The notes below the pieces were generated by a model. That model was not told where the DNA came from, did no database searches, and worked only from the letters and a program-made list of their open reading frames with translations. Shown here piece after piece: positions 1-49,733 of a DNA stretch of 49,733 bases. Source of the stretch: Clostridiales bacterium (GTDB taxonomy: Bacteria > Bacillota > Clostridia > Peptostreptococcales > Acidaminobacteraceae). The stretch lies in assembly GCA_021107455.1 (NCBI GenBank), contig JAIOSU010000198.1:1-49733 (forward strand), given 5' to 3'. Positions within the stretch are counted from its first letter, which is position 1. Each line of letters begins with the position of its first letter. The position numbers were made by a program, and so were the translations under genes.

Positions 1-219
1 ATCAAGAGACGAAATAATCCGCGTTACCACTCTTATTGAAAAAGAAAACTTTTTCCACTCGATATCTATAACGGAGACGACCGTTCAATCAGCTCTGGGG
101 CCAATCAAAATCTCATGGGTTCTATTCATTGACATGTGTTACCGGACTCTCACCATCACCGACTCGCTAAAAAGGAACATATCGACTACTTGCCCACTCA
201 TTGATTTACTATGAATTTG
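1..219 (-). ncRNA. T-box riboswitch leader, partial at left edge
   Basis: The minus strand carries a T-box sequence (AGAGTGGTAACGCGG, positions 19-33) and upstream Stem I-like elements such as GGTGATGGTGAGAG. The regulated gene lies beyond the left edge, and the terminator is cut by the window end. Compared with the three complete T-boxes in this window, the likely specifier codon is AAC (Asn) at 119-121, just before CCATGAG. CCC (Pro) at 117-119 is a weaker alternative. T-box leaders bind uncharged tRNA and permit readthrough; the exact target gene cannot be seen. Confidence 0.88.
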
Positions 220-225
220 AAGTTA

Positions 226-254
226 ATTTTAGCATAACAAAGCTGTATTTTCAA
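226..254 (-). promoter_or_regulatory. SigA-type promoter of the left-edge T-box unit
   Basis: On the minus strand TTGAAA (249-254) and TAAAAT (226-231) are separated by 17 bases, placing the transcript start just ahead of the T-box leader. Confidence 0.6.
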
Positions 255-315
255 CTGTTTATGTAAAGTTTTTATGAATTTATAAGATTTGGTGCCTTTT
301 TTGTGTCGAGTCCGT

Positions 316-321
316 TATAAT
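316..321 (+). promoter_or_regulatory. -10 box of rhomboid gene promoter
   Basis: A perfect TATAAT lies about 35 bases before the rhomboid start codon. No good -35 box sits at 17 bases (TGCCTT), so only the -10 element is supported. Confidence 0.45.
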
Positions 322-355
322 ACTATATATCACACTCATTTTAAAGGAGCTACAG

Positions 356-1174
356 ATGGCAAATTTGAATTATTACAAAGCAAAGATCAAAGCATTCTCA
401 TTAACCGAGTGGTTGATTGGCATCAACGTCTTCATGTTCTTGTTGACGCAGTTAGTGACCATGACAACCGGTAACGGACTTGTCCGTTTGGGTGCTAAAG
501 TCAACATACTGATCAGTCTGGGAGAATACTGGAGATTACTCACCTCCATGTTTTTACACGCCGATATCATGCATCTTGTTTTCAATATGCTTGCACTTTT
601 CATACTTGGCAGGGATATAGAGCGTTTCTTTGGAAAGAAGAAATTCCTTGTTATCTATTTCATTTCCGGTTTAATCGGTTCGGCACTCAGTTATTTGATC
701 GTGCCAAATGTTTCCGTCGGTGCTTCAGGCGCAATTTTCGGTCTGATGGGAGCAAATCTTTTTCTCTACAAAATTAATCCAACGGTCTACAAGCGCATAT
801 ACGGTTCAGATTTTTTGATTCTAATCGGTGTCAATCTAGTGATTGGATTTATTAGACCCAATATAGATATGGCAGGTCATATCGGCGGCTTGATTGGTGG
901 CTTCATAACTGCATTTGCGGTGGGTCTTAATTTTGAGAAGGCATTTGTTCCAAAACGGATCGCATTTCAACTGATTTCTGCAATCATTTTAATCGTGCCG
1001 ATTTTCATAGGTTCAATACGAATGACCTCAACTCCTGAAACATATGCCAGTGGAGCTTATTATCACTACACAATAGACAACATTTCAACTGCAAACCGAT
1101 ATATTGATAAAGGCATACGAAAGTTTCCAAATGATCCGGATCTAAATTCGATCAAAACCATCATCAATCAATAG
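356..1174 (+). CDS. Rhomboid family intramembrane serine protease
   Basis: A 272-residue polytopic membrane protein with rhomboid signatures: the serine motif GASGAIFG (Ser about residue 124), the catalytic histidine in AGHIGG (about residue 175), and the HxxxxxxN-type HADIMHLVFN segment in an early helix. Rhomboids cleave transmembrane helices of substrates within the membrane; the substrate here is unknown. The C-terminal tail (STANRYIDKGIRKFPNDP) resembles half a TPR unit, as found in GluP-like Gram-positive rhomboids. The start is set by AAGGAG seven bases upstream of ATG. The gene stands alone on the plus strand and converges on pxpC with only six bases between the coding ends. Confidence 0.93.
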   Translation: MANLNYYKAKIKAFSLTEWLIGINVFMFLLTQLVTMTTGNGLVRLGAKVNILISLGEYWRLLTSMFLHADIMHLVFNMLALFILGRDIERFFGKKKFLVIYFISGLIGSALSYLIVPNVSVGASGAIFGLMGANLFLYKINPTVYKRIYGSDFLILIGVNLVIGFIRPNIDMAGHIGGLIGGFITAFAVGLNFEKAFVPKRIAFQLISAIILIVPIFIGSIRMTSTPETYASGAYYHYTIDNISTANRYIDKGIRKFPNDPDLNSIKTIINQ

Positions 1175-1180
1175 AAATTA

Positions 1181-2224
1181 TTAGACTGATTCAAGTTCTT
1201 CAACCAATAAATCATAGTGTTGATTTTTCACATTGACCATGAATTGTTTGGAAGAGATGATTTCAGTCTTATCTTTTTTTTGTCGAATCTGGTTTTGCCT
1301 TCTAGCCCTTTCCAGATCAATCTTCTCCAGTTCATGTTGTCCAATTCTTATGAATCGAATGAAATCTCCAGGCCGTGCTTGTGCAAGAACCGGTAAATCG
1401 GTTGAAACCACGGTTCCAATTTTAGTGTATCCACCAGTTGTCTGTCGATCGGCCATCATGATTATAGGCTGACCATCTCCAGGAATTTGAATCGCACCAA
1501 ATGGAATTGCATCAGACAAGATGTCAGGTGATTCTATATGCTCTACCGCTTGTCCTTTAAGTCGGAGTCCCATACGATTACTGGTCGTGGTCATCTCGTA
1601 TTCACAGTTGAAAAAAGTATCTATTCCTATAGAAGTGAATGCATCTTCTTGAGGTCCGAGAAGCACCCTCACCTCTTTGACTTTGGATGTCAATTGCTTG
1701 AAGTAAGGATCTACATAAGTTGTCAAATTTCTTTTGACGGCACCTTTTGTCCAAATTGCGCTCAAAACATCTCCACGCTTCAATGCTCTACCGGATAGTC
1801 CACCAATCTTTGCCTTTTCATCCGTCGAGTATGAATTGAGAAACTTATCAATTCCGCTCCAGGTTCCCTGTATGGCCATGTAATTTCGGATGCCTGACTG
1901 GCATGATTTCAGTTCTACTTGATCCCCTCTATTGAGGAGATAACTTTCCCATAACCTTGCTTGAACAGAATTGATTTTCATTTCTGTTATTGCTCCAGTC
2001 ACACATATAACAACAGGCTTATGGACCAAAGCTTTGAATGACCCTCCGAGAATTTCCAGTGCAGGCGTTCCTGAGAGGTTGCCTACGATAGAATTGGCAT
2101 AATCATATGCAAAAACATCCATCACACCAGATTGTGAAACCCCATAGTCAAGTCCACCATATCTACCATGGTCTTGTATGGAACACTGTATTCCAGGATT
2201 TATGATCTCAATTTTAGCAAGCAT
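1181..2224 (-). CDS. pxpC: 5-oxoprolinase subunit C (biotin-dependent carboxyltransferase-like)
   Basis: KipA/PxpC family. PxpA, PxpB and PxpC together hydrolyse 5-oxoproline (pyroglutamate) to glutamate with ATP. Family signatures include SIQDHGRYG near the N terminus and GGYTKIGTVVSTDLP near the C terminus. The ORF track begins 19 codons too early; I choose the ATG at 2224 (MLAKIEIINPG), which has GGAGG at proper spacing and overlaps pxpB by 11 bases, a sign of translational coupling. The product is about 347 residues, normal for the family. It is the last gene of the unit and ends six bases from the convergent rhomboid gene. Confidence 0.9.
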   Translation of the reverse strand: MLAKIEIINPGIQCSIQDHGRYGGLDYGVSQSGVMDVFAYDYANSIVGNLSGTPALEILGGSFKALVHKPVVICVTGAITEMKINSVQARLWESYLLNRGDQVELKSCQSGIRNYMAIQGTWSGIDKFLNSYSTDEKAKIGGLSGRALKRGDVLSAIWTKGAVKRNLTTYVDPYFKQLTSKVKEVRVLLGPQEDAFTSIGIDTFFNCEYEMTTTSNRMGLRLKGQAVEHIESPDILSDAIPFGAIQIPGDGQPIIMMADRQTTGGYTKIGTVVSTDLPVLAQARPGDFIRFIRIGQHELEKIDLERARRQNQIRQKKDKTEIISSKQFMVNVKNQHYDLLVEELESV

Positions 2225-2906
2225 ATGTGCGCCCTCCAGCCAGTAAAATTCTTTCAAATTCAATCGAGTCAATGGGTACAAATCTCACAGTTTGTCCGGA
2301 AGACAGTAAAAAAGGACATTGATCTAATGGGTCAAATAACTTCAGCGGTGTTCTACCGATCAGATTCCAACCGCCGGGAGAATCAATCGGATATATTCCC
2401 GTCTGCTTATCCGCTATACCGACAGAACCTGCCTTTATTTTCATTCGTGGCGACTTGAGTCTAGGAGTTGCAATGGACGGATCCATTCCGCCAAAGTATG
2501 GAAAACCAGGTGAAAATCCCAACATATATATCCTATAATCTGTTCCACAGTGTCTATTTACAACTTCTTCACGAGTGATTCCACAGTGAGTGGCTACACG
2601 ATCAAGATCTTCTCCATCGTATAGAATAGGGATAATTAATAAATTGCTGTCTAAAGACTGATTCGGAAGGACGGTATCACACTGGTCCGAGATAATCTCC
2701 ACAAGTTTCTCACGAGAAATCTCTAGAGCATCGTAATAAACTGAGATAGTGTGAAAAGTGGATGTCACAGCATCAACTCCTTGAAGTTCCATTTGAATCA
2801 ATCTGTTCTTTATAGCATTCACTTTTTTATTGATAAATTCATCTATTTTCTCTTCGAAATAGATGCAAATCATTCGATCACCCAACCATTTGATAGAATA
2901 GTTCAT
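2214..2906 (-). CDS. pxpB: 5-oxoprolinase subunit B (KipI family)
   Basis: A 230-residue protein of the KipI/PxpB (allophanate hydrolase subunit 1-like) family. The conserved core is readable: FSPGFPYFGGMDP, then KAGSVGIADKQTGIYP and DSPGGWNLIGRTP. It works with PxpC in the ATP-dependent 5-oxoprolinase complex; in Bacillus the homologue KipI also inhibits the sporulation kinase KinA, but nothing here shows that role. It follows pxpA by 12 bases and overlaps pxpC. The compact A-B-C order lacks the NRAMP transporter and KipR regulator seen in the Bacillus locus. Confidence 0.92.
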   Translation of the reverse strand: MNYSIKWLGDRMICIYFEEKIDEFINKKVNAIKNRLIQMELQGVDAVTSTFHTISVYYDALEISREKLVEIISDQCDTVLPNQSLDSNLLIIPILYDGEDLDRVATHCGITREEVVNRHCGTDYRIYMLGFSPGFPYFGGMDPSIATPRLKSPRMKIKAGSVGIADKQTGIYPIDSPGGWNLIGRTPLKLFDPLDQCPFLLSSGQTVRFVPIDSIEFERILLAGGRTYAC

Positions 2907-2918
2907 AAGCTCACCTTA

Positions 2919-3656
2919 TCAACTGTCACTAAAAGCACGACTCAAAGCCTCAGCAAGCAAAATGGCGTTTTCACCATCTCCGTGAAGACAAATGGTATCT
3001 GCTTTCAAGTTGATCCAATTGTTGTTTATGGTTTTGATACGACCACTCTTCCTCAGTTCCATCATCCTCTCAACAGCTTCAGAAACAGATTCTATGAGTG
3101 CTCCAGGAAGTTTCCTGTCCACTAATGAGCCATCTTCCTCATATGCACGATCAGCAAATGCCTCGGCATAAAAGCAAAGTCCGTAATCCAAACAAGCTTT
3201 TTCCATTTGGCTTCCTGGCAAACCAAACATAACAAGTCCAGAGTCAATGCTTAATATCGCTTTAACGACAATCTTTGAGGCATCATAATCCTTTGCAAGA
3301 TCATTATAAAGCGCTCCATGAGGTTTTACGTGTACAAGTTTCACATCCAGTGATTTACACATTCCAAGCATTGCTCCGACCTGATAAACCACAAGATTAT
3401 GTAGTTCATCATGACTCATAGGAATAGAACGTCTGCCAAATCCTTTCAGATCAGGATAACCAGGATGGGCACCAACATTGATATTGAATTTTTTACAAAG
3501 CGCAACAGTATTGTACATGGTGTCGGGATCGCCCGCATGAAAACCACAGGCGATATTTGCAGAAGTAATATATGGCATCAGTGCTTCATCATTACCAATA
3601 CCATAAATTCCAAACTGTTCTCCAATATCCGCATTAAGATCGAGTTTCTTTTCCAT
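2919..3656 (-). CDS. pxpA: 5-oxoprolinase subunit A (LamB/YcsF family)
   Basis: A 245-residue LamB/YcsF protein, the expected length. Signatures: DLNADIGEQFG at the N terminus (family consensus DLNCDLGE), ANIACGFHAGDP, GAHPGYPDLKGFGRR, VKPHGALYND and EAFADRAY. It is the first gene of pxpABC and starts eight bases after mutS2, with a GAGGGGAT ribosome binding site; no promoter is visible between them, so it is probably transcribed with mutS2. Its role is cytoplasmic 5-oxoproline detoxification or salvage to glutamate. Confidence 0.94.
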   Translation of the reverse strand: MEKKLDLNADIGEQFGIYGIGNDEALMPYITSANIACGFHAGDPDTMYNTVALCKKFNINVGAHPGYPDLKGFGRRSIPMSHDELHNLVVYQVGAMLGMCKSLDVKLVHVKPHGALYNDLAKDYDASKIVVKAILSIDSGLVMFGLPGSQMEKACLDYGLCFYAEAFADRAYEEDGSLVDRKLPGALIESVSEAVERMMELRKSGRIKTINNNWINLKADTICLHGDGENAILLAEALSRAFSDS

Positions 3657-3664
3657 ATCCCCTC

Positions 3665-6034
3665 CTATTTGAGTTCGATGACCGTCGCACCGTTACCGCC
3701 TTCATTATAAGCGGCATATTCAAAAGATTTGACATGTGGATGCCTCTTAAAGTGTTCATGAAGCCCTTTTCTTAAGACACCAGTCCCTTTTCCATGAATG
3801 ATTCTTACATGTGACAAACTTGAAAGCGCAGCATCGTCGAGATATTTATCAATCACAGTTATCGCCTCTTCAATATTTTCACCTCTGACATCGATTTCAG
3901 GACTGATGGTTAAACTACTGGATCTGACTTCTTTGATTTTTTGATAGGTTCTTTCATCAGCTTTCTTTTTTGAAAGCGGCATCAACTGTTTGATATTAAC
4001 GTTCATTTTCATAAGACCAACTTGAACGGTAAGTTCACCTTTATCATTTGGTAAAGTGAGAACCGAACCATCTTGGTTGATGCTAAGTACCCGCACGGAG
4101 TCTCCTATCAAAACAGATTCAGGCGCAAATTCACTCACCACATCAGCTTTTATGACGGAATCGGTAACTTGATCCAGCCCTGTTTGCAATCGCCTGCGCA
4201 TTTCTTCTATTTCACGATTTCTGTTCTTTTCATCTGATTTTTTGATGTCTCTCATGGATTTTACAATATCGTCGACTTCATCTTTCGCACTTTTCAGAAG
4301 TGTCTTCGCTTCATCCTTGGCTTTTTTCATCATTTCATCGCGTTGATTGACCCATTTGGTTTCTTTTTCCGCCAGTATTTTTTTCAGTTTTTCGACTTCT
4401 AGACGAATCCGGATTGCCTCATCTCTTTCGGCATCCGCCAATTTTCTGCTTTTTTCAATACTCGCAATGATATCCTCGAACTCAATGTTATCCTGATGAA
4501 CATATTCCTTGGCATGCTCAATCAAGTCTCCACTCAGCCCCAATTTCCTCGAAATCTCAAAAGCGTTGGATTTGCCGGGTATACCTATTAATAGTTTATA
4601 AGTCGGACTAAGTGTTTCCACATTGAACTCCACACTTGCATTTTCTATGCCTTCGTTTGCAATGGCATATGTTTTGAGTTCGGAATAATGTGTGGTCGCC
4701 ATGGTTCTTATGTGTTTCTTCCTGAGTTCATCCAAAATCGACATAGCAAGTGCGGCGCCTTCTGTAGGATCGGTTCCTGCACCGAGCTCGTCAAACAGAA
4801 CCAAAGAATCAGGAGTGACATCTCTTAAAATGGCCACAATATTGGTCATATGTGATGAAAATGTACTCAAACTTTGCTCTATACTCTGTTCATCACCAAT
4901 GTCCGCAAAAACCTGATCAAATACAGCAATCTGGGTTCCATAGTCCGCAGGTACGTGCAGTCCGGCTTGAGCCATTAAAGTCAGTAGACCAACAGTTTTC
5001 AGCGTCACCGTTTTTCCACCGGTATTCGGTCCAGTGATCAATAGAGTAGTGAAATGTTCACCTAGCCATATGTTCGAAGGGACAACTTCGTTTTTGGGAA
5101 GCAGTGGGTGTCTGCCATTTTTAATTCTGAAACATTTGTTGGTGGACAGCTCTGGCTCCACCGCTTTCATTTCAAGAGCCAATTTTCCTTTTGCAAATAT
5201 ATAGTCCAGTTTGGTCAATGAGGTCAAATTGATTGCAATCAAGTCTGCAACATCAGCCACTTCACCTGTAAGCATTCTCAATATACGCTCAATTTCCTTT
5301 TGCTCGCTGATTTTAAGTTCACGAAGTTCGTTGTTGAGTTCCACGACAGCCATCGGTTCAATATAGAAAGTGCTGCCTTTGGCGGATTGGTCATGGACAA
5401 GTCCTTTGATTTGATTTTTGTGTTCACTTTTCACAGGGATTACAAAGCGGTCTTGCCTTATGGTAATCAAAGTATCTTGAAGGTACTTTTGATACACTGG
5501 AGAAGTGATCATTGAGTCCAATTTATTTCTGATCGCCTGATTCTTACTGTCAATGGTCTTACGTATTTTTCTGAGTTCTGGAGATGCATTGTCTGAAACT
5601 TCAGTCTCAGACAGAATACATACTTCAATGTGTTTTTCAAGATCAGTCAAAACCGAAATCTGATTGGCATAAGATGCCAGTATCGGATATTTGATGGTGT
5701 TGGCTTCATTTCCGACAATATACTTTTTAAGTACTCGGGCAGTTCTGAGACTGTCACCAATTTCAATTAATTGCTTAGGCGTCAGACATCCCCCGATTTT
5801 CGACATTTTAAGTGCGGAACCTTGGTCATATATCGGACCAATCGGTGGATTGCTATGCTGGATAATCATATTGACTGCTTCAGTGGTCTCATCTATGGAA
5901 GCCTTCACTTCACTGAGTTCACTAGATGGAATCAACTCTTTGCAAAGCGCTTTTCCCGAAGCTGAGGTCGCTCTTGATTCCAACATATCGATCACTTTAT
6001 TAAATTCTAGGACTTTTAATGTTTTGTTTTTCAT
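3665..6034 (-). CDS. mutS2: Endonuclease MutS2
   Basis: A 789-residue MutS2 protein. It has a MutS core and clamp, a Walker A motif GPNTGGKT (residues 335-342), DELGAGTDPTEGAA (Walker B region) and TTHYSELK, then a long charged coiled coil (about residues 510-630) and a C-terminal Smr nuclease domain (about 715-789, with DVRG and HGKGTGVLR). MutS2 lacks the mismatch-recognition domain; in the family it is linked to suppression of recombination and to rescue of collided ribosomes. The start ATG follows GGGGGAAGT. It sits between the U32 gene pair and pxpABC. Confidence 0.97.
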   Translation of the reverse strand: MKNKTLKVLEFNKVIDMLESRATSASGKALCKELIPSSELSEVKASIDETTEAVNMIIQHSNPPIGPIYDQGSALKMSKIGGCLTPKQLIEIGDSLRTARVLKKYIVGNEANTIKYPILASYANQISVLTDLEKHIEVCILSETEVSDNASPELRKIRKTIDSKNQAIRNKLDSMITSPVYQKYLQDTLITIRQDRFVIPVKSEHKNQIKGLVHDQSAKGSTFYIEPMAVVELNNELRELKISEQKEIERILRMLTGEVADVADLIAINLTSLTKLDYIFAKGKLALEMKAVEPELSTNKCFRIKNGRHPLLPKNEVVPSNIWLGEHFTTLLITGPNTGGKTVTLKTVGLLTLMAQAGLHVPADYGTQIAVFDQVFADIGDEQSIEQSLSTFSSHMTNIVAILRDVTPDSLVLFDELGAGTDPTEGAALAMSILDELRKKHIRTMATTHYSELKTYAIANEGIENASVEFNVETLSPTYKLLIGIPGKSNAFEISRKLGLSGDLIEHAKEYVHQDNIEFEDIIASIEKSRKLADAERDEAIRIRLEVEKLKKILAEKETKWVNQRDEMMKKAKDEAKTLLKSAKDEVDDIVKSMRDIKKSDEKNRNREIEEMRRRLQTGLDQVTDSVIKADVVSEFAPESVLIGDSVRVLSINQDGSVLTLPNDKGELTVQVGLMKMNVNIKQLMPLSKKKADERTYQKIKEVRSSSLTISPEIDVRGENIEEAITVIDKYLDDAALSSLSHVRIIHGKGTGVLRKGLHEHFKRHPHVKSFEYAAYNEGGNGATVIELK

Positions 6035-6046
6035 ACTTCCCCCAAA

Positions 6047-7189
6047 TTATTCTACACCTTTACCGGTGATATGAAAATTGTCATTAAACTGTGGCATTTT
6101 TTTTACAAGATTATTGAAGTCACCTGATGTGGCTATTGTAGTAAGGATTTCCTTTTCTTCCACTGGATTCAGACGATCAAATTCCATTTTGAAGACTCTT
6201 ATTCCGAGTGTTCGAAGTCTAAGCATATTGCTTAACCAATTATGTGTTTTGCCAAATAGAATCTCCACTCTACAATATTCCGCATCACACCTGATAGGAA
6301 AGTGCATTCCCTTTTCATCTATGAGATCATAATCCCTTGATTTACAAAGATTACAACCCGATTTACCAGTAAGTGTTCCACCAACTGGACAATATTCGGA
6401 AACCATTGCCGGCATGTTGCCATAAATGTAATAGCCTAAATTCGACCTTTTCTTAAATGAACCCAGTTCCTGCACACTGAGTTCCGTGGACAATATCACT
6501 GATTCCGCCCCATTAGAAATAAATGTGTCATATGAATCCACATTAAAGCAGTTCATGGTCTCACCGGCAATCCACTTGACTCTTGAAAATCGTTTCAAAT
6601 AAACCATGTGCCCAATATGTGAGAGCACAATTCTTGGAAGAACTCTCTGCAAGGCACATTCGTTTTGATATCTTTCTATGAAATCTTCATGATTTTCAGC
6701 TCTACCAATCCTAGGAAGTACTGGAATCACTCTTTTATCTATCATCTGACTCATGTGATCTTCGTACGCTTTGAGATCATGCATGAACCAAATGGCATCA
6801 AAATCTTTTTCTTTGTGCTCCACTTGATATGAATCTTCAATGCATTCATTCAGGTAATCTTCAGAATAAAAATGCAAATGGAGTTCAATTTTGCCTTCAT
6901 TCCCATTGGATTCCGGCTTGATCAAATCACAAGTTTTACCTGAACGCTCAGGGTGCCAAACAGATAACTTTTCAGTGGCATCATCAACAAGCACCCTTCT
7001 CATACGATTGAGTTCACTGATTGGAATGACGAGTCCATCATCCATATTCACTTCAAATTGACTTAAGTAAAAAGGCGTTCCTCCAAGCTTTGAAAGTTGC
7101 TCAGTGACCCGTTCCACGCTGAGCGGTCTGTTGTTGGCACGTTCAGAAGGCATTTCCGAAACAACTTCCAAACGTAATGTTTGGTTCAC
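6047..7189 (-). CDS. U32 family protein, C-terminal part (DUF3656 region) of a split gene
   Basis: This is the C-terminal half of a long U32 peptidase-type protein: a DUF3656-like region (NRPLSVERVTEQLSKLGGTPF) and a second barrel-like part with VLPRIGR and a cysteine cluster (SGCNLCKSR ... CDAEYC). The reading frame is the same as that of the upstream N-terminal half (7328-8461), and the in-frame sequence stays readable back to 7309. Two stops, TAG at 7310-7312 and TAA at 7328-7330, separate the halves. The GTG at 7189 used here has only a weak ribosome binding site, so translation is uncertain. Long homologues include RlhA, which hydroxylates 23S rRNA C2501. It could be a separately made subunit or a dead half. 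Confidence 0.75.
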   Translation of the reverse strand: MNQTLRLEVVSEMPSERANNRPLSVERVTEQLSKLGGTPFYLSQFEVNMDDGLVIPISELNRMRRVLVDDATEKLSVWHPERSGKTCDLIKPESNGNEGKIELHLHFYSEDYLNECIEDSYQVEHKEKDFDAIWFMHDLKAYEDHMSQMIDKRVIPVLPRIGRAENHEDFIERYQNECALQRVLPRIVLSHIGHMVYLKRFSRVKWIAGETMNCFNVDSYDTFISNGAESVILSTELSVQELGSFKKRSNLGYYIYGNMPAMVSEYCPVGGTLTGKSGCNLCKSRDYDLIDEKGMHFPIRCDAEYCRVEILFGKTHNWLSNMLRLRTLGIRVFKMEFDRLNPVEEKEILTTIATSGDFNNLVKKMPQFNDNFHITGKGVE

Positions 7190-7309
7190 AATTCCGATTA
7201 ATTTTGCTTTCTTTTCCAGATGTGCTTCAAAAAAAAGACTGATCTCATTTACTGGTTTATCGATTTGACTCTCAAGTGTAGCCGCATCAATGTGCTGTTG
7301 ATCATAGGT

Positions 7310-7336
7310 CTAGTAAAATATACAGTATTATACTGT
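7310..7336 (-). other. Break point of the split U32 gene: two in-frame stops and a palindrome
   Basis: On the minus strand the frame reads KYKTV-stop-YCIFY-stop-TYDQQH. The first stop lies in a perfect 15-base palindrome, ACAGTATAATACTGT (7322-7336). A single T-to-A change in the second stop (TAG to AAG) would give YKTYD, which resembles the VYKT-type motif I recall from intact homologues. Confidence 0.7.
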
Positions 7337-8461
7337 TTTGTATTTGAAAGGTACCGTGACAATGCTACCTGCAGCAGCCGTTGAGACCCGCTTTCCATCC
7401 ATTGTTATGACATCGGTTCTCGCACCGACGGTTTTTCCTTTGAACCTCGTCTGAATTTCATCGCCTTTGTTTAGATCGTCTGTCAACTTAAGGGTTAAAA
7501 TACCATCACTTAAGCTGATTGTCTTACCAAGTACTGTTCCATATGAACTTGGCAATTCATAATTCATTAATGATTTATAATCCGCATCAAATAAATGTCC
7601 CTCAGTAAAATCGCGATTGAATACTTTAAACAATTTTTCATGATCGACACTTACAGGATGATCATCCATCGCATTTCTATAGGATGAGACCACAGTATAA
7701 ACATAATCTGGTCCTTTCATTCTTCCTTCAACTTTCAGAGAGACATTACCTAGTGCTTTAAGTTCTTCTATATGTTCATAAACATTGAGATCTTTTGGAC
7801 TCATCAAATAAACTTGCTCTGGTTTGTTCAGCATATTCTCTTTTCCTCTTTCCACAAGAGTATATGCTTTACGACAAGGCTGTGCACATGCACCTCTATT
7901 GCCGCTTCGACCACCAATGAGACTGCTCATAAGACATTGTCCCGAATATGATATGCATAGTGCACCATGAACAAAGAGTTCGATCTCCACATTTGTTATT
8001 TCAGTAATCTCCTTGATTTCAGCGAAACTCAATTCCCTGGATAGGACAACTCTTGAAAAACCTACTGATTGCGCCCACTCTACATCTTTAAGACTATGAA
8101 GAGTCATTTGGGTGCTCGCATGGCAGTGAAGATCCGGAAAAGCGGCTTTTATATTGGCTAAGAGACCTATGTCTTGTAATATAACTGCGTCAACATCGTG
8201 ATTGTATAGAAATTCTACAAACCCAAGAGCTTCAGACATTTCTGTCGATTTGATCAACGTATTGAGCGTCACATAAACCGCTACGTTGCGCTGATGGCAA
8301 TACTTTATAACTTCAACTATTTCCTCGTTTGAAAAATTGTTTGCAGATCGTCTTGCACCGAATTGTCTCCCCGCAAGATAAACAGCATTTGCACCGGCAT
8401 TGACCGCGGCTTTCAAACTTTCGCTTGATCCGGCCGGAGCAAGCAATTCCATTTTATTCAT
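7328..8461 (-). CDS. U32 family peptidase / RlhA-like protein, N-terminal part
   Basis: This encodes a complete U32 domain of about 377 residues: MELLAPAGSSESLKAAV at the start, GANAVYLAG, HASTQMTLHS, the signature ELFVHGALCISYSGQC and the cysteines of GNRGACAQPCR. Family members act in 23S rRNA or tRNA hydroxylation (RlhA, TrhP) and older annotations call them collagenase-like peptidases. I place the start at 8461, the fifth codon of the track ORF, because AGGTG sits five bases before that ATG. The normal continuation into the C-terminal part is cut by the TAA at 7328. Short stand-alone U32 proteins of this size exist, so this half may still work. It follows zapA after a terminator-like hairpin. 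Confidence 0.88.
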   Translation of the reverse strand: MNKMELLAPAGSSESLKAAVNAGANAVYLAGRQFGARRSANNFSNEEIVEVIKYCHQRNVAVYVTLNTLIKSTEMSEALGFVEFLYNHDVDAVILQDIGLLANIKAAFPDLHCHASTQMTLHSLKDVEWAQSVGFSRVVLSRELSFAEIKEITEITNVEIELFVHGALCISYSGQCLMSSLIGGRSGNRGACAQPCRKAYTLVERGKENMLNKPEQVYLMSPKDLNVYEHIEELKALGNVSLKVEGRMKGPDYVYTVVSSYRNAMDDHPVSVDHEKLFKVFNRDFTEGHLFDADYKSLMNYELPSSYGTVLGKTISLSDGILTLKLTDDLNKGDEIQTRFKGKTVGARTDVITMDGKRVSTAAAGSIVTVPFKYKTV

Positions 8462-8478
8462 TAAACACCTCATCCATT

Positions 8479-8514
8479 CAAAAAAAGTGCCCTTAATATA
8501 CTTAAAGGCACTTT
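8479..8514 (-). terminator. Intrinsic terminator after zapA
   Basis: On the minus strand AAAGTGCCTTTAAG pairs with CTTAAGGGCACTTT-type sequence and is followed by a run of T. It lies between the zapA stop and the U32 start. Confidence 0.8.
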
Positions 8515-8518
8515 GTGG

Positions 8519-9064
8519 CTACTCTGTTGTTCCCTCTTCAAAATCGATCATTCTTGTTTGAGAATCACCGTGAGAAAACTCTTTTTCAAGCTCAAGAACC
8601 TCATTTCTCGATTTTTTAAGATCCTCTTCTTTTCGTTTAAGGTCTTGATCCAATTTTTCCATTCTTCTTCTCAGCTGAGATACACCAGTCTCATAAATAC
8701 TGGAAGAATCAATCAGTTTTGAAAACTCATGAACCATTTTTTCATAAGCAAGGCTTCGTCTTTCAAATTCAGATACAACGGCATCCAATTCGTCGCGTGC
8801 ACTTTTAAGCTCATATTGAGGCGAATTGATTCTACGTTCGAGTTCTTCTTTTTCAATCAGTGCCTTATGTAACTCATCAGCCACATTCAGTGCCGTCAAC
8901 ACTCCAATCATGGATGTGCTCAGTTTTTTATTGCCCTCAAATGTTTCTCTCATTTTATCATCAACATAATTGGCGACTTTTTGCATATGTTCTCTGGAAT
9001 CATCACTGACCAGTGTATAATCACGGTCCATTATCTTTACGGTAACTTTGTTTTTTTGTGTCAT
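8519..9064 (-). CDS. zapA: Cell division protein ZapA, long coiled-coil form
   Basis: The first 80 residues match ZapA: KVTVKIMDRDYTLVSDDSRE, then a helix with VANYVDDKMRE and VLTALNVADELHK. ZapA binds and bundles FtsZ filaments at the division ring. At 181 residues it is about twice the usual 85-110; the extra part (about 70-170) is a heptad-rich coiled coil (EKEELERR ... KRKEEDLKKSRNEVLELEKE). Longer ZapA proteins of this sort occur in clostridia. The start has GAGGGGTG six bases upstream, and a TATAAT lies further upstream near 9100. Its place before U32 and mutS2 is a recurrent clostridial order. Confidence 0.9.
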   Translation of the reverse strand: MTQKNKVTVKIMDRDYTLVSDDSREHMQKVANYVDDKMRETFEGNKKLSTSMIGVLTALNVADELHKALIEKEELERRINSPQYELKSARDELDAVVSEFERRSLAYEKMVHEFSKLIDSSSIYETGVSQLRRRMEKLDQDLKRKEEDLKKSRNEVLELEKEFSHGDSQTRMIDFEEGTTE

Positions 9065-9145
9065 AAGCTACACCCCTCGCATATTCAATCATTCTAAAAT
9101 CATTATACTAAAAAAATGCAAGCTTTTACACAAATTTTTAGAGTT

Positions 9146-9982
9146 TTATTCAACGAGTCGAATACCGTCTTCAAAAATAGCAATTTTATTTTCCTTCAAT
9201 AGTTTCCCGACAGCCCTTTTAAAAGCTCGTTTGCTTAAATTCAAGCGCTTTTTGATAATCTCAGGATCACTGTCATCGTTTAGATAAAGCTCACCGTCGG
9301 ACTCCTCAAGTGCTTTAAGTAGGATATCGACATCATTATTGATTTGAACGTGTGCCTTCTCCTTGATACTCAAATTGATTCTTCCGTCTTCACGAATTCG
9401 AGTAATTCGGGCTTCAAGTTTAGCACCTTCTTTGATTTCCTTGTAAAGCTCGTGTTTTGGGATCAGACCGTGATATCTGTCATCAACAGCGAAAAAAGCT
9501 CCCATATCAGGTTTGATCTCGATCACTGTACCATTTACGTGTTGTCCTACTTTATAACCTGATCCAACAGTGAGATAGTTGTATATTTTCATGGACGCAC
9601 AAAGTTGATCCTTGAAATCGATATACATCGTCACAAGACACTTTTGTCCTTTCCTGAGTTGTCCTTTAGCCTCGTTGTAAGGCAAATAAAGATCTTTATC
9701 CAATCCCATGTTGAGGAAAAAACCATTTTCAATATTGCCTGTGACTTCAAGCACAGCAATGCCTCCAAGCTCGATCAATGGTTTCTTTGTAGTGGCTACG
9801 AGTCTTTTTTCTGAATCTCTGTAGATGAATACCTCGATTTCCTGATCGATTTCCATATCATCCTTGACCAATTTCTTTGGCAACAAAACTTCGTTTTCTC
9901 CATTGAGTTCATCACTCAAATAAGCTCCGTAATCAGAGAATCTGTTCACATATGCCTTCTGCGTTTTTCCTGTTTGAAACAT
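9146..9982 (-). CDS. cvfB: CvfB-type S1 RNA-binding protein
   Basis: A 278-residue protein of the CvfB/YitL family: several S1-like OB folds (FSDYGAYLSDE; GTVIEIKPDMGAFFAVDDRYHGLIPKHE; ARITRIREDGRINLS) followed by a winged-helix C terminus (GELYLNDDSDPEIIKKRLNLSKRAFKRAVG). In staphylococci CvfB binds RNA and influences virulence gene expression; in this organism it would be a cytoplasmic RNA-binding regulator. It has a GAAAGG ribosome binding site. It lies downstream of the csp gene but behind that gene's terminator, so probably has its own promoter, which I could not define well. Confidence 0.9.
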   Translation of the reverse strand: MFQTGKTQKAYVNRFSDYGAYLSDELNGENEVLLPKKLVKDDMEIDQEIEVFIYRDSEKRLVATTKKPLIELGGIAVLEVTGNIENGFFLNMGLDKDLYLPYNEAKGQLRKGQKCLVTMYIDFKDQLCASMKIYNYLTVGSGYKVGQHVNGTVIEIKPDMGAFFAVDDRYHGLIPKHELYKEIKEGAKLEARITRIREDGRINLSIKEKAHVQINNDVDILLKALEESDGELYLNDDSDPEIIKKRLNLSKRAFKRAVGKLLKENKIAIFEDGIRLVE

Positions 9983-10030
9983 AAATGTATCCTTTCTTTT
10001 ACAATATATAGTATAACGACACTGTAAATT

Positions 10031-10059
10031 TAAAAAAGCCCCGGCTATGCCGAGGCTTT
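10031..10059 (-). terminator. Intrinsic terminator after csp gene
   Basis: AAGCCTCGG and CCGGGGCTT form a GC-rich hairpin followed by six T on the minus strand, directly after the cold-shock gene. Confidence 0.9.
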
Positions 10060-10067
10060 AGGTTTGA

Positions 10068-10268
10068 CTATCTGATTGGTGTTACGTTCTCAGCTTGAGG
10101 ACCTTTAGGACCTTGAGCGATTTCAAAAGTAACTGCTTCGCCTTCTTCTAAAGACTTGAAGCCATCTTTGTTAATTTGTGAGAAGTGTACGAAAACGTCT
10201 TTTCCGTCATCACCAGTGATAAAACCAAAACCTTTTTCTGAGTTAAACCATTTTACAGTTCCGTTCAT
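10068..10268 (-). CDS. Cold-shock protein (CspA family)
   Basis: A 66-residue single cold-shock domain with the RNA-binding motifs KGFGFI (RNP1) and VFVHF (RNP2), and the usual start [16 protein letters not shown]. Such proteins bind single-stranded RNA and DNA and melt mRNA structure. The ATG has GGAGG upstream (TTGGAGGCACAAC). It is monocistronic: its own promoter with a leader of about 140 bases upstream and a terminator downstream. Confidence 0.97.
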
Positions 10269-10441
10269 GTTGTGCCTCCAAAATTTAATATTTCCTTAAA
10301 AACCTAATAGAAAAAATATTAACAAAATCTTGGAAACTAAACTCAAAAAAGAATTTTGTTTTCCTAACTTTTTAATTAATTTTTTTTTCCTGTGGATCTA
10401 AGGTACGTCTTAATAATACACTTTTTCCATTTTTTTTGCAA
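10269..10441 (-). promoter_or_regulatory. csp promoter and long 5' leader
   Basis: TTGCAA (10436-10441) and TATTAT (10413-10418) are spaced by 17 bases on the minus strand. The transcript would have an A/T-rich leader of about 135-140 bases, as is usual for cold-shock mRNAs whose leaders fold differently with temperature. I did not derive a definite fold. Confidence 0.6.
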
Positions 10442-10444
10442 GTC

Positions 10445-12094
<1,650 letters not shown>

Positions 12095-12127
12095 TTATTA
12101 ATCCGTATTGTAAACACTCAACTATAA

Positions 12128-12155
12128 ATTATATCATTTTTTTTCAGAAGTACAA
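12128..12155 (-). promoter_or_regulatory. Promoter of the ABC-F gene
   Basis: TTGTAC (12150-12155) and TATAAT (12128-12133), 16 bases apart on the minus strand, about 55 bases before the GTG start. Confidence 0.6.
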
Positions 12156-12178
12156 TGGTTTTAATCAAATGTTACCGG

Positions 12179-13516
12179 TTATTCATGAACTACGCTCTTT
12201 CCGCGCCATCCTCCTTTGATTAATCTTCTGAGCATCAAAAGACCTCTCAAAATCTCATCTGCCGCCATGGCAAACCAGATGCCTGCAAGACCGAATTCCA
12301 ATACAACCCCGAAATAATAAGCTCCAAGCGTACTCACCAGCCACATTGAAAACACGCCTGCAATCACTGGGAAATTAACATCGCCCGCAGCTTTGAACGC
12401 ATTGATGATCACCAAATTGAGCACTCTGCCGAACTCCACTAAAAAATCTATCATAATGATTTGTGCACCCAGTTTAATGATTAATGGGTCATCAGTGAAT
12501 ATGGACATCAATGAGTGCCTGAAGACCACAAACAACAAGGATACTGACATTGTGACTGTCAGGGATTGTTTAACCGACCTCATTGTAATTCGATAAGCTT
12601 CATCCTCTTTACCTGCACCAATCAGGTGACCGACAATGATTTGGTTGGCCTGTGCTATCGCAAGTGTGGCAAGATAAGTAAACCAAACTATGATTTGTAC
12701 ATAGATTTTTGTTGTAACTGCAGCGGTACCCATCAGATTGATGAATGAAAAAATCACCATTTGGGAAAACTGCCAGGATATCGGCTCTCCAGCTGAGGGC
12801 AATCCAAGTTTAAGAAACTGGACGACCAGTTTTTTAGGTACTGGAAACAAGTGCTTTAGCGATGGTTTGACACCATAATATTTCACCAAAACGAAGATCA
12901 TGATAACTACAGCGATTGAACGACTGAAGACAGTGGAAATGGCAACTCCTTTCACACCTAGAATCGGAAGTCCGAAAGGTCCGAAGAGGAAAATATAATT
13001 TCCTATCACGTTGATGATATTCATCCCAATTGCCAAATACATCGACAATTTCGTTTGTCCATGACTTTTTAAGATTACGGATGAAACAGTAAATAGTGCC
13101 GGTACAAACAAAAATCCCAACATTGTACTTAAATATGAGGTTGTATCAGGGTATAACTCCGCTGGCATATTGATGAGTCCAAAAAACTGCAACTGGAAGG
13201 TATATAATAATATCGCGATTAACCCAGACAACAATATATTGGACCCGAATGCGAGTGTATATACCTGATTCAAGTCTTTTTTATGAGAAGCACCTATAAA
13301 CTGAGTGACCATAATTCCCGTAGCCGCAGAAGTTATGTTAAATAGTATAAGCAGGGTATTAAGTATTTGATTAGCATTGCCCACAGCCGCAACCGCAAGA
13401 TCGGAATATCGACTCAGCATTACGGTGTCCACATTACCCATAATCATAAACAGAAGCACTTCTATGAAGATTGGCCAAGCCAATTTTATTGGATTTGTAT
13501 TTTCATCTATTCTCAA
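12179..13516 (-). CDS. MATE family efflux transporter
   Basis: A 445-residue protein with about twelve membrane segments and MATE features: a start motif PIKLAWPIFIEVLLFMIMGNVDTVMLS, VGNANQ, and a repeated half with AIAQANQIIVGHLIGAGKEDEA. MATE proteins export drugs or metabolites using Na+ or H+ gradients; the substrate is not evident. The start appears to be TTG at 13516, since the only nearby ATG is out of frame; AGAGAG lies eight bases upstream. It lies behind the pheT terminator and about 100 bases ahead of ABC-F, which has its own promoter. Confidence 0.93.
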   Translation of the reverse strand: MRIDENTNPIKLAWPIFIEVLLFMIMGNVDTVMLSRYSDLAVAAVGNANQILNTLLILFNITSAATGIMVTQFIGASHKKDLNQVYTLAFGSNILLSGLIAILLYTFQLQFFGLINMPAELYPDTTSYLSTMLGFLFVPALFTVSSVILKSHGQTKLSMYLAIGMNIINVIGNYIFLFGPFGLPILGVKGVAISTVFSRSIAVVIMIFVLVKYYGVKPSLKHLFPVPKKLVVQFLKLGLPSAGEPISWQFSQMVIFSFINLMGTAAVTTKIYVQIIVWFTYLATLAIAQANQIIVGHLIGAGKEDEAYRITMRSVKQSLTVTMSVSLLFVVFRHSLMSIFTDDPLIIKLGAQIIMIDFLVEFGRVLNLVIINAFKAAGDVNFPVIAGVFSMWLVSTLGAYYFGVVLEFGLAGIWFAMAADEILRGLLMLRRLIKGGWRGKSVVHE

Positions 13517-13618
13517 AGTCGTTTCTCTCTTTTCAATTATTCAATCTAAATTACATCATAACGCTTCTGGTATAAAATTCAACCTTTTTTATGTTTTGTT
13601 GTATGTGAAATCAAAGCT

Positions 13619-13651
13619 AAAAAAGGTGCCTTACCTCATAGGTAAAGCACC
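13619..13651 (-). terminator. Intrinsic terminator after pheT
   Basis: GGTGCTTTACC and GGTAAGGCACC form a hairpin followed by TTTTTT on the minus strand. Confidence 0.85.
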
Positions 13652-13665
13652 ATGTTTCGAAAGTC

Positions 13666-16056
13666 TTATCTCAATTGCGCATCTAGTTCATCTTCAAGTG
13701 CTTTGAGAATCTTTGAAAATATTTTATTGACCGCTTCATCCTCAAGCGTGCGTTCCTCTGATCTGAACACCAATGCATAGGCCACCGACTTATAGCCTTC
13801 AGGAATTTGACGACCTTTATACATATCAAACATGACAACAGATTCTAAAAGTGCTCCAGCTGATGCTTTTACAAGCTGTTCAATCTGATAAGATGTAGTC
13901 TCATCCTTAACTAAAACTGCTATGTCTCTTTCGATAGCAGGGTATCTCGGGATGGCTTTGAACAGTTTTGATTCGCGCGACAATTGCATGATCAAATTAA
14001 AATCGAGATCAGCGACATAAGTTCTTATTCCGAGACTGTATTCCTCCTGAACCAATGGATGGATTTCTCCCATCGTTCCAAGAATGTGATCTCCCCAAAT
14101 GATATTGGCACATCTACCGGTGTGGTAAGTTGGTGAGTGTGTCTCTTTCTCGAAGTAATACCCCTCGACACCAATTCCACTTAGCATATTCTCAACGATA
14201 CCCTTAAGAGTGAAAAAGTCTTCATGTTCTCCATATAAACCAATGGTCAACATCTTTTTCTCGATCGGCAATTGTTTTACGGGTAGTTCTTTTGGCAAGA
14301 ACACACTACCCATCTCAAACACTTTTGCCTTCAGATTCTTACGATTATAATTTCTTGATAACACCTCAAGAACGTTCGGAACAAGTGAAGCTCTCATGAC
14401 GCTGAACTCTTCTCCTAGTGGATTGATTAGTTCCACTTGATTACGCAACAAACTATTTTCAGGTAGATTGATACGATCCAAGTCTTTTCTTGATACAAAA
14501 GAATACGTTAATATTTCATCCACTCCGGAAGATAAAAGCTCAGTTTTGGCTTTTTCTTCTATCAACTGGGCATTAGTCCTCGCTCCCCAAGTCGATGTTT
14601 TAGGCAAAGTCATCTTAATTTGATCATAACCGTATAATCTTGCTATTTCCTCCACCAAATCAATCTCTTTGAGAAGATCCAGTCGATAATATGGTGGGAT
14701 TGCTTTCAATCCATCGGTATCAATGACTTCAATCTCCAGTTTTTTTAGAATCTCAATCATTTCCTGTGCAGTGAGTTCACTACCGATCATCTGGTTGATT
14801 CGCTCAACACGAAATGGAATCTCCAGTCTTGAAGCTTTGTTCGGATAAACATCAATTAGACCAGGTACAACTTCTCCCGCGCCTAAAAGTTCAATCAGAT
14901 GACACACTCGATCCACAACCATTGCAGGCAATTCAACGCTGACTCCTTTTTCATAACGTGATGACGCTTCAGAACGGAGTCCCAAATCTTTGGATGTTTT
15001 TCTGATGCTTGTCTTGTCAAATGTAGCTACTTCAAGCAAAACAGCTTTTGTATCACTGTTGATTTCGGTATTGGCACCACCCATGACACCTGCTATGGCA
15101 ATCGGTTTATCCTTATCAGCAATAACGAGCATCTCATCTGTCAAAATTCTATCTTTATCATCAAGTGTCGTAATCACTTCTTCCGACTTTGCTCTTCTGA
15201 CGATGATTTCACCACCAGAAACAGAATGCAAATCAAATGCATGAATTGGTTGACCATATTCGAGCATTACAAAATTCGTTATATCAACTATATTGTTGAT
15301 TGGACGCATTCCGGATTGCATCAATCTGAGTTGCATCCATAGCGGAGATGTTTCAATCATTATATTTTTAATGATCTTAGCGGCATAGCGTGGACATAGA
15401 TCAGGATCATCAATTCTTACAGAAGCAAAAGTTTCAACTTCAGATGCTGCTGTTTCGTTATAGAGTTCTGGAAGTTTGACAGGTACATCAAAACTTGCTG
15501 AGACCTCTCGAGCCATCCCAAGCATACTGAGGCAGTCAGGTCGATTAGGTGTGATTTCAAATTCGATGACTGCTTCATCAAGTTTAAGAATTTTAAGTAT
15601 GTCCTCTCCGATTGGGTAGGCTTGGTCGAGAATCAAGATACCATCATCAAATTCTTTTGGAATGGATGATCCCTCGAAACCGAGCTCTTCGAGTGAGCAT
15701 AACATCCCGTTCGACACCTCGCCTCTGAGTTTTCCTTTTTTAATTTTGACCCCTCCAGCAATAACTGCTCCGTTCAATGCTACGGGAATATAATCTCCGA
15801 TACTGATGTTTGTTGCACCTGTAACGATTTGTATTTCTTCAGTTCCGACATCAACAGTACAAACCACTAATTTATCTGCATTAGGATGCTGAATGATGTT
15901 CAGTATTTTACCAACCACTACATTTTCAATACCTTCACAAATCTTATACGACCCTTCATTGTTTGATCCTGTAAGGACGAGCTTGTCCATCAGAGTCTTG
16001 TCATCTAAATTTTCTATATCTACATAAGATTTTAACCATTCTATAGGTACTCTCAT
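13666..16056 (-). CDS. pheT: Phenylalanyl-tRNA synthetase beta subunit
   Basis: A 796-residue protein of normal length. It has an N-terminal EMAP/OB-fold tRNA-binding domain (VVGKILNIIQHPNADKLVVCTVDVG, about residues 40-150), the B3/B4 editing region (ITPNRPDCLSMLG onwards), B5, a catalytic-like core (INPLGEEFSVMRASLVPN) and a C-terminal anticodon-binding ferredoxin-like domain (KAIPRYPAIERDIAVLV). It pairs with PheS as an alpha2-beta2 enzyme charging tRNA-Phe and clearing mischarged Tyr. It starts 19 bases after pheS and shares its T-box control. Confidence 0.98.
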   Translation of the reverse strand: MRVPIEWLKSYVDIENLDDKTLMDKLVLTGSNNEGSYKICEGIENVVVGKILNIIQHPNADKLVVCTVDVGTEEIQIVTGATNISIGDYIPVALNGAVIAGGVKIKKGKLRGEVSNGMLCSLEELGFEGSSIPKEFDDGILILDQAYPIGEDILKILKLDEAVIEFEITPNRPDCLSMLGMAREVSASFDVPVKLPELYNETAASEVETFASVRIDDPDLCPRYAAKIIKNIMIETSPLWMQLRLMQSGMRPINNIVDITNFVMLEYGQPIHAFDLHSVSGGEIIVRRAKSEEVITTLDDKDRILTDEMLVIADKDKPIAIAGVMGGANTEINSDTKAVLLEVATFDKTSIRKTSKDLGLRSEASSRYEKGVSVELPAMVVDRVCHLIELLGAGEVVPGLIDVYPNKASRLEIPFRVERINQMIGSELTAQEMIEILKKLEIEVIDTDGLKAIPPYYRLDLLKEIDLVEEIARLYGYDQIKMTLPKTSTWGARTNAQLIEEKAKTELLSSGVDEILTYSFVSRKDLDRINLPENSLLRNQVELINPLGEEFSVMRASLVPNVLEVLSRNYNRKNLKAKVFEMGSVFLPKELPVKQLPIEKKMLTIGLYGEHEDFFTLKGIVENMLSGIGVEGYYFEKETHSPTYHTGRCANIIWGDHILGTMGEIHPLVQEEYSLGIRTYVADLDFNLIMQLSRESKLFKAIPRYPAIERDIAVLVKDETTSYQIEQLVKASAGALLESVVMFDMYKGRQIPEGYKSVAYALVFRSEERTLEDEAVNKIFSKILKALEDELDAQLR

Positions 16057-16075
16057 TTTTGCCTCCTTAACTTAT

Positions 16076-17095
16076 CTAAAATTGTTTGATTAAACGTATG
16101 TCATTTTCGAAAAGAATTCGAATATCGTCAATCTCATATTTAAGCATGGTAATACGATCAAGTCCCATTCCAAATGCAAACCCTGTGTAAACCTCAGGAT
16201 CTATTCCACATTCACTAAGTACATTTGGATGGACCATACCACAACCCAAGATTTCAATCCAACCGCTTCCCTTACAGAACCTGCACCCTTCTCCACCACA
16301 TTTGAAACAAGAAACATCCACTTCACCACTTGGCTCAGTAAATGGAAAATAATGTGGTCTGAATTTAGTGCGGGTCTGGCTACCAAACAATCTCTTGGCA
16401 AACATATCCAGCGTACCTTTAAGATCTGCCATGGTGATGTCTTTGTCCACAACAAGTCCCTCAATTTGATGGAACATAGGTGAATGGGTCGCATCAATCT
16501 CATCATTTCTAAAGCATCTTCCAGGTGCAATGATCCGAATCGGTGGCTTTTGAGATTTCATGGTTCTAACCTGAATTGGTGATGTTTGTGTTCTTAGGAT
16601 GAGCTCTTCATTGATATAGAATGTATCCGACAAACTTCTCGAAGGATGGTCAACCGGTGCGTTAAGTGCGTCGAAATTATGATAAACCGTATCAATTTCA
16701 GGTCCCTCGGCAATTTTGAAACCCATGCCCAGGAAAATTTCCTTTATTTCATCCAGTGCAACATTAAGGGGATGTTTATGACCTCTCAAGCTTTTCTTCG
16801 AAGGCATGGTGACATCAATTCCCTCTGTTTGTAATTGAATGTCCATTTCAATTCGCTTTTTATCTTCCTTTACTGAATCAAGGAGATTTTCAATGGCTTC
16901 ACGCACATCATTGGCCATTTTTCCAACAATAGGGCGCTCTTCATTACTCAGATCTTTCATATTTTTAAGAACTGAGGTCACTTCACCTTTTTTGCCCAAA
17001 TATTTGACTCTAAGATCTTCGAGTTCTTTGAGACTCTTAGCGGCTTTCACTTCATCAGTGGCCATAAGCAATAATTTTTCCAAAATTTCTTTCAT
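16076..17095 (-). CDS. pheS: Phenylalanyl-tRNA synthetase alpha subunit
   Basis: A class II synthetase catalytic subunit of 339 residues: an N-terminal coiled coil (1-90), motif 2 region ([24 protein letters not shown]), a cysteine knuckle ([16 protein letters not shown]) often present in Firmicute PheS, and motif 3 ([16 protein letters not shown]). I start at the second ATG (17095), since GGGAGG is six bases before it and abuts the first ATG. It is the first gene after the T-box(Phe) leader. Confidence 0.98.
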
Positions 17096-17127
17096 CTTCA
17101 TCCTCCCACATCAATATTCAAAAAATA

Positions 17128-17364
17128 AAAAAACTCCATCCCGTAAAGGGACGGAGTATATTCCGCGGTACCACCCAATTTGATTGCAACAGCAATCCTC
17201 TCAGAACCTTAACGCGGCGTACGGCACTTTCTACTCGAGTTCAAAAGTGCATCTCCAGAGTGAACTTCAGCGTTTTCAATATGGAAAGTTTGCACCAGTT
17301 GCTTTCCTCTCTAAAAAATATCCTACGCTTACTCTCTCTTTCACAGATGTTCGTTTTTTCCAAT
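17128..17364 (-). ncRNA. T-box riboswitch, Phe specifier, upstream of pheST
   Basis: The minus strand shows GGGTGGTACCGCGG (17163-17176), a specifier codon TTC (17262-17264, context TGAAG-TTC-ACTCTGGAG), and a terminator hairpin CTCCGTCCC / GGGATGGAG with a T run (17128-17156). Uncharged tRNA-Phe should bind and allow transcription of pheST. Confidence 0.96.
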
Positions 17365-17370
17365 ACAGCT

Positions 17371-17399
17371 ATGATACCATAAAACAATTCATCAAACAA
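17371..17399 (-). promoter_or_regulatory. Promoter of T-box-pheST
   Basis: TTGTTT (17394-17399) and TATCAT (17371-17376) are 17 bases apart on the minus strand, five bases past the stop of the upstream methyltransferase gene. Confidence 0.6.
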
Positions 17400-17403
17400 G
17401 TTT

Positions 17404-18213
17404 TTATCGTGATGAACTTTTCTCAGCAATCCTATACATCATAATCCCTGCCGCAACTGCTGCGTTCAAGGACTCCGCTTTACCAAAAATGGGAATCTTG
17501 ACGCAAACATCAGCTACTCCTATCAACTCTTCCGAGACACCATTGGCTTCGTTACCGATCACCAAACAATTTTTCTCGGAGTAATTATCATCTTCTTTAT
17601 AATCCTTTGAATCTTTAAGTGAAGTTACAACTATATTATAGCCTAGAGACTTGAGTTTATTGATTAAAGCGAGCGGTTGTTCAGTTTCAACAAACCTGAC
17701 GTTAAGAATGGATCCTACAGTACTGCGTACAACCTTGTCATTATAGACATCCACACAGCCTTTATTCAAAATAACATATGAAAAGCCGGCAGCATCTGCG
17801 GTCCTGATAACAGTCCCCATATTGCCAGGGTCCTGCAATCGGTCAAGCATGATCAAAGAAGTGATCTCTTCTTCTTTCAACATTTCCAGAAATCCCTCAT
17901 CACTCATCTTATCAGGGATGGACATGATGCCAATGACCCCTTGAGAGTTCTCAGTATGTGATATTTCTTTGAACAAAGCAGTTTCAACAGAATAGACCTG
18001 AGCAATCTCATCAAACTCAAAAGTCATCTCAATATGAGTTGAGACATCGCTCGACACCAGTATTGCATGACATTTTTGACCTGTTTCTATGGCCAAAGTA
18101 ACTGTTCTAAGACCTTCAAGAAGAAACTTTTGCTCTTTTTCCCTATATTTTTTTGTTGCAAGAGACTTCGCAAGTTTGATCCACTTATTCTGATGAGATG
18201 TGATTTCTATCAA
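17404..18213 (-). CDS. TrmH family (SpoU) RNA methyltransferase
   Basis: A 269-residue SPOUT-fold enzyme with the three SpoU motifs: motif 1 LDRLQDPGNMGTVIRTADAAGF, motif 2 VIGNEANGVSEEL, motif 3 IPIFGKAESLNAAVAAGIMMY. The N-terminal 90 residues match the SpoU substrate-binding domain. It should 2'-O-methylate rRNA or tRNA; the exact site is not readable. The start is TTG at 18213 with GAGGT upstream, three bases after ktrA, so it ends a ktrB-ktrA-methyltransferase unit. A related gene commonly sits between rplT and pheS in clostridia. Confidence 0.93.
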   Translation of the reverse strand: MIEITSHQNKWIKLAKSLATKKYREKEQKFLLEGLRTVTLAIETGQKCHAILVSSDVSTHIEMTFEFDEIAQVYSVETALFKEISHTENSQGVIGIMSIPDKMSDEGFLEMLKEEEITSLIMLDRLQDPGNMGTVIRTADAAGFSYVILNKGCVDVYNDKVVRSTVGSILNVRFVETEQPLALINKLKSLGYNIVVTSLKDSKDYKEDDNYSEKNCLVIGNEANGVSEELIGVADVCVKIPIFGKAESLNAAVAAGIMMYRIAEKSSSR

Positions 18214-18216
18214 TTG

Positions 18217-18867
18217 TTACCTCTTTTCAAGCTTTTGGAGATCTTTGTTATGACCCACGACCACGAGAATATCATCTTTGAGCAATACACGATCAGGCTC
18301 TACATTGATATCAATTTCATCGCCTCTTCTAATTGCTATAACAGAAATGGAATATTGTCTACGCATGTTGATTTCAACCAAACTCTTGCCAATCCATTCT
18401 CCACTCATTTTGATTTCAAGTATACTATACTCTGGTGCCAAGTCAATCAGTTCGAGTACATTGCTTGATAATAGACCTTTGGCGACTTTTATGCCCATTT
18501 CTTTTTCTGGGAAAACGACTCTATTGGCACCAATCTTATAAAGGACCTTTGCATGAGCTGCATTTTGAGCTTTTGCAATGATGTGCTTGATGCCCATTTC
18601 CTTAACCAAAAGAGTCACAAGGATTGACGATTGTATATCTGAACCGATAGTCACTATGGCGACATCAAAATTTCTGATTCCTAGTGCTTTAATCGCATTT
18701 TCATCAGTTGCGTCTGCCTGAACAGCGTAAGTTACTTTATCTGAAATACTTTGTATGATTTCTTCATTATCATCAACCACCATGACTTCACTACCCATCT
18801 CGGACAGTTTGATTGCAACACTTTGTCCAAATCGACCACAACCTATTACAACGAATTGTTTGCTCAT
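18217..18867 (-). CDS. ktrA: Ktr/Trk potassium uptake regulatory subunit (RCK protein)
   Basis: A 216-residue single RCK protein: a Rossmann nucleotide-binding half (VIGCGRFGQSVAIKLSEMG, ending in VDDNEE) and a C-terminal RCK_C domain (about 140-216). In KtrAB such a ring gates the KtrB channel in response to ATP/ADP, and its C domain can bind c-di-AMP; the sequence supports the family but not the ligand. It follows ktrB by 18 bases with GGAGGAATAAG before the ATG. Confidence 0.94.
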   Translation of the reverse strand: MSKQFVVIGCGRFGQSVAIKLSEMGSEVMVVDDNEEIIQSISDKVTYAVQADATDENAIKALGIRNFDVAIVTIGSDIQSSILVTLLVKEMGIKHIIAKAQNAAHAKVLYKIGANRVVFPEKEMGIKVAKGLLSSNVLELIDLAPEYSILEIKMSGEWIGKSLVEINMRRQYSISVIAIRRGDEIDINVEPDRVLLKDDILVVVGHNKDLQKLEKR

Positions 18868-18885
18868 CTTATTCCTCCAATTATT

Positions 18886-20238
18886 TTAACCTACTATTAT
18901 TTTTCCTTCCGGATAACGGATCAATTGCTTTTTGTTATGTCCTGATCGACTTAATGCAAGCACTATAGTGAGCGGACCCAATCTACCGAAAAACATGAGA
19001 ATGGTGATGACTATTTTGCCAGCAGTTGTCAAGTATGGAGTGATTCCAAGTGAAAGACCAACTGTTCCGAAAGCACTGAATGTTTCAAACACCAGGTTCT
19101 CGAAACTATGTGTCGGTTCTACAACAACAAGCAACATCATTAAAATCGCTATTACAAAAGTTGAGACAAATATTACAGCAAGAGCTCTATTGATGATATC
19201 TTTTGGAATTCTTCTGTTGGAGAATTGGATGTCTTCCCTACCTTTTGCAACTGCTACTATTGTCAGAAACATCATGCCGAATGTTGTCGTTTTGATACCT
19301 CCGGCAGTTGAACCTGGTGAACCACCAATGAACATCAACATAATAGTCAATAGTTTTGTAGGCATGGTCAGCATGTCCGTTGGTACAGTATTGAAACCTG
19401 CTGTTCTAGGTGTAATTGCCTGAAACATTGATGCAACTAATTTTTCACCAGTACTAAACGTTCCTATAGTACTCGGGTTGTTATATTCAAAGATAAATAC
19501 CAGTACAAAAGCTGAACTGATTAGAATACCAGTCATAGTCAAAACCAATTTGGAATGTAATGTGAGTTTTGAAAACTTCTGTGTTCTAAACAAATCAACG
19601 ATCACTGCAAAACCCAATCCGCCAATGATGATCAATAACATAATCACAATACTTACATAAGAATCTTGTCCATATGCCATTAAACTCTTACCATTTCCCA
19701 TGATGTCGAATCCCGCATTACAAAATGCAGAAACCGAGTGAAATACGGAATAATAAAGACCAGTTGTAAAACCCATTTCAGGTACAAACCTGAAACTTAG
19801 AAAAAGTGCCCCGAGGCCTTCAATAATCATTGTTGAGATGAATACATACTTTGTCAGACGAATGACGCCGGAAATTGAAAACTGATTAAGAGCTTCTTGC
19901 ATGATAATTCTATTTCTTAAACCGATTTTTTTACCTAATAGAATTGCAGCTGTCGTCGTCATGGTCATAAATCCAAGTCCACCGACTTGTATAAGCATTA
20001 GAATGATAGTCTTTCCAAAAACACTCCAGTATGTTCCGGTATCCACAACGACAAGTCCAGTAACACAAACTGCAGATGTAGAAGTAAACAAAGCATTTAT
20101 AAATGAAGTGGATTCCCCAGAAAATGTACTAATCGGTAGCATAAGAAAAATGGTCCCTATCATTATAATACTAAAAAAACTTAGTACCAATATTTGTGCG
20201 GGTTTCAGCCCTTTAGCTTTCATAGTTGTTAAATTCAT
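18886..20238 (-). CDS. ktrB: Ktr-type potassium transporter membrane subunit
   Basis: A 450-residue TrkH/KtrB family membrane protein with four M1-P-M2 repeats. The selectivity-filter glycines are in TSAVCVTGLVVVDTG, SAFCNAGFD, PRTAGFN and SAFGTVGLSLG. It forms the K+ (or Na+-dependent K+) channel gated by the KtrA next door. The ATG at 20238 follows AGGGGGAAGC. It is first in a unit with ktrA and the methyltransferase. No c-di-AMP riboswitch is visible upstream, where only about 110 bases separate it from pta. Confidence 0.95.
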   Translation of the reverse strand: MNLTTMKAKGLKPAQILVLSFFSIIMIGTIFLMLPISTFSGESTSFINALFTSTSAVCVTGLVVVDTGTYWSVFGKTIILMLIQVGGLGFMTMTTTAAILLGKKIGLRNRIIMQEALNQFSISGVIRLTKYVFISTMIIEGLGALFLSFRFVPEMGFTTGLYYSVFHSVSAFCNAGFDIMGNGKSLMAYGQDSYVSIVIMLLIIIGGLGFAVIVDLFRTQKFSKLTLHSKLVLTMTGILISSAFVLVFIFEYNNPSTIGTFSTGEKLVASMFQAITPRTAGFNTVPTDMLTMPTKLLTIMLMFIGGSPGSTAGGIKTTTFGMMFLTIVAVAKGREDIQFSNRRIPKDIINRALAVIFVSTFVIAILMMLLVVVEPTHSFENLVFETFSAFGTVGLSLGITPYLTTAGKIVITILMFFGRLGPLTIVLALSRSGHNKKQLIRYPEGKIIVG

Positions 20239-20302
20239 GCTTCCCCCTATTGCTTGATATCATAACAAATATTGTATCAAATAAATTCATAAAAGCATAG
20301 TC

Positions 20303-20333
20303 AAAAAAGAAAATCGACGATTTCTCGTCGATT
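20303..20333 (-). terminator. Intrinsic terminator after pta
   Basis: AATCGACGA-GAAA-TCGTCGATT hairpin followed by a T-rich tract (TTTCTTTTTT) on the minus strand. Confidence 0.88.
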
Positions 20334-20348
20334 AAATTCCAGTGCTAA

Positions 20349-21350
20349 TTATTTGCTTTGCATTTGTGCTTGAAGTGCTGTAAGCGCAACCGTACCCACG
20401 ATATCATCCGCATAGCATCCTCTGGACAAATCGTTAACTGGCATAGCCAATCCTTGACATACAGGTCCGTAAGCATTTGCATTTGCAAGTCTCTGAACGA
20501 GTTTGTATCCAATGTTTCCTGAATCGAGATCTGGGAAGATCAGAACATTTGCCAATCCTGCAACTTTTGAGTCTGGTGCTTTGCTTTTGCCCACTTTTGG
20601 TACAATAGCAGCATCGAGTTGAAGTTCAGCATCAATGCTCATATCAGGAGCCAATTCCTTAGCAATTTTTCCAGCTTCAATTACCTTGTCAACATCGGCG
20701 TGATTTGCTGAACCTTTAGATGAGAAAGATAACATCGCAACTTTTGCTTCCTTATGAACGAGAGACTCAAACGTTTTCGCTGAGCTGATTGCAATGTGAG
20801 CCAACTCCTCAGATGTTGGATTTGGATTGAGTGCACAATCTCCAAATATAAAAATCCCCTCTTCTCCAAGTTCACAATTTGGCACTTCCATTAAGAACAC
20901 AGCAGATACTAGTTTAGTACCAGGTGCCGTCTTTAAGATTTGAAGAGCCGGTCTAAGCACGTTTGCAGTTGAGTTTGCAGCACCAGCTACCATGCCTCCT
21001 GCCATACCCATTTTGACAAGCATCACGCCAAAGTAGAGTTCACTCTCAATCATCAATTTTTTTGCTTCCTCAACAGTCATACCTTTGCTTTTTCTCATTT
21101 CTGCAAGGGCTTCAGCATACTTGTCCATTTCTTCAAATGTATTTGGATCAATGAAAGTAGCTCCGTCAATTTTCCAATCACCAGCTTTCGAAAGAATTTC
21201 TTCCTTGTTGCCCACCAAAATAATATTCGCAATACCTTGCTCCAAAATCTTGTGCGTTGCTTCAATCGTTCTAGGATCGAAAGCCTCTGGTAAAACTATA
21301 GTTTGGATATCCTTTTGAGCAATTTCTATCACTTTGTCTAAAAAAGCCAT
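20349..21350 (-). CDS. pta: Phosphate acetyltransferase
   Basis: A 333-residue short-form Pta, typical of Firmicutes, converting acetyl-CoA and phosphate to acetyl phosphate and CoA. Family stretches: GMAGGMVAGAANSTANVLRPALQ, FIFGDCALNPNPTSEELAHIA, AMLSFSSKGSA, NVLIFPDLDSGNIGYKLVQR. No acetate kinase gene lies nearby. I use the second ATG (21350), eight bases from AAGGAG. It is monocistronic, with a promoter overlapped by a large palindrome and a terminator behind it. Confidence 0.96.
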   Translation of the reverse strand: MAFLDKVIEIAQKDIQTIVLPEAFDPRTIEATHKILEQGIANIILVGNKEEILSKAGDWKIDGATFIDPNTFEEMDKYAEALAEMRKSKGMTVEEAKKLMIESELYFGVMLVKMGMAGGMVAGAANSTANVLRPALQILKTAPGTKLVSAVFLMEVPNCELGEEGIFIFGDCALNPNPTSEELAHIAISSAKTFESLVHKEAKVAMLSFSSKGSANHADVDKVIEAGKIAKELAPDMSIDAELQLDAAIVPKVGKSKAPDSKVAGLANVLIFPDLDSGNIGYKLVQRLANANAYGPVCQGLAMPVNDLSRGCYADDIVGTVALTALQAQMQSK

Positions 21351-21384
21351 CTCATACACTCCTTTTTTATTTATTCACATCCTC

Positions 21385-21429
21385 ATTATATGACAAACGC
21401 CTTATGTATACAAGATACAGAAAGCGTTT
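21385..21429 (-). promoter_or_regulatory. pta promoter overlapped by a 35-base palindrome
   Basis: TTGTAT (21408-21413) and TATAAT (21385-21390), spaced 17 bases, make a clear promoter. An imperfect palindrome from AAACGC to GCGTTT (21395-21429) is centred on the -35 box with 13 of about 15 positions per arm matching. On the minus strand it is not followed by a T run, so it is unlikely to be the trkH terminator and may be an operator. Confidence 0.6.
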
Positions 21430-21468
21430 TTGTTAATAATTTATTTATAATTATCAATAATTTCTTAA

Positions 21469-22911
21469 TCAATCCTTTTTCCAATGGCTTGGAGTAAAAA
21501 GTAAAAATATTGTGAAAAGTTCTAAACGTCCAAACAACATGAGTAATGAAAGTACAATCTTACTTGGTGCTGAAAAAAACGAATAGGTTTGCGTCGGACC
21601 AACTAAATCAAATCCAGGACCAATATTTCCAATGGATGCAGCTACTGCACTTGCAGCGCTTAAAAACCCAATTCCCTCAAGGGATACAAAAAGCGTACCT
21701 GCGATAAAAAGCAGCAAATAAAGAAAAAAGAATCCTGTCACATTCGCAATAACATCAGTAGATAACATTTTACCATTAAGTTCAATCGGAATCATAGCTC
21801 TTGGGTGAAGAAGTTTTACCATTTCACGCTTTACTAATTTAAAAAGTATAATCAAACGTATGACCTTTATGGATCCACCAGTTGAACCGGCACTTCCTCC
21901 AATGAACATCGTAAAAAATAATATAGCCTTGCTGAAGCTAGGCCAAACATCAAAATCCACAGTCGAGTATCCTGTAGTTGTCATAATGGACGCAACCTGG
22001 AAAAAACCATGTTGTATGGAATCCAGTGGTGAATCATAGTATCCAAATAAATTTATCGTTACAATAATTGATATAGCAAAAAAAAGAGCCATATAAACTT
22101 TAAACTCAATATTCTTAGTTATATTTCTTATTCTCCCACGATACAGTTCATAATAAAGTGAAAAATTGACACCTGATGCAACCATGAATACTGTGATTAC
22201 AGTCGTTATATACCTACTATTAAAAGCTCCTATGCTTGCATTACGAGTTGAAAATCCTCCTGTGCCTACTGTACCAAAAGTATGAATCAACGCTTCATAC
22301 AAATTCATTCCACCAAATAACAGCAATATTGTTTCAATCACTGTTATTCCCAAATATGCCGTATACAAAATTTTAGCAGTATCCTTCATTTTCGGAACTA
22401 ATTTATCCGATATCGGTCCGGGACTTTCTGCTTTAAAAATCTGAAATGCGCCAACACCAATGGTTGGCATGATTGCAAGAGCAAGAACCAGTATTCCCAT
22501 TCCTCCAATCCAATGCATAAGTGATCGCCAAAATAATATCCCGTGAGGTAAAATCTCAATATTATCGATTACAGTCGCACCTGTCGTTGTCAAACCTGAA
22601 ACCGTCTCAAAAAAGGCATCCACGAAACTAGGTAATGCACCTGAAATGACAAATGGTAAAGCTCCAAATATGGAAACTACCACCCACCCCACTGTAACAA
22701 TCGTAATTGCTTCTTTAGTTTTTAGGCGGTTAGATTTAACTGGCATTTTGGCCATTGAATACCCAAAAATCAAAATTAGAATGATGGTTTGTAAAAATGC
22801 AAAAAAATCCGACTCTTGATAATAAAATGCGATTCCCAAGGACGGCAATAATGCTGCAGCTTCAAACATCAAAAGATTACCTATTACTTTTATTACCATA
22901 CCAAAGTTCAT
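21469..22911 (-). CDS. trkH: Trk potassium uptake system membrane subunit
   Basis: A 480-residue TrkH protein with the extra N-terminal helices of the Trk branch. Filter motifs: SGLTTTGATVID, GTVGTGGFSTRN, IMTTTGYSTVDFD and ASIGNIGPGFD. It is the channel partner of the adjacent TrkA. The ATG at 22911 overlaps the trkA end by 35 bases, with AGAGGT seven bases upstream; a later ATG (22899) is possible. No clear terminator follows. Confidence 0.95.
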   Translation of the reverse strand: MNFGMVIKVIGNLLMFEAAALLPSLGIAFYYQESDFFAFLQTIILILIFGYSMAKMPVKSNRLKTKEAITIVTVGWVVVSIFGALPFVISGALPSFVDAFFETVSGLTTTGATVIDNIEILPHGILFWRSLMHWIGGMGILVLALAIMPTIGVGAFQIFKAESPGPISDKLVPKMKDTAKILYTAYLGITVIETILLLFGGMNLYEALIHTFGTVGTGGFSTRNASIGAFNSRYITTVITVFMVASGVNFSLYYELYRGRIRNITKNIEFKVYMALFFAISIIVTINLFGYYDSPLDSIQHGFFQVASIMTTTGYSTVDFDVWPSFSKAILFFTMFIGGSAGSTGGSIKVIRLIILFKLVKREMVKLLHPRAMIPIELNGKMLSTDVIANVTGFFFLYLLLFIAGTLFVSLEGIGFLSAASAVAASIGNIGPGFDLVGPTQTYSFFSAPSKIVLSLLMLFGRLELFTIFLLFTPSHWKKD

Positions 22912-24268
22912 TCAAGAAACCTCTCTTATTTTTATAGAAGAATTCTTCGATTCTGCCAGTTTCTTCCTTTAAACAAAACACTATGACACGATTACCAGGT
23001 TCAATAATCATATTACCATCTGGAATTAAAATTTTTCCGTTTTTTACAACTGCACCAATAATAATCCCGACCGGTAATCCCGATTGATATAAATGTCTAT
23101 TAACAATCTTTGAATTTTCTTCTGCTATTACTTCAAGAACTTCAGCTTGTCCACCCAAGAGCATTGTAATTGATAGAATTTTACCACCATAAATATTTCT
23201 CATTATTCCAGATGCAGTAATCAAAATTGGATTTATGGCAAGCTCAATACCAAGTTGCTCAATAATATTGACATAATTTGATCGACTTACTTTCGTTATG
23301 ATTTTAGAGACATTTTGCTTTTTTGCAACCATGGATAAAAGAATATTCTCTTCATCAAATCCAGTCAATAAGACAACAGAATCCATATCTGCGATATTTT
23401 CTTCCAATAATAGGTTGATATCTGTGGCATCCCCATGGATGATCAAGGCTTTCTTGAATTCTTGAGCAAGATATTTGCACCGTTCTTTATCACGCTCAAT
23501 AATTTTAACAGCAACTTCATTACGCAACAACTTTTTAGTCAAATAAAATGCAGCTTTGCCTCCACCAATGATCATAACTCTTTTTACAGGTTTTGGAACA
23601 ACAGCAACTCCATTATTCTTGGTAAAACTATTAACTTCTTCTTTTACTCCAATCAAATACAGTAAATCTCCACTGTGAACAACAGTATCACCATGAGGAA
23701 TAATTATTTTACTGTCACGAAGGATTGCAACAATCAACATTTTTTTTGGTAAGTTCAAATTCTTTATATAGCTTTCTGCAAGAGATGAATGATCAGTAAC
23801 TTTTAATTCTGACATAATGACTTTACCTTTGGCAAAATCTTCAGTATTGACACCTTCGTTTTTAAATAAGGACTTGAATATTTCCTTTGATACTTCCAGT
23901 TCTGGATTTGATACATAGTCGATATTTAGATTGTTTTTTAGAAAATCCAATTGATCAGTATGTTCTGGGTTTCTAATTCTGGCTATGACTTTCTTGCATC
24001 CACTTTTTTTTGCCAAAGTTGCAATCAGCATATTGAGCTCATCACTACTTGTAACCGCTATTAACACATCTGCCTTTTCAACATTAAGTTCCTGCAAAAC
24101 ATTTAGACTCAAACCACTGGCGTTGACAGTCAGAAGATCCATATGCAAATTAGCCTTTTGAAGCGCTTCATTATTTATATCAACAAGAGCTACATTGTTG
24201 TCTTTTGAAGATAAAAGTTCCGAAAGTTGAGTGCCTAACTTTCCTGCTCCTACAATAACAATATACAT
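22877..24268 (-). CDS. trkA: Trk potassium uptake regulatory protein, double RCK
   Basis: A 463-residue TrkA with two tandem RCK units: the first Rossmann motif IVGAGKLGTQLSELL and its RCK_C domain (about 140-220), then a second IIGGGKAAFYLTKKLL and its RCK_C domain (about 375-455). It matches the long TrkA form that gates TrkH. It is first in the trkA-trkH unit, with GGAGGCGTG before the ATG. The pair is distinct from the nearby single-RCK KtrA/KtrB. Confidence 0.95.
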   Translation of the reverse strand: MYIVIVGAGKLGTQLSELLSSKDNNVALVDINNEALQKANLHMDLLTVNASGLSLNVLQELNVEKADVLIAVTSSDELNMLIATLAKKSGCKKVIARIRNPEHTDQLDFLKNNLNIDYVSNPELEVSKEIFKSLFKNEGVNTEDFAKGKVIMSELKVTDHSSLAESYIKNLNLPKKMLIVAILRDSKIIIPHGDTVVHSGDLLYLIGVKEEVNSFTKNNGVAVVPKPVKRVMIIGGGKAAFYLTKKLLRNEVAVKIIERDKERCKYLAQEFKKALIIHGDATDINLLLEENIADMDSVVLLTGFDEENILLSMVAKKQNVSKIITKVSRSNYVNIIEQLGIELAINPILITASGIMRNIYGGKILSITMLLGGQAEVLEVIAEENSKIVNRHLYQSGLPVGIIIGAVVKNGKILIPDGNMIIEPGNRVIVFCLKEETGRIEEFFYKNKRGFLNELWYGNKSNR

Positions 24269-24343
24269 TACACGCCTCCATTTTTTATTGCTAAAAACAT
24301 CATTAGTTTACCATTGTAATAGACATATGTAAAGTCTGCATAA

Positions 24344-24373
24344 CTAAAAGTCGACGGCTAATGACCGTCGACT
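24344..24373 (-). terminator. Intrinsic terminator after rplT
   Basis: AGTCGACGGT and GCCGTCGACT hairpin followed by TTTAGTT on the minus strand, 10 bases past the rplT stop. Confidence 0.82.
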
Positions 24374-24383
24374 AATTTATATG

Positions 24384-24737
24384 TTATATATGAGTTTTTG
24401 CAAGTTCCACTAATTTAGCGAAATCTTCTGGATGGTGAATTGCCATTTCAGAAAGCACTTTTCTGTTGATTTCAACATTTGCTTTTTTAAGACCATTCAT
24501 GAATTTTGAATAGCTAAGACCATTGATTCTTGTTGCTGCGTTGATTCTAGCAATCCATAATTTTCTGAAATCTCTTTTTCTGAGTTTTCTTCCAATGTAT
24601 GATGATCTTAAAGATCTCATTACCGCTGGGTTTGCTGCTTTAAATACCAAACTTTTTTGACCATAGAAACCTTTAGCCAATTTAAGTATTTTTTTATGTT
24701 TTTTCTTGGCGTTTACGGCGCCTTTAACTCTAGCCAT
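24384..24737 (-). CDS. rplT: 50S ribosomal protein L20
   Basis: A 117-residue L20, full length: [40 protein letters not shown]. It is an early 23S rRNA assembly protein and the autoregulator of its operon through the leader upstream of infC. It starts 26 bases after rpmI with AAGGAGG upstream. Confidence 0.98.
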
Positions 24738-24763
24738 TTCTTAAACCTCCTTCTTTCGTCTTC

Positions 24764-24961
24764 CTATAAATATGGTAATAATGTTCTTACACGTTTCATA
24801 TCAGATGCGCTTATAACTGTAGACTGTCTTAAGCCTCTTTTTCTTTTAGAAGATTTTTTGGTTAAGATATGGCTTGTGTACGCCTTGCTTCTCTTAAGTT
24901 TTCCGCCACCAGTTTTCTTTACTCTTTTAGCGGCGCCGCGATGTGTTTTCATTTTTGGCAT
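24764..24961 (-). CDS. rpmI: 50S ribosomal protein L35
   Basis: A 65-residue L35 starting [13 protein letters not shown] and containing [13 protein letters not shown]. The track ORF begins 18 codons too early, inside infC; the ATG at 24961 has AGGAGGAACACA in front of it. Confidence 0.98.
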
Positions 24962-24989
24962 ATTGTGTTCCTCCTTCCGATGTTCGCTT

Positions 24990-25496
24990 TTATTTTTTAG
25001 GTGCAAATATTGCAACTAAGCTTCTACCTTCAAGTTTGGTCGGCCCTTCGATCGTTCCTACCTCTTCAAGCGTTTCACCAAATTTCTTTATAACTTCAAA
25101 TCCTTGCTGAGTATAGCCCATCTCTCGACCTTTGAATCTTAATGAAACTTTCACTTTATCCCCGGCGAGTAAGAACTTCGCAGCATTTTTTGCCTTTGTA
25201 TCCAAGTCATTTTTCTCGATGTTGAGACCTAAGCGAACTTCTTTGACAGAAGCGCTTTTTTGCTTTTTGCGAGCTTCCTTGTCACGTTTTTGTTGCTCGT
25301 ATCTGAACTTACCGAAATCCATAATTTTACATACAGGCGGTTTCGCATTCGGTGCAATTTTAACCAGATCGAGTTTCTTCTCCAGTGCCAATTGATACGC
25401 TTCTTTTCCTGACATAACGCCAAGCTGTTCGCCTTCATCACCAATTACTCTAACTTCCAGGTCGCGAATTTCTTCATTAATTTCAGCTGTTTTGAT
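24990..25496 (-). CDS. infC: Translation initiation factor IF-3 (apparent AUC start)
   Basis: A 168-residue IF-3: N domain ([17 protein letters not shown]), the conserved [21 protein letters not shown], linker, and C domain ([17 protein letters not shown]). The ORF track starts at GTG (25505), but that GTG is the end of AGGGGGTG, an almost perfect ribosome binding site. The codon at proper spacing is ATC (25494-25496), followed by AAA ACA GCT. infC genes in several bacteria use AUU, AUC or AUA so that IF-3 can repress itself; this fits. It is first in infC-rpmI-rplT, behind the L20 leader. Confidence 0.93.
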
Positions 25497-25518
25497 AAGA
25501 TACACCCCCTATGTTTTT

Positions 25519-25665
25519 TAAAAAATAAAACGGCAGATAGAATATTCTATCCGCCGTAAGCAACTTTACCGTATACATCAAATGTAAGGTTAAGAACTTG
25601 GTAACCATATGAACTCAAACGTTATATGGTGAGAAGCGGACTTCTTCTTATCTGTCATATTGACC
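25519..25665 (-). ncRNA. Ribosomal protein L20 leader of infC-rpmI-rplT
   Basis: The transcript between the promoter and infC contains GAAGAAGTCCGCTTCTCACC-like folded sequence and ends in a strong hairpin CGGCGGATAG / CTATCTGCCG followed by TTTTATTTTTT (25519-25556). Known L20 leaders bind L20 by mimicking 23S rRNA and terminate transcription when L20 is in excess. The hairpin and place are seen directly; the class is from context. Confidence 0.85.
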
Positions 25666-25671
25666 TTAATT

Positions 25672-25700
25672 ATAATATCATGTCTCTAATAACTTGTCAA
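25672..25700 (-). promoter_or_regulatory. Promoter of infC operon
   Basis: Consensus TTGACA (25695-25700) and TATTAT (25672-25677), 17 bases apart on the minus strand, immediately after the thrS stop. Confidence 0.72.
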
Positions 25701-25703
25701 CTA

Positions 25704-27644
25704 TCATTCTTCATTAATTTTGAAAATTGAAGTAAGCGCTCTTGATCTCACTTCCTCGATGATTTTATCAGAAAACTCGTCAAGTTGCAAGCGACCAATT
25801 TCACCGATGTCTCTAGAACGAACTGCAACTTTGCCTTCTTCGACTTCATTGTCACCAAGAATCAACATGTAAGGGTTCTTTTCAAGTTGAGCTTCTCTGA
25901 TCTTGAAACCAATTTTTTCAGCTCTATGATCCACTTCAACTCTAAGACCACGCTTTTTCAGTTTTTTGGCGACTTCTTCAGCATAATCGATGTGTCGATC
26001 TGCGATGGTGAGAATCTTCACTTGAACAGGAGATAACCAAGCAGGGAACTTTCCGGCGAATTCTTCAATCAAAATACCCATGAAACGTTCAATACTACCA
26101 AACGCCACACGGTGTATGACTATCGGTTGATGTTTTTCACCATCTTTACCTATATAGGTAAGTTCAAAGCGCTGAGGCAATTGCATATCAAGTTGTATGG
26201 TTCCGCATTGCCATGTTCTGCCTAAGCTGTCTCTTAAATGGAAGTCAATCTTAGGACCGTAGAACGCACCGTCACCTGGATTGAGTTTGTACTCTACTCC
26301 TAATTCTTCAAGTGCTCCCTGAAGTGAATCTTCAGCATGTTTCCAATCCTCGTCTGATCCCATTGATTTTTCAGGTCTGGTGGAAAGTTCAATGTGGTAT
26401 GAGAATCCAAATTTCTTATAAACTTCATCGATCAGGTTGACTACACCAATGATCTCGTCCTTGATTTGTTCAGGCAACATGAAAATGTGTGCATCATCTT
26501 GTGTGAAAGCACGTACCCTCATAAGACCATGGAGCGCTCCAGACAATTCGTGACGATGTACTCTTCCGATTTCACCGACTCTCATCGGCAAATCTTTGTA
26601 GGATCTAAGGTCAGTTTTATAAACCAGCATGCCACCTGGACAGTTCATTGGTTTAATCGCATAATCCTCTTCATCAATTGTGAGCGAATACATATTTTCT
26701 TTATAATGGAACCAGTGACCTGAGGTCTCCCATAATTTTCTATTGAGAATAATTGGAGTTTCAACTTCCACATAATCAGCAGTTTCATGAACTTCTCTCC
26801 AATATTTGAGCAATTCGTTTTTAAGAACCATACCATTAGGAAGCATGAAAGGAAAACCAGGACCTTCTTCCATCAAAGCAAATAATTTCAGTTCTTTACC
26901 AAGTTTACGATGATCTCTTTTCTTTGCTTCCTCAAGCATTGTAAGATAAGCTTCAAGCAATGATGCTTTCGGAAAAGATGTTCCATAGATTCTCTGAAGC
27001 ATCTTGTTTTTTTCATCACCTCTCCAGTATGCACCTGCCAAGCTCAATAATTTGAAGCTTTTAACATCTTTTGTGGACTGAACGTGACATCCTGCACAAA
27101 GATCGACAAATTCACCTTGTTTGTAGAATGAAATGATGGCATCTTCAGGAAGATCTCTGATCAACTCCACCTTGTAATCCTCATCCTTTTCAGCCATGTA
27201 CTTGATAGCTTCATCTCTTGGAAGCTCAAAACGCTCCAAAGTCAAATCTTCCTTGATGATTTTTTGCATTTCTTTTTCAATTTTTTCAAGATCTTCTGGC
27301 ACAAACTTGTGCTCAGTATCAAAATCATAATAAAATCCATTGTCAATTGCAGGACCTATTGCGAGTTTTGTATCCGGGAACAATCTTTTAACTGCCTGTG
27401 CCAATATATGTGAACTTGTGTGTCTGTAAGCATGGTTGCCTTCATCGTCATCAAATTTGAATAGACTGAGTTCGCAATCCTTTTGTATTACATAAGACAA
27501 GTCGACTGTCTTACCATCCACCGAACCGACAATTGCTTCTTTTGCAAGCCTTCCAGATATGGAATGAGCTACATCATAGACTGTTGTACCTTTTGGAAAT
27601 TCCTTTACTGATCCATCTTTTAAAGTTACTTTAATCATGTCCAT
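25704..27644 (-). CDS. thrS: Threonyl-tRNA synthetase
   Basis: A 646-residue class II enzyme: TGS domain (1-60), editing domain with HTSSHILAQAVK and DLCAGCH (about 60-240), catalytic core with NCPGGM and a zinc-site cysteine, motif 3 (HRVAFGSIERFMG) and an anticodon-binding domain (about 540-640). It charges tRNA-Thr and clears Ser-tRNA-Thr. The first ATG (27644) has AGGAGG seven bases upstream. It is controlled by the T-box in front of it and read towards infC, which has its own promoter. Confidence 0.98.
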   Translation of the reverse strand: MDMIKVTLKDGSVKEFPKGTTVYDVAHSISGRLAKEAIVGSVDGKTVDLSYVIQKDCELSLFKFDDDEGNHAYRHTSSHILAQAVKRLFPDTKLAIGPAIDNGFYYDFDTEHKFVPEDLEKIEKEMQKIIKEDLTLERFELPRDEAIKYMAEKDEDYKVELIRDLPEDAIISFYKQGEFVDLCAGCHVQSTKDVKSFKLLSLAGAYWRGDEKNKMLQRIYGTSFPKASLLEAYLTMLEEAKKRDHRKLGKELKLFALMEEGPGFPFMLPNGMVLKNELLKYWREVHETADYVEVETPIILNRKLWETSGHWFHYKENMYSLTIDEEDYAIKPMNCPGGMLVYKTDLRSYKDLPMRVGEIGRVHRHELSGALHGLMRVRAFTQDDAHIFMLPEQIKDEIIGVVNLIDEVYKKFGFSYHIELSTRPEKSMGSDEDWKHAEDSLQGALEELGVEYKLNPGDGAFYGPKIDFHLRDSLGRTWQCGTIQLDMQLPQRFELTYIGKDGEKHQPIVIHRVAFGSIERFMGILIEEFAGKFPAWLSPVQVKILTIADRHIDYAEEVAKKLKKRGLRVEVDHRAEKIGFKIREAQLEKNPYMLILGDNEVEEGKVAVRSRDIGEIGRLQLDEFSDKIIEEVRSRALTSIFKINEE

Positions 27645-27675
27645 CTGATTACCTCCTAATCATTTAAGTTCAAAT

Positions 27676-27917
27676 AAAAAAACTCCCATCTCTAGCGTAT
27701 GCTAGGGACGAGAGTTGCTCGCGGTTCCACCCTAGTAGTCCTTGACGGACCACTCGAAAGCCTTAACGCGGCCGACGCTGTATTTTCATTTTTTACTCAT
27801 ACAGAGCTAAAAGTTAGTTTTCACACAAACGGTTCATATTCTTCATTTCAGCCGAGTGAAGAACTCTCTAAATGCCTCTCTGTGCTAATTTTCTTTATCA
27901 TAGCAAATTTTCAATTT
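27676..27917 (-). ncRNA. T-box riboswitch, Thr specifier, upstream of thrS
   Basis: The minus strand has AGGGTGGAACCGCG (27720-27733), a specifier candidate ACC at 27831-27833 (context ATGA-ACC-GTTTGTG) and a terminator hairpin AACTCTCGTCCC / GAGATGGGAGTT with TTTTTT (27676-27715). Confidence 0.95.
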
Positions 27918-27923
27918 AAAATC

Positions 27924-27952
27924 ATGATAGCTCAATACCTGACTTTTGTCAA
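27924..27952 (-). promoter_or_regulatory. Promoter of T-box-thrS
   Basis: TTGACA (27947-27952) and TATCAT (27924-27929) are spaced by 17 bases on the minus strand. Confidence 0.68.
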
Positions 27953-27969
27953 CATTTCATTTGTAACTA

Positions 27970-28572
27970 TTATTGAAATAAATATAAAATAATTACACCT
28001 TGAATGAGGCCGATGAAAAATCCGATTACTCCTCCGAGCCATTCAATATGCTTCAGTTCTTTTTTTGCTATACGAAGCGTCATTTCTTCGATCTTCTCGA
28101 AATTATACCCATTGATTTTATCTTCAATCATTTTGCTGATATCAATGCTTTCAATAGCCTTATGAGTGAGTTTTTCACCCATTTCCACCACCAACTCATC
28201 TCCACTCTCATCAATCATTTTATCAATGTTTTGAATAATGATTCCTTTGAACATAGATGGAATGACAGCAGGCATTTTCTCATTCGCTATTTGGTTGACT
28301 TTTTCCTTGATTTGCTCAATGATTTGCTTCTTATCCATATCCATCAGGAATTTGTCCATAATCTGCTCTATCGATAATAGCTCTTCTGAAATGACATCCC
28401 CAATCGACTTTGCGATCTCGGTTTTCCTTTTGGGAATCAATCCCTGGATTGAAAAGCGGGTCCCTGGAATTCTAATCGGTTCAAGTGGTCTGAACATCAA
28501 TTTGATGGCAACAACATTTGTACTCCATCCAATAAGTGCTCCAACTACGGCAAGCAATAATAATCTTTCCAT
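27970..28572 (-). CDS. DUF445 family membrane protein
   Basis: A 200-residue protein with a membrane segment at each end (LLLLAVVGALIGWSTNVVAIKLMF and GGVIGFFIGLIQGVIILYLF) and a helical middle. The start GWSTNVVAIKLMFRPLEP and IPKRKTEIAKSIGDVISEELL identify DUF445 (YheB-like); function unknown. It is shorter than the roughly 380-residue Bacillus form. It begins three bases after hslO and ends the hpt-side run of genes, 18 bases from the thrS promoter. No terminator was seen. Confidence 0.9.
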   Translation of the reverse strand: MERLLLLAVVGALIGWSTNVVAIKLMFRPLEPIRIPGTRFSIQGLIPKRKTEIAKSIGDVISEELLSIEQIMDKFLMDMDKKQIIEQIKEKVNQIANEKMPAVIPSMFKGIIIQNIDKMIDESGDELVVEMGEKLTHKAIESIDISKMIEDKINGYNFEKIEEMTLRIAKKELKHIEWLGGVIGFFIGLIQGVIILYLFQ

Positions 28573-28575
28573 TTT

Positions 28576-29460
28576 CTATTTCTCCATTTGATTTAAAAGA
28601 TCAATCAATTCATTCTCTTTAAATAAATATTTACTGTTGCAAAAATGACAGATAAGTTCAGCCTGACCATCTTCATCCAAAATCTCCTGAAGTGCAGTTT
28701 TCCCAATACTCATCATACCAATTTTCATTTTTTCCCTACTGCAATCACAAACATACTCAAGAGGATAGGTTTCCAGTTCGTCCAGTCCAAGGCCAGCAAG
28801 TACCTGTCCCGCAATTTGTTCAACAGTCAACCCTTCCTCAAAAAGTTGAGTGATGGACTTCATTCCACTTAGATTGGCTTCCAGCTGATCGATTGTCTCT
28901 CCTTGAGTTTCAGGCAAAATCTGCACGATAAAACCCCCTGCTGATTTAACAGTAGCTTCTGGACTTAGGAACACCCCTAATCCAACAGCCGTAGGTTGTT
29001 GTTCAGATTGACCAAAATAGTGTGCCAAATCTTCCGCGATTTCACCAGAGACAAGGTCTGATTGTCCAATGAAAGGCTCTTTCATTCCATAATCCTTGAT
29101 GACAATCACTTTTCCATCAATGCCAACGGATTCTCCTACAGCCAATTTTCCGTGTTCGTTGGTTCTGGTCTCAGCATGTGGATTCGATGTATAAGCCTTT
29201 ACATGGCCGTGAGTATCAGCAATTGCAATCATCAGCTTGATATCACCCGAGCCTTTTATTTGTAAAGTCACTTTTTCTTTATCAATTTTACTCATCATCC
29301 CCATCATTACAGCAGCAGTCAAGGTTCTTCCAAGAGCAGCTGTGGAAATCGGTGATAAATCATGTGTTGCTCTTGCTGTTTCCACCATATCAGTGGTTTC
29401 TGCGACATAGATTCGCACTTCTCTATTATGTGTCATTCCTGTTATAAGTTTTCCTAACAT
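28576..29460 (-). CDS. hslO: Redox-regulated chaperone Hsp33
   Basis: A 294-residue Hsp33. The N domain has ATHDLSPISTAALGRTL and GSGDIKLMIAIADTHG; the C-terminal zinc switch has CDC near residue 238 and CHFC near residue 270. On oxidation the four cysteines release zinc and the protein becomes an ATP-independent holdase. It lies 10 bases after the methyltransferase gene and three before the DUF445 gene, so is part of one unit. Confidence 0.97.
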   Translation of the reverse strand: MLGKLITGMTHNREVRIYVAETTDMVETARATHDLSPISTAALGRTLTAAVMMGMMSKIDKEKVTLQIKGSGDIKLMIAIADTHGHVKAYTSNPHAETRTNEHGKLAVGESVGIDGKVIVIKDYGMKEPFIGQSDLVSGEIAEDLAHYFGQSEQQPTAVGLGVFLSPEATVKSAGGFIVQILPETQGETIDQLEANLSGMKSITQLFEEGLTVEQIAGQVLAGLGLDELETYPLEYVCDCSREKMKIGMMSIGKTALQEILDEDGQAELICHFCNSKYLFKENELIDLLNQMEK

Positions 29461-29470
29461 ATTTCCTCCG

Positions 29471-30217
29471 TCATCCTTTAAGCTTCAGAATAAAACACAT
29501 TCTCTGTGATGTTTTTTCTAAAGCCTCAAAACTGTCTCCATCAATAAGCTCTAAAATTTCAAAGTCAGCTTCTATATTCTTTTTTATCTCTTCAATCTGA
29601 TATGCCCGCTGCTGATGATACTCCTCAATTCTTTTATACATTGACCCGTCATCGACAAAAAGAGTCAACAAGAAGTTGAGTTGATTGGATTCCTCGTCAT
29701 ATTCATTCTCCCAAATGTAGGCTGAGTGTTCAAAGGTTTCCGCAAAAGTTGAATTACCAATTACTTGACTCAATTTATAAATTGTACTGAGATCGAATAT
29801 GAATAACCCGCCTGGAAGCAAATGTTTTCTCACTTGGTTAACAGCACTTAAAAATTGCTCTTCATCACTCAGATAGTTCATTCCATCGCATAGACATAAA
29901 ATAACATCATACTGTTTACGTGTTTCAAAGTCAATCATGTTCTGATTGTAAAATTTGATTTTTTGTTTCTCCATACTTGCTTTACTCGACGCAATTGTAA
30001 GCATATCCTCAGAAAGATCAAGACCTTCTGTTATGAAACCTGATTTACTGAGTGAGATGGCCATCGTCCCTGTTCCACAAGCCAGTTCCAGAATTTTTTT
30101 CGTTTCAGATCTATAAGCTCCAATACGTTTAAGTATTTGTTCATGCCAGAAATCATAATCGACATCATATTGCATGATATCATAAACGTTTGCGAATTCA
30201 CTGTAAGGATTGTTCAA
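29471..30217 (-). CDS. Class I SAM-dependent methyltransferase
   Basis: A 248-residue protein with a SAM-binding motif I (ILELACGTGTMAISL), motif II acidic region (GLDLSEDML) and DVILCLCDGMNYL. The opening PYSEFANVYDIMQYDVDYDFW is typical of small Firmicute methyltransferases of this family; the substrate is unknown. The start is TTG at 30217 with AGGTGGG six bases upstream, two bases after the CPBP gene. Confidence 0.88.
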   Translation of the reverse strand: MNNPYSEFANVYDIMQYDVDYDFWHEQILKRIGAYRSETKKILELACGTGTMAISLSKSGFITEGLDLSEDMLTIASSKASMEKQKIKFYNQNMIDFETRKQYDVILCLCDGMNYLSDEEQFLSAVNQVRKHLLPGGLFIFDLSTIYKLSQVIGNSTFAETFEHSAYIWENEYDEESNQLNFLLTLFVDDGSMYKRIEEYHQQRAYQIEEIKKNIEADFEILELIDGDSFEALEKTSQRMCFILKLKG

Positions 30218-30219
30218 CT

Positions 30220-31317
30220 TTATCCCACCTTTATATATGCATAGTAAATTACATAACCATAGAACACCATAGAGATCATTATAGTGACCAATGTGGAAAA
30301 TTTGAATGTGCTACTCTTTCCATTCCACAATTTATAACTGGATTGCCCTTTGATTTCTTTGATTTTTTCGATATTTGTGATCAACACCTTATCGTTTTCA
30401 ATATCTTGGATCATTGGCATGATGTGAAGTTCTTCGCCATTATTTTCAACGATTTTATATTGTTTGAGCTGTACCGTCAAAGTATCTCCAGGTTCATACC
30501 TTGGATATGCTTTTTTGATTCTTTTAAGAAGTGTTTTAACCCCGACAACCGATGCTATGGAAAGAATCAAATAAAAAAAGATCACACCAAGCAATACACT
30601 TGGCGACTGGAAGAGCACATCTCCTTGTGCCACCTCAACAAACTCAGAACTTGCACCATTGTTACCCAAACTGACCAAAAATCCCATTGTGACAGCGATA
30701 CCGTTATTGGCAATATGGGCAATAATAGCTGCATAAATGGAATTGGTGATCTGCACCAGATATGAAAATACCAGTCCAAGTACTATCGGACCAAATAGGT
30801 TTTGTGGATTGAAATGAAAAATTCCAAATAGAACAGCACTGAAAATGGCAGCTGCCTTTAAACTCATCTCATTCTCATAAGCGTTCAAAATCATACCCCT
30901 GAAAAAAAATTCTTCGCAGATTCCAGCCGTAATCGCTATCACAAAGAAAAGAAGTATGAACTCCAGGCCGCTTTCTGCGGTTGGAATAGGCGCCATGATA
31001 GAAGAACTGAACATTTCAATTATGAAAACAGCGATAAGGTTCACAAGGGCGATTGTGGGCACTAGAAAAACAGCTAACAAGATGATCTTAATCGTCACTT
31101 TGAATGGTAACTTGTTCAGTCTAAACACACTTTTCATATCTTTTTTTGTAACAAATGCGTAAATCAAAATCGGCAAAAGCAGTATACCATATTCAGTGAT
31201 CAACAGTCCTTTGATGACATCAAGACTCTGGACATAAGCACCAAAGGTGAGAAATACAACCGCGAGTATAATAAAAATAGCATTTGCTTCATTGATTTTA
31301 AAATGGTCTTCTCTCAT
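30220..31317 (-). CDS. CPBP family intramembrane metalloprotease
   Basis: A 365-residue protein with about eight membrane helices and the CPBP (Abi/CAAX protease) motifs: EEFFFR (E135, E136, R140), FGIFHFNP and HIANN. These are glutamic-type intramembrane proteases of the Rce1 fold; bacterial roles include bacteriocin self-immunity, but no bacteriocin gene is near. The C-terminal 75 residues are a soluble charged extension followed by a last helix (FSTLVTIMISMVFYGYVIYYAYI), which is unusual. It follows the M20 gene by 10 bases, with AAAGGAGG upstream. Confidence 0.9.
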   Translation of the reverse strand: MREDHFKINEANAIFIILAVVFLTFGAYVQSLDVIKGLLITEYGILLLPILIYAFVTKKDMKSVFRLNKLPFKVTIKIILLAVFLVPTIALVNLIAVFIIEMFSSSIMAPIPTAESGLEFILLFFVIAITAGICEEFFFRGMILNAYENEMSLKAAAIFSAVLFGIFHFNPQNLFGPIVLGLVFSYLVQITNSIYAAIIAHIANNGIAVTMGFLVSLGNNGASSEFVEVAQGDVLFQSPSVLLGVIFFYLILSIASVVGVKTLLKRIKKAYPRYEPGDTLTVQLKQYKIVENNGEELHIMPMIQDIENDKVLITNIEKIKEIKGQSSYKLWNGKSSTFKFSTLVTIMISMVFYGYVIYYAYIKVG

Positions 31318-31327
31318 GATGCCTCCT

Positions 31328-32497
31328 TTATTTTATGGATTCAGATAGCGAGATACTGCTTTTTGCACTTAACAGTCTAATATAACTTTCGATACCATCC
31401 ATCAACACTTTATTATCAAAATTGAACCTGGAACTGTGAAGTGGATATACATGACCTTTTGTCTCATTATATGACCCAACGAAATAAAATAGTCCCGGAA
31501 CTGCTTCTTGATAATATGAAAAGTCTTCACTGATCATTTGAGGTTTGATCAGTTCACATTTATCACCACATATTTTCCAGAATTCATCAAATAAGTTCAC
31601 ATCATTGACTACTGGAGGATACATATCTCTGACTTCAAGTTTTATTTCTATTTCATATGCGGATGCGATGCCGCTCAAATAGGTTTTCATTCGGCTAACC
31701 ATTTTGTTATATACTTCTTGGCTGAAAGTTCTCAAAGTCCCTTCCATCCTTACATTTCCGGCAATTATATTACGTCTTTCCCCACCGACAACTTTACCAA
31801 TCGTCAAGACAACAGGATCAGTTGGTTCCACGTTGCGAGAGGCGATGGTCTGAAGACCCAGCAAGCATTCACTTGCAATCACGAGACCGTCTATCCCGGT
31901 GTGTGGCATTGCTCCATGTGCTGATTTCGCAACTATATCAATGTCGAACTCACCCGTCATCGCCATCATTGGTCCTGGGCACAAGGCTATTTTTCCCTGT
32001 TCTATTCCAGGAAAAATATGGACACCATAAATCTCATCAACTCCATATTCTTTTAAAATACCTGATTTCACAATATTTTCAGCCCCACCAGGCCCCTCTT
32101 CAGCAGGTTGGAAAATCATAACGATATCATCGTTGACTTCAACAGTATCTCTTGTCAATAAATTCGCAAGACCTATGAGCATGGACATGTGCCCATCGTG
32201 GCCACAGGCATGCATGAACCCATTATGGGTCGAATGCGCTTCGAAATCACTCTCCTCAGACACGGAAAGTGCATCTATATCCGCCCTGAAAGCAATCGTT
32301 TTACGAGGATTTCTTCCTTTGATCAAAGCAATGATTCCTGTATTGTCCACAACTTCATAAGGGACTCCCAGTGATGAGAGCTTATCTTGCAACCACTTGG
32401 ATGTTTTATATTCTTCAAGTCCTGGTTCGGGAATTTGGTGTAGGCATCTTCTCGTTTCGAAAACATCCTCTTCTATTGTTTTAAGCAGTCTGTTCAT
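31328..32497 (-). CDS. M20 family amidohydrolase
   Basis: A 389-residue M20D-type metal hydrolase related to hippurate and N-acetyl-amino-acid hydrolases. It has HACGHDGHMSMLIG with the metal-binding Cys typical of this branch, PAEEGPGGAENIV and a dimerisation domain (about 185-300). It likely removes acyl groups from amino acids or related amides; substrate unknown. I choose the ATG at 32497 (MNRLLKTIEED) because AAAGGA is eight bases upstream; the track GTG is eleven codons earlier. Confidence 0.9.
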   Translation of the reverse strand: MNRLLKTIEEDVFETRRCLHQIPEPGLEEYKTSKWLQDKLSSLGVPYEVVDNTGIIALIKGRNPRKTIAFRADIDALSVSEESDFEAHSTHNGFMHACGHDGHMSMLIGLANLLTRDTVEVNDDIVMIFQPAEEGPGGAENIVKSGILKEYGVDEIYGVHIFPGIEQGKIALCPGPMMAMTGEFDIDIVAKSAHGAMPHTGIDGLVIASECLLGLQTIASRNVEPTDPVVLTIGKVVGGERRNIIAGNVRMEGTLRTFSQEVYNKMVSRMKTYLSGIASAYEIEIKLEVRDMYPPVVNDVNLFDEFWKICGDKCELIKPQMISEDFSYYQEAVPGLFYFVGSYNETKGHVYPLHSSRFNFDNKVLMDGIESYIRLLSAKSSISLSESIK

Positions 32498-32533
32498 CTC
32501 TGACATCCTTTCCTCTGAATTACATATCACTCT

Positions 32534-32562
32534 ATTTTATAATATTCCAATCCAGTATTCAA
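32534..32562 (-). promoter_or_regulatory. Promoter of M20 - CPBP - methyltransferase - hslO - DUF445 unit
   Basis: TTGAAT (32557-32562) and TAAAAT (32534-32539) spaced by 17 bases on the minus strand, just behind the hpt terminator. Confidence 0.58.
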
Positions 32563-32569
32563 TAGTACT

Positions 32570-32610
32570 AAAAAAACGCCCTGTCTTCAATCATCGAAGT
32601 CAGGGCGTTT
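32570..32610 (-). terminator. Intrinsic terminator after hpt
   Basis: AAACGCCCTGACTTC pairs with GAAGACAGGGCGTTT and is followed by a T run on the minus strand. Confidence 0.9.
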
Positions 32611-32616
32611 ACCTAT

Positions 32617-33150
32617 TTAATCCACGAAAGCAAATACGTGGTCGATATTTCTGAAATAATCCCCATAATTGAGGCCATATCCTACAATGAACTTGTCAGG
32701 AATCTCAAAACCTACATAATCAGGTTCATACACGACTTTCCTTCTGGAAGGCTTATCGAGCAACACACATGCTTTAACGCTCTTAGGATTTCTTTTTGAT
32801 AGAATCTCTATCACGCCAGTCATGGTAAGTGCAGAATCAGTGATGTCATCCACTATGAGCACATCAAACTCGGTAAGATCCACGTTGATGTCTTGAACCA
32901 CTTTGACTGTACCCGTGGTATGTTCATCATGTCCATAACTTGAAGTGGTCATAAACTCTATACGAACTGGCAAATCAATTTTTCTGACCAAATCCGCTGT
33001 AAATATAAAACTGCCTTTAAGCAGTGAAATCACAAGTAGGTTTTTATCTTTATAGGCTTCTGTAATCGTTTTTCCGAGTGAAACCACACGTTCTTCAATT
33101 GCTTCTCTTGATAATAAGACTTCTCTGCGCTTATTCTCAATACTCATCAC
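32617..33150 (-). CDS. hpt: Hypoxanthine phosphoribosyltransferase
   Basis: A 177-residue type I phosphoribosyltransferase for purine salvage, joining hypoxanthine (or guanine) to PRPP. The PRPP loop is VLIVDDITDSALTM, with Ala where many homologues have Gly; I recall this variant as common in a clostridial subgroup. LLDKPSRRK and VGYGLNYGDYFRN complete the family pattern. It has AGGAGGT-type sequence upstream (TGGAGGTATGTG), its own promoter and a terminator. Confidence 0.95.
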   Translation of the reverse strand: MMSIENKRREVLLSREAIEERVVSLGKTITEAYKDKNLLVISLLKGSFIFTADLVRKIDLPVRIEFMTTSSYGHDEHTTGTVKVVQDINVDLTEFDVLIVDDITDSALTMTGVIEILSKRNPKSVKACVLLDKPSRRKVVYEPDYVGFEIPDKFIVGYGLNYGDYFRNIDHVFAFVD

Positions 33151-33185
33151 ATACCTCCATTAGTCTTTCTCATTTTTTATTCTCT

Positions 33186-33214
33186 ATTCTATATCAATTG
33201 AGATACTTTTTCAA
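33186..33214 (-). promoter_or_regulatory. hpt promoter
   Basis: TTGAAA (33209-33214) and TAGAAT (33186-33191), 17 bases apart on the minus strand. Confidence 0.6.
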
Positions 33215-33273
33215 GACACATAATGCCAATTGAATATATTACAAGAAATTAATTGTTGCCCATCTTATTTTAA

Positions 33274-33303
33274 TTGATAATACACGGATATCAATAGTAC
33301 AAT
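33274..33303 (+). promoter_or_regulatory. Promoter of CD0519-type gene with inverted repeat
   Basis: TTGATA (33274-33279) and TACAAT (33298-33303), spaced 18 bases. A perfect 7-base inverted repeat ATTGATA / TATCAAT (33273-33279 and 33289-33295) overlaps the -35 box and spacer and may be an operator. Confidence 0.55.
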
Positions 33304-33332
33304 GAGAATAGTTGAATATAGGGGGAAATAAG

Positions 33333-34508
33333 ATGGAACATGTCACAAAACAAAAAAAAGCGATTTCGATTGAGACATTTGTTTTTTTAATTGTTTCTGG
33401 GGTTGTCTTCGGATATCTTGCGACTGAAATGGGAGTCGATAAGATGTTCAACACCATAATGAACACAGCGCATTACCTTTTGCTCGATGTTGTGTTTTTT
33501 ATTATGGCAGTTGCTGTATTGGCAGGTGCATTTGCTGCACTTTTGTCAGAATTTGGTGTCGTAGCATTGATCAACAAAATCATCTCACCAGTAATGAAAC
33601 CTCTTTACGGATTACCAGGTGCCGCTTCCCTTGGAATGCTCACCACATATTTGTCGGACAATCCAGCTATTATTGCTCTTGCCCATGACAAAGGTTTCAA
33701 AAAGTATTTTCATGATTATCAACTCCCTACATTATGCAATCTTGGAACTGCATTTGGTATGGGACTTATACTAACTACATTCATGATTGGACTTGGAGAT
33801 GGTGTAGAGTATATGATTCCTGTTCTCATCGGCAATATCGGTGCGATCATCGGAAGTATAGTCAGTGTCCGCATTATGATGGTATACTCCAAAAAGTATT
33901 ATAATGTTGGCAAAGTAGAAATGGAAATCATCCCTGCAAATGACAACCTCAACAAACTCCGAGAAGTTCGAGTAGGTAATGTATTTGAACGCGTCCTCGA
34001 CGCTACACTTGAAGGTGGTAAATCAGGTGTTGAACTTGGACTTGCGATTATCCCTGGTGTTGTCATCATCTGTACACTTGTTATGATCTTTACTTTCGGA
34101 CCTGCAGAAACCATTGATGGTGTTGCCATCTATACAGGAGCCAAGAAAGAAGGTGTGGCGCTATTCCCTAAAATCGGTGAGTTGTTCAGCCCGATTCTTA
34201 AACCTTTGTTCGGTTTTGAAAGCGCTGAAGCCATCGCATTTCCTATCACTGCACTTGGATCTGTAGGCGCGGCTATGGGACTTGTCAAAGATTTTATAAC
34301 CAGAGGACTTGTTGGACCAAGTGACATTGCTGTATTTACTGCCATGGGTATGTGCTGGAGCGGTTATCTCAGCACTCACGTCGGCATGATGGATGCTCTT
34401 GGTGTCAGAAAACTTTCTTCAAAAGCAATTTTTTCCCATACCATAGGAGGCATCATGGCTGGCATATCAGCTCATTACCTCTACTTGTTGTCAACTATGA
34501 TTCTATAA
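33333..34508 (+). CDS. CD0519/CD1768-type nucleoside-recognition (Gate) membrane protein
   Basis: A 391-residue polytopic protein (about nine to ten helices) with two similar halves, as in nucleoside-recognition Gate-domain proteins. Readable features: GAFAALLSEFGVVALINKIISPVMKPLYGLPG and LTTYLSDNPAIIALAHDKG in the first half and LGLAIIPGVVIICTLVMIFTFGP in the second. The substrate is unknown. The start is ATG at 33333 with AGGGGG seven bases upstream; the track TTG start is part of the leader. It is monocistronic, divergent from hpt, and closed by a bidirectional terminator. Confidence 0.82.
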   Translation: MEHVTKQKKAISIETFVFLIVSGVVFGYLATEMGVDKMFNTIMNTAHYLLLDVVFFIMAVAVLAGAFAALLSEFGVVALINKIISPVMKPLYGLPGAASLGMLTTYLSDNPAIIALAHDKGFKKYFHDYQLPTLCNLGTAFGMGLILTTFMIGLGDGVEYMIPVLIGNIGAIIGSIVSVRIMMVYSKKYYNVGKVEMEIIPANDNLNKLREVRVGNVFERVLDATLEGGKSGVELGLAIIPGVVIICTLVMIFTFGPAETIDGVAIYTGAKKEGVALFPKIGELFSPILKPLFGFESAEAIAFPITALGSVGAAMGLVKDFITRGLVGPSDIAVFTAMGMCWSGYLSTHVGMMDALGVRKLSSKAIFSHTIGGIMAGISAHYLYLLSTMIL

Positions 34509-34513
34509 TGATA

Positions 34514-34559
34514 AAGAGCATCCAGGCGACCCCACAAGGTCACGTGAATGCTCTTTTTA
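34514..34559. terminator. Bidirectional terminator between convergent genes
   Basis: AAAGAGCAT pairs with ATGCTCTTT across an interrupted stem closed by GACC / GGTC. T runs occur on both strands, serving the plus gene and the minus DUF2798 gene. Confidence 0.82.
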
Positions 34560-34793
34560 TATTTGCTCTTTTGCAATCATGAGCCCCATGATTTTTTCCA
34601 CCAATGGTACAAAAAGCATTGATGACGGTACTGCTATGATATATCCCATGATAAAGGATTGACCCCAGGCTGAAAGAAAATATCGGTCCATACCTTGATT
34701 GATCAAAGTCATGAAAAATGATATGGAGAGTGAAATGCCTAGAGAAGCCAAGGCATTGAATAGTATAAATTGTGTCACTTTGTTTAAACGCAT
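34557..34793 (-). CDS. DUF2798 family small membrane protein
   Basis: A 78-residue protein with two membrane helices. The pattern SISFFMTLINQG ... FLSAWGQSFIMGYIIAVPSSMLFVPLVEKI matches DUF2798, a family of unknown function. It is a single gene with its own promoter 35-65 bases upstream; the ribosome binding site (GCGGGG) is weak. Confidence 0.8.
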   Translation of the reverse strand: MRLNKVTQFILFNALASLGISLSISFFMTLINQGMDRYFLSAWGQSFIMGYIIAVPSSMLFVPLVEKIMGLMIAKEQI

Positions 34794-34829
34794 TGATTTA
34801 CCCCGCTGAATATTTTTGTCACTAGAAAC

Positions 34830-34857
34830 ATTATACCCAATCTATGGAGTATTTCAA
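34830..34857 (-). promoter_or_regulatory. Promoter of DUF2798 gene
   Basis: TTGAAA (34852-34857) and TATAAT (34830-34835), 16 bases apart on the minus strand. Confidence 0.62.
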
Positions 34858-34881
34858 TTTTTTTGTTAAATACTTACAAAT

Positions 34882-35013
34882 TCACTTTTTATTTTGTAAG
34901 ATGAATTTTATTTCCTTTAAGAGAATTATGATTTTATTCAGCGCAAATTGTATGGAGACGAGCACCAAGAAAAAAAACGCTATTCCAACCCATTCCAGTC
35001 TTAAATCACCCAT
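34882..35013 (-). CDS. 43-residue single-pass membrane protein (not in ORF track)
   Basis: This ORF is below the track's size limit. It starts MGDLRLEWVGIAFFFL, continues with a hydrophobic helix (about residues 9-25) and ends in a basic amphipathic tail (NKIIILLKEIKFILQNKK). The ATG at 35013 has AGGAG at five to six bases, and the ORF begins 17 bases after the deacetylase stop on the same strand, so the two are probably co-transcribed. I do not recognise the family. The single helix and basic tail suggest a small inner-membrane protein, perhaps a partner of the deacetylase or of other envelope proteins. Confidence 0.68.
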   Translation of the reverse strand: MGDLRLEWVGIAFFFLVLVSIQFALNKIIILLKEIKFILQNKK

Positions 35014-35030
35014 ATAAGCTCCTATCTTAA

Positions 35031-36155
35031 TCAGTAGTTCTCCAGATCGAATTCAAACACTTCTTTGTCTGATATAGCATCCACATTGATTCGATTCAAA
35101 TGCAACGAAGGAACTGAAATCCTATTCTCAAGTCCATCGCTGACAAATCTTCGCTGCGGATTTTTTTCATATTCATCAAGCCACCAAGACAATTGCATAT
35201 CGCCATCACCACTTTGAACCCGGTGAACACCACTTTTGTTGAAGTCCACATGATAAACAGGTACATATGGCTTCCAGCCGACTCTGAGTACCGTGTGGTT
35301 ACTGTATTCAAACCCTTCAAATTGACCTTTGAGCACGTAGGGTCTCAGATCATCATTTTGTGGGCTTTTTCCATAAGGAAGAGCCAATGACTCCATCACT
35401 AATTTTTCGTTCAGATTGTTGAAATGTGTCGTATTTTTGCCAAGTGCTCTTTGAATGCCCTCTGCATCCAGTTTAGTCAGATCTTCGTGATTGTAGGCAT
35501 GATTGCCAATTTCATAACCATGATCGAACAAGTATTGTAATTTTTGCTCGATATACTTGGGCTGACCAAAAGGATTGCCGGCATTGAGATAAAAAATAGC
35601 CGCTTTTCCAAATGTTGGATTATCAATATAAAATGCGTCCAATATTCCAACGACGCAATCTGGATCGATTTCCAGACCGTCCTCAGTCTCCAAATAATTA
35701 AAATTCGATCTGTGTCCATCGTCGAATGTCAGTACCACAGGTGTTCTCCCAGCCTCAATGTCAAAATTGCCGTCGATGTAATCCTTCATGCTGACTGCGC
35801 TGAACCCCATATCAAACAATCTCTGCAAATCGCTCTTAAATGACTCTATGGTCCTGGAATAAGTAGTGTTTGTTTCACTGAGGTTGTGATACATGACAAT
35901 CATGATTTCACCGGATTCGTCAGGTCTTACCATTTCATAATCCAGCTCTTCCACTACTTCAATCGCATCAGGCTCCTCGCTATCGTCAGAATCTACAACT
36001 GGTTCTTCAATAACAGGTTCCTCAATAACAGGTTGTTCAACAATCGGCTCTGGGATGATATCATCATCTGTCTTGACCAACACTTCGTTTCCACAACCAA
36101 CTAAAAAGACCACTAGGATCCACGTCCACCATCCTCTTACCAACAGTTTTTTCAT
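35031..36155 (-). CDS. Polysaccharide deacetylase (NodB-type) lipoprotein
   Basis: A 374-residue exported lipoprotein: signal peptide with lipobox LVGC (Cys about residue 21), an acidic Pro/Glu linker with repeats (PVIEEPVIEEPVV), then a NodB domain with VVLTFDDGHRSN (catalytic Asp and metal Asp) and NHAYNHEDL (metal His pair). It should deacetylate a cell-wall or surface polysaccharide, outside the membrane. I use the ATG at 36155 (MKKLLVRGWW), with AGGGGG four bases upstream; the track start is seven codons earlier. It is followed by the 43-residue protein and is divergent from the DUF4364/protease pair. Confidence 0.92.
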   Translation of the reverse strand: MKKLLVRGWWTWILVVFLVGCGNEVLVKTDDDIIPEPIVEQPVIEEPVIEEPVVDSDDSEEPDAIEVVEELDYEMVRPDESGEIMIVMYHNLSETNTTYSRTIESFKSDLQRLFDMGFSAVSMKDYIDGNFDIEAGRTPVVLTFDDGHRSNFNYLETEDGLEIDPDCVVGILDAFYIDNPTFGKAAIFYLNAGNPFGQPKYIEQKLQYLFDHGYEIGNHAYNHEDLTKLDAEGIQRALGKNTTHFNNLNEKLVMESLALPYGKSPQNDDLRPYVLKGQFEGFEYSNHTVLRVGWKPYVPVYHVDFNKSGVHRVQSGDGDMQLSWWLDEYEKNPQRRFVSDGLENRISVPSLHLNRINVDAISDKEVFEFDLENY

Positions 36156-36187
36156 TATGCCCCCTAAAATTGTCATTCGTTGTCTAT

Positions 36188-36217
36188 ATTATAACTTGAA
36201 ATGTACCTATAGTCCAA
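36188..36217 (-). promoter_or_regulatory. Promoter of deacetylase gene
   Basis: TTGGAC (36212-36217) and TATAAT (36188-36193), spaced 18 bases on the minus strand. Confidence 0.6.
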
Positions 36218-36231
36218 GTTAAGATTTCATT

Positions 36232-36260
36232 TTGAGTTTAATATGATTTTATGCTATACT
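36232..36260 (+). promoter_or_regulatory. Promoter of DUF4364 - protease pair
   Basis: TTGAGT (36232-36237) and TATACT (36255-36260), spaced 17 bases. It lies back to back with the deacetylase promoter, 14 bases apart. Confidence 0.6.
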
Positions 36261-36307
36261 ATTGCTTGAACATCTGTTCAATCCAACGCGCAAGGAGGGA
36301 TTTATTT

Positions 36308-36844
36308 GTGAAAATAAGTCCAGATCAACAACTGAAATCCAAAATAAAATTATTGTATATTATCAATCAATTTTCCGTACCACTCACAAACCAACAATTG
36401 ACTGATTTTGTACTTGAACATGATATTATGAATTTTTTCGATTTGCAACAATATCTGACGGATCTTGTTGCTACTTCTATGCTCGAATATTCAAGCAGCG
36501 AGGGAGAAAATTATTATATCATCACAGAAAGTGGAAAAAACACACTGGAACTTTTTTCCGATAGGGTTTCACAATCACTCCGCAGGACCATCAACGACAT
36601 TGTGGATTCGAAGAAAAAATCTTTTGTGATCAAAACTAATATTTCGGCTGATTATACCAAAGAGGATGACAATGATTATATGGTTCATCTTTCTGTAAAG
36701 GAAGGCATCTATACATTGATGGACATCAAAGTCAATGTGGTGTCCAACAAACATGCCAAACAAATTTGTGAAAACTGGGAGAAAAAAGCCCAGTATCTTT
36801 ATGGTGATATCTTAAATAAGCTGGTTGATGATTCAGATTTGTAG
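36308..36844 (+). CDS. DUF4364 family protein
   Basis: A 178-residue protein. The N-terminal 80 residues look like a winged helix (SKIKLLYIINQFSVPLTNQQLTDFVLEHDIMNFFDLQQYLTDL), with ITESGKNTLELF; the remainder matches DUF4364, a clostridial family of unknown function that may be a DNA-binding regulator. The start is GTG at 36308, with AAGGAGG nine bases upstream; the track ORF begins 19 codons too early. Eight bases separate it from the protease gene. Confidence 0.85.
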   Translation: MKISPDQQLKSKIKLLYIINQFSVPLTNQQLTDFVLEHDIMNFFDLQQYLTDLVATSMLEYSSSEGENYYIITESGKNTLELFSDRVSQSLRRTINDIVDSKKKSFVIKTNISADYTKEDDNDYMVHLSVKEGIYTLMDIKVNVVSNKHAKQICENWEKKAQYLYGDILNKLVDDSDL

Positions 36845-36852
36845 GAGCGTCT

Positions 36853-38109
36853 ATGAGAACTAAAATTGCACTATCCGTTTTTTTGACAATAGCACTCAGT
36901 TACTTCAATGTTGATATCATTCCACTTGACACACCACTCAAATACTCTTCTCTTCCCACTTTTTACAGCACTTATGAAACTCTGGATCGAGATTTGTTCA
37001 TACGAAACCAGGGCACTGCCAATACCTGCTGGGCTTTTGCGGCAAATTCTCTACTCGAGATTTATTTGCTCAAAAATCATGGAACTCTTGAAAATTTTTC
37101 AGAAACACATATGATAGAAAATTCCCCTATTCCGACAAGCGCACTTTCCGGAGGACGCTTCAATATTGCGATGGGTTATTTTCTCAACAGAATTGGACCA
37201 GTTGACGAAACAGGCATCCAAAATTATTATGTAAAATCTTATGTCCAGGCCAACGACGATATGAATCTGACCAAACAATTGATCAAGAAACATGGTGCAG
37301 TTGTCACTTCAATTTTTTATGACATATCGAGATCTGGTTTTTTTAGTGAAGACACTTCCTCATATTTCAACCCATCAAGAAGCAATCCAATCACTCATGA
37401 CGTAATTCTAATCGGTTGGGACGATTACTATGATCGCAACAACTTCAGGAGCAAGCCTCAACGGAATGGTGCTTTCATAGCACAAAACAGTTTTGGAAAT
37501 GATTGGGGTCAGCACGGTCTTTTTTATATCTCCTATGAGGATGTTCATGTCCTCGATACCAATTACGCTATCGATTCTGTTGAACCTATGACTCAAAATT
37601 CAAATGTATACTTTTACGATGAAACCGGAGTCACTCATTTTGAGGGGTTTCCAGAAGTCGAAGAAATCTATGGTATCAACAATTTCATTTCCAGTTATAC
37701 CGGTACTGATCAGGTAGAATATCTGACCGGCATAGGGATATACACTTCCGAACCCGATACAAATGTCACTCTATTTGCAGATGCCACCAAATTTGATCCT
37801 AAGAATACAGACCTAAATGTTCCCGTGGGACAAATAACATTTGATTTGCCAGGTTACCACCGCTTCGATCTTGAAACGCCATTTGAACTGATTGGTGGTG
37901 CTCCATTTTATATAGGAGCAAAAGTAAGTGGCTCAGGACCATTCGTGTTCCCTATTGAAGCTCCCTATCCGGGTATGGACTATGAGGTTTTCGCATCGGA
38001 AAATGAAGGGTATATTGGCTCGAATTTCTCATCAGGAGAATATTACTCAATATTTGAATTCAGAAATCAAGGCAGTCTAGCGATTAGAGCCTACACTGTC
38101 ACAAAGTGA
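36853..38109 (+). CDS. Secreted papain-like cysteine protease with lectin-like C terminus
   Basis: A 418-residue C1 family peptidase. A signal peptide or anchor (ALSVFLTIALSYFNV) is followed by the catalytic domain: oxyanion Gln53 and Cys59 in RNQGTANTCWAFA, His182 in THDVILIGWDD, Asn212 in AQNSFGNDWG. The C-terminal 170 residues fit the lectin-like domain common in clostridial C1 proteases (GIGIYTSEPDTNVTLFAD; GGAPFYIGAKV; SLAIRAYT). It should act outside the cell, on proteins or peptides. The DUF4364 gene before it may regulate it. Confidence 0.92.
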   Translation: MRTKIALSVFLTIALSYFNVDIIPLDTPLKYSSLPTFYSTYETLDRDLFIRNQGTANTCWAFAANSLLEIYLLKNHGTLENFSETHMIENSPIPTSALSGGRFNIAMGYFLNRIGPVDETGIQNYYVKSYVQANDDMNLTKQLIKKHGAVVTSIFYDISRSGFFSEDTSSYFNPSRSNPITHDVILIGWDDYYDRNNFRSKPQRNGAFIAQNSFGNDWGQHGLFYISYEDVHVLDTNYAIDSVEPMTQNSNVYFYDETGVTHFEGFPEVEEIYGINNFISSYTGTDQVEYLTGIGIYTSEPDTNVTLFADATKFDPKNTDLNVPVGQITFDLPGYHRFDLETPFELIGGAPFYIGAKVSGSGPFVFPIEAPYPGMDYEVFASENEGYIGSNFSSGEYYSIFEFRNQGSLAIRAYTVTK

Positions 38110-38113
38110 TAAA

Positions 38114-38163
38114 AGACTCCCATGACCAGGCTTGAACACCTCTAGTCATGGGAGTCTCTTTTT
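38114..38163. terminator. Bidirectional terminator between protease and folC
   Basis: AGACTCCCATGAC and GTCATGGGAGTCT form a 13-bp stem with T or A runs on both sides, serving both converging genes. Confidence 0.9.
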
Positions 38164-39454
38164 ATTGCTTCAAACTCATGATTCTCATTCTGGCCGAACC
38201 GACCATATATAGTGATCCGAAAACCACAATCAATGATTTTTTTTCACTTAATTTCATTTGTTCCATACCAAAATCGACTGCTTCTTCAATATTTTCAAAA
38301 GTACCGATTACTGGAACGGAACCAATACGACTTGAAAGTTCCTTTGCATGAAGCGCTCTAGGATTGTCAGGAGCAGTTGTAATCACTTCATCAAGATAAG
38401 GTGATATCTCATGCAACATCGCTTCGACATCCTTGTCTGATAGAACACCCATGACACCAATAACATGATATTGCTCTTTAAGTGGTTTTAAACTCGTTGC
38501 AAGGCCTTTGATCCCATGAAGATTGTGTGCTCCATCGATGATGATTAAAGGCTCTCGGGATACCACTTCCATTCGGGCTAACCAAGTTGTCTTTCTAAGA
38601 CCCTCAACAAGGCTTTCATGGGACACATCAAAACCATGGTATATTTTCAAAGCTTCGATGGTTTCTATAGCCACAGCCGCATTTTGAGCTTGATAGGATG
38701 CAATCAGACCAAGTTCATATCGATTTCCTTTGAATTCAAAAACCAAATGATTCAGGTTGGTCTCCAGCACTTTCAAACTTTTGAAATCAGCCTGGATCAG
38801 ATTATTGTTTTGAACGGAACAAACCTCTTTAATGACAAGTTCAGCACCACTCACCTGTGGATGCATCACGGTGATTCCATCCTTTTTGATGATCCCAGCC
38901 TTTTCATAAGCGATTTTCTCAATGGTATCCCCAAGATACTCCACGTGATCCATATCAATTGGAGTAATCACAGAAACCATCGGTTGATCAATGGCATTGG
39001 TCGCATCGAGTCTACCACCCAGTCCAACCTCAAGAACGACGACATCACATTTGTGCTTTGCAAAGTATAGCATTCCAATTGCAGTGACGACCTCAAACTC
39101 AGTAGGATGATTGTAACCTTGCTCAAGCATCCAGCTTATTTTCTCCTTGACGGTTTCGGTAAGTTCACCAATTTCTTCATCAGTTATATAAACATTGTCA
39201 ATCCTCATCCGTTCATTGAATGTTTCAATAAACGGTGATGTATAGAGACCGGTTTTATATCCCGCCTCAATAAGGATATGACTGATCATGGAAGATGTAG
39301 ATCCTTTTCCATTAGTTCCTGCAACATGAACAAATTTCAGGTTCTTTTGTGGATTTCCAAGGGTGTCAAGGAGGGTCTTGATATTTTCAAGACCAAGCTT
39401 GCTACCAAATTTGTAAGTACTGTGTATAAATTCCAATGCTTTAGCATAATTCAT
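38162..39454 (-). CDS. folC: Bifunctional folylpolyglutamate / dihydrofolate synthase
   Basis: A 430-residue Mur-ligase-fold enzyme adding glutamate to folates. HVAGTNGKGSTSSMISHIL is the ATP-binding loop, EVGLGGRLDATNAI and DHVEYLGDTIEKIAYEKAGI the central part, and IIDGAHN the C-terminal domain signature. It starts 15 bases after valS and is read from the T-box(Val) promoter, an arrangement (valS-folC) conserved in Firmicutes. Confidence 0.97.
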   Translation of the reverse strand: MNYAKALEFIHSTYKFGSKLGLENIKTLLDTLGNPQKNLKFVHVAGTNGKGSTSSMISHILIEAGYKTGLYTSPFIETFNERMRIDNVYITDEEIGELTETVKEKISWMLEQGYNHPTEFEVVTAIGMLYFAKHKCDVVVLEVGLGGRLDATNAIDQPMVSVITPIDMDHVEYLGDTIEKIAYEKAGIIKKDGITVMHPQVSGAELVIKEVCSVQNNNLIQADFKSLKVLETNLNHLVFEFKGNRYELGLIASYQAQNAAVAIETIEALKIYHGFDVSHESLVEGLRKTTWLARMEVVSREPLIIIDGAHNLHGIKGLATSLKPLKEQYHVIGVMGVLSDKDVEAMLHEISPYLDEVITTAPDNPRALHAKELSSRIGSVPVIGTFENIEEAVDFGMEQMKLSEKKSLIVVFGSLYMVGSARMRIMSLKQ

Positions 39455-39468
39455 CTGTATGCCCTCAC

Positions 39469-42108
39469 CTATAATTTGCCTGCGATTGAAGCGATTCTAC
39501 TGTTGATTGTATCAAGCAGTTCCTCGTATTTGATTTGCTTTTGACGCTCTTCTTCCAGTAGGAAAGCCGGAGCTTTACTGACAAAGCCTTCATTTCCTAA
39601 CTTTTGAACAACTCTGGACACTTCTTTTTCCAGTTTGGTCTTCTCTTTTACAAGGCGTTCCATTTCTTTGGTATAATCTATCAAATCATCAAGTGGCAAG
39701 TATAGTTCCGCCCCATAAATCACTGCAGATACCGCATCTTCAGGAATCAAGTCTTTGGAATTCACTTTGGAGACCTCTGAACATGATGCTAAAGTAATCA
39801 AATACTCTGATTGATCTAGAATCAAATTGCCAATGGTCTCATCAGAAGCAAGAATCATACATTTTGCTTTTCTTGATGGAACAACATCCATCTCAGCACG
39901 CACATTTCTTAAATTTTTGATGGCTTCCATTACAATTTCCATATTCTTTTCTGCTTCAAGATTGATCCACTCAGTACCACTGACCGGCCAATTGTCTCTG
40001 ACCAGCATATTGTTTCCGTTAGGCATGAATTTCCAAATTTCCTCAGTGATGAAAGGCATAAAAGGATGAAGCAATCTCAATATATCTTTGAGAACCTTTA
40101 CGAGAATTTTTTGAACGGTCTTTTTAGCATTCTCATCAGTGCCATAAAGTCTTTTCTTAGCTAATTCAATATACCAGTCACAGTAAGAATTCCAAGTGAA
40201 CTCATATATTTTTGTCGCTGCGATACCGAGCTCGAATTTTTCAAGTGCAGTAGTGATTTCATCAGTCACGGTAGAAAGTTTTGACATGATCCATTGGTCT
40301 GCCAAAGTGAACTCTTCTGAACCATCAAAATGAAGCACCGCACCATCAAGTCCCATAATGACAAATCTGGAAGCATTCCAAAGCTTGTTGGCAAAGTTTC
40401 TCGAATTCTCCACTCTTTCAAGCTGGAATTTGAGGTCATTGCCTGGACTGTTGCCGGTCGCAAGCATGAATCTCAGTGCATCGGCACCGTATTGGTCGAT
40501 GACATCAAGGGGATCCACACCATTTCCAAGAGACTTGCTCATCTTCTTGCCATTCGCGTCTCTTACAAGGCCATGTAAGAACACATGATCGAATGGAAGC
40601 TCTCCTGTCATTTCAAGTCCCGAGAACACCATTCTGATGACCCAGAAAAATATGATGTCATAACCTGTAACAAGGACATTCGTAGGGTAGAAATACTCAA
40701 GTTCAGGAGTTTTAGTCGGCCAACCTAAAGTAGAAAATGGCCATAGTGCACTACTGAACCATGTATCGAGCACATCATCATCTTGCTTGAAGTGTGTGCC
40801 ACCACAACTTGGGCAAACATCTGGCATTTCTTTTGCCACTACAATTTCAGGGCAAGACTGACAATAGTAAGCCGGGATTCTATGCCCCCACCATAATTGT
40901 CTTGAAATGCACCAGTCTCTAATATTTTCAAGCCAATTGTTATATACTTTGGTAAAACGGTCAGGGATGATCTTAAGTGATTCGTCCTTTACCACTTCCA
41001 GCGCTGGAGCAGCGAGTGGTGCCATGTGAACGAACCATTGGTCCGATACCCTAGGTTCTATAACCGTGCTGCATCTATAACACATGCCCACATTGTGAAG
41101 ATGATCTTTGACCTGTACCAGATAACCTTCTGCCTCCAAATCTTTAACAATCGCTTTTCTGCATTCAAAACGGTCCATTCCTTCAAATTTTCCTGAATTT
41201 TCATTCATTGTTGCATCAGGATTGAAAATATTGATTTGCTCGAGATTATGACGCATACCGATTTCAAAGTCATTTGGGTCATGTGCCGGAGTTACTTTGA
41301 GGGCACCAGTTCCGAAATCTTTATCAACATAGTCATCTGCAATAATAGGCAGTTCACGACCAAACAAAGGCAAAATGCATGTTTTTCCGACCAAATGACT
41401 ATATCTCTCATCATCTGGGTTAACTGCAACGCCTGTGTCAGCGATCATTGTCTCAGGTCGTGTTGTTGCGATTTCAAGAAACTCATCAGAGTCCTTCACA
41501 GGATACTTGATATGCCAAAAATGACCTGGTTTTTCTTCATGTTCAACTTCTGCGTCGGACAAAGTCGTCTTACAATCAGGGCACCAGTTGATCAATCGGT
41601 TGCCTCTATAAATAAGTCCTTTTTCATATAATTTCACGAACACTTCTGTAACGGCCTCATTACAACCTTCATCCATTGTAAAACGTTCTTTTTCCCAGTC
41701 ACATGACGATCCCAACTTTTGCATTTGATTCACTATGATCCGACCGTATTCATCACGCCATTCCCAGGCACGTCTTAGGAACTCGTCTCGACCAAGATTT
41801 TCTTTGGTCAAACCTTCTTTTTCCTCAATGGACTTTAGAACTCGTACTTCAGTGGCGATGCTCGCATGATCCGTACCAGGAAGCCAAAGTGCTTCATAAC
41901 CTTGTAGCCTCTTGAATCTGATCAAGACATCTTGAAGTGTTTGATCCAGAGCATGTCCCATATGCAATTGACCTGTGATGTTCGGTGGTGGCAAAACAAT
42001 AGTATACGGCTTTTTGTCAGGATTGACGTTTGCACTGAACTGTTTCTTTTCGAGCCATTCGGCATAAATTCGGTCTTCAAAATCCTTCGGATTGTACTTG
42101 CTTTGCAT
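39469..42108 (-). CDS. valS: Valyl-tRNA synthetase
   Basis: An 879-residue class I synthetase. The HIGH motif is HMGH, KMSKS is intact (GKKMSKSLGNGVD), and the editing domain (about 190-330) has ATTRPETMIADTGVAVN. A zinc-like CxxC pair sits before KMSKS (SCPEIV ... CPSCGG). The C terminus is the usual coiled coil (EKTKLEKEVSRVVQKLGNEGF). I start at the ATG at 42108 (MQSKYNPKDF), with GGGGAGG six bases upstream. T-box(Val) controls it, and folC follows. Confidence 0.98.
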   Translation of the reverse strand: MQSKYNPKDFEDRIYAEWLEKKQFSANVNPDKKPYTIVLPPPNITGQLHMGHALDQTLQDVLIRFKRLQGYEALWLPGTDHASIATEVRVLKSIEEKEGLTKENLGRDEFLRRAWEWRDEYGRIIVNQMQKLGSSCDWEKERFTMDEGCNEAVTEVFVKLYEKGLIYRGNRLINWCPDCKTTLSDAEVEHEEKPGHFWHIKYPVKDSDEFLEIATTRPETMIADTGVAVNPDDERYSHLVGKTCILPLFGRELPIIADDYVDKDFGTGALKVTPAHDPNDFEIGMRHNLEQINIFNPDATMNENSGKFEGMDRFECRKAIVKDLEAEGYLVQVKDHLHNVGMCYRCSTVIEPRVSDQWFVHMAPLAAPALEVVKDESLKIIPDRFTKVYNNWLENIRDWCISRQLWWGHRIPAYYCQSCPEIVVAKEMPDVCPSCGGTHFKQDDDVLDTWFSSALWPFSTLGWPTKTPELEYFYPTNVLVTGYDIIFFWVIRMVFSGLEMTGELPFDHVFLHGLVRDANGKKMSKSLGNGVDPLDVIDQYGADALRFMLATGNSPGNDLKFQLERVENSRNFANKLWNASRFVIMGLDGAVLHFDGSEEFTLADQWIMSKLSTVTDEITTALEKFELGIAATKIYEFTWNSYCDWYIELAKKRLYGTDENAKKTVQKILVKVLKDILRLLHPFMPFITEEIWKFMPNGNNMLVRDNWPVSGTEWINLEAEKNMEIVMEAIKNLRNVRAEMDVVPSRKAKCMILASDETIGNLILDQSEYLITLASCSEVSKVNSKDLIPEDAVSAVIYGAELYLPLDDLIDYTKEMERLVKEKTKLEKEVSRVVQKLGNEGFVSKAPAFLLEEERQKQIKYEELLDTINSRIASIAGKL

Positions 42109-42133
42109 AATTTTCCTCCCCATTTTTTACAAT

Positions 42134-42381
42134 AAAAAAATCCATTCATCCCCATGAAAGGGACGAATGGATCGCGTTACCACCCTAATTCTGACACAAC
42201 AAAAAATGTCAGCACTCATTAAATATAACGGTTATAACCGGATCTGCATACTTGATTTCAGCAGATCATCTCGGAAGCGACCTTCAACAATCTGCTCTGG
42301 ATGGGTCTCTCAGCCGGTGAACCCCTCTCTCTTACAGTTACAATTGCCTACTCCTCTTCGTCATCAACAACTTATAAAATT
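42134..42381 (-). ncRNA. T-box riboswitch, Val specifier, upstream of valS
   Basis: AGGGTGGTAACGCG (42173-42186), specifier GTC (42279-42281, context TGAAG-GTC-GCTTCCGAG) and a terminator hairpin ATCCATTCGTCCC / GGGGATGAATGGAT with TTTTTTT (42134-42172), all on the minus strand. Confidence 0.96.
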
Positions 42382-42387
42382 GTTTTA

Positions 42388-42416
42388 ATTATAATCAATT
42401 GTCCAACTCTTGTCAA
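42388..42416 (-). promoter_or_regulatory. Consensus promoter of T-box-valS-folC
   Basis: A perfect TTGACA (42411-42416) and TATAAT (42388-42393) with 17-base spacing on the minus strand. Confidence 0.85.
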
Positions 42417-42427
42417 TATGCTAATAT
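42399..42427 (+). promoter_or_regulatory. Candidate plus-strand promoter overlapping valS promoter
   Basis: TTGTCC (42399-42404) and TAATAT (42422-42427), spacing 17, on the plus strand. It shares 18 bases with the valS promoter on the other strand. Confidence 0.42.
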
Positions 42428-42492
42428 CATTCTAAACCGCTTCTAACGCATTCTTAACCTTAATGTCGGATAATAAATCAGGAGGTAATTAT

Positions 42493-43026
42493 ATGGATCG
42501 TAAAAACAGATTTTTAGGCGCCACTTTTGTCATTCTAGGTGCTGCACTCATTCTCAATTATTACAATATAATCTCTTTTGATATTTGGAGCCTTTGGCCA
42601 GTTGTTTTCATTTATTTTGGAATCAAGGCAGAGCGAGATTATTTTAATGGTCATGCGGGAAGTCGCAACTTGCTGTTAGGGTCTATCCTGATCATTTATG
42701 GTATTTATTTTCTAGCAGATGTCTTTTTAGGTTATCGAATTATGAATCTTCTCGGTCCATTGTTTGTTCTCGGACCAGCAGTTGGATTTCTGCAAATGGC
42801 CTATTATGGGCATAGAAGGAAAAGCAATTATCGTGTCGGTGTGATTTTGACAGTCATTTCAGCATTCATGTTCGTCGACAAACTATCTCTTATAAAATTT
42901 GACGTTTTGATCTATGTCGCATTCATATTCATCGGACTCTTCATGATGAGAAAGAATTCACATGACATTGATAATGAAGACAATGATTTTGAAGACGATA
43001 CGCACCACCCTGATGAAAGATATTAA
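42493..43026 (+). CDS. LiaI/LiaF-like membrane protein (DUF5668-type)
   Basis: A 177-residue protein with about six helices: FLGATFVILGAALILNYYNIISFDIWSLWPVVFIYFGIK at the N terminus resembles the LiaI/LiaF transmembrane region, and the sequence repeats (NLLLGSILIIYGIYFLADVFL; VGVILTVISAFMFVDKLSL). The C-terminal tail is acidic and His-rich (NEDNDFEDDTHHPDERY). It lacks the soluble LiaF C-terminal domain. A role in envelope-stress sensing is only suggested. The start is the ATG at 42493, six bases after AGGAGGT. Confidence 0.75.
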   Translation: MDRKNRFLGATFVILGAALILNYYNIISFDIWSLWPVVFIYFGIKAERDYFNGHAGSRNLLLGSILIIYGIYFLADVFLGYRIMNLLGPLFVLGPAVGFLQMAYYGHRRKSNYRVGVILTVISAFMFVDKLSLIKFDVLIYVAFIFIGLFMMRKNSHDIDNEDNDFEDDTHHPDERY

Positions 43027-43028
43027 CT

Positions 43029-43076
43029 AAAAAAATTGCCGGGACTGGATCATTAGATCCAGTCCCGGCAATTTTG
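43029..43076. terminator. Bidirectional terminator between LiaI-like gene and pepT
   Basis: AAAATTGCCGGGACTGGATC forms a near-perfect 18-20 bp stem with its complement and has A/T runs on each side. Confidence 0.93.
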
Positions 43077-43077
43077 T

Positions 43078-44310
43078 TTATTTTATCTCATTATAAAGTT
43101 TTACGATTTCTATCAAGAGGTCCACAGTCTTTTCCATAGATTGAACCGGAATATATTCAAATCTACCATGGAAATTGTGCCCACCTGTACACAGATTTGG
43201 ACAAGGCAGCCCCATGTATGATAAACGGGCTCCATCTGTACCACCTCTGACAGGTACGATCAAAGGCTTTATGCCTATAGATTCCATTGCCTTTTGAGCG
43301 GTTTCTATAAGATGGAAATGAGGTAATACCTTTTCTCGCATATTGAAGTAAGAATCAATCAGTTCGAGTTCTACAGTTTTGTCACCATACTTGAAGTTGA
43401 TGAAATGCTCTATCTCCTTGAATATGGCTTTCTTCTCCTCGAACTTTTGTAAATCATGATCTCGAATGATATATAGCATTTTTGCCTCTTCGACAGAGCC
43501 CTCAAAGTCATTCAGATGATTGAATCCCTCATAGCCTTCAGTATAAGCAGGATTATCAAATGTAGGCAGCATCTGATGAAATTCCATTCCGATCAGAAGT
43601 GCATTCTTCATTTTACCTTTTGCGGATCCAGGATGAATGTTCGTACCATTGATTTTAATTTTCGCTGTAGCCGCATTGAAATTTTCGAATTCTAGTTCTC
43701 CGAGTTCGCCACCATCAACAGTATAACCAAAATCTGCTCCGAGTCTTTCAAGATCGAATCGATCTGCACCTCTACCGATTTCTTCATCCGGAGTGAATGC
43801 GATTTTGATATTGCCATGTTTTATTTCCGGAGAATGGATCAATCTTTCCACCATGGATAATATCTCAGCGATTCCCGCCTTATTGTCGGCACCCAGTAAA
43901 GTCGTTCCATCCGTGACAATCAAATCCTGTCCGATATAATTTGTGAGATGTTCAAAATCATTAGGTGACATGATGATCTGCTTTTCACTATTCAGCACAA
44001 TATCTTTGCCGTCATAATTTTCTACGATTCTAGCTTTGATGTTTGCACCGGAAAGATCCGGCGAGGTATCCATATGTGCTATGAAAGCCAAATTTGGAGC
44101 ATCATTGTTATCTGAATTGGAAGGCAACTCTCCATATATGTAGCCATTCTCATCCATAATCACATTTGCAATGCCCATTTCTATCATTTCTCGAGTCAAA
44201 TGCTCACCCAAGCTCTTTTGTTTATCAGTACTTGGACAGGTGTCGGAATCCGGATTGGATTCAGTGTCAAACGTTACATACTTTAAAAACCTTTCATGTA
44301 CTTTAGTCAT
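43078..44310 (-). CDS. pepT: Peptidase T (tripeptide aminopeptidase)
   Basis: A 410-residue M20B zinc aminopeptidase releasing N-terminal residues from tripeptides in the cytoplasm. Metal and catalytic residues lie in [29 protein letters not shown] and GGHNFHG; the dimerisation domain starts near residue 210. It overlaps the preceding aminotransferase gene by eight bases, so they are translationally coupled. Confidence 0.96.
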
Positions 44311-45139
44311 TGTGATATTGCCTCCTTGTTTTTTGAATATCTTGAAAGACCACTCCCCTGAAGGCTTCGGTCATTCGTTTGATTATAGGGTGTTCAGCTG
44401 AGGAATATGTTATATTGTCTATTTTTTTAATAGGAAGAATATGAATTGAAGTACCGGATATAAAACATGCCTCAAAATCCTCCAGTTCACTAATGTGAAT
44501 GTCTCTTTCAACAAGCTCTATCTTCAAATCTCCTAGGATTCCAATAAGTTTTTCTCTTGTGATTCCCATAAGAATGGTCTCACTCTTAGCCGAGATCAAC
44601 CTTTCATCTTTTATAAAAAATAGATTGGACCGGCTGCCCTCTGAGAGGATGCCCTCTGAGTTGTGCAACAACACTTCATAAACTTGTTCTTTTTGCCTGA
44701 GCTCGGCAATCTTGTTGACATACCCTTCATAAAATACTTTGGCATGTGGATTTTCACGTACGACCTCGGTCGTCATGACATCCACGCCTCTATTATACTC
44801 CACTGGAATCGGATATGAGGACTTTACGAAATATAGAATGGAGTGATCGATTCCATGGACTGATCTTCCTACTTCAAGTCTTATATTATTGTTCATTATT
44901 CCAGTTGATTCCACTAATTTTCTGATGGCCTCATAATAATCCTTTTTATGAAAGTTTGATGGATACCCCACAAGTTCAAGAGAATGTTCCAATCTTTCCA
45001 TATGAGCTTCGAAAAAAAGCGGTATTCCTTCCATCAATCTGATAACTTCATATACAGGTGGATTTTCAAAATTCAAAGTGTTGTCATCTGCTTTGACATC
45101 ACCACTCAACCAATACATCTGATGAATCCTATTGATCAT
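44303..45139 (-). CDS. Class IV aminotransferase (PLP fold type IV)
   Basis: A 278-residue protein of the D-amino-acid / branched-chain aminotransferase family or aminodeoxychorismate lyase. The family signature is [32 protein letters not shown]; the PLP lysine is probably in [30 protein letters not shown] is the N-terminal domain. Substrate (branched-chain amino acid, D-amino acid or aminodeoxychorismate) cannot be fixed from sequence. It overlaps pepT and has an extended -10 promoter (45172). Confidence 0.87.
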
Positions 45140-45171
45140 TTTTATGCCTCCATGTAGTGTATTCCAAAGAT

Positions 45172-45177
45172 ATTATA
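45172..45177 (-). promoter_or_regulatory. Extended -10 promoter of aminotransferase - pepT
   Basis: TGGTATAAT on the minus strand, with no good -35 at 17 bases; this fits an extended -10 promoter. Confidence 0.5.
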
Positions 45178-45191
45178 CCATATTCAACACA

Positions 45192-45223
45192 TAAAAATAC
45201 GCCTTGAGAACTCCCAAGACGCA
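45192..45223 (-). terminator. Intrinsic terminator after ABC permease
   Basis: ATGCGTCTTG and CAAGGCGTAT form a 10-bp stem with G-T pairs, followed by TTTTTA on the minus strand. It closes the ABC cassette. Confidence 0.82.
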
Positions 45224-45233
45224 TAATTATTAT

Positions 45234-46577
45234 TTATTCAGTTCTAATAGCTTCAAGTGCACTGAGCTTCGTAGCACGTACTGCTGGATAGTATCCTGCG
45301 ATCAATCCTATGATTGTCGAGAAACCAAGTCCAAGAAGTGCTAACCAAGCGGGTATATAAGAAAGGATCTGCGGACCATAATAACCAGTATCCCCTGACA
45401 TTCCAGATATCACAGAGTTGATTATGAATGATACACCATAACTAAATGCAATCCCAAGTATTCCTCCAAAGAATCCAAGCATTGCCGCCTCAAACAAAAA
45501 CAATCTTTTGATGTCTTTGAGTTGTGCTCCAATGACTTTCATTACGCCGATTTCCTTGGTACGCTCATAGATGGACATCACCATGGTATTGGTTATTCCA
45601 ATGGCAGCAATAAATAATGAGACGGCACCGATTCCACCCAAAATGGCTTGAATCATGGCAGATGTCTTTTTCATGTTTTCAAGAGCATCTGTCAAACTGT
45701 AAGCTTCAAATCCCATCGCTTTAATTTGGTCTTGAACTTCCTGAACGTTCTTCACATTATCGACACTGACTTTCATTTCATCATATTTATTGACCTTTTC
45801 ATTGCTTTTAGGCTTTCTACCAGCCCCACCATTGCCTCCATTACCGTCATCCGTTTTATTTTTTCTGTCGAAATCCGCTTTGAGTTTTTCAAAAGTCTCA
45901 TAATCCATGAAAATATCCCATGCATATGTCCAGTCTGTTTCACTGGTAACTCCTGTAGGGTTTAGAATATATCCTCTTGGCCTGCGCCCCTCATAATATT
46001 GGGATGATGGCAAAAGTTCAATTTTGTCCTCAAAAATATTGATTTGCGGTGGATTTCCATATGGATTTCTAGACTGGGGATCATAAAAATTTTGAGCAAC
46101 CTGAAAACCGAACAAAGCCTCGTATTGTCCCTCCACAGAAGGCATGACGCCTTGACTGAGTTTGATGTTCATCAGAGCCAGTTTACTCAGGTCAACAGCT
46201 TTCACATTGCTGTAATTCTCATATTTACCGGCATAGATCTTTGAATCGAATCGCTTGAAACCTATTGCAAAATCCACATGATCCATACTTTCAATCATTG
46301 ATATGGTCTCGTCATCCAAGTAAACTTGATCCGTACCAGTCCCTGATGAATCCCCTGGCATAGCTTCATACATTCTGTAATTGTAGATATCGATCATTGT
46401 CAAACTGCCATATTCTTCGAGTTGTTGCTCAAAGGCTTTGTTCATGCCAAGTCCCAAAGAGACCATGACAACTATGGCAGCCGTTCCTATAACGACACCG
46501 AGGACGGTTAAAATAGTTCTAGCTTTTCGACGCAATAAATTCTTAATGCCCATCAAAGCCAAATCTATACTATTCAT
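45234..46577 (-). CDS. MacB-like ABC transporter permease (FtsX-type)
   Basis: A 447-residue protein with the MacB topology. One helix (LTVLGVVIGTAAIVVMVSLGLG) is followed by a large extracellular domain (about 45-320) and three C-terminal helices with the FtsX core (IGITNTMVMSIYERTKEIGVMKVIGA). The extracellular domain holds a glycine/asparagine-rich insert (DDGNGGNGGAGRKPKSNEK). It starts eight bases inside the end of the upstream gene, after GGAGG, indicating coupling. MacB-type permeases couple ATP hydrolysis to movements of exported or anchored proteins rather than always moving a small substrate. Confidence 0.92.
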   Translation of the reverse strand: MNSIDLALMGIKNLLRRKARTILTVLGVVIGTAAIVVMVSLGLGMNKAFEQQLEEYGSLTMIDIYNYRMYEAMPGDSSGTGTDQVYLDDETISMIESMDHVDFAIGFKRFDSKIYAGKYENYSNVKAVDLSKLALMNIKLSQGVMPSVEGQYEALFGFQVAQNFYDPQSRNPYGNPPQINIFEDKIELLPSSQYYEGRRPRGYILNPTGVTSETDWTYAWDIFMDYETFEKLKADFDRKNKTDDGNGGNGGAGRKPKSNEKVNKYDEMKVSVDNVKNVQEVQDQIKAMGFEAYSLTDALENMKKTSAMIQAILGGIGAVSLFIAAIGITNTMVMSIYERTKEIGVMKVIGAQLKDIKRLFLFEAAMLGFFGGILGIAFSYGVSFIINSVISGMSGDTGYYGPQILSYIPAWLALLGLGFSTIIGLIAGYYPAVRATKLSALEAIRTE

Positions 46578-48618
46578 CCAATGCCTCCAATTCTTTTGCG
46601 AGTCTTTTCTTCTTTCTCGATCTTAAAATGAAAAAAAATACAATTGCAAATAGTATTGCAGCACCTATCGCATATTTGACCCATCCATTATTTGAGGGTT
46701 CTTCTATTGGCATGCCAGGATCAATCGGTCCACCTGGAAACTCACCATCGAAGACAGGTGCTTCAATTACGGAGTATGAGAAGTCCTTTTCCACAGTGGA
46801 GATATTACCGAGTGCATCTTCAAAGGAATAGACAAGTTTACCTTCAAACAGCCCCATTTCCTGGGCGAAAATTTGAGCGGAAAAATAATCACTGCTACCA
46901 GCTTCAAAGTTTCCGACAAAATAGCTGCCTTCATTGGTCTGAACTCCTTCGAGTTTGACCATCATGTTGTACATGGTCGATTTTCCCATGTTATAAAACT
47001 CTTGTTCAATATAGAAAGGTTGTCCGGAATAAATCTCAAAAGGAAGTACGAGCTCTGATGTCTCAAGTCTGACTGGTTGTGCAACCGCAACACTGAGTAC
47101 TTCAGTTTCCTCAAAAGGATTGTTGTTCTGATCATATGCATTTCCGGAACTGTCTTCATATTCCATTTTTGTGGTCAAAGCATATATTTTGACATTGGCA
47201 TCAATTTTTGTTTTCAAGCTGATGGTATGTTTTGCAACTTGATTTGGTCCGATGTTTGATACAAAGAACGAACTTGATGAATCTACCGGTGTGAATACAT
47301 TTTCCTCACTGCTGAGCGTCACTTTGATGTTTCTGGTTCCAGCCACGCTACTCGTATTTTTGATCCACAAATCCAGTGTGAAATCCTGACCCGCATAAAC
47401 ATAGTCATCACCATAATCATATCTTTCAACGATCAATTTTGGCTTGCTTGCTCCACCTGATTCACCATCTGATTTTCCCAACACATATATTCCAACATAT
47501 TCAGATGTGGATTGCTTGTCTTCAGGACTCTGTCCAACTGCATAATAACTTGTCTCAATATAAGAGTGATAGCTTTCAGTCACAGTTTCACTCTTTGCCA
47601 TCATTTTAAATGTCACGGTTCTTCTTTCACCAGGTGCCAATCCTTTCAAAATGACTTTAGAATTTGATTTTGCTATAAACTCTTGCGGATAGTTATAATT
47701 GACCTCCACGTTCTCAAGAGTGGATTGACCAGTATTGAGAACATCAAAAGTCACATTGAAATCTTTGTTTACCCAGATTTGATCGGGTATTTTAAGTTCA
47801 TCAATGTGGAGTTCGGCTTCAATATCCTCCGCTCCTGCCAAATTCAAATACACAGTAAAATCTTTGGTGTAGCTGCCACCAAAATCATCAATATAAGAAA
47901 CATTGACTGAAAGTGGAAATGTTCCAGTTCCTACGTCCTTGCCGGATATGATATTGAAATAGACAAGTTCAGTGCTTCCCGCTCGGAGTTCCTGAAGAGA
48001 TTTCGTATCTGCATCATTATATAAAATCACGCCTTGATTTGAAAAACCGCTGACACTGATTCTCATATCTTTTGCTGAGATGGTTCCAGTGTTTTTAAGA
48101 TTGAGTACTACTGCATTTGGTTGGTCTGGCTTGATTGTATTATCTGTGTTGGTTGTTCCCATGAGTCCTATGATTGGTTCGATATTGTTGTTGACCACTT
48201 TTACGTATGCCTTCTCTGTAGAACTGTACGTTTGATCGTAATAGTTGTAATAATCGAAAACGACATCGAATTCATAAATTCTGGAATCCGCCGTCGGGCT
48301 TACTTCCACATCAAATATGGCTTCTGCTGTATTATTAGGATTAAGATAAGTCACAGTTTTGCTGAGTGTTGTGATATCACTTCTGAAAGGATGATCTCCT
48401 TTTAGGGTTACTCTGATCATTCTCGCTGCCATAGATGAGACATTTTTCATCTGCACAGTGTAAGTGCTCTTCTCCCCAGCATTCACAACTTGTGTGTCCG
48501 CACCGGGCACAAGTCCGATAATCGGCTTATATGAATCAAACTCCGCATATGAATTACCACCTATTAGTGTGGTCATCAGCAAACAAATGATCATTAAAAT
48601 TGATAGTCTTGATTTCAT
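46570..48618 (-). CDS. Large exported protein with CARDB/Ig-like repeats (COG1361-type)
   Basis: A 682-residue protein with a signal peptide (LSILMIICLLMTTLIGGNSYA), about five Ig-like beta domains typical of CARDB/COG1361 S-layer-like proteins (NVSSMAARMIRVTLKG; NTGTISAKDMRISVSG; NTGQSTLENVEVNYN; NTSSVAGTRNIKVTLSS; NMGKSTMYNMMVKLEG), a proline-rich stretch (FPGGPIDPGMPIEEP) and a C-terminal helix with a basic tail (YAIGAAILFAIVFFFILRSRKKKR). It sits in the membrane facing out. It lies between the ATPase and the permease, in the place of the adaptor in MacA-MacB, but is not a membrane-fusion protein. Confidence 0.88.
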   Translation of the reverse strand: MKSRLSILMIICLLMTTLIGGNSYAEFDSYKPIIGLVPGADTQVVNAGEKSTYTVQMKNVSSMAARMIRVTLKGDHPFRSDITTLSKTVTYLNPNNTAEAIFDVEVSPTADSRIYEFDVVFDYYNYYDQTYSSTEKAYVKVVNNNIEPIIGLMGTTNTDNTIKPDQPNAVVLNLKNTGTISAKDMRISVSGFSNQGVILYNDADTKSLQELRAGSTELVYFNIISGKDVGTGTFPLSVNVSYIDDFGGSYTKDFTVYLNLAGAEDIEAELHIDELKIPDQIWVNKDFNVTFDVLNTGQSTLENVEVNYNYPQEFIAKSNSKVILKGLAPGERRTVTFKMMAKSETVTESYHSYIETSYYAVGQSPEDKQSTSEYVGIYVLGKSDGESGGASKPKLIVERYDYGDDYVYAGQDFTLDLWIKNTSSVAGTRNIKVTLSSEENVFTPVDSSSSFFVSNIGPNQVAKHTISLKTKIDANVKIYALTTKMEYEDSSGNAYDQNNNPFEETEVLSVAVAQPVRLETSELVLPFEIYSGQPFYIEQEFYNMGKSTMYNMMVKLEGVQTNEGSYFVGNFEAGSSDYFSAQIFAQEMGLFEGKLVYSFEDALGNISTVEKDFSYSVIEAPVFDGEFPGGPIDPGMPIEEPSNNGWVKYAIGAAILFAIVFFFILRSRKKKRLAKELEALDE

Positions 48619-48635
48619 TTTTCATCCCTCGATTC

Positions 48636-49394
48636 TTAAATTTTTACATATGTTTCTTCGTATGGTTTGATATACTTCTCCATAACATCGTCTTCTTCTC
48701 TATTTTCAATACTTTGTATATCCCCGTCTCTTATATGTATGACTTTATCAGCATACAATGCCACTTCCGGGTCGTGTGTGACAATAACTATGGTTTGTTC
48801 TTTTTCTCTGGCCATTTTCCACATGATATGCATGATTTCTATGGATGTTTTAGTGTCGAGATTTCCAGTCGGTTCATCAGCAAAGATAATCTCTGGAGCA
48901 CCAACAAAAGCTCTTGCGATTCCAACACGCTGCTGTTGACCACCGCTCATTTGAGTCGGTCTGTGTTTATATCTGTCTTTAAGCCCCACCATTTCAAGAT
49001 GCTTAAGTGCGATTTTTTCTCTTAAGATTCTAGGTGTGCCTCTAAATATGAGTGGCATAGCAACATTTTCAAGCGCCGTAAGCGCAGTCATAAGATTATA
49101 GGATTGAAATATGAATCCGATATTTTTTTGCCTGAATTTAGCAAGCCTTTTTTCACTCATTTTTTCAATGGCTTCACCTTTGATTTGAATGGTTCCCCGA
49201 CTTGGTTTCTCAAGCCCTGCCATCATATTCAAGAGTGTGGACTTACCTGAGCCTGAAGTTCCCAGCACACAACAGATTTCACCTTTGTGTATGTTCAAAT
49301 CAATCTTATTGAGTGCAACCACTTTTTCGGTCCCGATTTTGTACACTTTTCTAAGATCTTTGATTTCAATTATGACTTCTTTGGGATTTGACAT
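48636..49394 (-). CDS. ABC transporter ATP-binding protein (MacB/LolD group)
   Basis: A 252-residue ATPase: Walker A GTSGSGKST, Q-loop FIFQSYNL, signature MSGGQQQR, Walker B IIFADEPTGNLD and the switch histidine in VIVTHD. The best fit is the LolD/MacB group, which pairs with FtsX-type permeases, here the one at 45234. The C-terminal 25 residues after the ABC core are acidic (NREEDDVMEKYIKPYEETY). It is first in the three-gene cassette; AAAGGAGAGG precedes the ATG. Confidence 0.95.
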   Translation of the reverse strand: MSNPKEVIIEIKDLRKVYKIGTEKVVALNKIDLNIHKGEICCVLGTSGSGKSTLLNMMAGLEKPSRGTIQIKGEAIEKMSEKRLAKFRQKNIGFIFQSYNLMTALTALENVAMPLIFRGTPRILREKIALKHLEMVGLKDRYKHRPTQMSGGQQQRVGIARAFVGAPEIIFADEPTGNLDTKTSIEIMHIMWKMAREKEQTIVIVTHDPEVALYADKVIHIRDGDIQSIENREEDDVMEKYIKPYEETYVKI

Positions 49395-49454
49395 CGAGTC
49401 CTCTCCTTTCTCTAAAATTGTCGTATTAATTTTATCGTTTAAAGATTAACATTC

Positions 49455-49733
49455 TCACTGGAATTTCATTAAAATTTCATTAAATATATTCAAAAAGTCC
49501 TGAAAATGAAATAAAATCACTAAAATGAATGCTGCAAATCCAGCTACGGCACCAAGAAAAACAAATCGATCCCTGACTTTGTTCTTTCTATACTGTTCAA
49601 GTTCTATCTCCCAAGCGTACTTTTGATCGGATTTCTCATTAATTTTTTCTGGCTCCTGAACTGGATTCCTCATGGCAAGTTGTGACTGTTTGAGTATGTC
49701 TCGTTTGCTCTTCTCAAATTCAAGTTGTTCCAA
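49455..49733 (-). CDS. Membrane protein, partial at right edge
   Basis: Only the last 92 or so residues are in the window; the gene may start further right. A charged helical part (KRDILKQSQLAMRNPVQEPEKINEK ... AWEIELEQYRKN) leads to one membrane helix (FVFLGAVAGFAAFILVILF) and a short hydrophobic end. I do not recognise it. It ends 60 bases before the ATPase gene, on the same strand, and may belong to the same transcription unit. Confidence 0.55.
   Translation of the reverse strand: MEQLEFEKSKRDILKQSQLAMRNPVQEPEKINEKSDQKYAWEIELEQYRKNKVRDRFVFLGAVAGFAAFILVILFHFQDFLNIFNEILMKFQ

Follow-up and report, generated by a model that had tools for sequence, protein, structure and literature searches.

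The U32/DUF3656 gene that lies between zapA and mutS2 in the 49,733-nucleotide stretch of DNA analysed here (the window) is likely a young pseudogene, i.e., a dispensable paralogue whose ordinary loss has been caught early. This assembly does contain the two stops within an otherwise conserved frame of 808 codons, and by sequence comparison the two-stop frame stands out against every other family genome examined. We propose that codon 382 (AAA to TAA) and codon 388 (AAG to TAG), at the edge of DUF3656, have recently been turned into stops by nonsense substitutions; translation would then yield 381 residues that include the U32 catalytic domain but not the C-terminal half. The gene would be dispensable in the family, probably since other U32 paralogues remain, and would have been lost repeatedly, with the window representing an early stage of that loss.

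Organization of the interrupted frame

The U32/DUF3656 frame occupies the minus strand from 8473 to 6047 and is open apart from the two in-frame stops. The features of the locus are as follows.

7331–8473, minus strand: N-terminal U32 part, 381 codons counted from the first ATG, with the complete Peptidase_U32 catalytic domain
7328–7330, minus strand: in-frame stop TAA, codon 382; AAA (Lys) in the intact relative
7322–7336, minus strand: ACAGTATAATACTGT, a perfect inverted repeat of 15 bases (arms of 7 bp around a 1-base centre); the TAA lies inside it
7310–7312, minus strand: in-frame stop TAG, codon 388; AAG (Lys) in the intact relative and Lys in five near outgroups
6047–7309, minus strand: C-terminal part, 420 codons followed by TAA, with DUF3656 and a second U32-like stretch, downstream of both stops
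7187–7189, minus strand: GTG, codon 429, the first common in-frame start past the stops, inside DUF3656 and without a strong ribosome binding site
8519–9064, minus strand: zapA, conserved upstream neighbour of the U32 gene
3665–6034, minus strand: mutS2, conserved downstream neighbour of the U32 gene

The likelier start of the frame is the ATG at 8461, which is located directly 3′ of AGGTG. Reading of the frame in the window bears out the two in-frame stops described in a first-pass annotation, as well as its suggestion that the TAG replaces the lysine codon of a YKTYD motif, which reads FYKTYDKK in the intact relative. The 61 open codons that had been counted from the TAG to the GTG at 7189 are corrected to 40, and our inspection of this GTG agrees with the earlier remark that the C-terminal half lacks a strong ribosome binding site.

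In a Pfam profile search the N-terminal part matches PF01136 with an E-value of 5e-79, and its score of 265 bits against a curated cut-off of 22.4 places it within Peptidase_U32. The conserved cysteines of this part are retained, and the VHGALC...GQC region is unbroken. The C-terminal part is matched by PF12392 (DUF3656) and by PF01136. In the intact protein DUF3656 comprises residues 387–503, and the TAG thus strikes the second residue of the domain; the first common start codon of the C-terminal half is found 40 codons into it. DUF3656 is part of one continuous protein in the intact copy; in the window copy PF12392 lies beyond both stops.

Comparison with an intact relative

A genome of the same genus (G002) carries the gene on JAGXHV010000115.1, from a metagenome-assembled Bacillota genome, as an intact single-frame protein of 808 residues at the zapA-U32-mutS2 locus. 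Stops aside, the window copy has the same position, length and frame; it differs by its two nonsense substitutions. Amino-acid identity over the full length is 88%, with 93% in the N-terminal and 84% in the C-terminal half. The nucleotide alignment across the break contains zero gaps and hence no indel: the relative reads ACA GTC AAA AAC AGT ATA TTT TAC AAG ACC and the window ACA GTA TAA TAC TGT ATA TTT TAC TAG ACC, so that each stop is a one-base change of a lysine codon. Since every other ortholog in the family is intact, we take that state to be the ancestral one; Lys388 is kept in the five nearest outgroups, and position 382 is variable.

Alignment of the two halves and their join to the intact homologue, a check put forward in the first-pass annotation, accordingly gives one continuous, gap-free frame. 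The annotation had considered a nonsense or insertion event, a natural split, or readthrough; of these, our data speak most for a recent nonsense event, an insertion fails on the gap-free alignment to the same-genus gene, and a split and readthrough are disfavoured. A short inserted element of 21–27 bp was likewise excluded, by the same alignment and by the absence of other copies. As expected of a nonsense pseudogene, the window gene has an intact syntenic ortholog in a close relative, from which it differs at the stops by substitution. The window gene resembles young bacterial nonsense pseudogenes in being intact in a close relative, in carrying in-frame stops and in belonging to a locus lost in relatives, but is unlike them in that its two stops are very near each other and are accompanied by almost no further decay.

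The frame is clean across both stops, as would be expected if programmed readthrough or codon reassignment joined the halves. This would, however, require decoding of two different stop codons, TAA and TAG, only six codons apart, at positions where intact orthologs carry ordinary lysine or other sense codons, and the neighbouring genes terminate normally on TAG and TAA. Furthermore, the local fold is unremarkable, and no stop-reading anticodon or suppressor tRNA was seen among the 28 tRNA matches in the genome, a clearly incomplete set that includes one weak match not called a tRNA by ARAGORN. Readthrough is therefore regarded as extremely improbable.

Probable repeated loss of the gene at the zapA-mutS2 locus

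The order zapA-U32-mutS2 is the normal one in the family: a further 13 of its genomes, from 10 genera, have a single-frame U32 gene at this place. Stops among the family orthologs of the long U32 gene are confined to the window genome. The idea of a natural split into two subunits was followed by seeking the same split in sister genomes, and finds no counterpart there: every mutS2-adjacent family ortholog is one frame, and no split ortholog is present in 40 other family genomes. Short U32 frames in G018 and G041, which were considered as further breaks, are contig-end truncations instead.

Several relatives have little or nothing left of the gene. In one genome of the same genus (G001), three U32 scraps remain within about 195 bp between zapA and mutS2, and in another (G003) zapA adjoins mutS2 with no detectable U32, an arrangement also seen at the locus in G051, G048, G023 and G047. 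In G019 the former U32 site is occupied by a mini-frame of about 56 codons (L151, 3882–4052) that fuses U32 residues 5–27 in frame to residues 686–720, i.e., the start of the gene is joined to a C-terminal cysteine-rich piece. Presence and absence also alternate within genera: in one genus U32 is present in G049 and lost from G048 and G019, of which the latter keeps only the remnant, and in another it is present in G011, G050 and G052 and absent from G051.

This patchy distribution across the family indicates, as far as can be judged from the sequences, that the U32 gene has been lost repeatedly, a process of which the window copy would show an early stage. Gene loss would then be seen here at its first step, with relatives showing later steps at the same locus, first scraps and then a clean gap, which suggests that the U32 paralogue linked to zapA and mutS2 is dispensable in the family.

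Conservation of the two halves and age of the break

Both halves are well conserved. Between the window and the intact same-genus copy, dN/dS is 0.06 for the N-terminal and 0.13 for the C-terminal half, as compared with 0.02–0.05 for neighbouring genes. When polarised with five outgroups, 21 derived residues are assigned to the window lineage and 34 to that of the relative, and there is thus no excess on the window branch. Among 91 residues that are invariant in 13 orthologs, none is changed in the window copy except for one that is changed in both copies. The faster C-terminal half was considered as a sign of relaxed selection and this was rejected, since the C-terminal half is also the faster one in other family pairs (1.4–2.2 times the N-terminal rate, and 2.3 times here). 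Amino-acid changes around the break are in general not significantly clustered. In a simple model, neutral evolution is possible for only about 1% of the branch, a rough figure that assumes equal branch lengths and draws on few informative sites.

The conservation of the halves and the lack of a window-lineage excess imply that the break is recent or still polymorphic; more broadly, the scant decay leaves a choice between stops that are recent, polymorphic or erroneous and a truncated gene that is still in use. The missing excess of derived residues fits a very recent event, although it does not prove inactivation. It is the stops that argue for a loss of function, as neither half has decayed beyond them, and the N-terminal half with its whole catalytic domain could still be active.

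In a draft assembly of 333 contigs with 4.8% estimated contamination, the stops could stem from faulty sequencing or assembly, or from a minority variant that entered the consensus, and but for the stops each half would pass as fully functional. Two stop-making substitutions together with changes in neighbouring codons (382, 383, 384 and 388) and no frameshift are, however, an atypical error pattern, and a genuine nonsense event is plausible given that relatives have lost the gene. An error or a minority variant is considered unlikely.

The gene may alternatively encode a shortened or split but functional enzyme, with the N-terminal half acting alone as a one-domain U32 protein, or with a separately translated C-terminal half assembling with it. 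Such a role would agree with the conservation of both halves, with the location of the break at a domain edge, with the retained cysteines of the catalytic region and with the related U32 proteins of about 410 residues in the same genus. Recency accounts for the conservation equally well, however, a split ortholog occurs in 0 of 40 other family genomes, and for a C-terminal product the first common start lies 40 codons into DUF3656 and has no strong ribosome binding site, which makes this alternative quite unlikely. The window copy is probably a young, non-functional copy of a repeatedly lost gene.

Origin of the clustered substitutions

If the two stops were independent, the probability of finding them six codons apart would be about 1.5%; stops so close are unlikely unless they arose together or local mutation is non-random. 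Four A-to-T changes fall inside 20 bases (p about 0.04–0.05, post hoc), and may tentatively be ascribed to one clustered mutation templated on local repeats.

The 15-base palindrome ACAGTATAATACTGT that had been noted at the break is indeed present at 7322–7336. It is not unusual, because both the number of inverted repeats and the fold are at chance level: the window contains three perfect inverted repeats of this kind (7-bp arms, 1-base centre), as compared with one to eight in ten shuffled versions, and with z = −0.62 the RNA fold at this place is a weak, unremarkable hairpin. No second copy of ACAGTATAATACTGT exists in the genome within 1 mismatch, i.e., it is not a repeat element, and nothing resembling a promoter or a terminator was reported at the break. 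The palindrome as a meaningful signal was thus ruled out, and it is best read as a chance-level feature made by the substitutions, with no demonstrable role in the break.

The neighbouring ancestral ACAGTAT can be recognized in both arms of the palindrome, in one as a direct and in the other as an inverted copy; of the five changes from codon 381 to codon 388, template switching would account for four. A new repeat with 7-bp arms emerged from random clustered changes in 1–5% of simulations, and mutation by template switching at quasipalindromes is known from E. coli (PMC7202029). A template switch would be a reasonable account of the changes around the TAA, while the TAG is not explained by it alone. 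The proposal that the four clustered changes in codons 381–384 arose in one template switch between AAAACAGT, AAAACAGTATA and inverted ATACTGT, which would have made the first stop and the palindrome together, has also been considered jointly with the view that the stop-bearing gene still works as a U32 enzyme of 377–381 residues, with its catalytic domain and without the DUF3656 half; to this combination we give little credence.

U32 function and paralogues

The E. coli U32 proteins RlhA and TrhP are required for rRNA and tRNA hydroxylation (PMC6599085). The window protein resembles them in its Peptidase_U32 domain and conserved cysteine region, and by analogy with the family a role in RNA hydroxylation may be suggested. 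It differs from TrhP in that the N-terminal part matches the NCBIfam TrhP model (NF011996) over residues 5–213 with 218.5 bits, below the cut-off of 534, and is not TrhP by that model. No model named RlhA, the factor for hydroxylation at C2501 of 23S rRNA, is among the NCBIfam matches to the window protein, and a PDB sequence search returned no relative of it. The occurrence of intact and stop-bearing copies in one genus would allow a comparative test of the putative RNA-modification role; apart from that, the locus is a case of ordinary genome evolution.

Besides the interrupted gene, the genome has another long U32 gene whose frame is open (C146, an 805-residue frame), and this intact gene may render the window copy dispensable. 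In the same genus, mltG and a TrhP-like U32 gene are linked in G001 and close together in G003, and both are missing from the assembly of the window genome (G000). A true absence of the TrhP-like gene from this genome was considered and set aside, an assembly gap probably being the better explanation as its usual neighbour mltG is missing too. A short TrhP-like U32 gene in another family genome (G019:C5:59308-60138; a 412-residue frame) contains one internal TAA and is possibly another case of nonsense mutation in a U32 gene.

Elsewhere in the window, the minus strand at 10031–10359 matches the Rfam cspA thermoregulator (RF01766) with 84.3 bits (gathering threshold 78); the match overlies the gene of a 66-residue cold-shock protein (10068–10268), and the coding sequence may drive most of it.

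Follow-up and report, generated by a model that had tools for sequence, protein, structure and literature searches.

Phospholamban has about 50 residues and one membrane helix, along which Leu and Ile alternate at heptad a/d spacing. A study cited in PMC3078132 deals with the leucine/isoleucine zipper of this animal SERCA regulator. In E. coli, AcrZ and CydX are small single-helix modulators of membrane complexes (PMC7267776, PMC6005532), and among designed proteins the CC-Type2 coiled coils carry Leu at a and Ile at d (PDB 7bas; PMC6175849). The gene described here, termed S, encodes a 43-residue protein and was analysed within a 49,733-nt stretch of clostridial DNA, hereafter the window. Like AcrZ and CydX, S has fewer than about 50 residues and one hydrophobic helix, belongs to a class often missed in annotation and is kept by selection. 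Unlike them, it comes from a different phylum, shows no detected sequence relation to either, is co-encoded with neither a respiratory oxidase nor an RND pump, and has a partner that is only presumed. With phospholamban it shares the size of about 50 residues, the single membrane helix and a putative a/d spacing of Leu and Ile; however, no homology was found, phospholamban has its zipper in the membrane where that of S would extend into the predicted cytoplasm, and the oligomer of S is a putative one. The CC-Type2 coils resemble S in having Leu at a, Ile at d and Thr/Ser at g (position 24), but they are synthetic and soluble, and a profile search of the PDB with S returned one designed coiled coil (7bas) at a non-significant E of 0.61, which makes the likeness an analogy of pattern alone. 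The features of the locus are as follows.

32617..33150, minus strand: hpt, hypoxanthine phosphoribosyltransferase (NCBIfam TIGR01203), the commonest same-strand downstream gene of S in relatives
33333..34508, plus strand: CD0519/CD1768-family membrane protein, between S and hpt (NCBIfam NF049989, E 4.9e-174)
34557..34793, minus strand: DUF2798 membrane protein, downstream of S (Pfam PF11391, E 1.4e-15)
34830..34857, minus strand: promoter-like TTGAAA-16-TATAAT between S and the DUF2798 gene (11/12; conserved in two close relatives)
34882..35013, minus strand: S, gene for a 43-aa single-helix membrane protein (conserved ATG-to-TGA frame with third-position bias)
34936..34959, minus strand: codons 19-26 of S (VSIQFALN), its most conserved stretch, predicted to lie at the inner membrane face
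35019..35023, minus strand: ribosome binding site AGGAG of S, with a 5-nt spacer before the ATG (SD-like in 59/60 named homologues)
35031..36155, minus strand: NodB-type polysaccharide deacetylase lipoprotein (lipobox LVGC), upstream neighbour of S (Pfam PF01522, E 2.1e-10; ATG at 36155 or 36176)
36188..36216, minus strand: promoter-like TGGACT-17-TATAAT upstream of NodB (10/12 matches, consensus match alone)
36251..36844, plus strand: DUF4364 protein, divergent (Pfam PF14277, E 1.6e-48), adjoining S upstream in several NodB-less relatives

The S frame starts with an ATG at 35013 and stops with a TGA at 34884-34882 on the minus strand (translation MGDLRLEWVGIAFFFLVLVSIQFALNKIIILLKEIKFILQNKK). 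It lies 17 nt (35030-35014) behind the stop codon of NodB (TGA, 35033-35031), which is on the same strand, and its product has a single hydrophobic helix and a basic C-terminus. The original prediction had described just such an ORF, with an AGGAG site, one hydrophobic helix and a basic tail, 17 nt behind the deacetylase stop and in the same direction, and the description holds. The window has a single AGGAG-ATG frame of 38-80 codons that includes a hydrophobic 19-mer, and 60 first-order Markov shuffles gave no such frame (mean 0.0); the S frame itself occurs once in the window's genome. In the two closest relatives (L051 and L052) the frame is intact and the homologues are 91-95% identical, the nucleotide differences falling in the third codon position in 10/12 and 20/24 cases; dN is 0.02-0.05 against a dS of about 0.5 and higher, a value poorly estimated near saturation. 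The frame is free of stops in seven relatives, while each other frame has stops in some of them, and a start codon is present in 60/60 named members of the family. Codon conservation, proposed earlier as one check on this gene, is evident from the third-position bias, the low dN and the frame kept in relatives. Judged from these alignments, S is a genuine gene that selection maintains, and its ribosome binding site is a good one. An antisense ORF at 34844-35017 (plus strand, 57 aa) was considered and rejected as a real gene, having stops in more distant relatives; the S frame is without stops in 7/7.

Searched with the single S sequence, many of 99 related genomes gave matches (41-95% identity), and a profile search (E<=1e-3) found a member in 76 of the 99, one per genome except for one weak extra match. 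The 60 named loci include Fusibacter, Alkaliphilus, Sedimentibacter, Tindallia, Anaerovorax, Paraclostridium, Intestinibacter, Clostridioides MAGs and Parvimonas. Since the scan for named loci had demanded the pattern [LM][VI]SIQ[YF][SAT]LN, conservation was counted on 69 sequences from the genome searches. At the class level a family match (E<=0.01) was found in 29 of 391 genomes; among the 15 class matches outside the window's order, five lie below 1e-8 and the others are weak (4e-4 or worse). At the phylum level (E<=1e-4) matches occur in two of 300 genomes, one of them the window's own, and by these counts the family is rare outside the order. Scans of the window protein and 19 members against Pfam, NCBIfam and PHROGs gave nothing significant and nothing that reached a curated cut-off, the best member E-values (0.0057-0.045) being spread over unrelated families. 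A literature search for an earlier description of the family turned up no matching paper, and the Pro-SMP finder paper makes no mention of Clostridia. The earlier claim of a small membrane protein gene is borne out, with a protein that the curated families do not contain. We define the family by the core [ST]-[ILMF]-Q-x-x-[LIF]-[NL] at the inner end of one hydrophobic helix, a Leu/Ile heptad, a basic C-terminus and a length of about 39-64 aa, and the window protein falls within this SIQxxLN single-helix family. By the profile searches, this small membrane protein family is restricted to one lineage, Peptostreptococcales/Tissierellales-type Clostridia, and had not been filed before. The usual family libraries lack this strongly conserved gene, which is carried by many environmental anaerobes and by bacteria of the gut and mouth (Clostridioides MAGs, Intestinibacter, Parvimonas) in the same group.

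The family core reads L18-x-S20-I21-Q22-x-x-L25-N26-K/R-I28-x-x-x-L32-x-E34-I35-x-x-x-L39. Among the 69 members, L18 is kept in 65, S20 in 65, I21 in 58, Q22 in 68, L25 in 63, N26 in 63, I28 in 59, L32 in 63, I35 in 61 and L39 in 49. Position 24 is Thr or Ser in 61/69. Leu replaces Asn at position 26 (YTLLQIL) in a sub-branch made up of G008, G018, G026, G030, G035 and G038 (loci L153, L157, L160, L195, L196 and L197). A heptad fits the sequence with L18, L25, L32 and L39 at a and I21, I28 and I35 at d. In 38 non-redundant sequences the a/d columns are more conserved than the other columns of 18-40 (Mann-Whitney p 0.015, for a register picked after viewing the data), and a permutation test of the periodicity was not significant (p 0.15 raw, 0.06 detrended). 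An AlphaFold2 model of S is one continuous helix from residue 3 to 42 with a mean pLDDT of 92.8. The mean net charge is +3.0 at the C-terminus and -0.35 at the N-terminus, the C-terminus being the more positive end in 67/69 members; by the positive-inside rule, we therefore predict an N-out/C-in topology. Residues 23-39 show amphipathic hydrophobicity with a peak at about 104-106 degrees per residue, and the cytoplasmic helix could instead lie flat on the membrane.

In the window, NodB and S are probably co-transcribed, because they lie on the same strand and a scan of the gap found neither a promoter-like nor a terminator-like site between them; TGGACT-17-TATAAT is a possible promoter of both. 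With NodB scored as present at E<=1e-20, 52 of the 99 genomes have both genes, 24 have S without NodB, 5 have NodB without S and 18 have neither, which makes 57 genomes with NodB and 76 with S. The co-occurrence is above chance (odds ratio 7.8, Fisher p 1e-4, phylogeny ignored), so some link with NodB may exist. The frame is encoded in 52 of the 57 NodB genomes, so that the lack of conservation by which the original prediction would have been refuted was not seen. In 30 of the 76 S genomes, from several families, the gene immediately upstream of S on its strand is NodB; an automated rule counted 29, and G005, where the match overlaps by 4 nt, makes up the total. Complete single-contig genomes are among the 24 that carry S without a NodB match. 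Within one genus, G029 bears NodB, whereas in G011, G037 and G040 S lies between the DUF4364 and CD0519-type genes and NodB was not found. Third-position bias and low dN hold in genome pairs both with and without NodB. Two species of one genus (G004 and G024; loci L012 and L016) keep NodB and hpt and have no S, and a search for a hidden S gene in this genus found none; the site between NodB and hpt holds instead a LysE-like frame on the opposite strand, a name given by eye. For G012, G014 and G017, the remaining genomes with NodB alone, the absence of S is not informative, because these genomes are incomplete or stop close to the site. As far as these genomes tell, S and NodB can each be retained without the other.

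Neighbours were named from Pfam and NCBIfam, with the CdsB-like and Dap cluster names given by eye. Clustering of the neighbours places S in a variable block with valS and folC upstream and hpt downstream, and going by gene order this valS/folC...hpt block is a more stable context of S than NodB. Directly before S stands NodB, an SSB-family gene, DUF4364 (divergent) or another gene; directly after it stands hpt, a PfkB-family kinase, or a sigma-54 regulator beside a CdsB-like gene. On the same strand, hpt follows within 12 kb in 60 of the 76 genomes and within 300 nt in 21, and the order valS-S-hpt also occurs in Parvimonas loci. Two hpt paralogues are present in the window's genome (32617-33150, minus strand, and G000:C37:6843-7346) and in most relatives. 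In 27 of 60 clustered genome loci, the gene that diverges from S or NodB on the upstream side encodes DUF4364, an uncharacterised, winged-helix-like protein, a very stable arrangement.

We favour the reading, at a probability of roughly 55%, that S is a membrane helix that associates with itself and, independently of NodB, binds or modulates a larger membrane complex, because the polar residues of its inner part are near-invariant and the putative Leu/Ile heptad extends on into the predicted cytoplasm. Inserted N-out/C-in, S would form an uninterrupted helix that crosses the membrane and then runs about 15 residues into the cytoplasm, and such helices would self-associate through the a and d residues of the heptad. 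The polar patch S20-Q22-N26 at the inner membrane face would make specific contacts, either helix to helix or to a larger membrane complex, which S would stabilise or tune; that these Gln and Asn residues, in or at the membrane, are kept throughout the order implies a specific partner. The NodB-S operon of the window would then be a local arrangement and not the basis of S function. A bolder proposal, which we hold to be doubtful, is that S forms a defined oligomer throughout the order, with a membrane-to-cytoplasm Leu/Ile zipper and an inner-face ring of Gln/Asn, and serves relatives of Clostridioides, Alkaliphilus, Fusibacter and Parvimonas as a new subunit or regulator, or as a small channel.

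The original prediction read S as an accessory subunit of the deacetylase, and its position in the window, 17 nt behind NodB with nothing promoter-like between, together with NodB directly upstream in 30/76 genomes and the significant co-occurrence, is what a co-translated subunit or anchor bound in the membrane to the lipoprotein would predict. Such a subunit should occur with NodB and be lost with it. S does not follow this pattern: it is kept in the 24/76 genomes without a NodB match at E<=1e-20, under purifying selection that looks similar to that seen with NodB, and the genus of G004 and G024 has NodB and hpt without it. In addition, the charge of S would put its conserved part at the inner face and in the cytoplasm, whereas the deacetylase domain lies outside the membrane. 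Because S is kept where the NodB gene is missing, it is probably not a deacetylase subunit; the subunit reading is weakened to the point that we find it quite unlikely, and the neighbourhood behind NodB is a case in which an operon alone suggests a function that the wider comparison does not support. For the other suggestion of the original prediction, an envelope regulator, the analysis found evidence neither for nor against. The more stable context could point instead to a partner within the valS/folC-hpt block; S could, for example, tether Hpt (purine salvage) or another of the block's enzymes to the membrane, or regulate it. The same-strand hpt of most S genomes and the valS-S-hpt order of Parvimonas agree with such a role, but in most genomes other genes, including opposite-strand ones, separate S from hpt, hpt is nearly universal (97/99) and S is not, and synteny may be inertia. 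Hpt is a soluble enzyme that is not known to have a membrane subunit; a partnership with the block thus appears rather unlikely.

Two further readings dispense with a protein complex. The amphipathic residues 23-39 would suit a monomeric peptide that acts on the bilayer or its curvature, with its C-terminal helix on the membrane surface and no zipper. A lipid-binding helix, however, would need neither strongly conserved Q22, S20 and N26 in or next to the membrane segment nor a strict alternation of Leu and Ile, and we consider this reading unlikely. Many type I toxins are small proteins with a single hydrophobic helix and a basic tail, and S fits them in all three respects; yet it is a single-copy gene at a syntenic chromosomal site, retained order-wide, with a strong SD site and highly conserved polar residues, so a toxin of a type I toxin-antitoxin system or another membrane-damaging peptide is highly improbable. 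The self-associating, complex-binding helix remains our preferred account of S.

Downstream of S, the DUF2798 gene has a strong promoter-like site of its own. Between the convergent CD0519-type and DUF2798 genes, an inverted repeat GAGCAT...ATGCTC with a T run was seen by eye at 34509-34560, and it looks like a terminator shared by the two genes.
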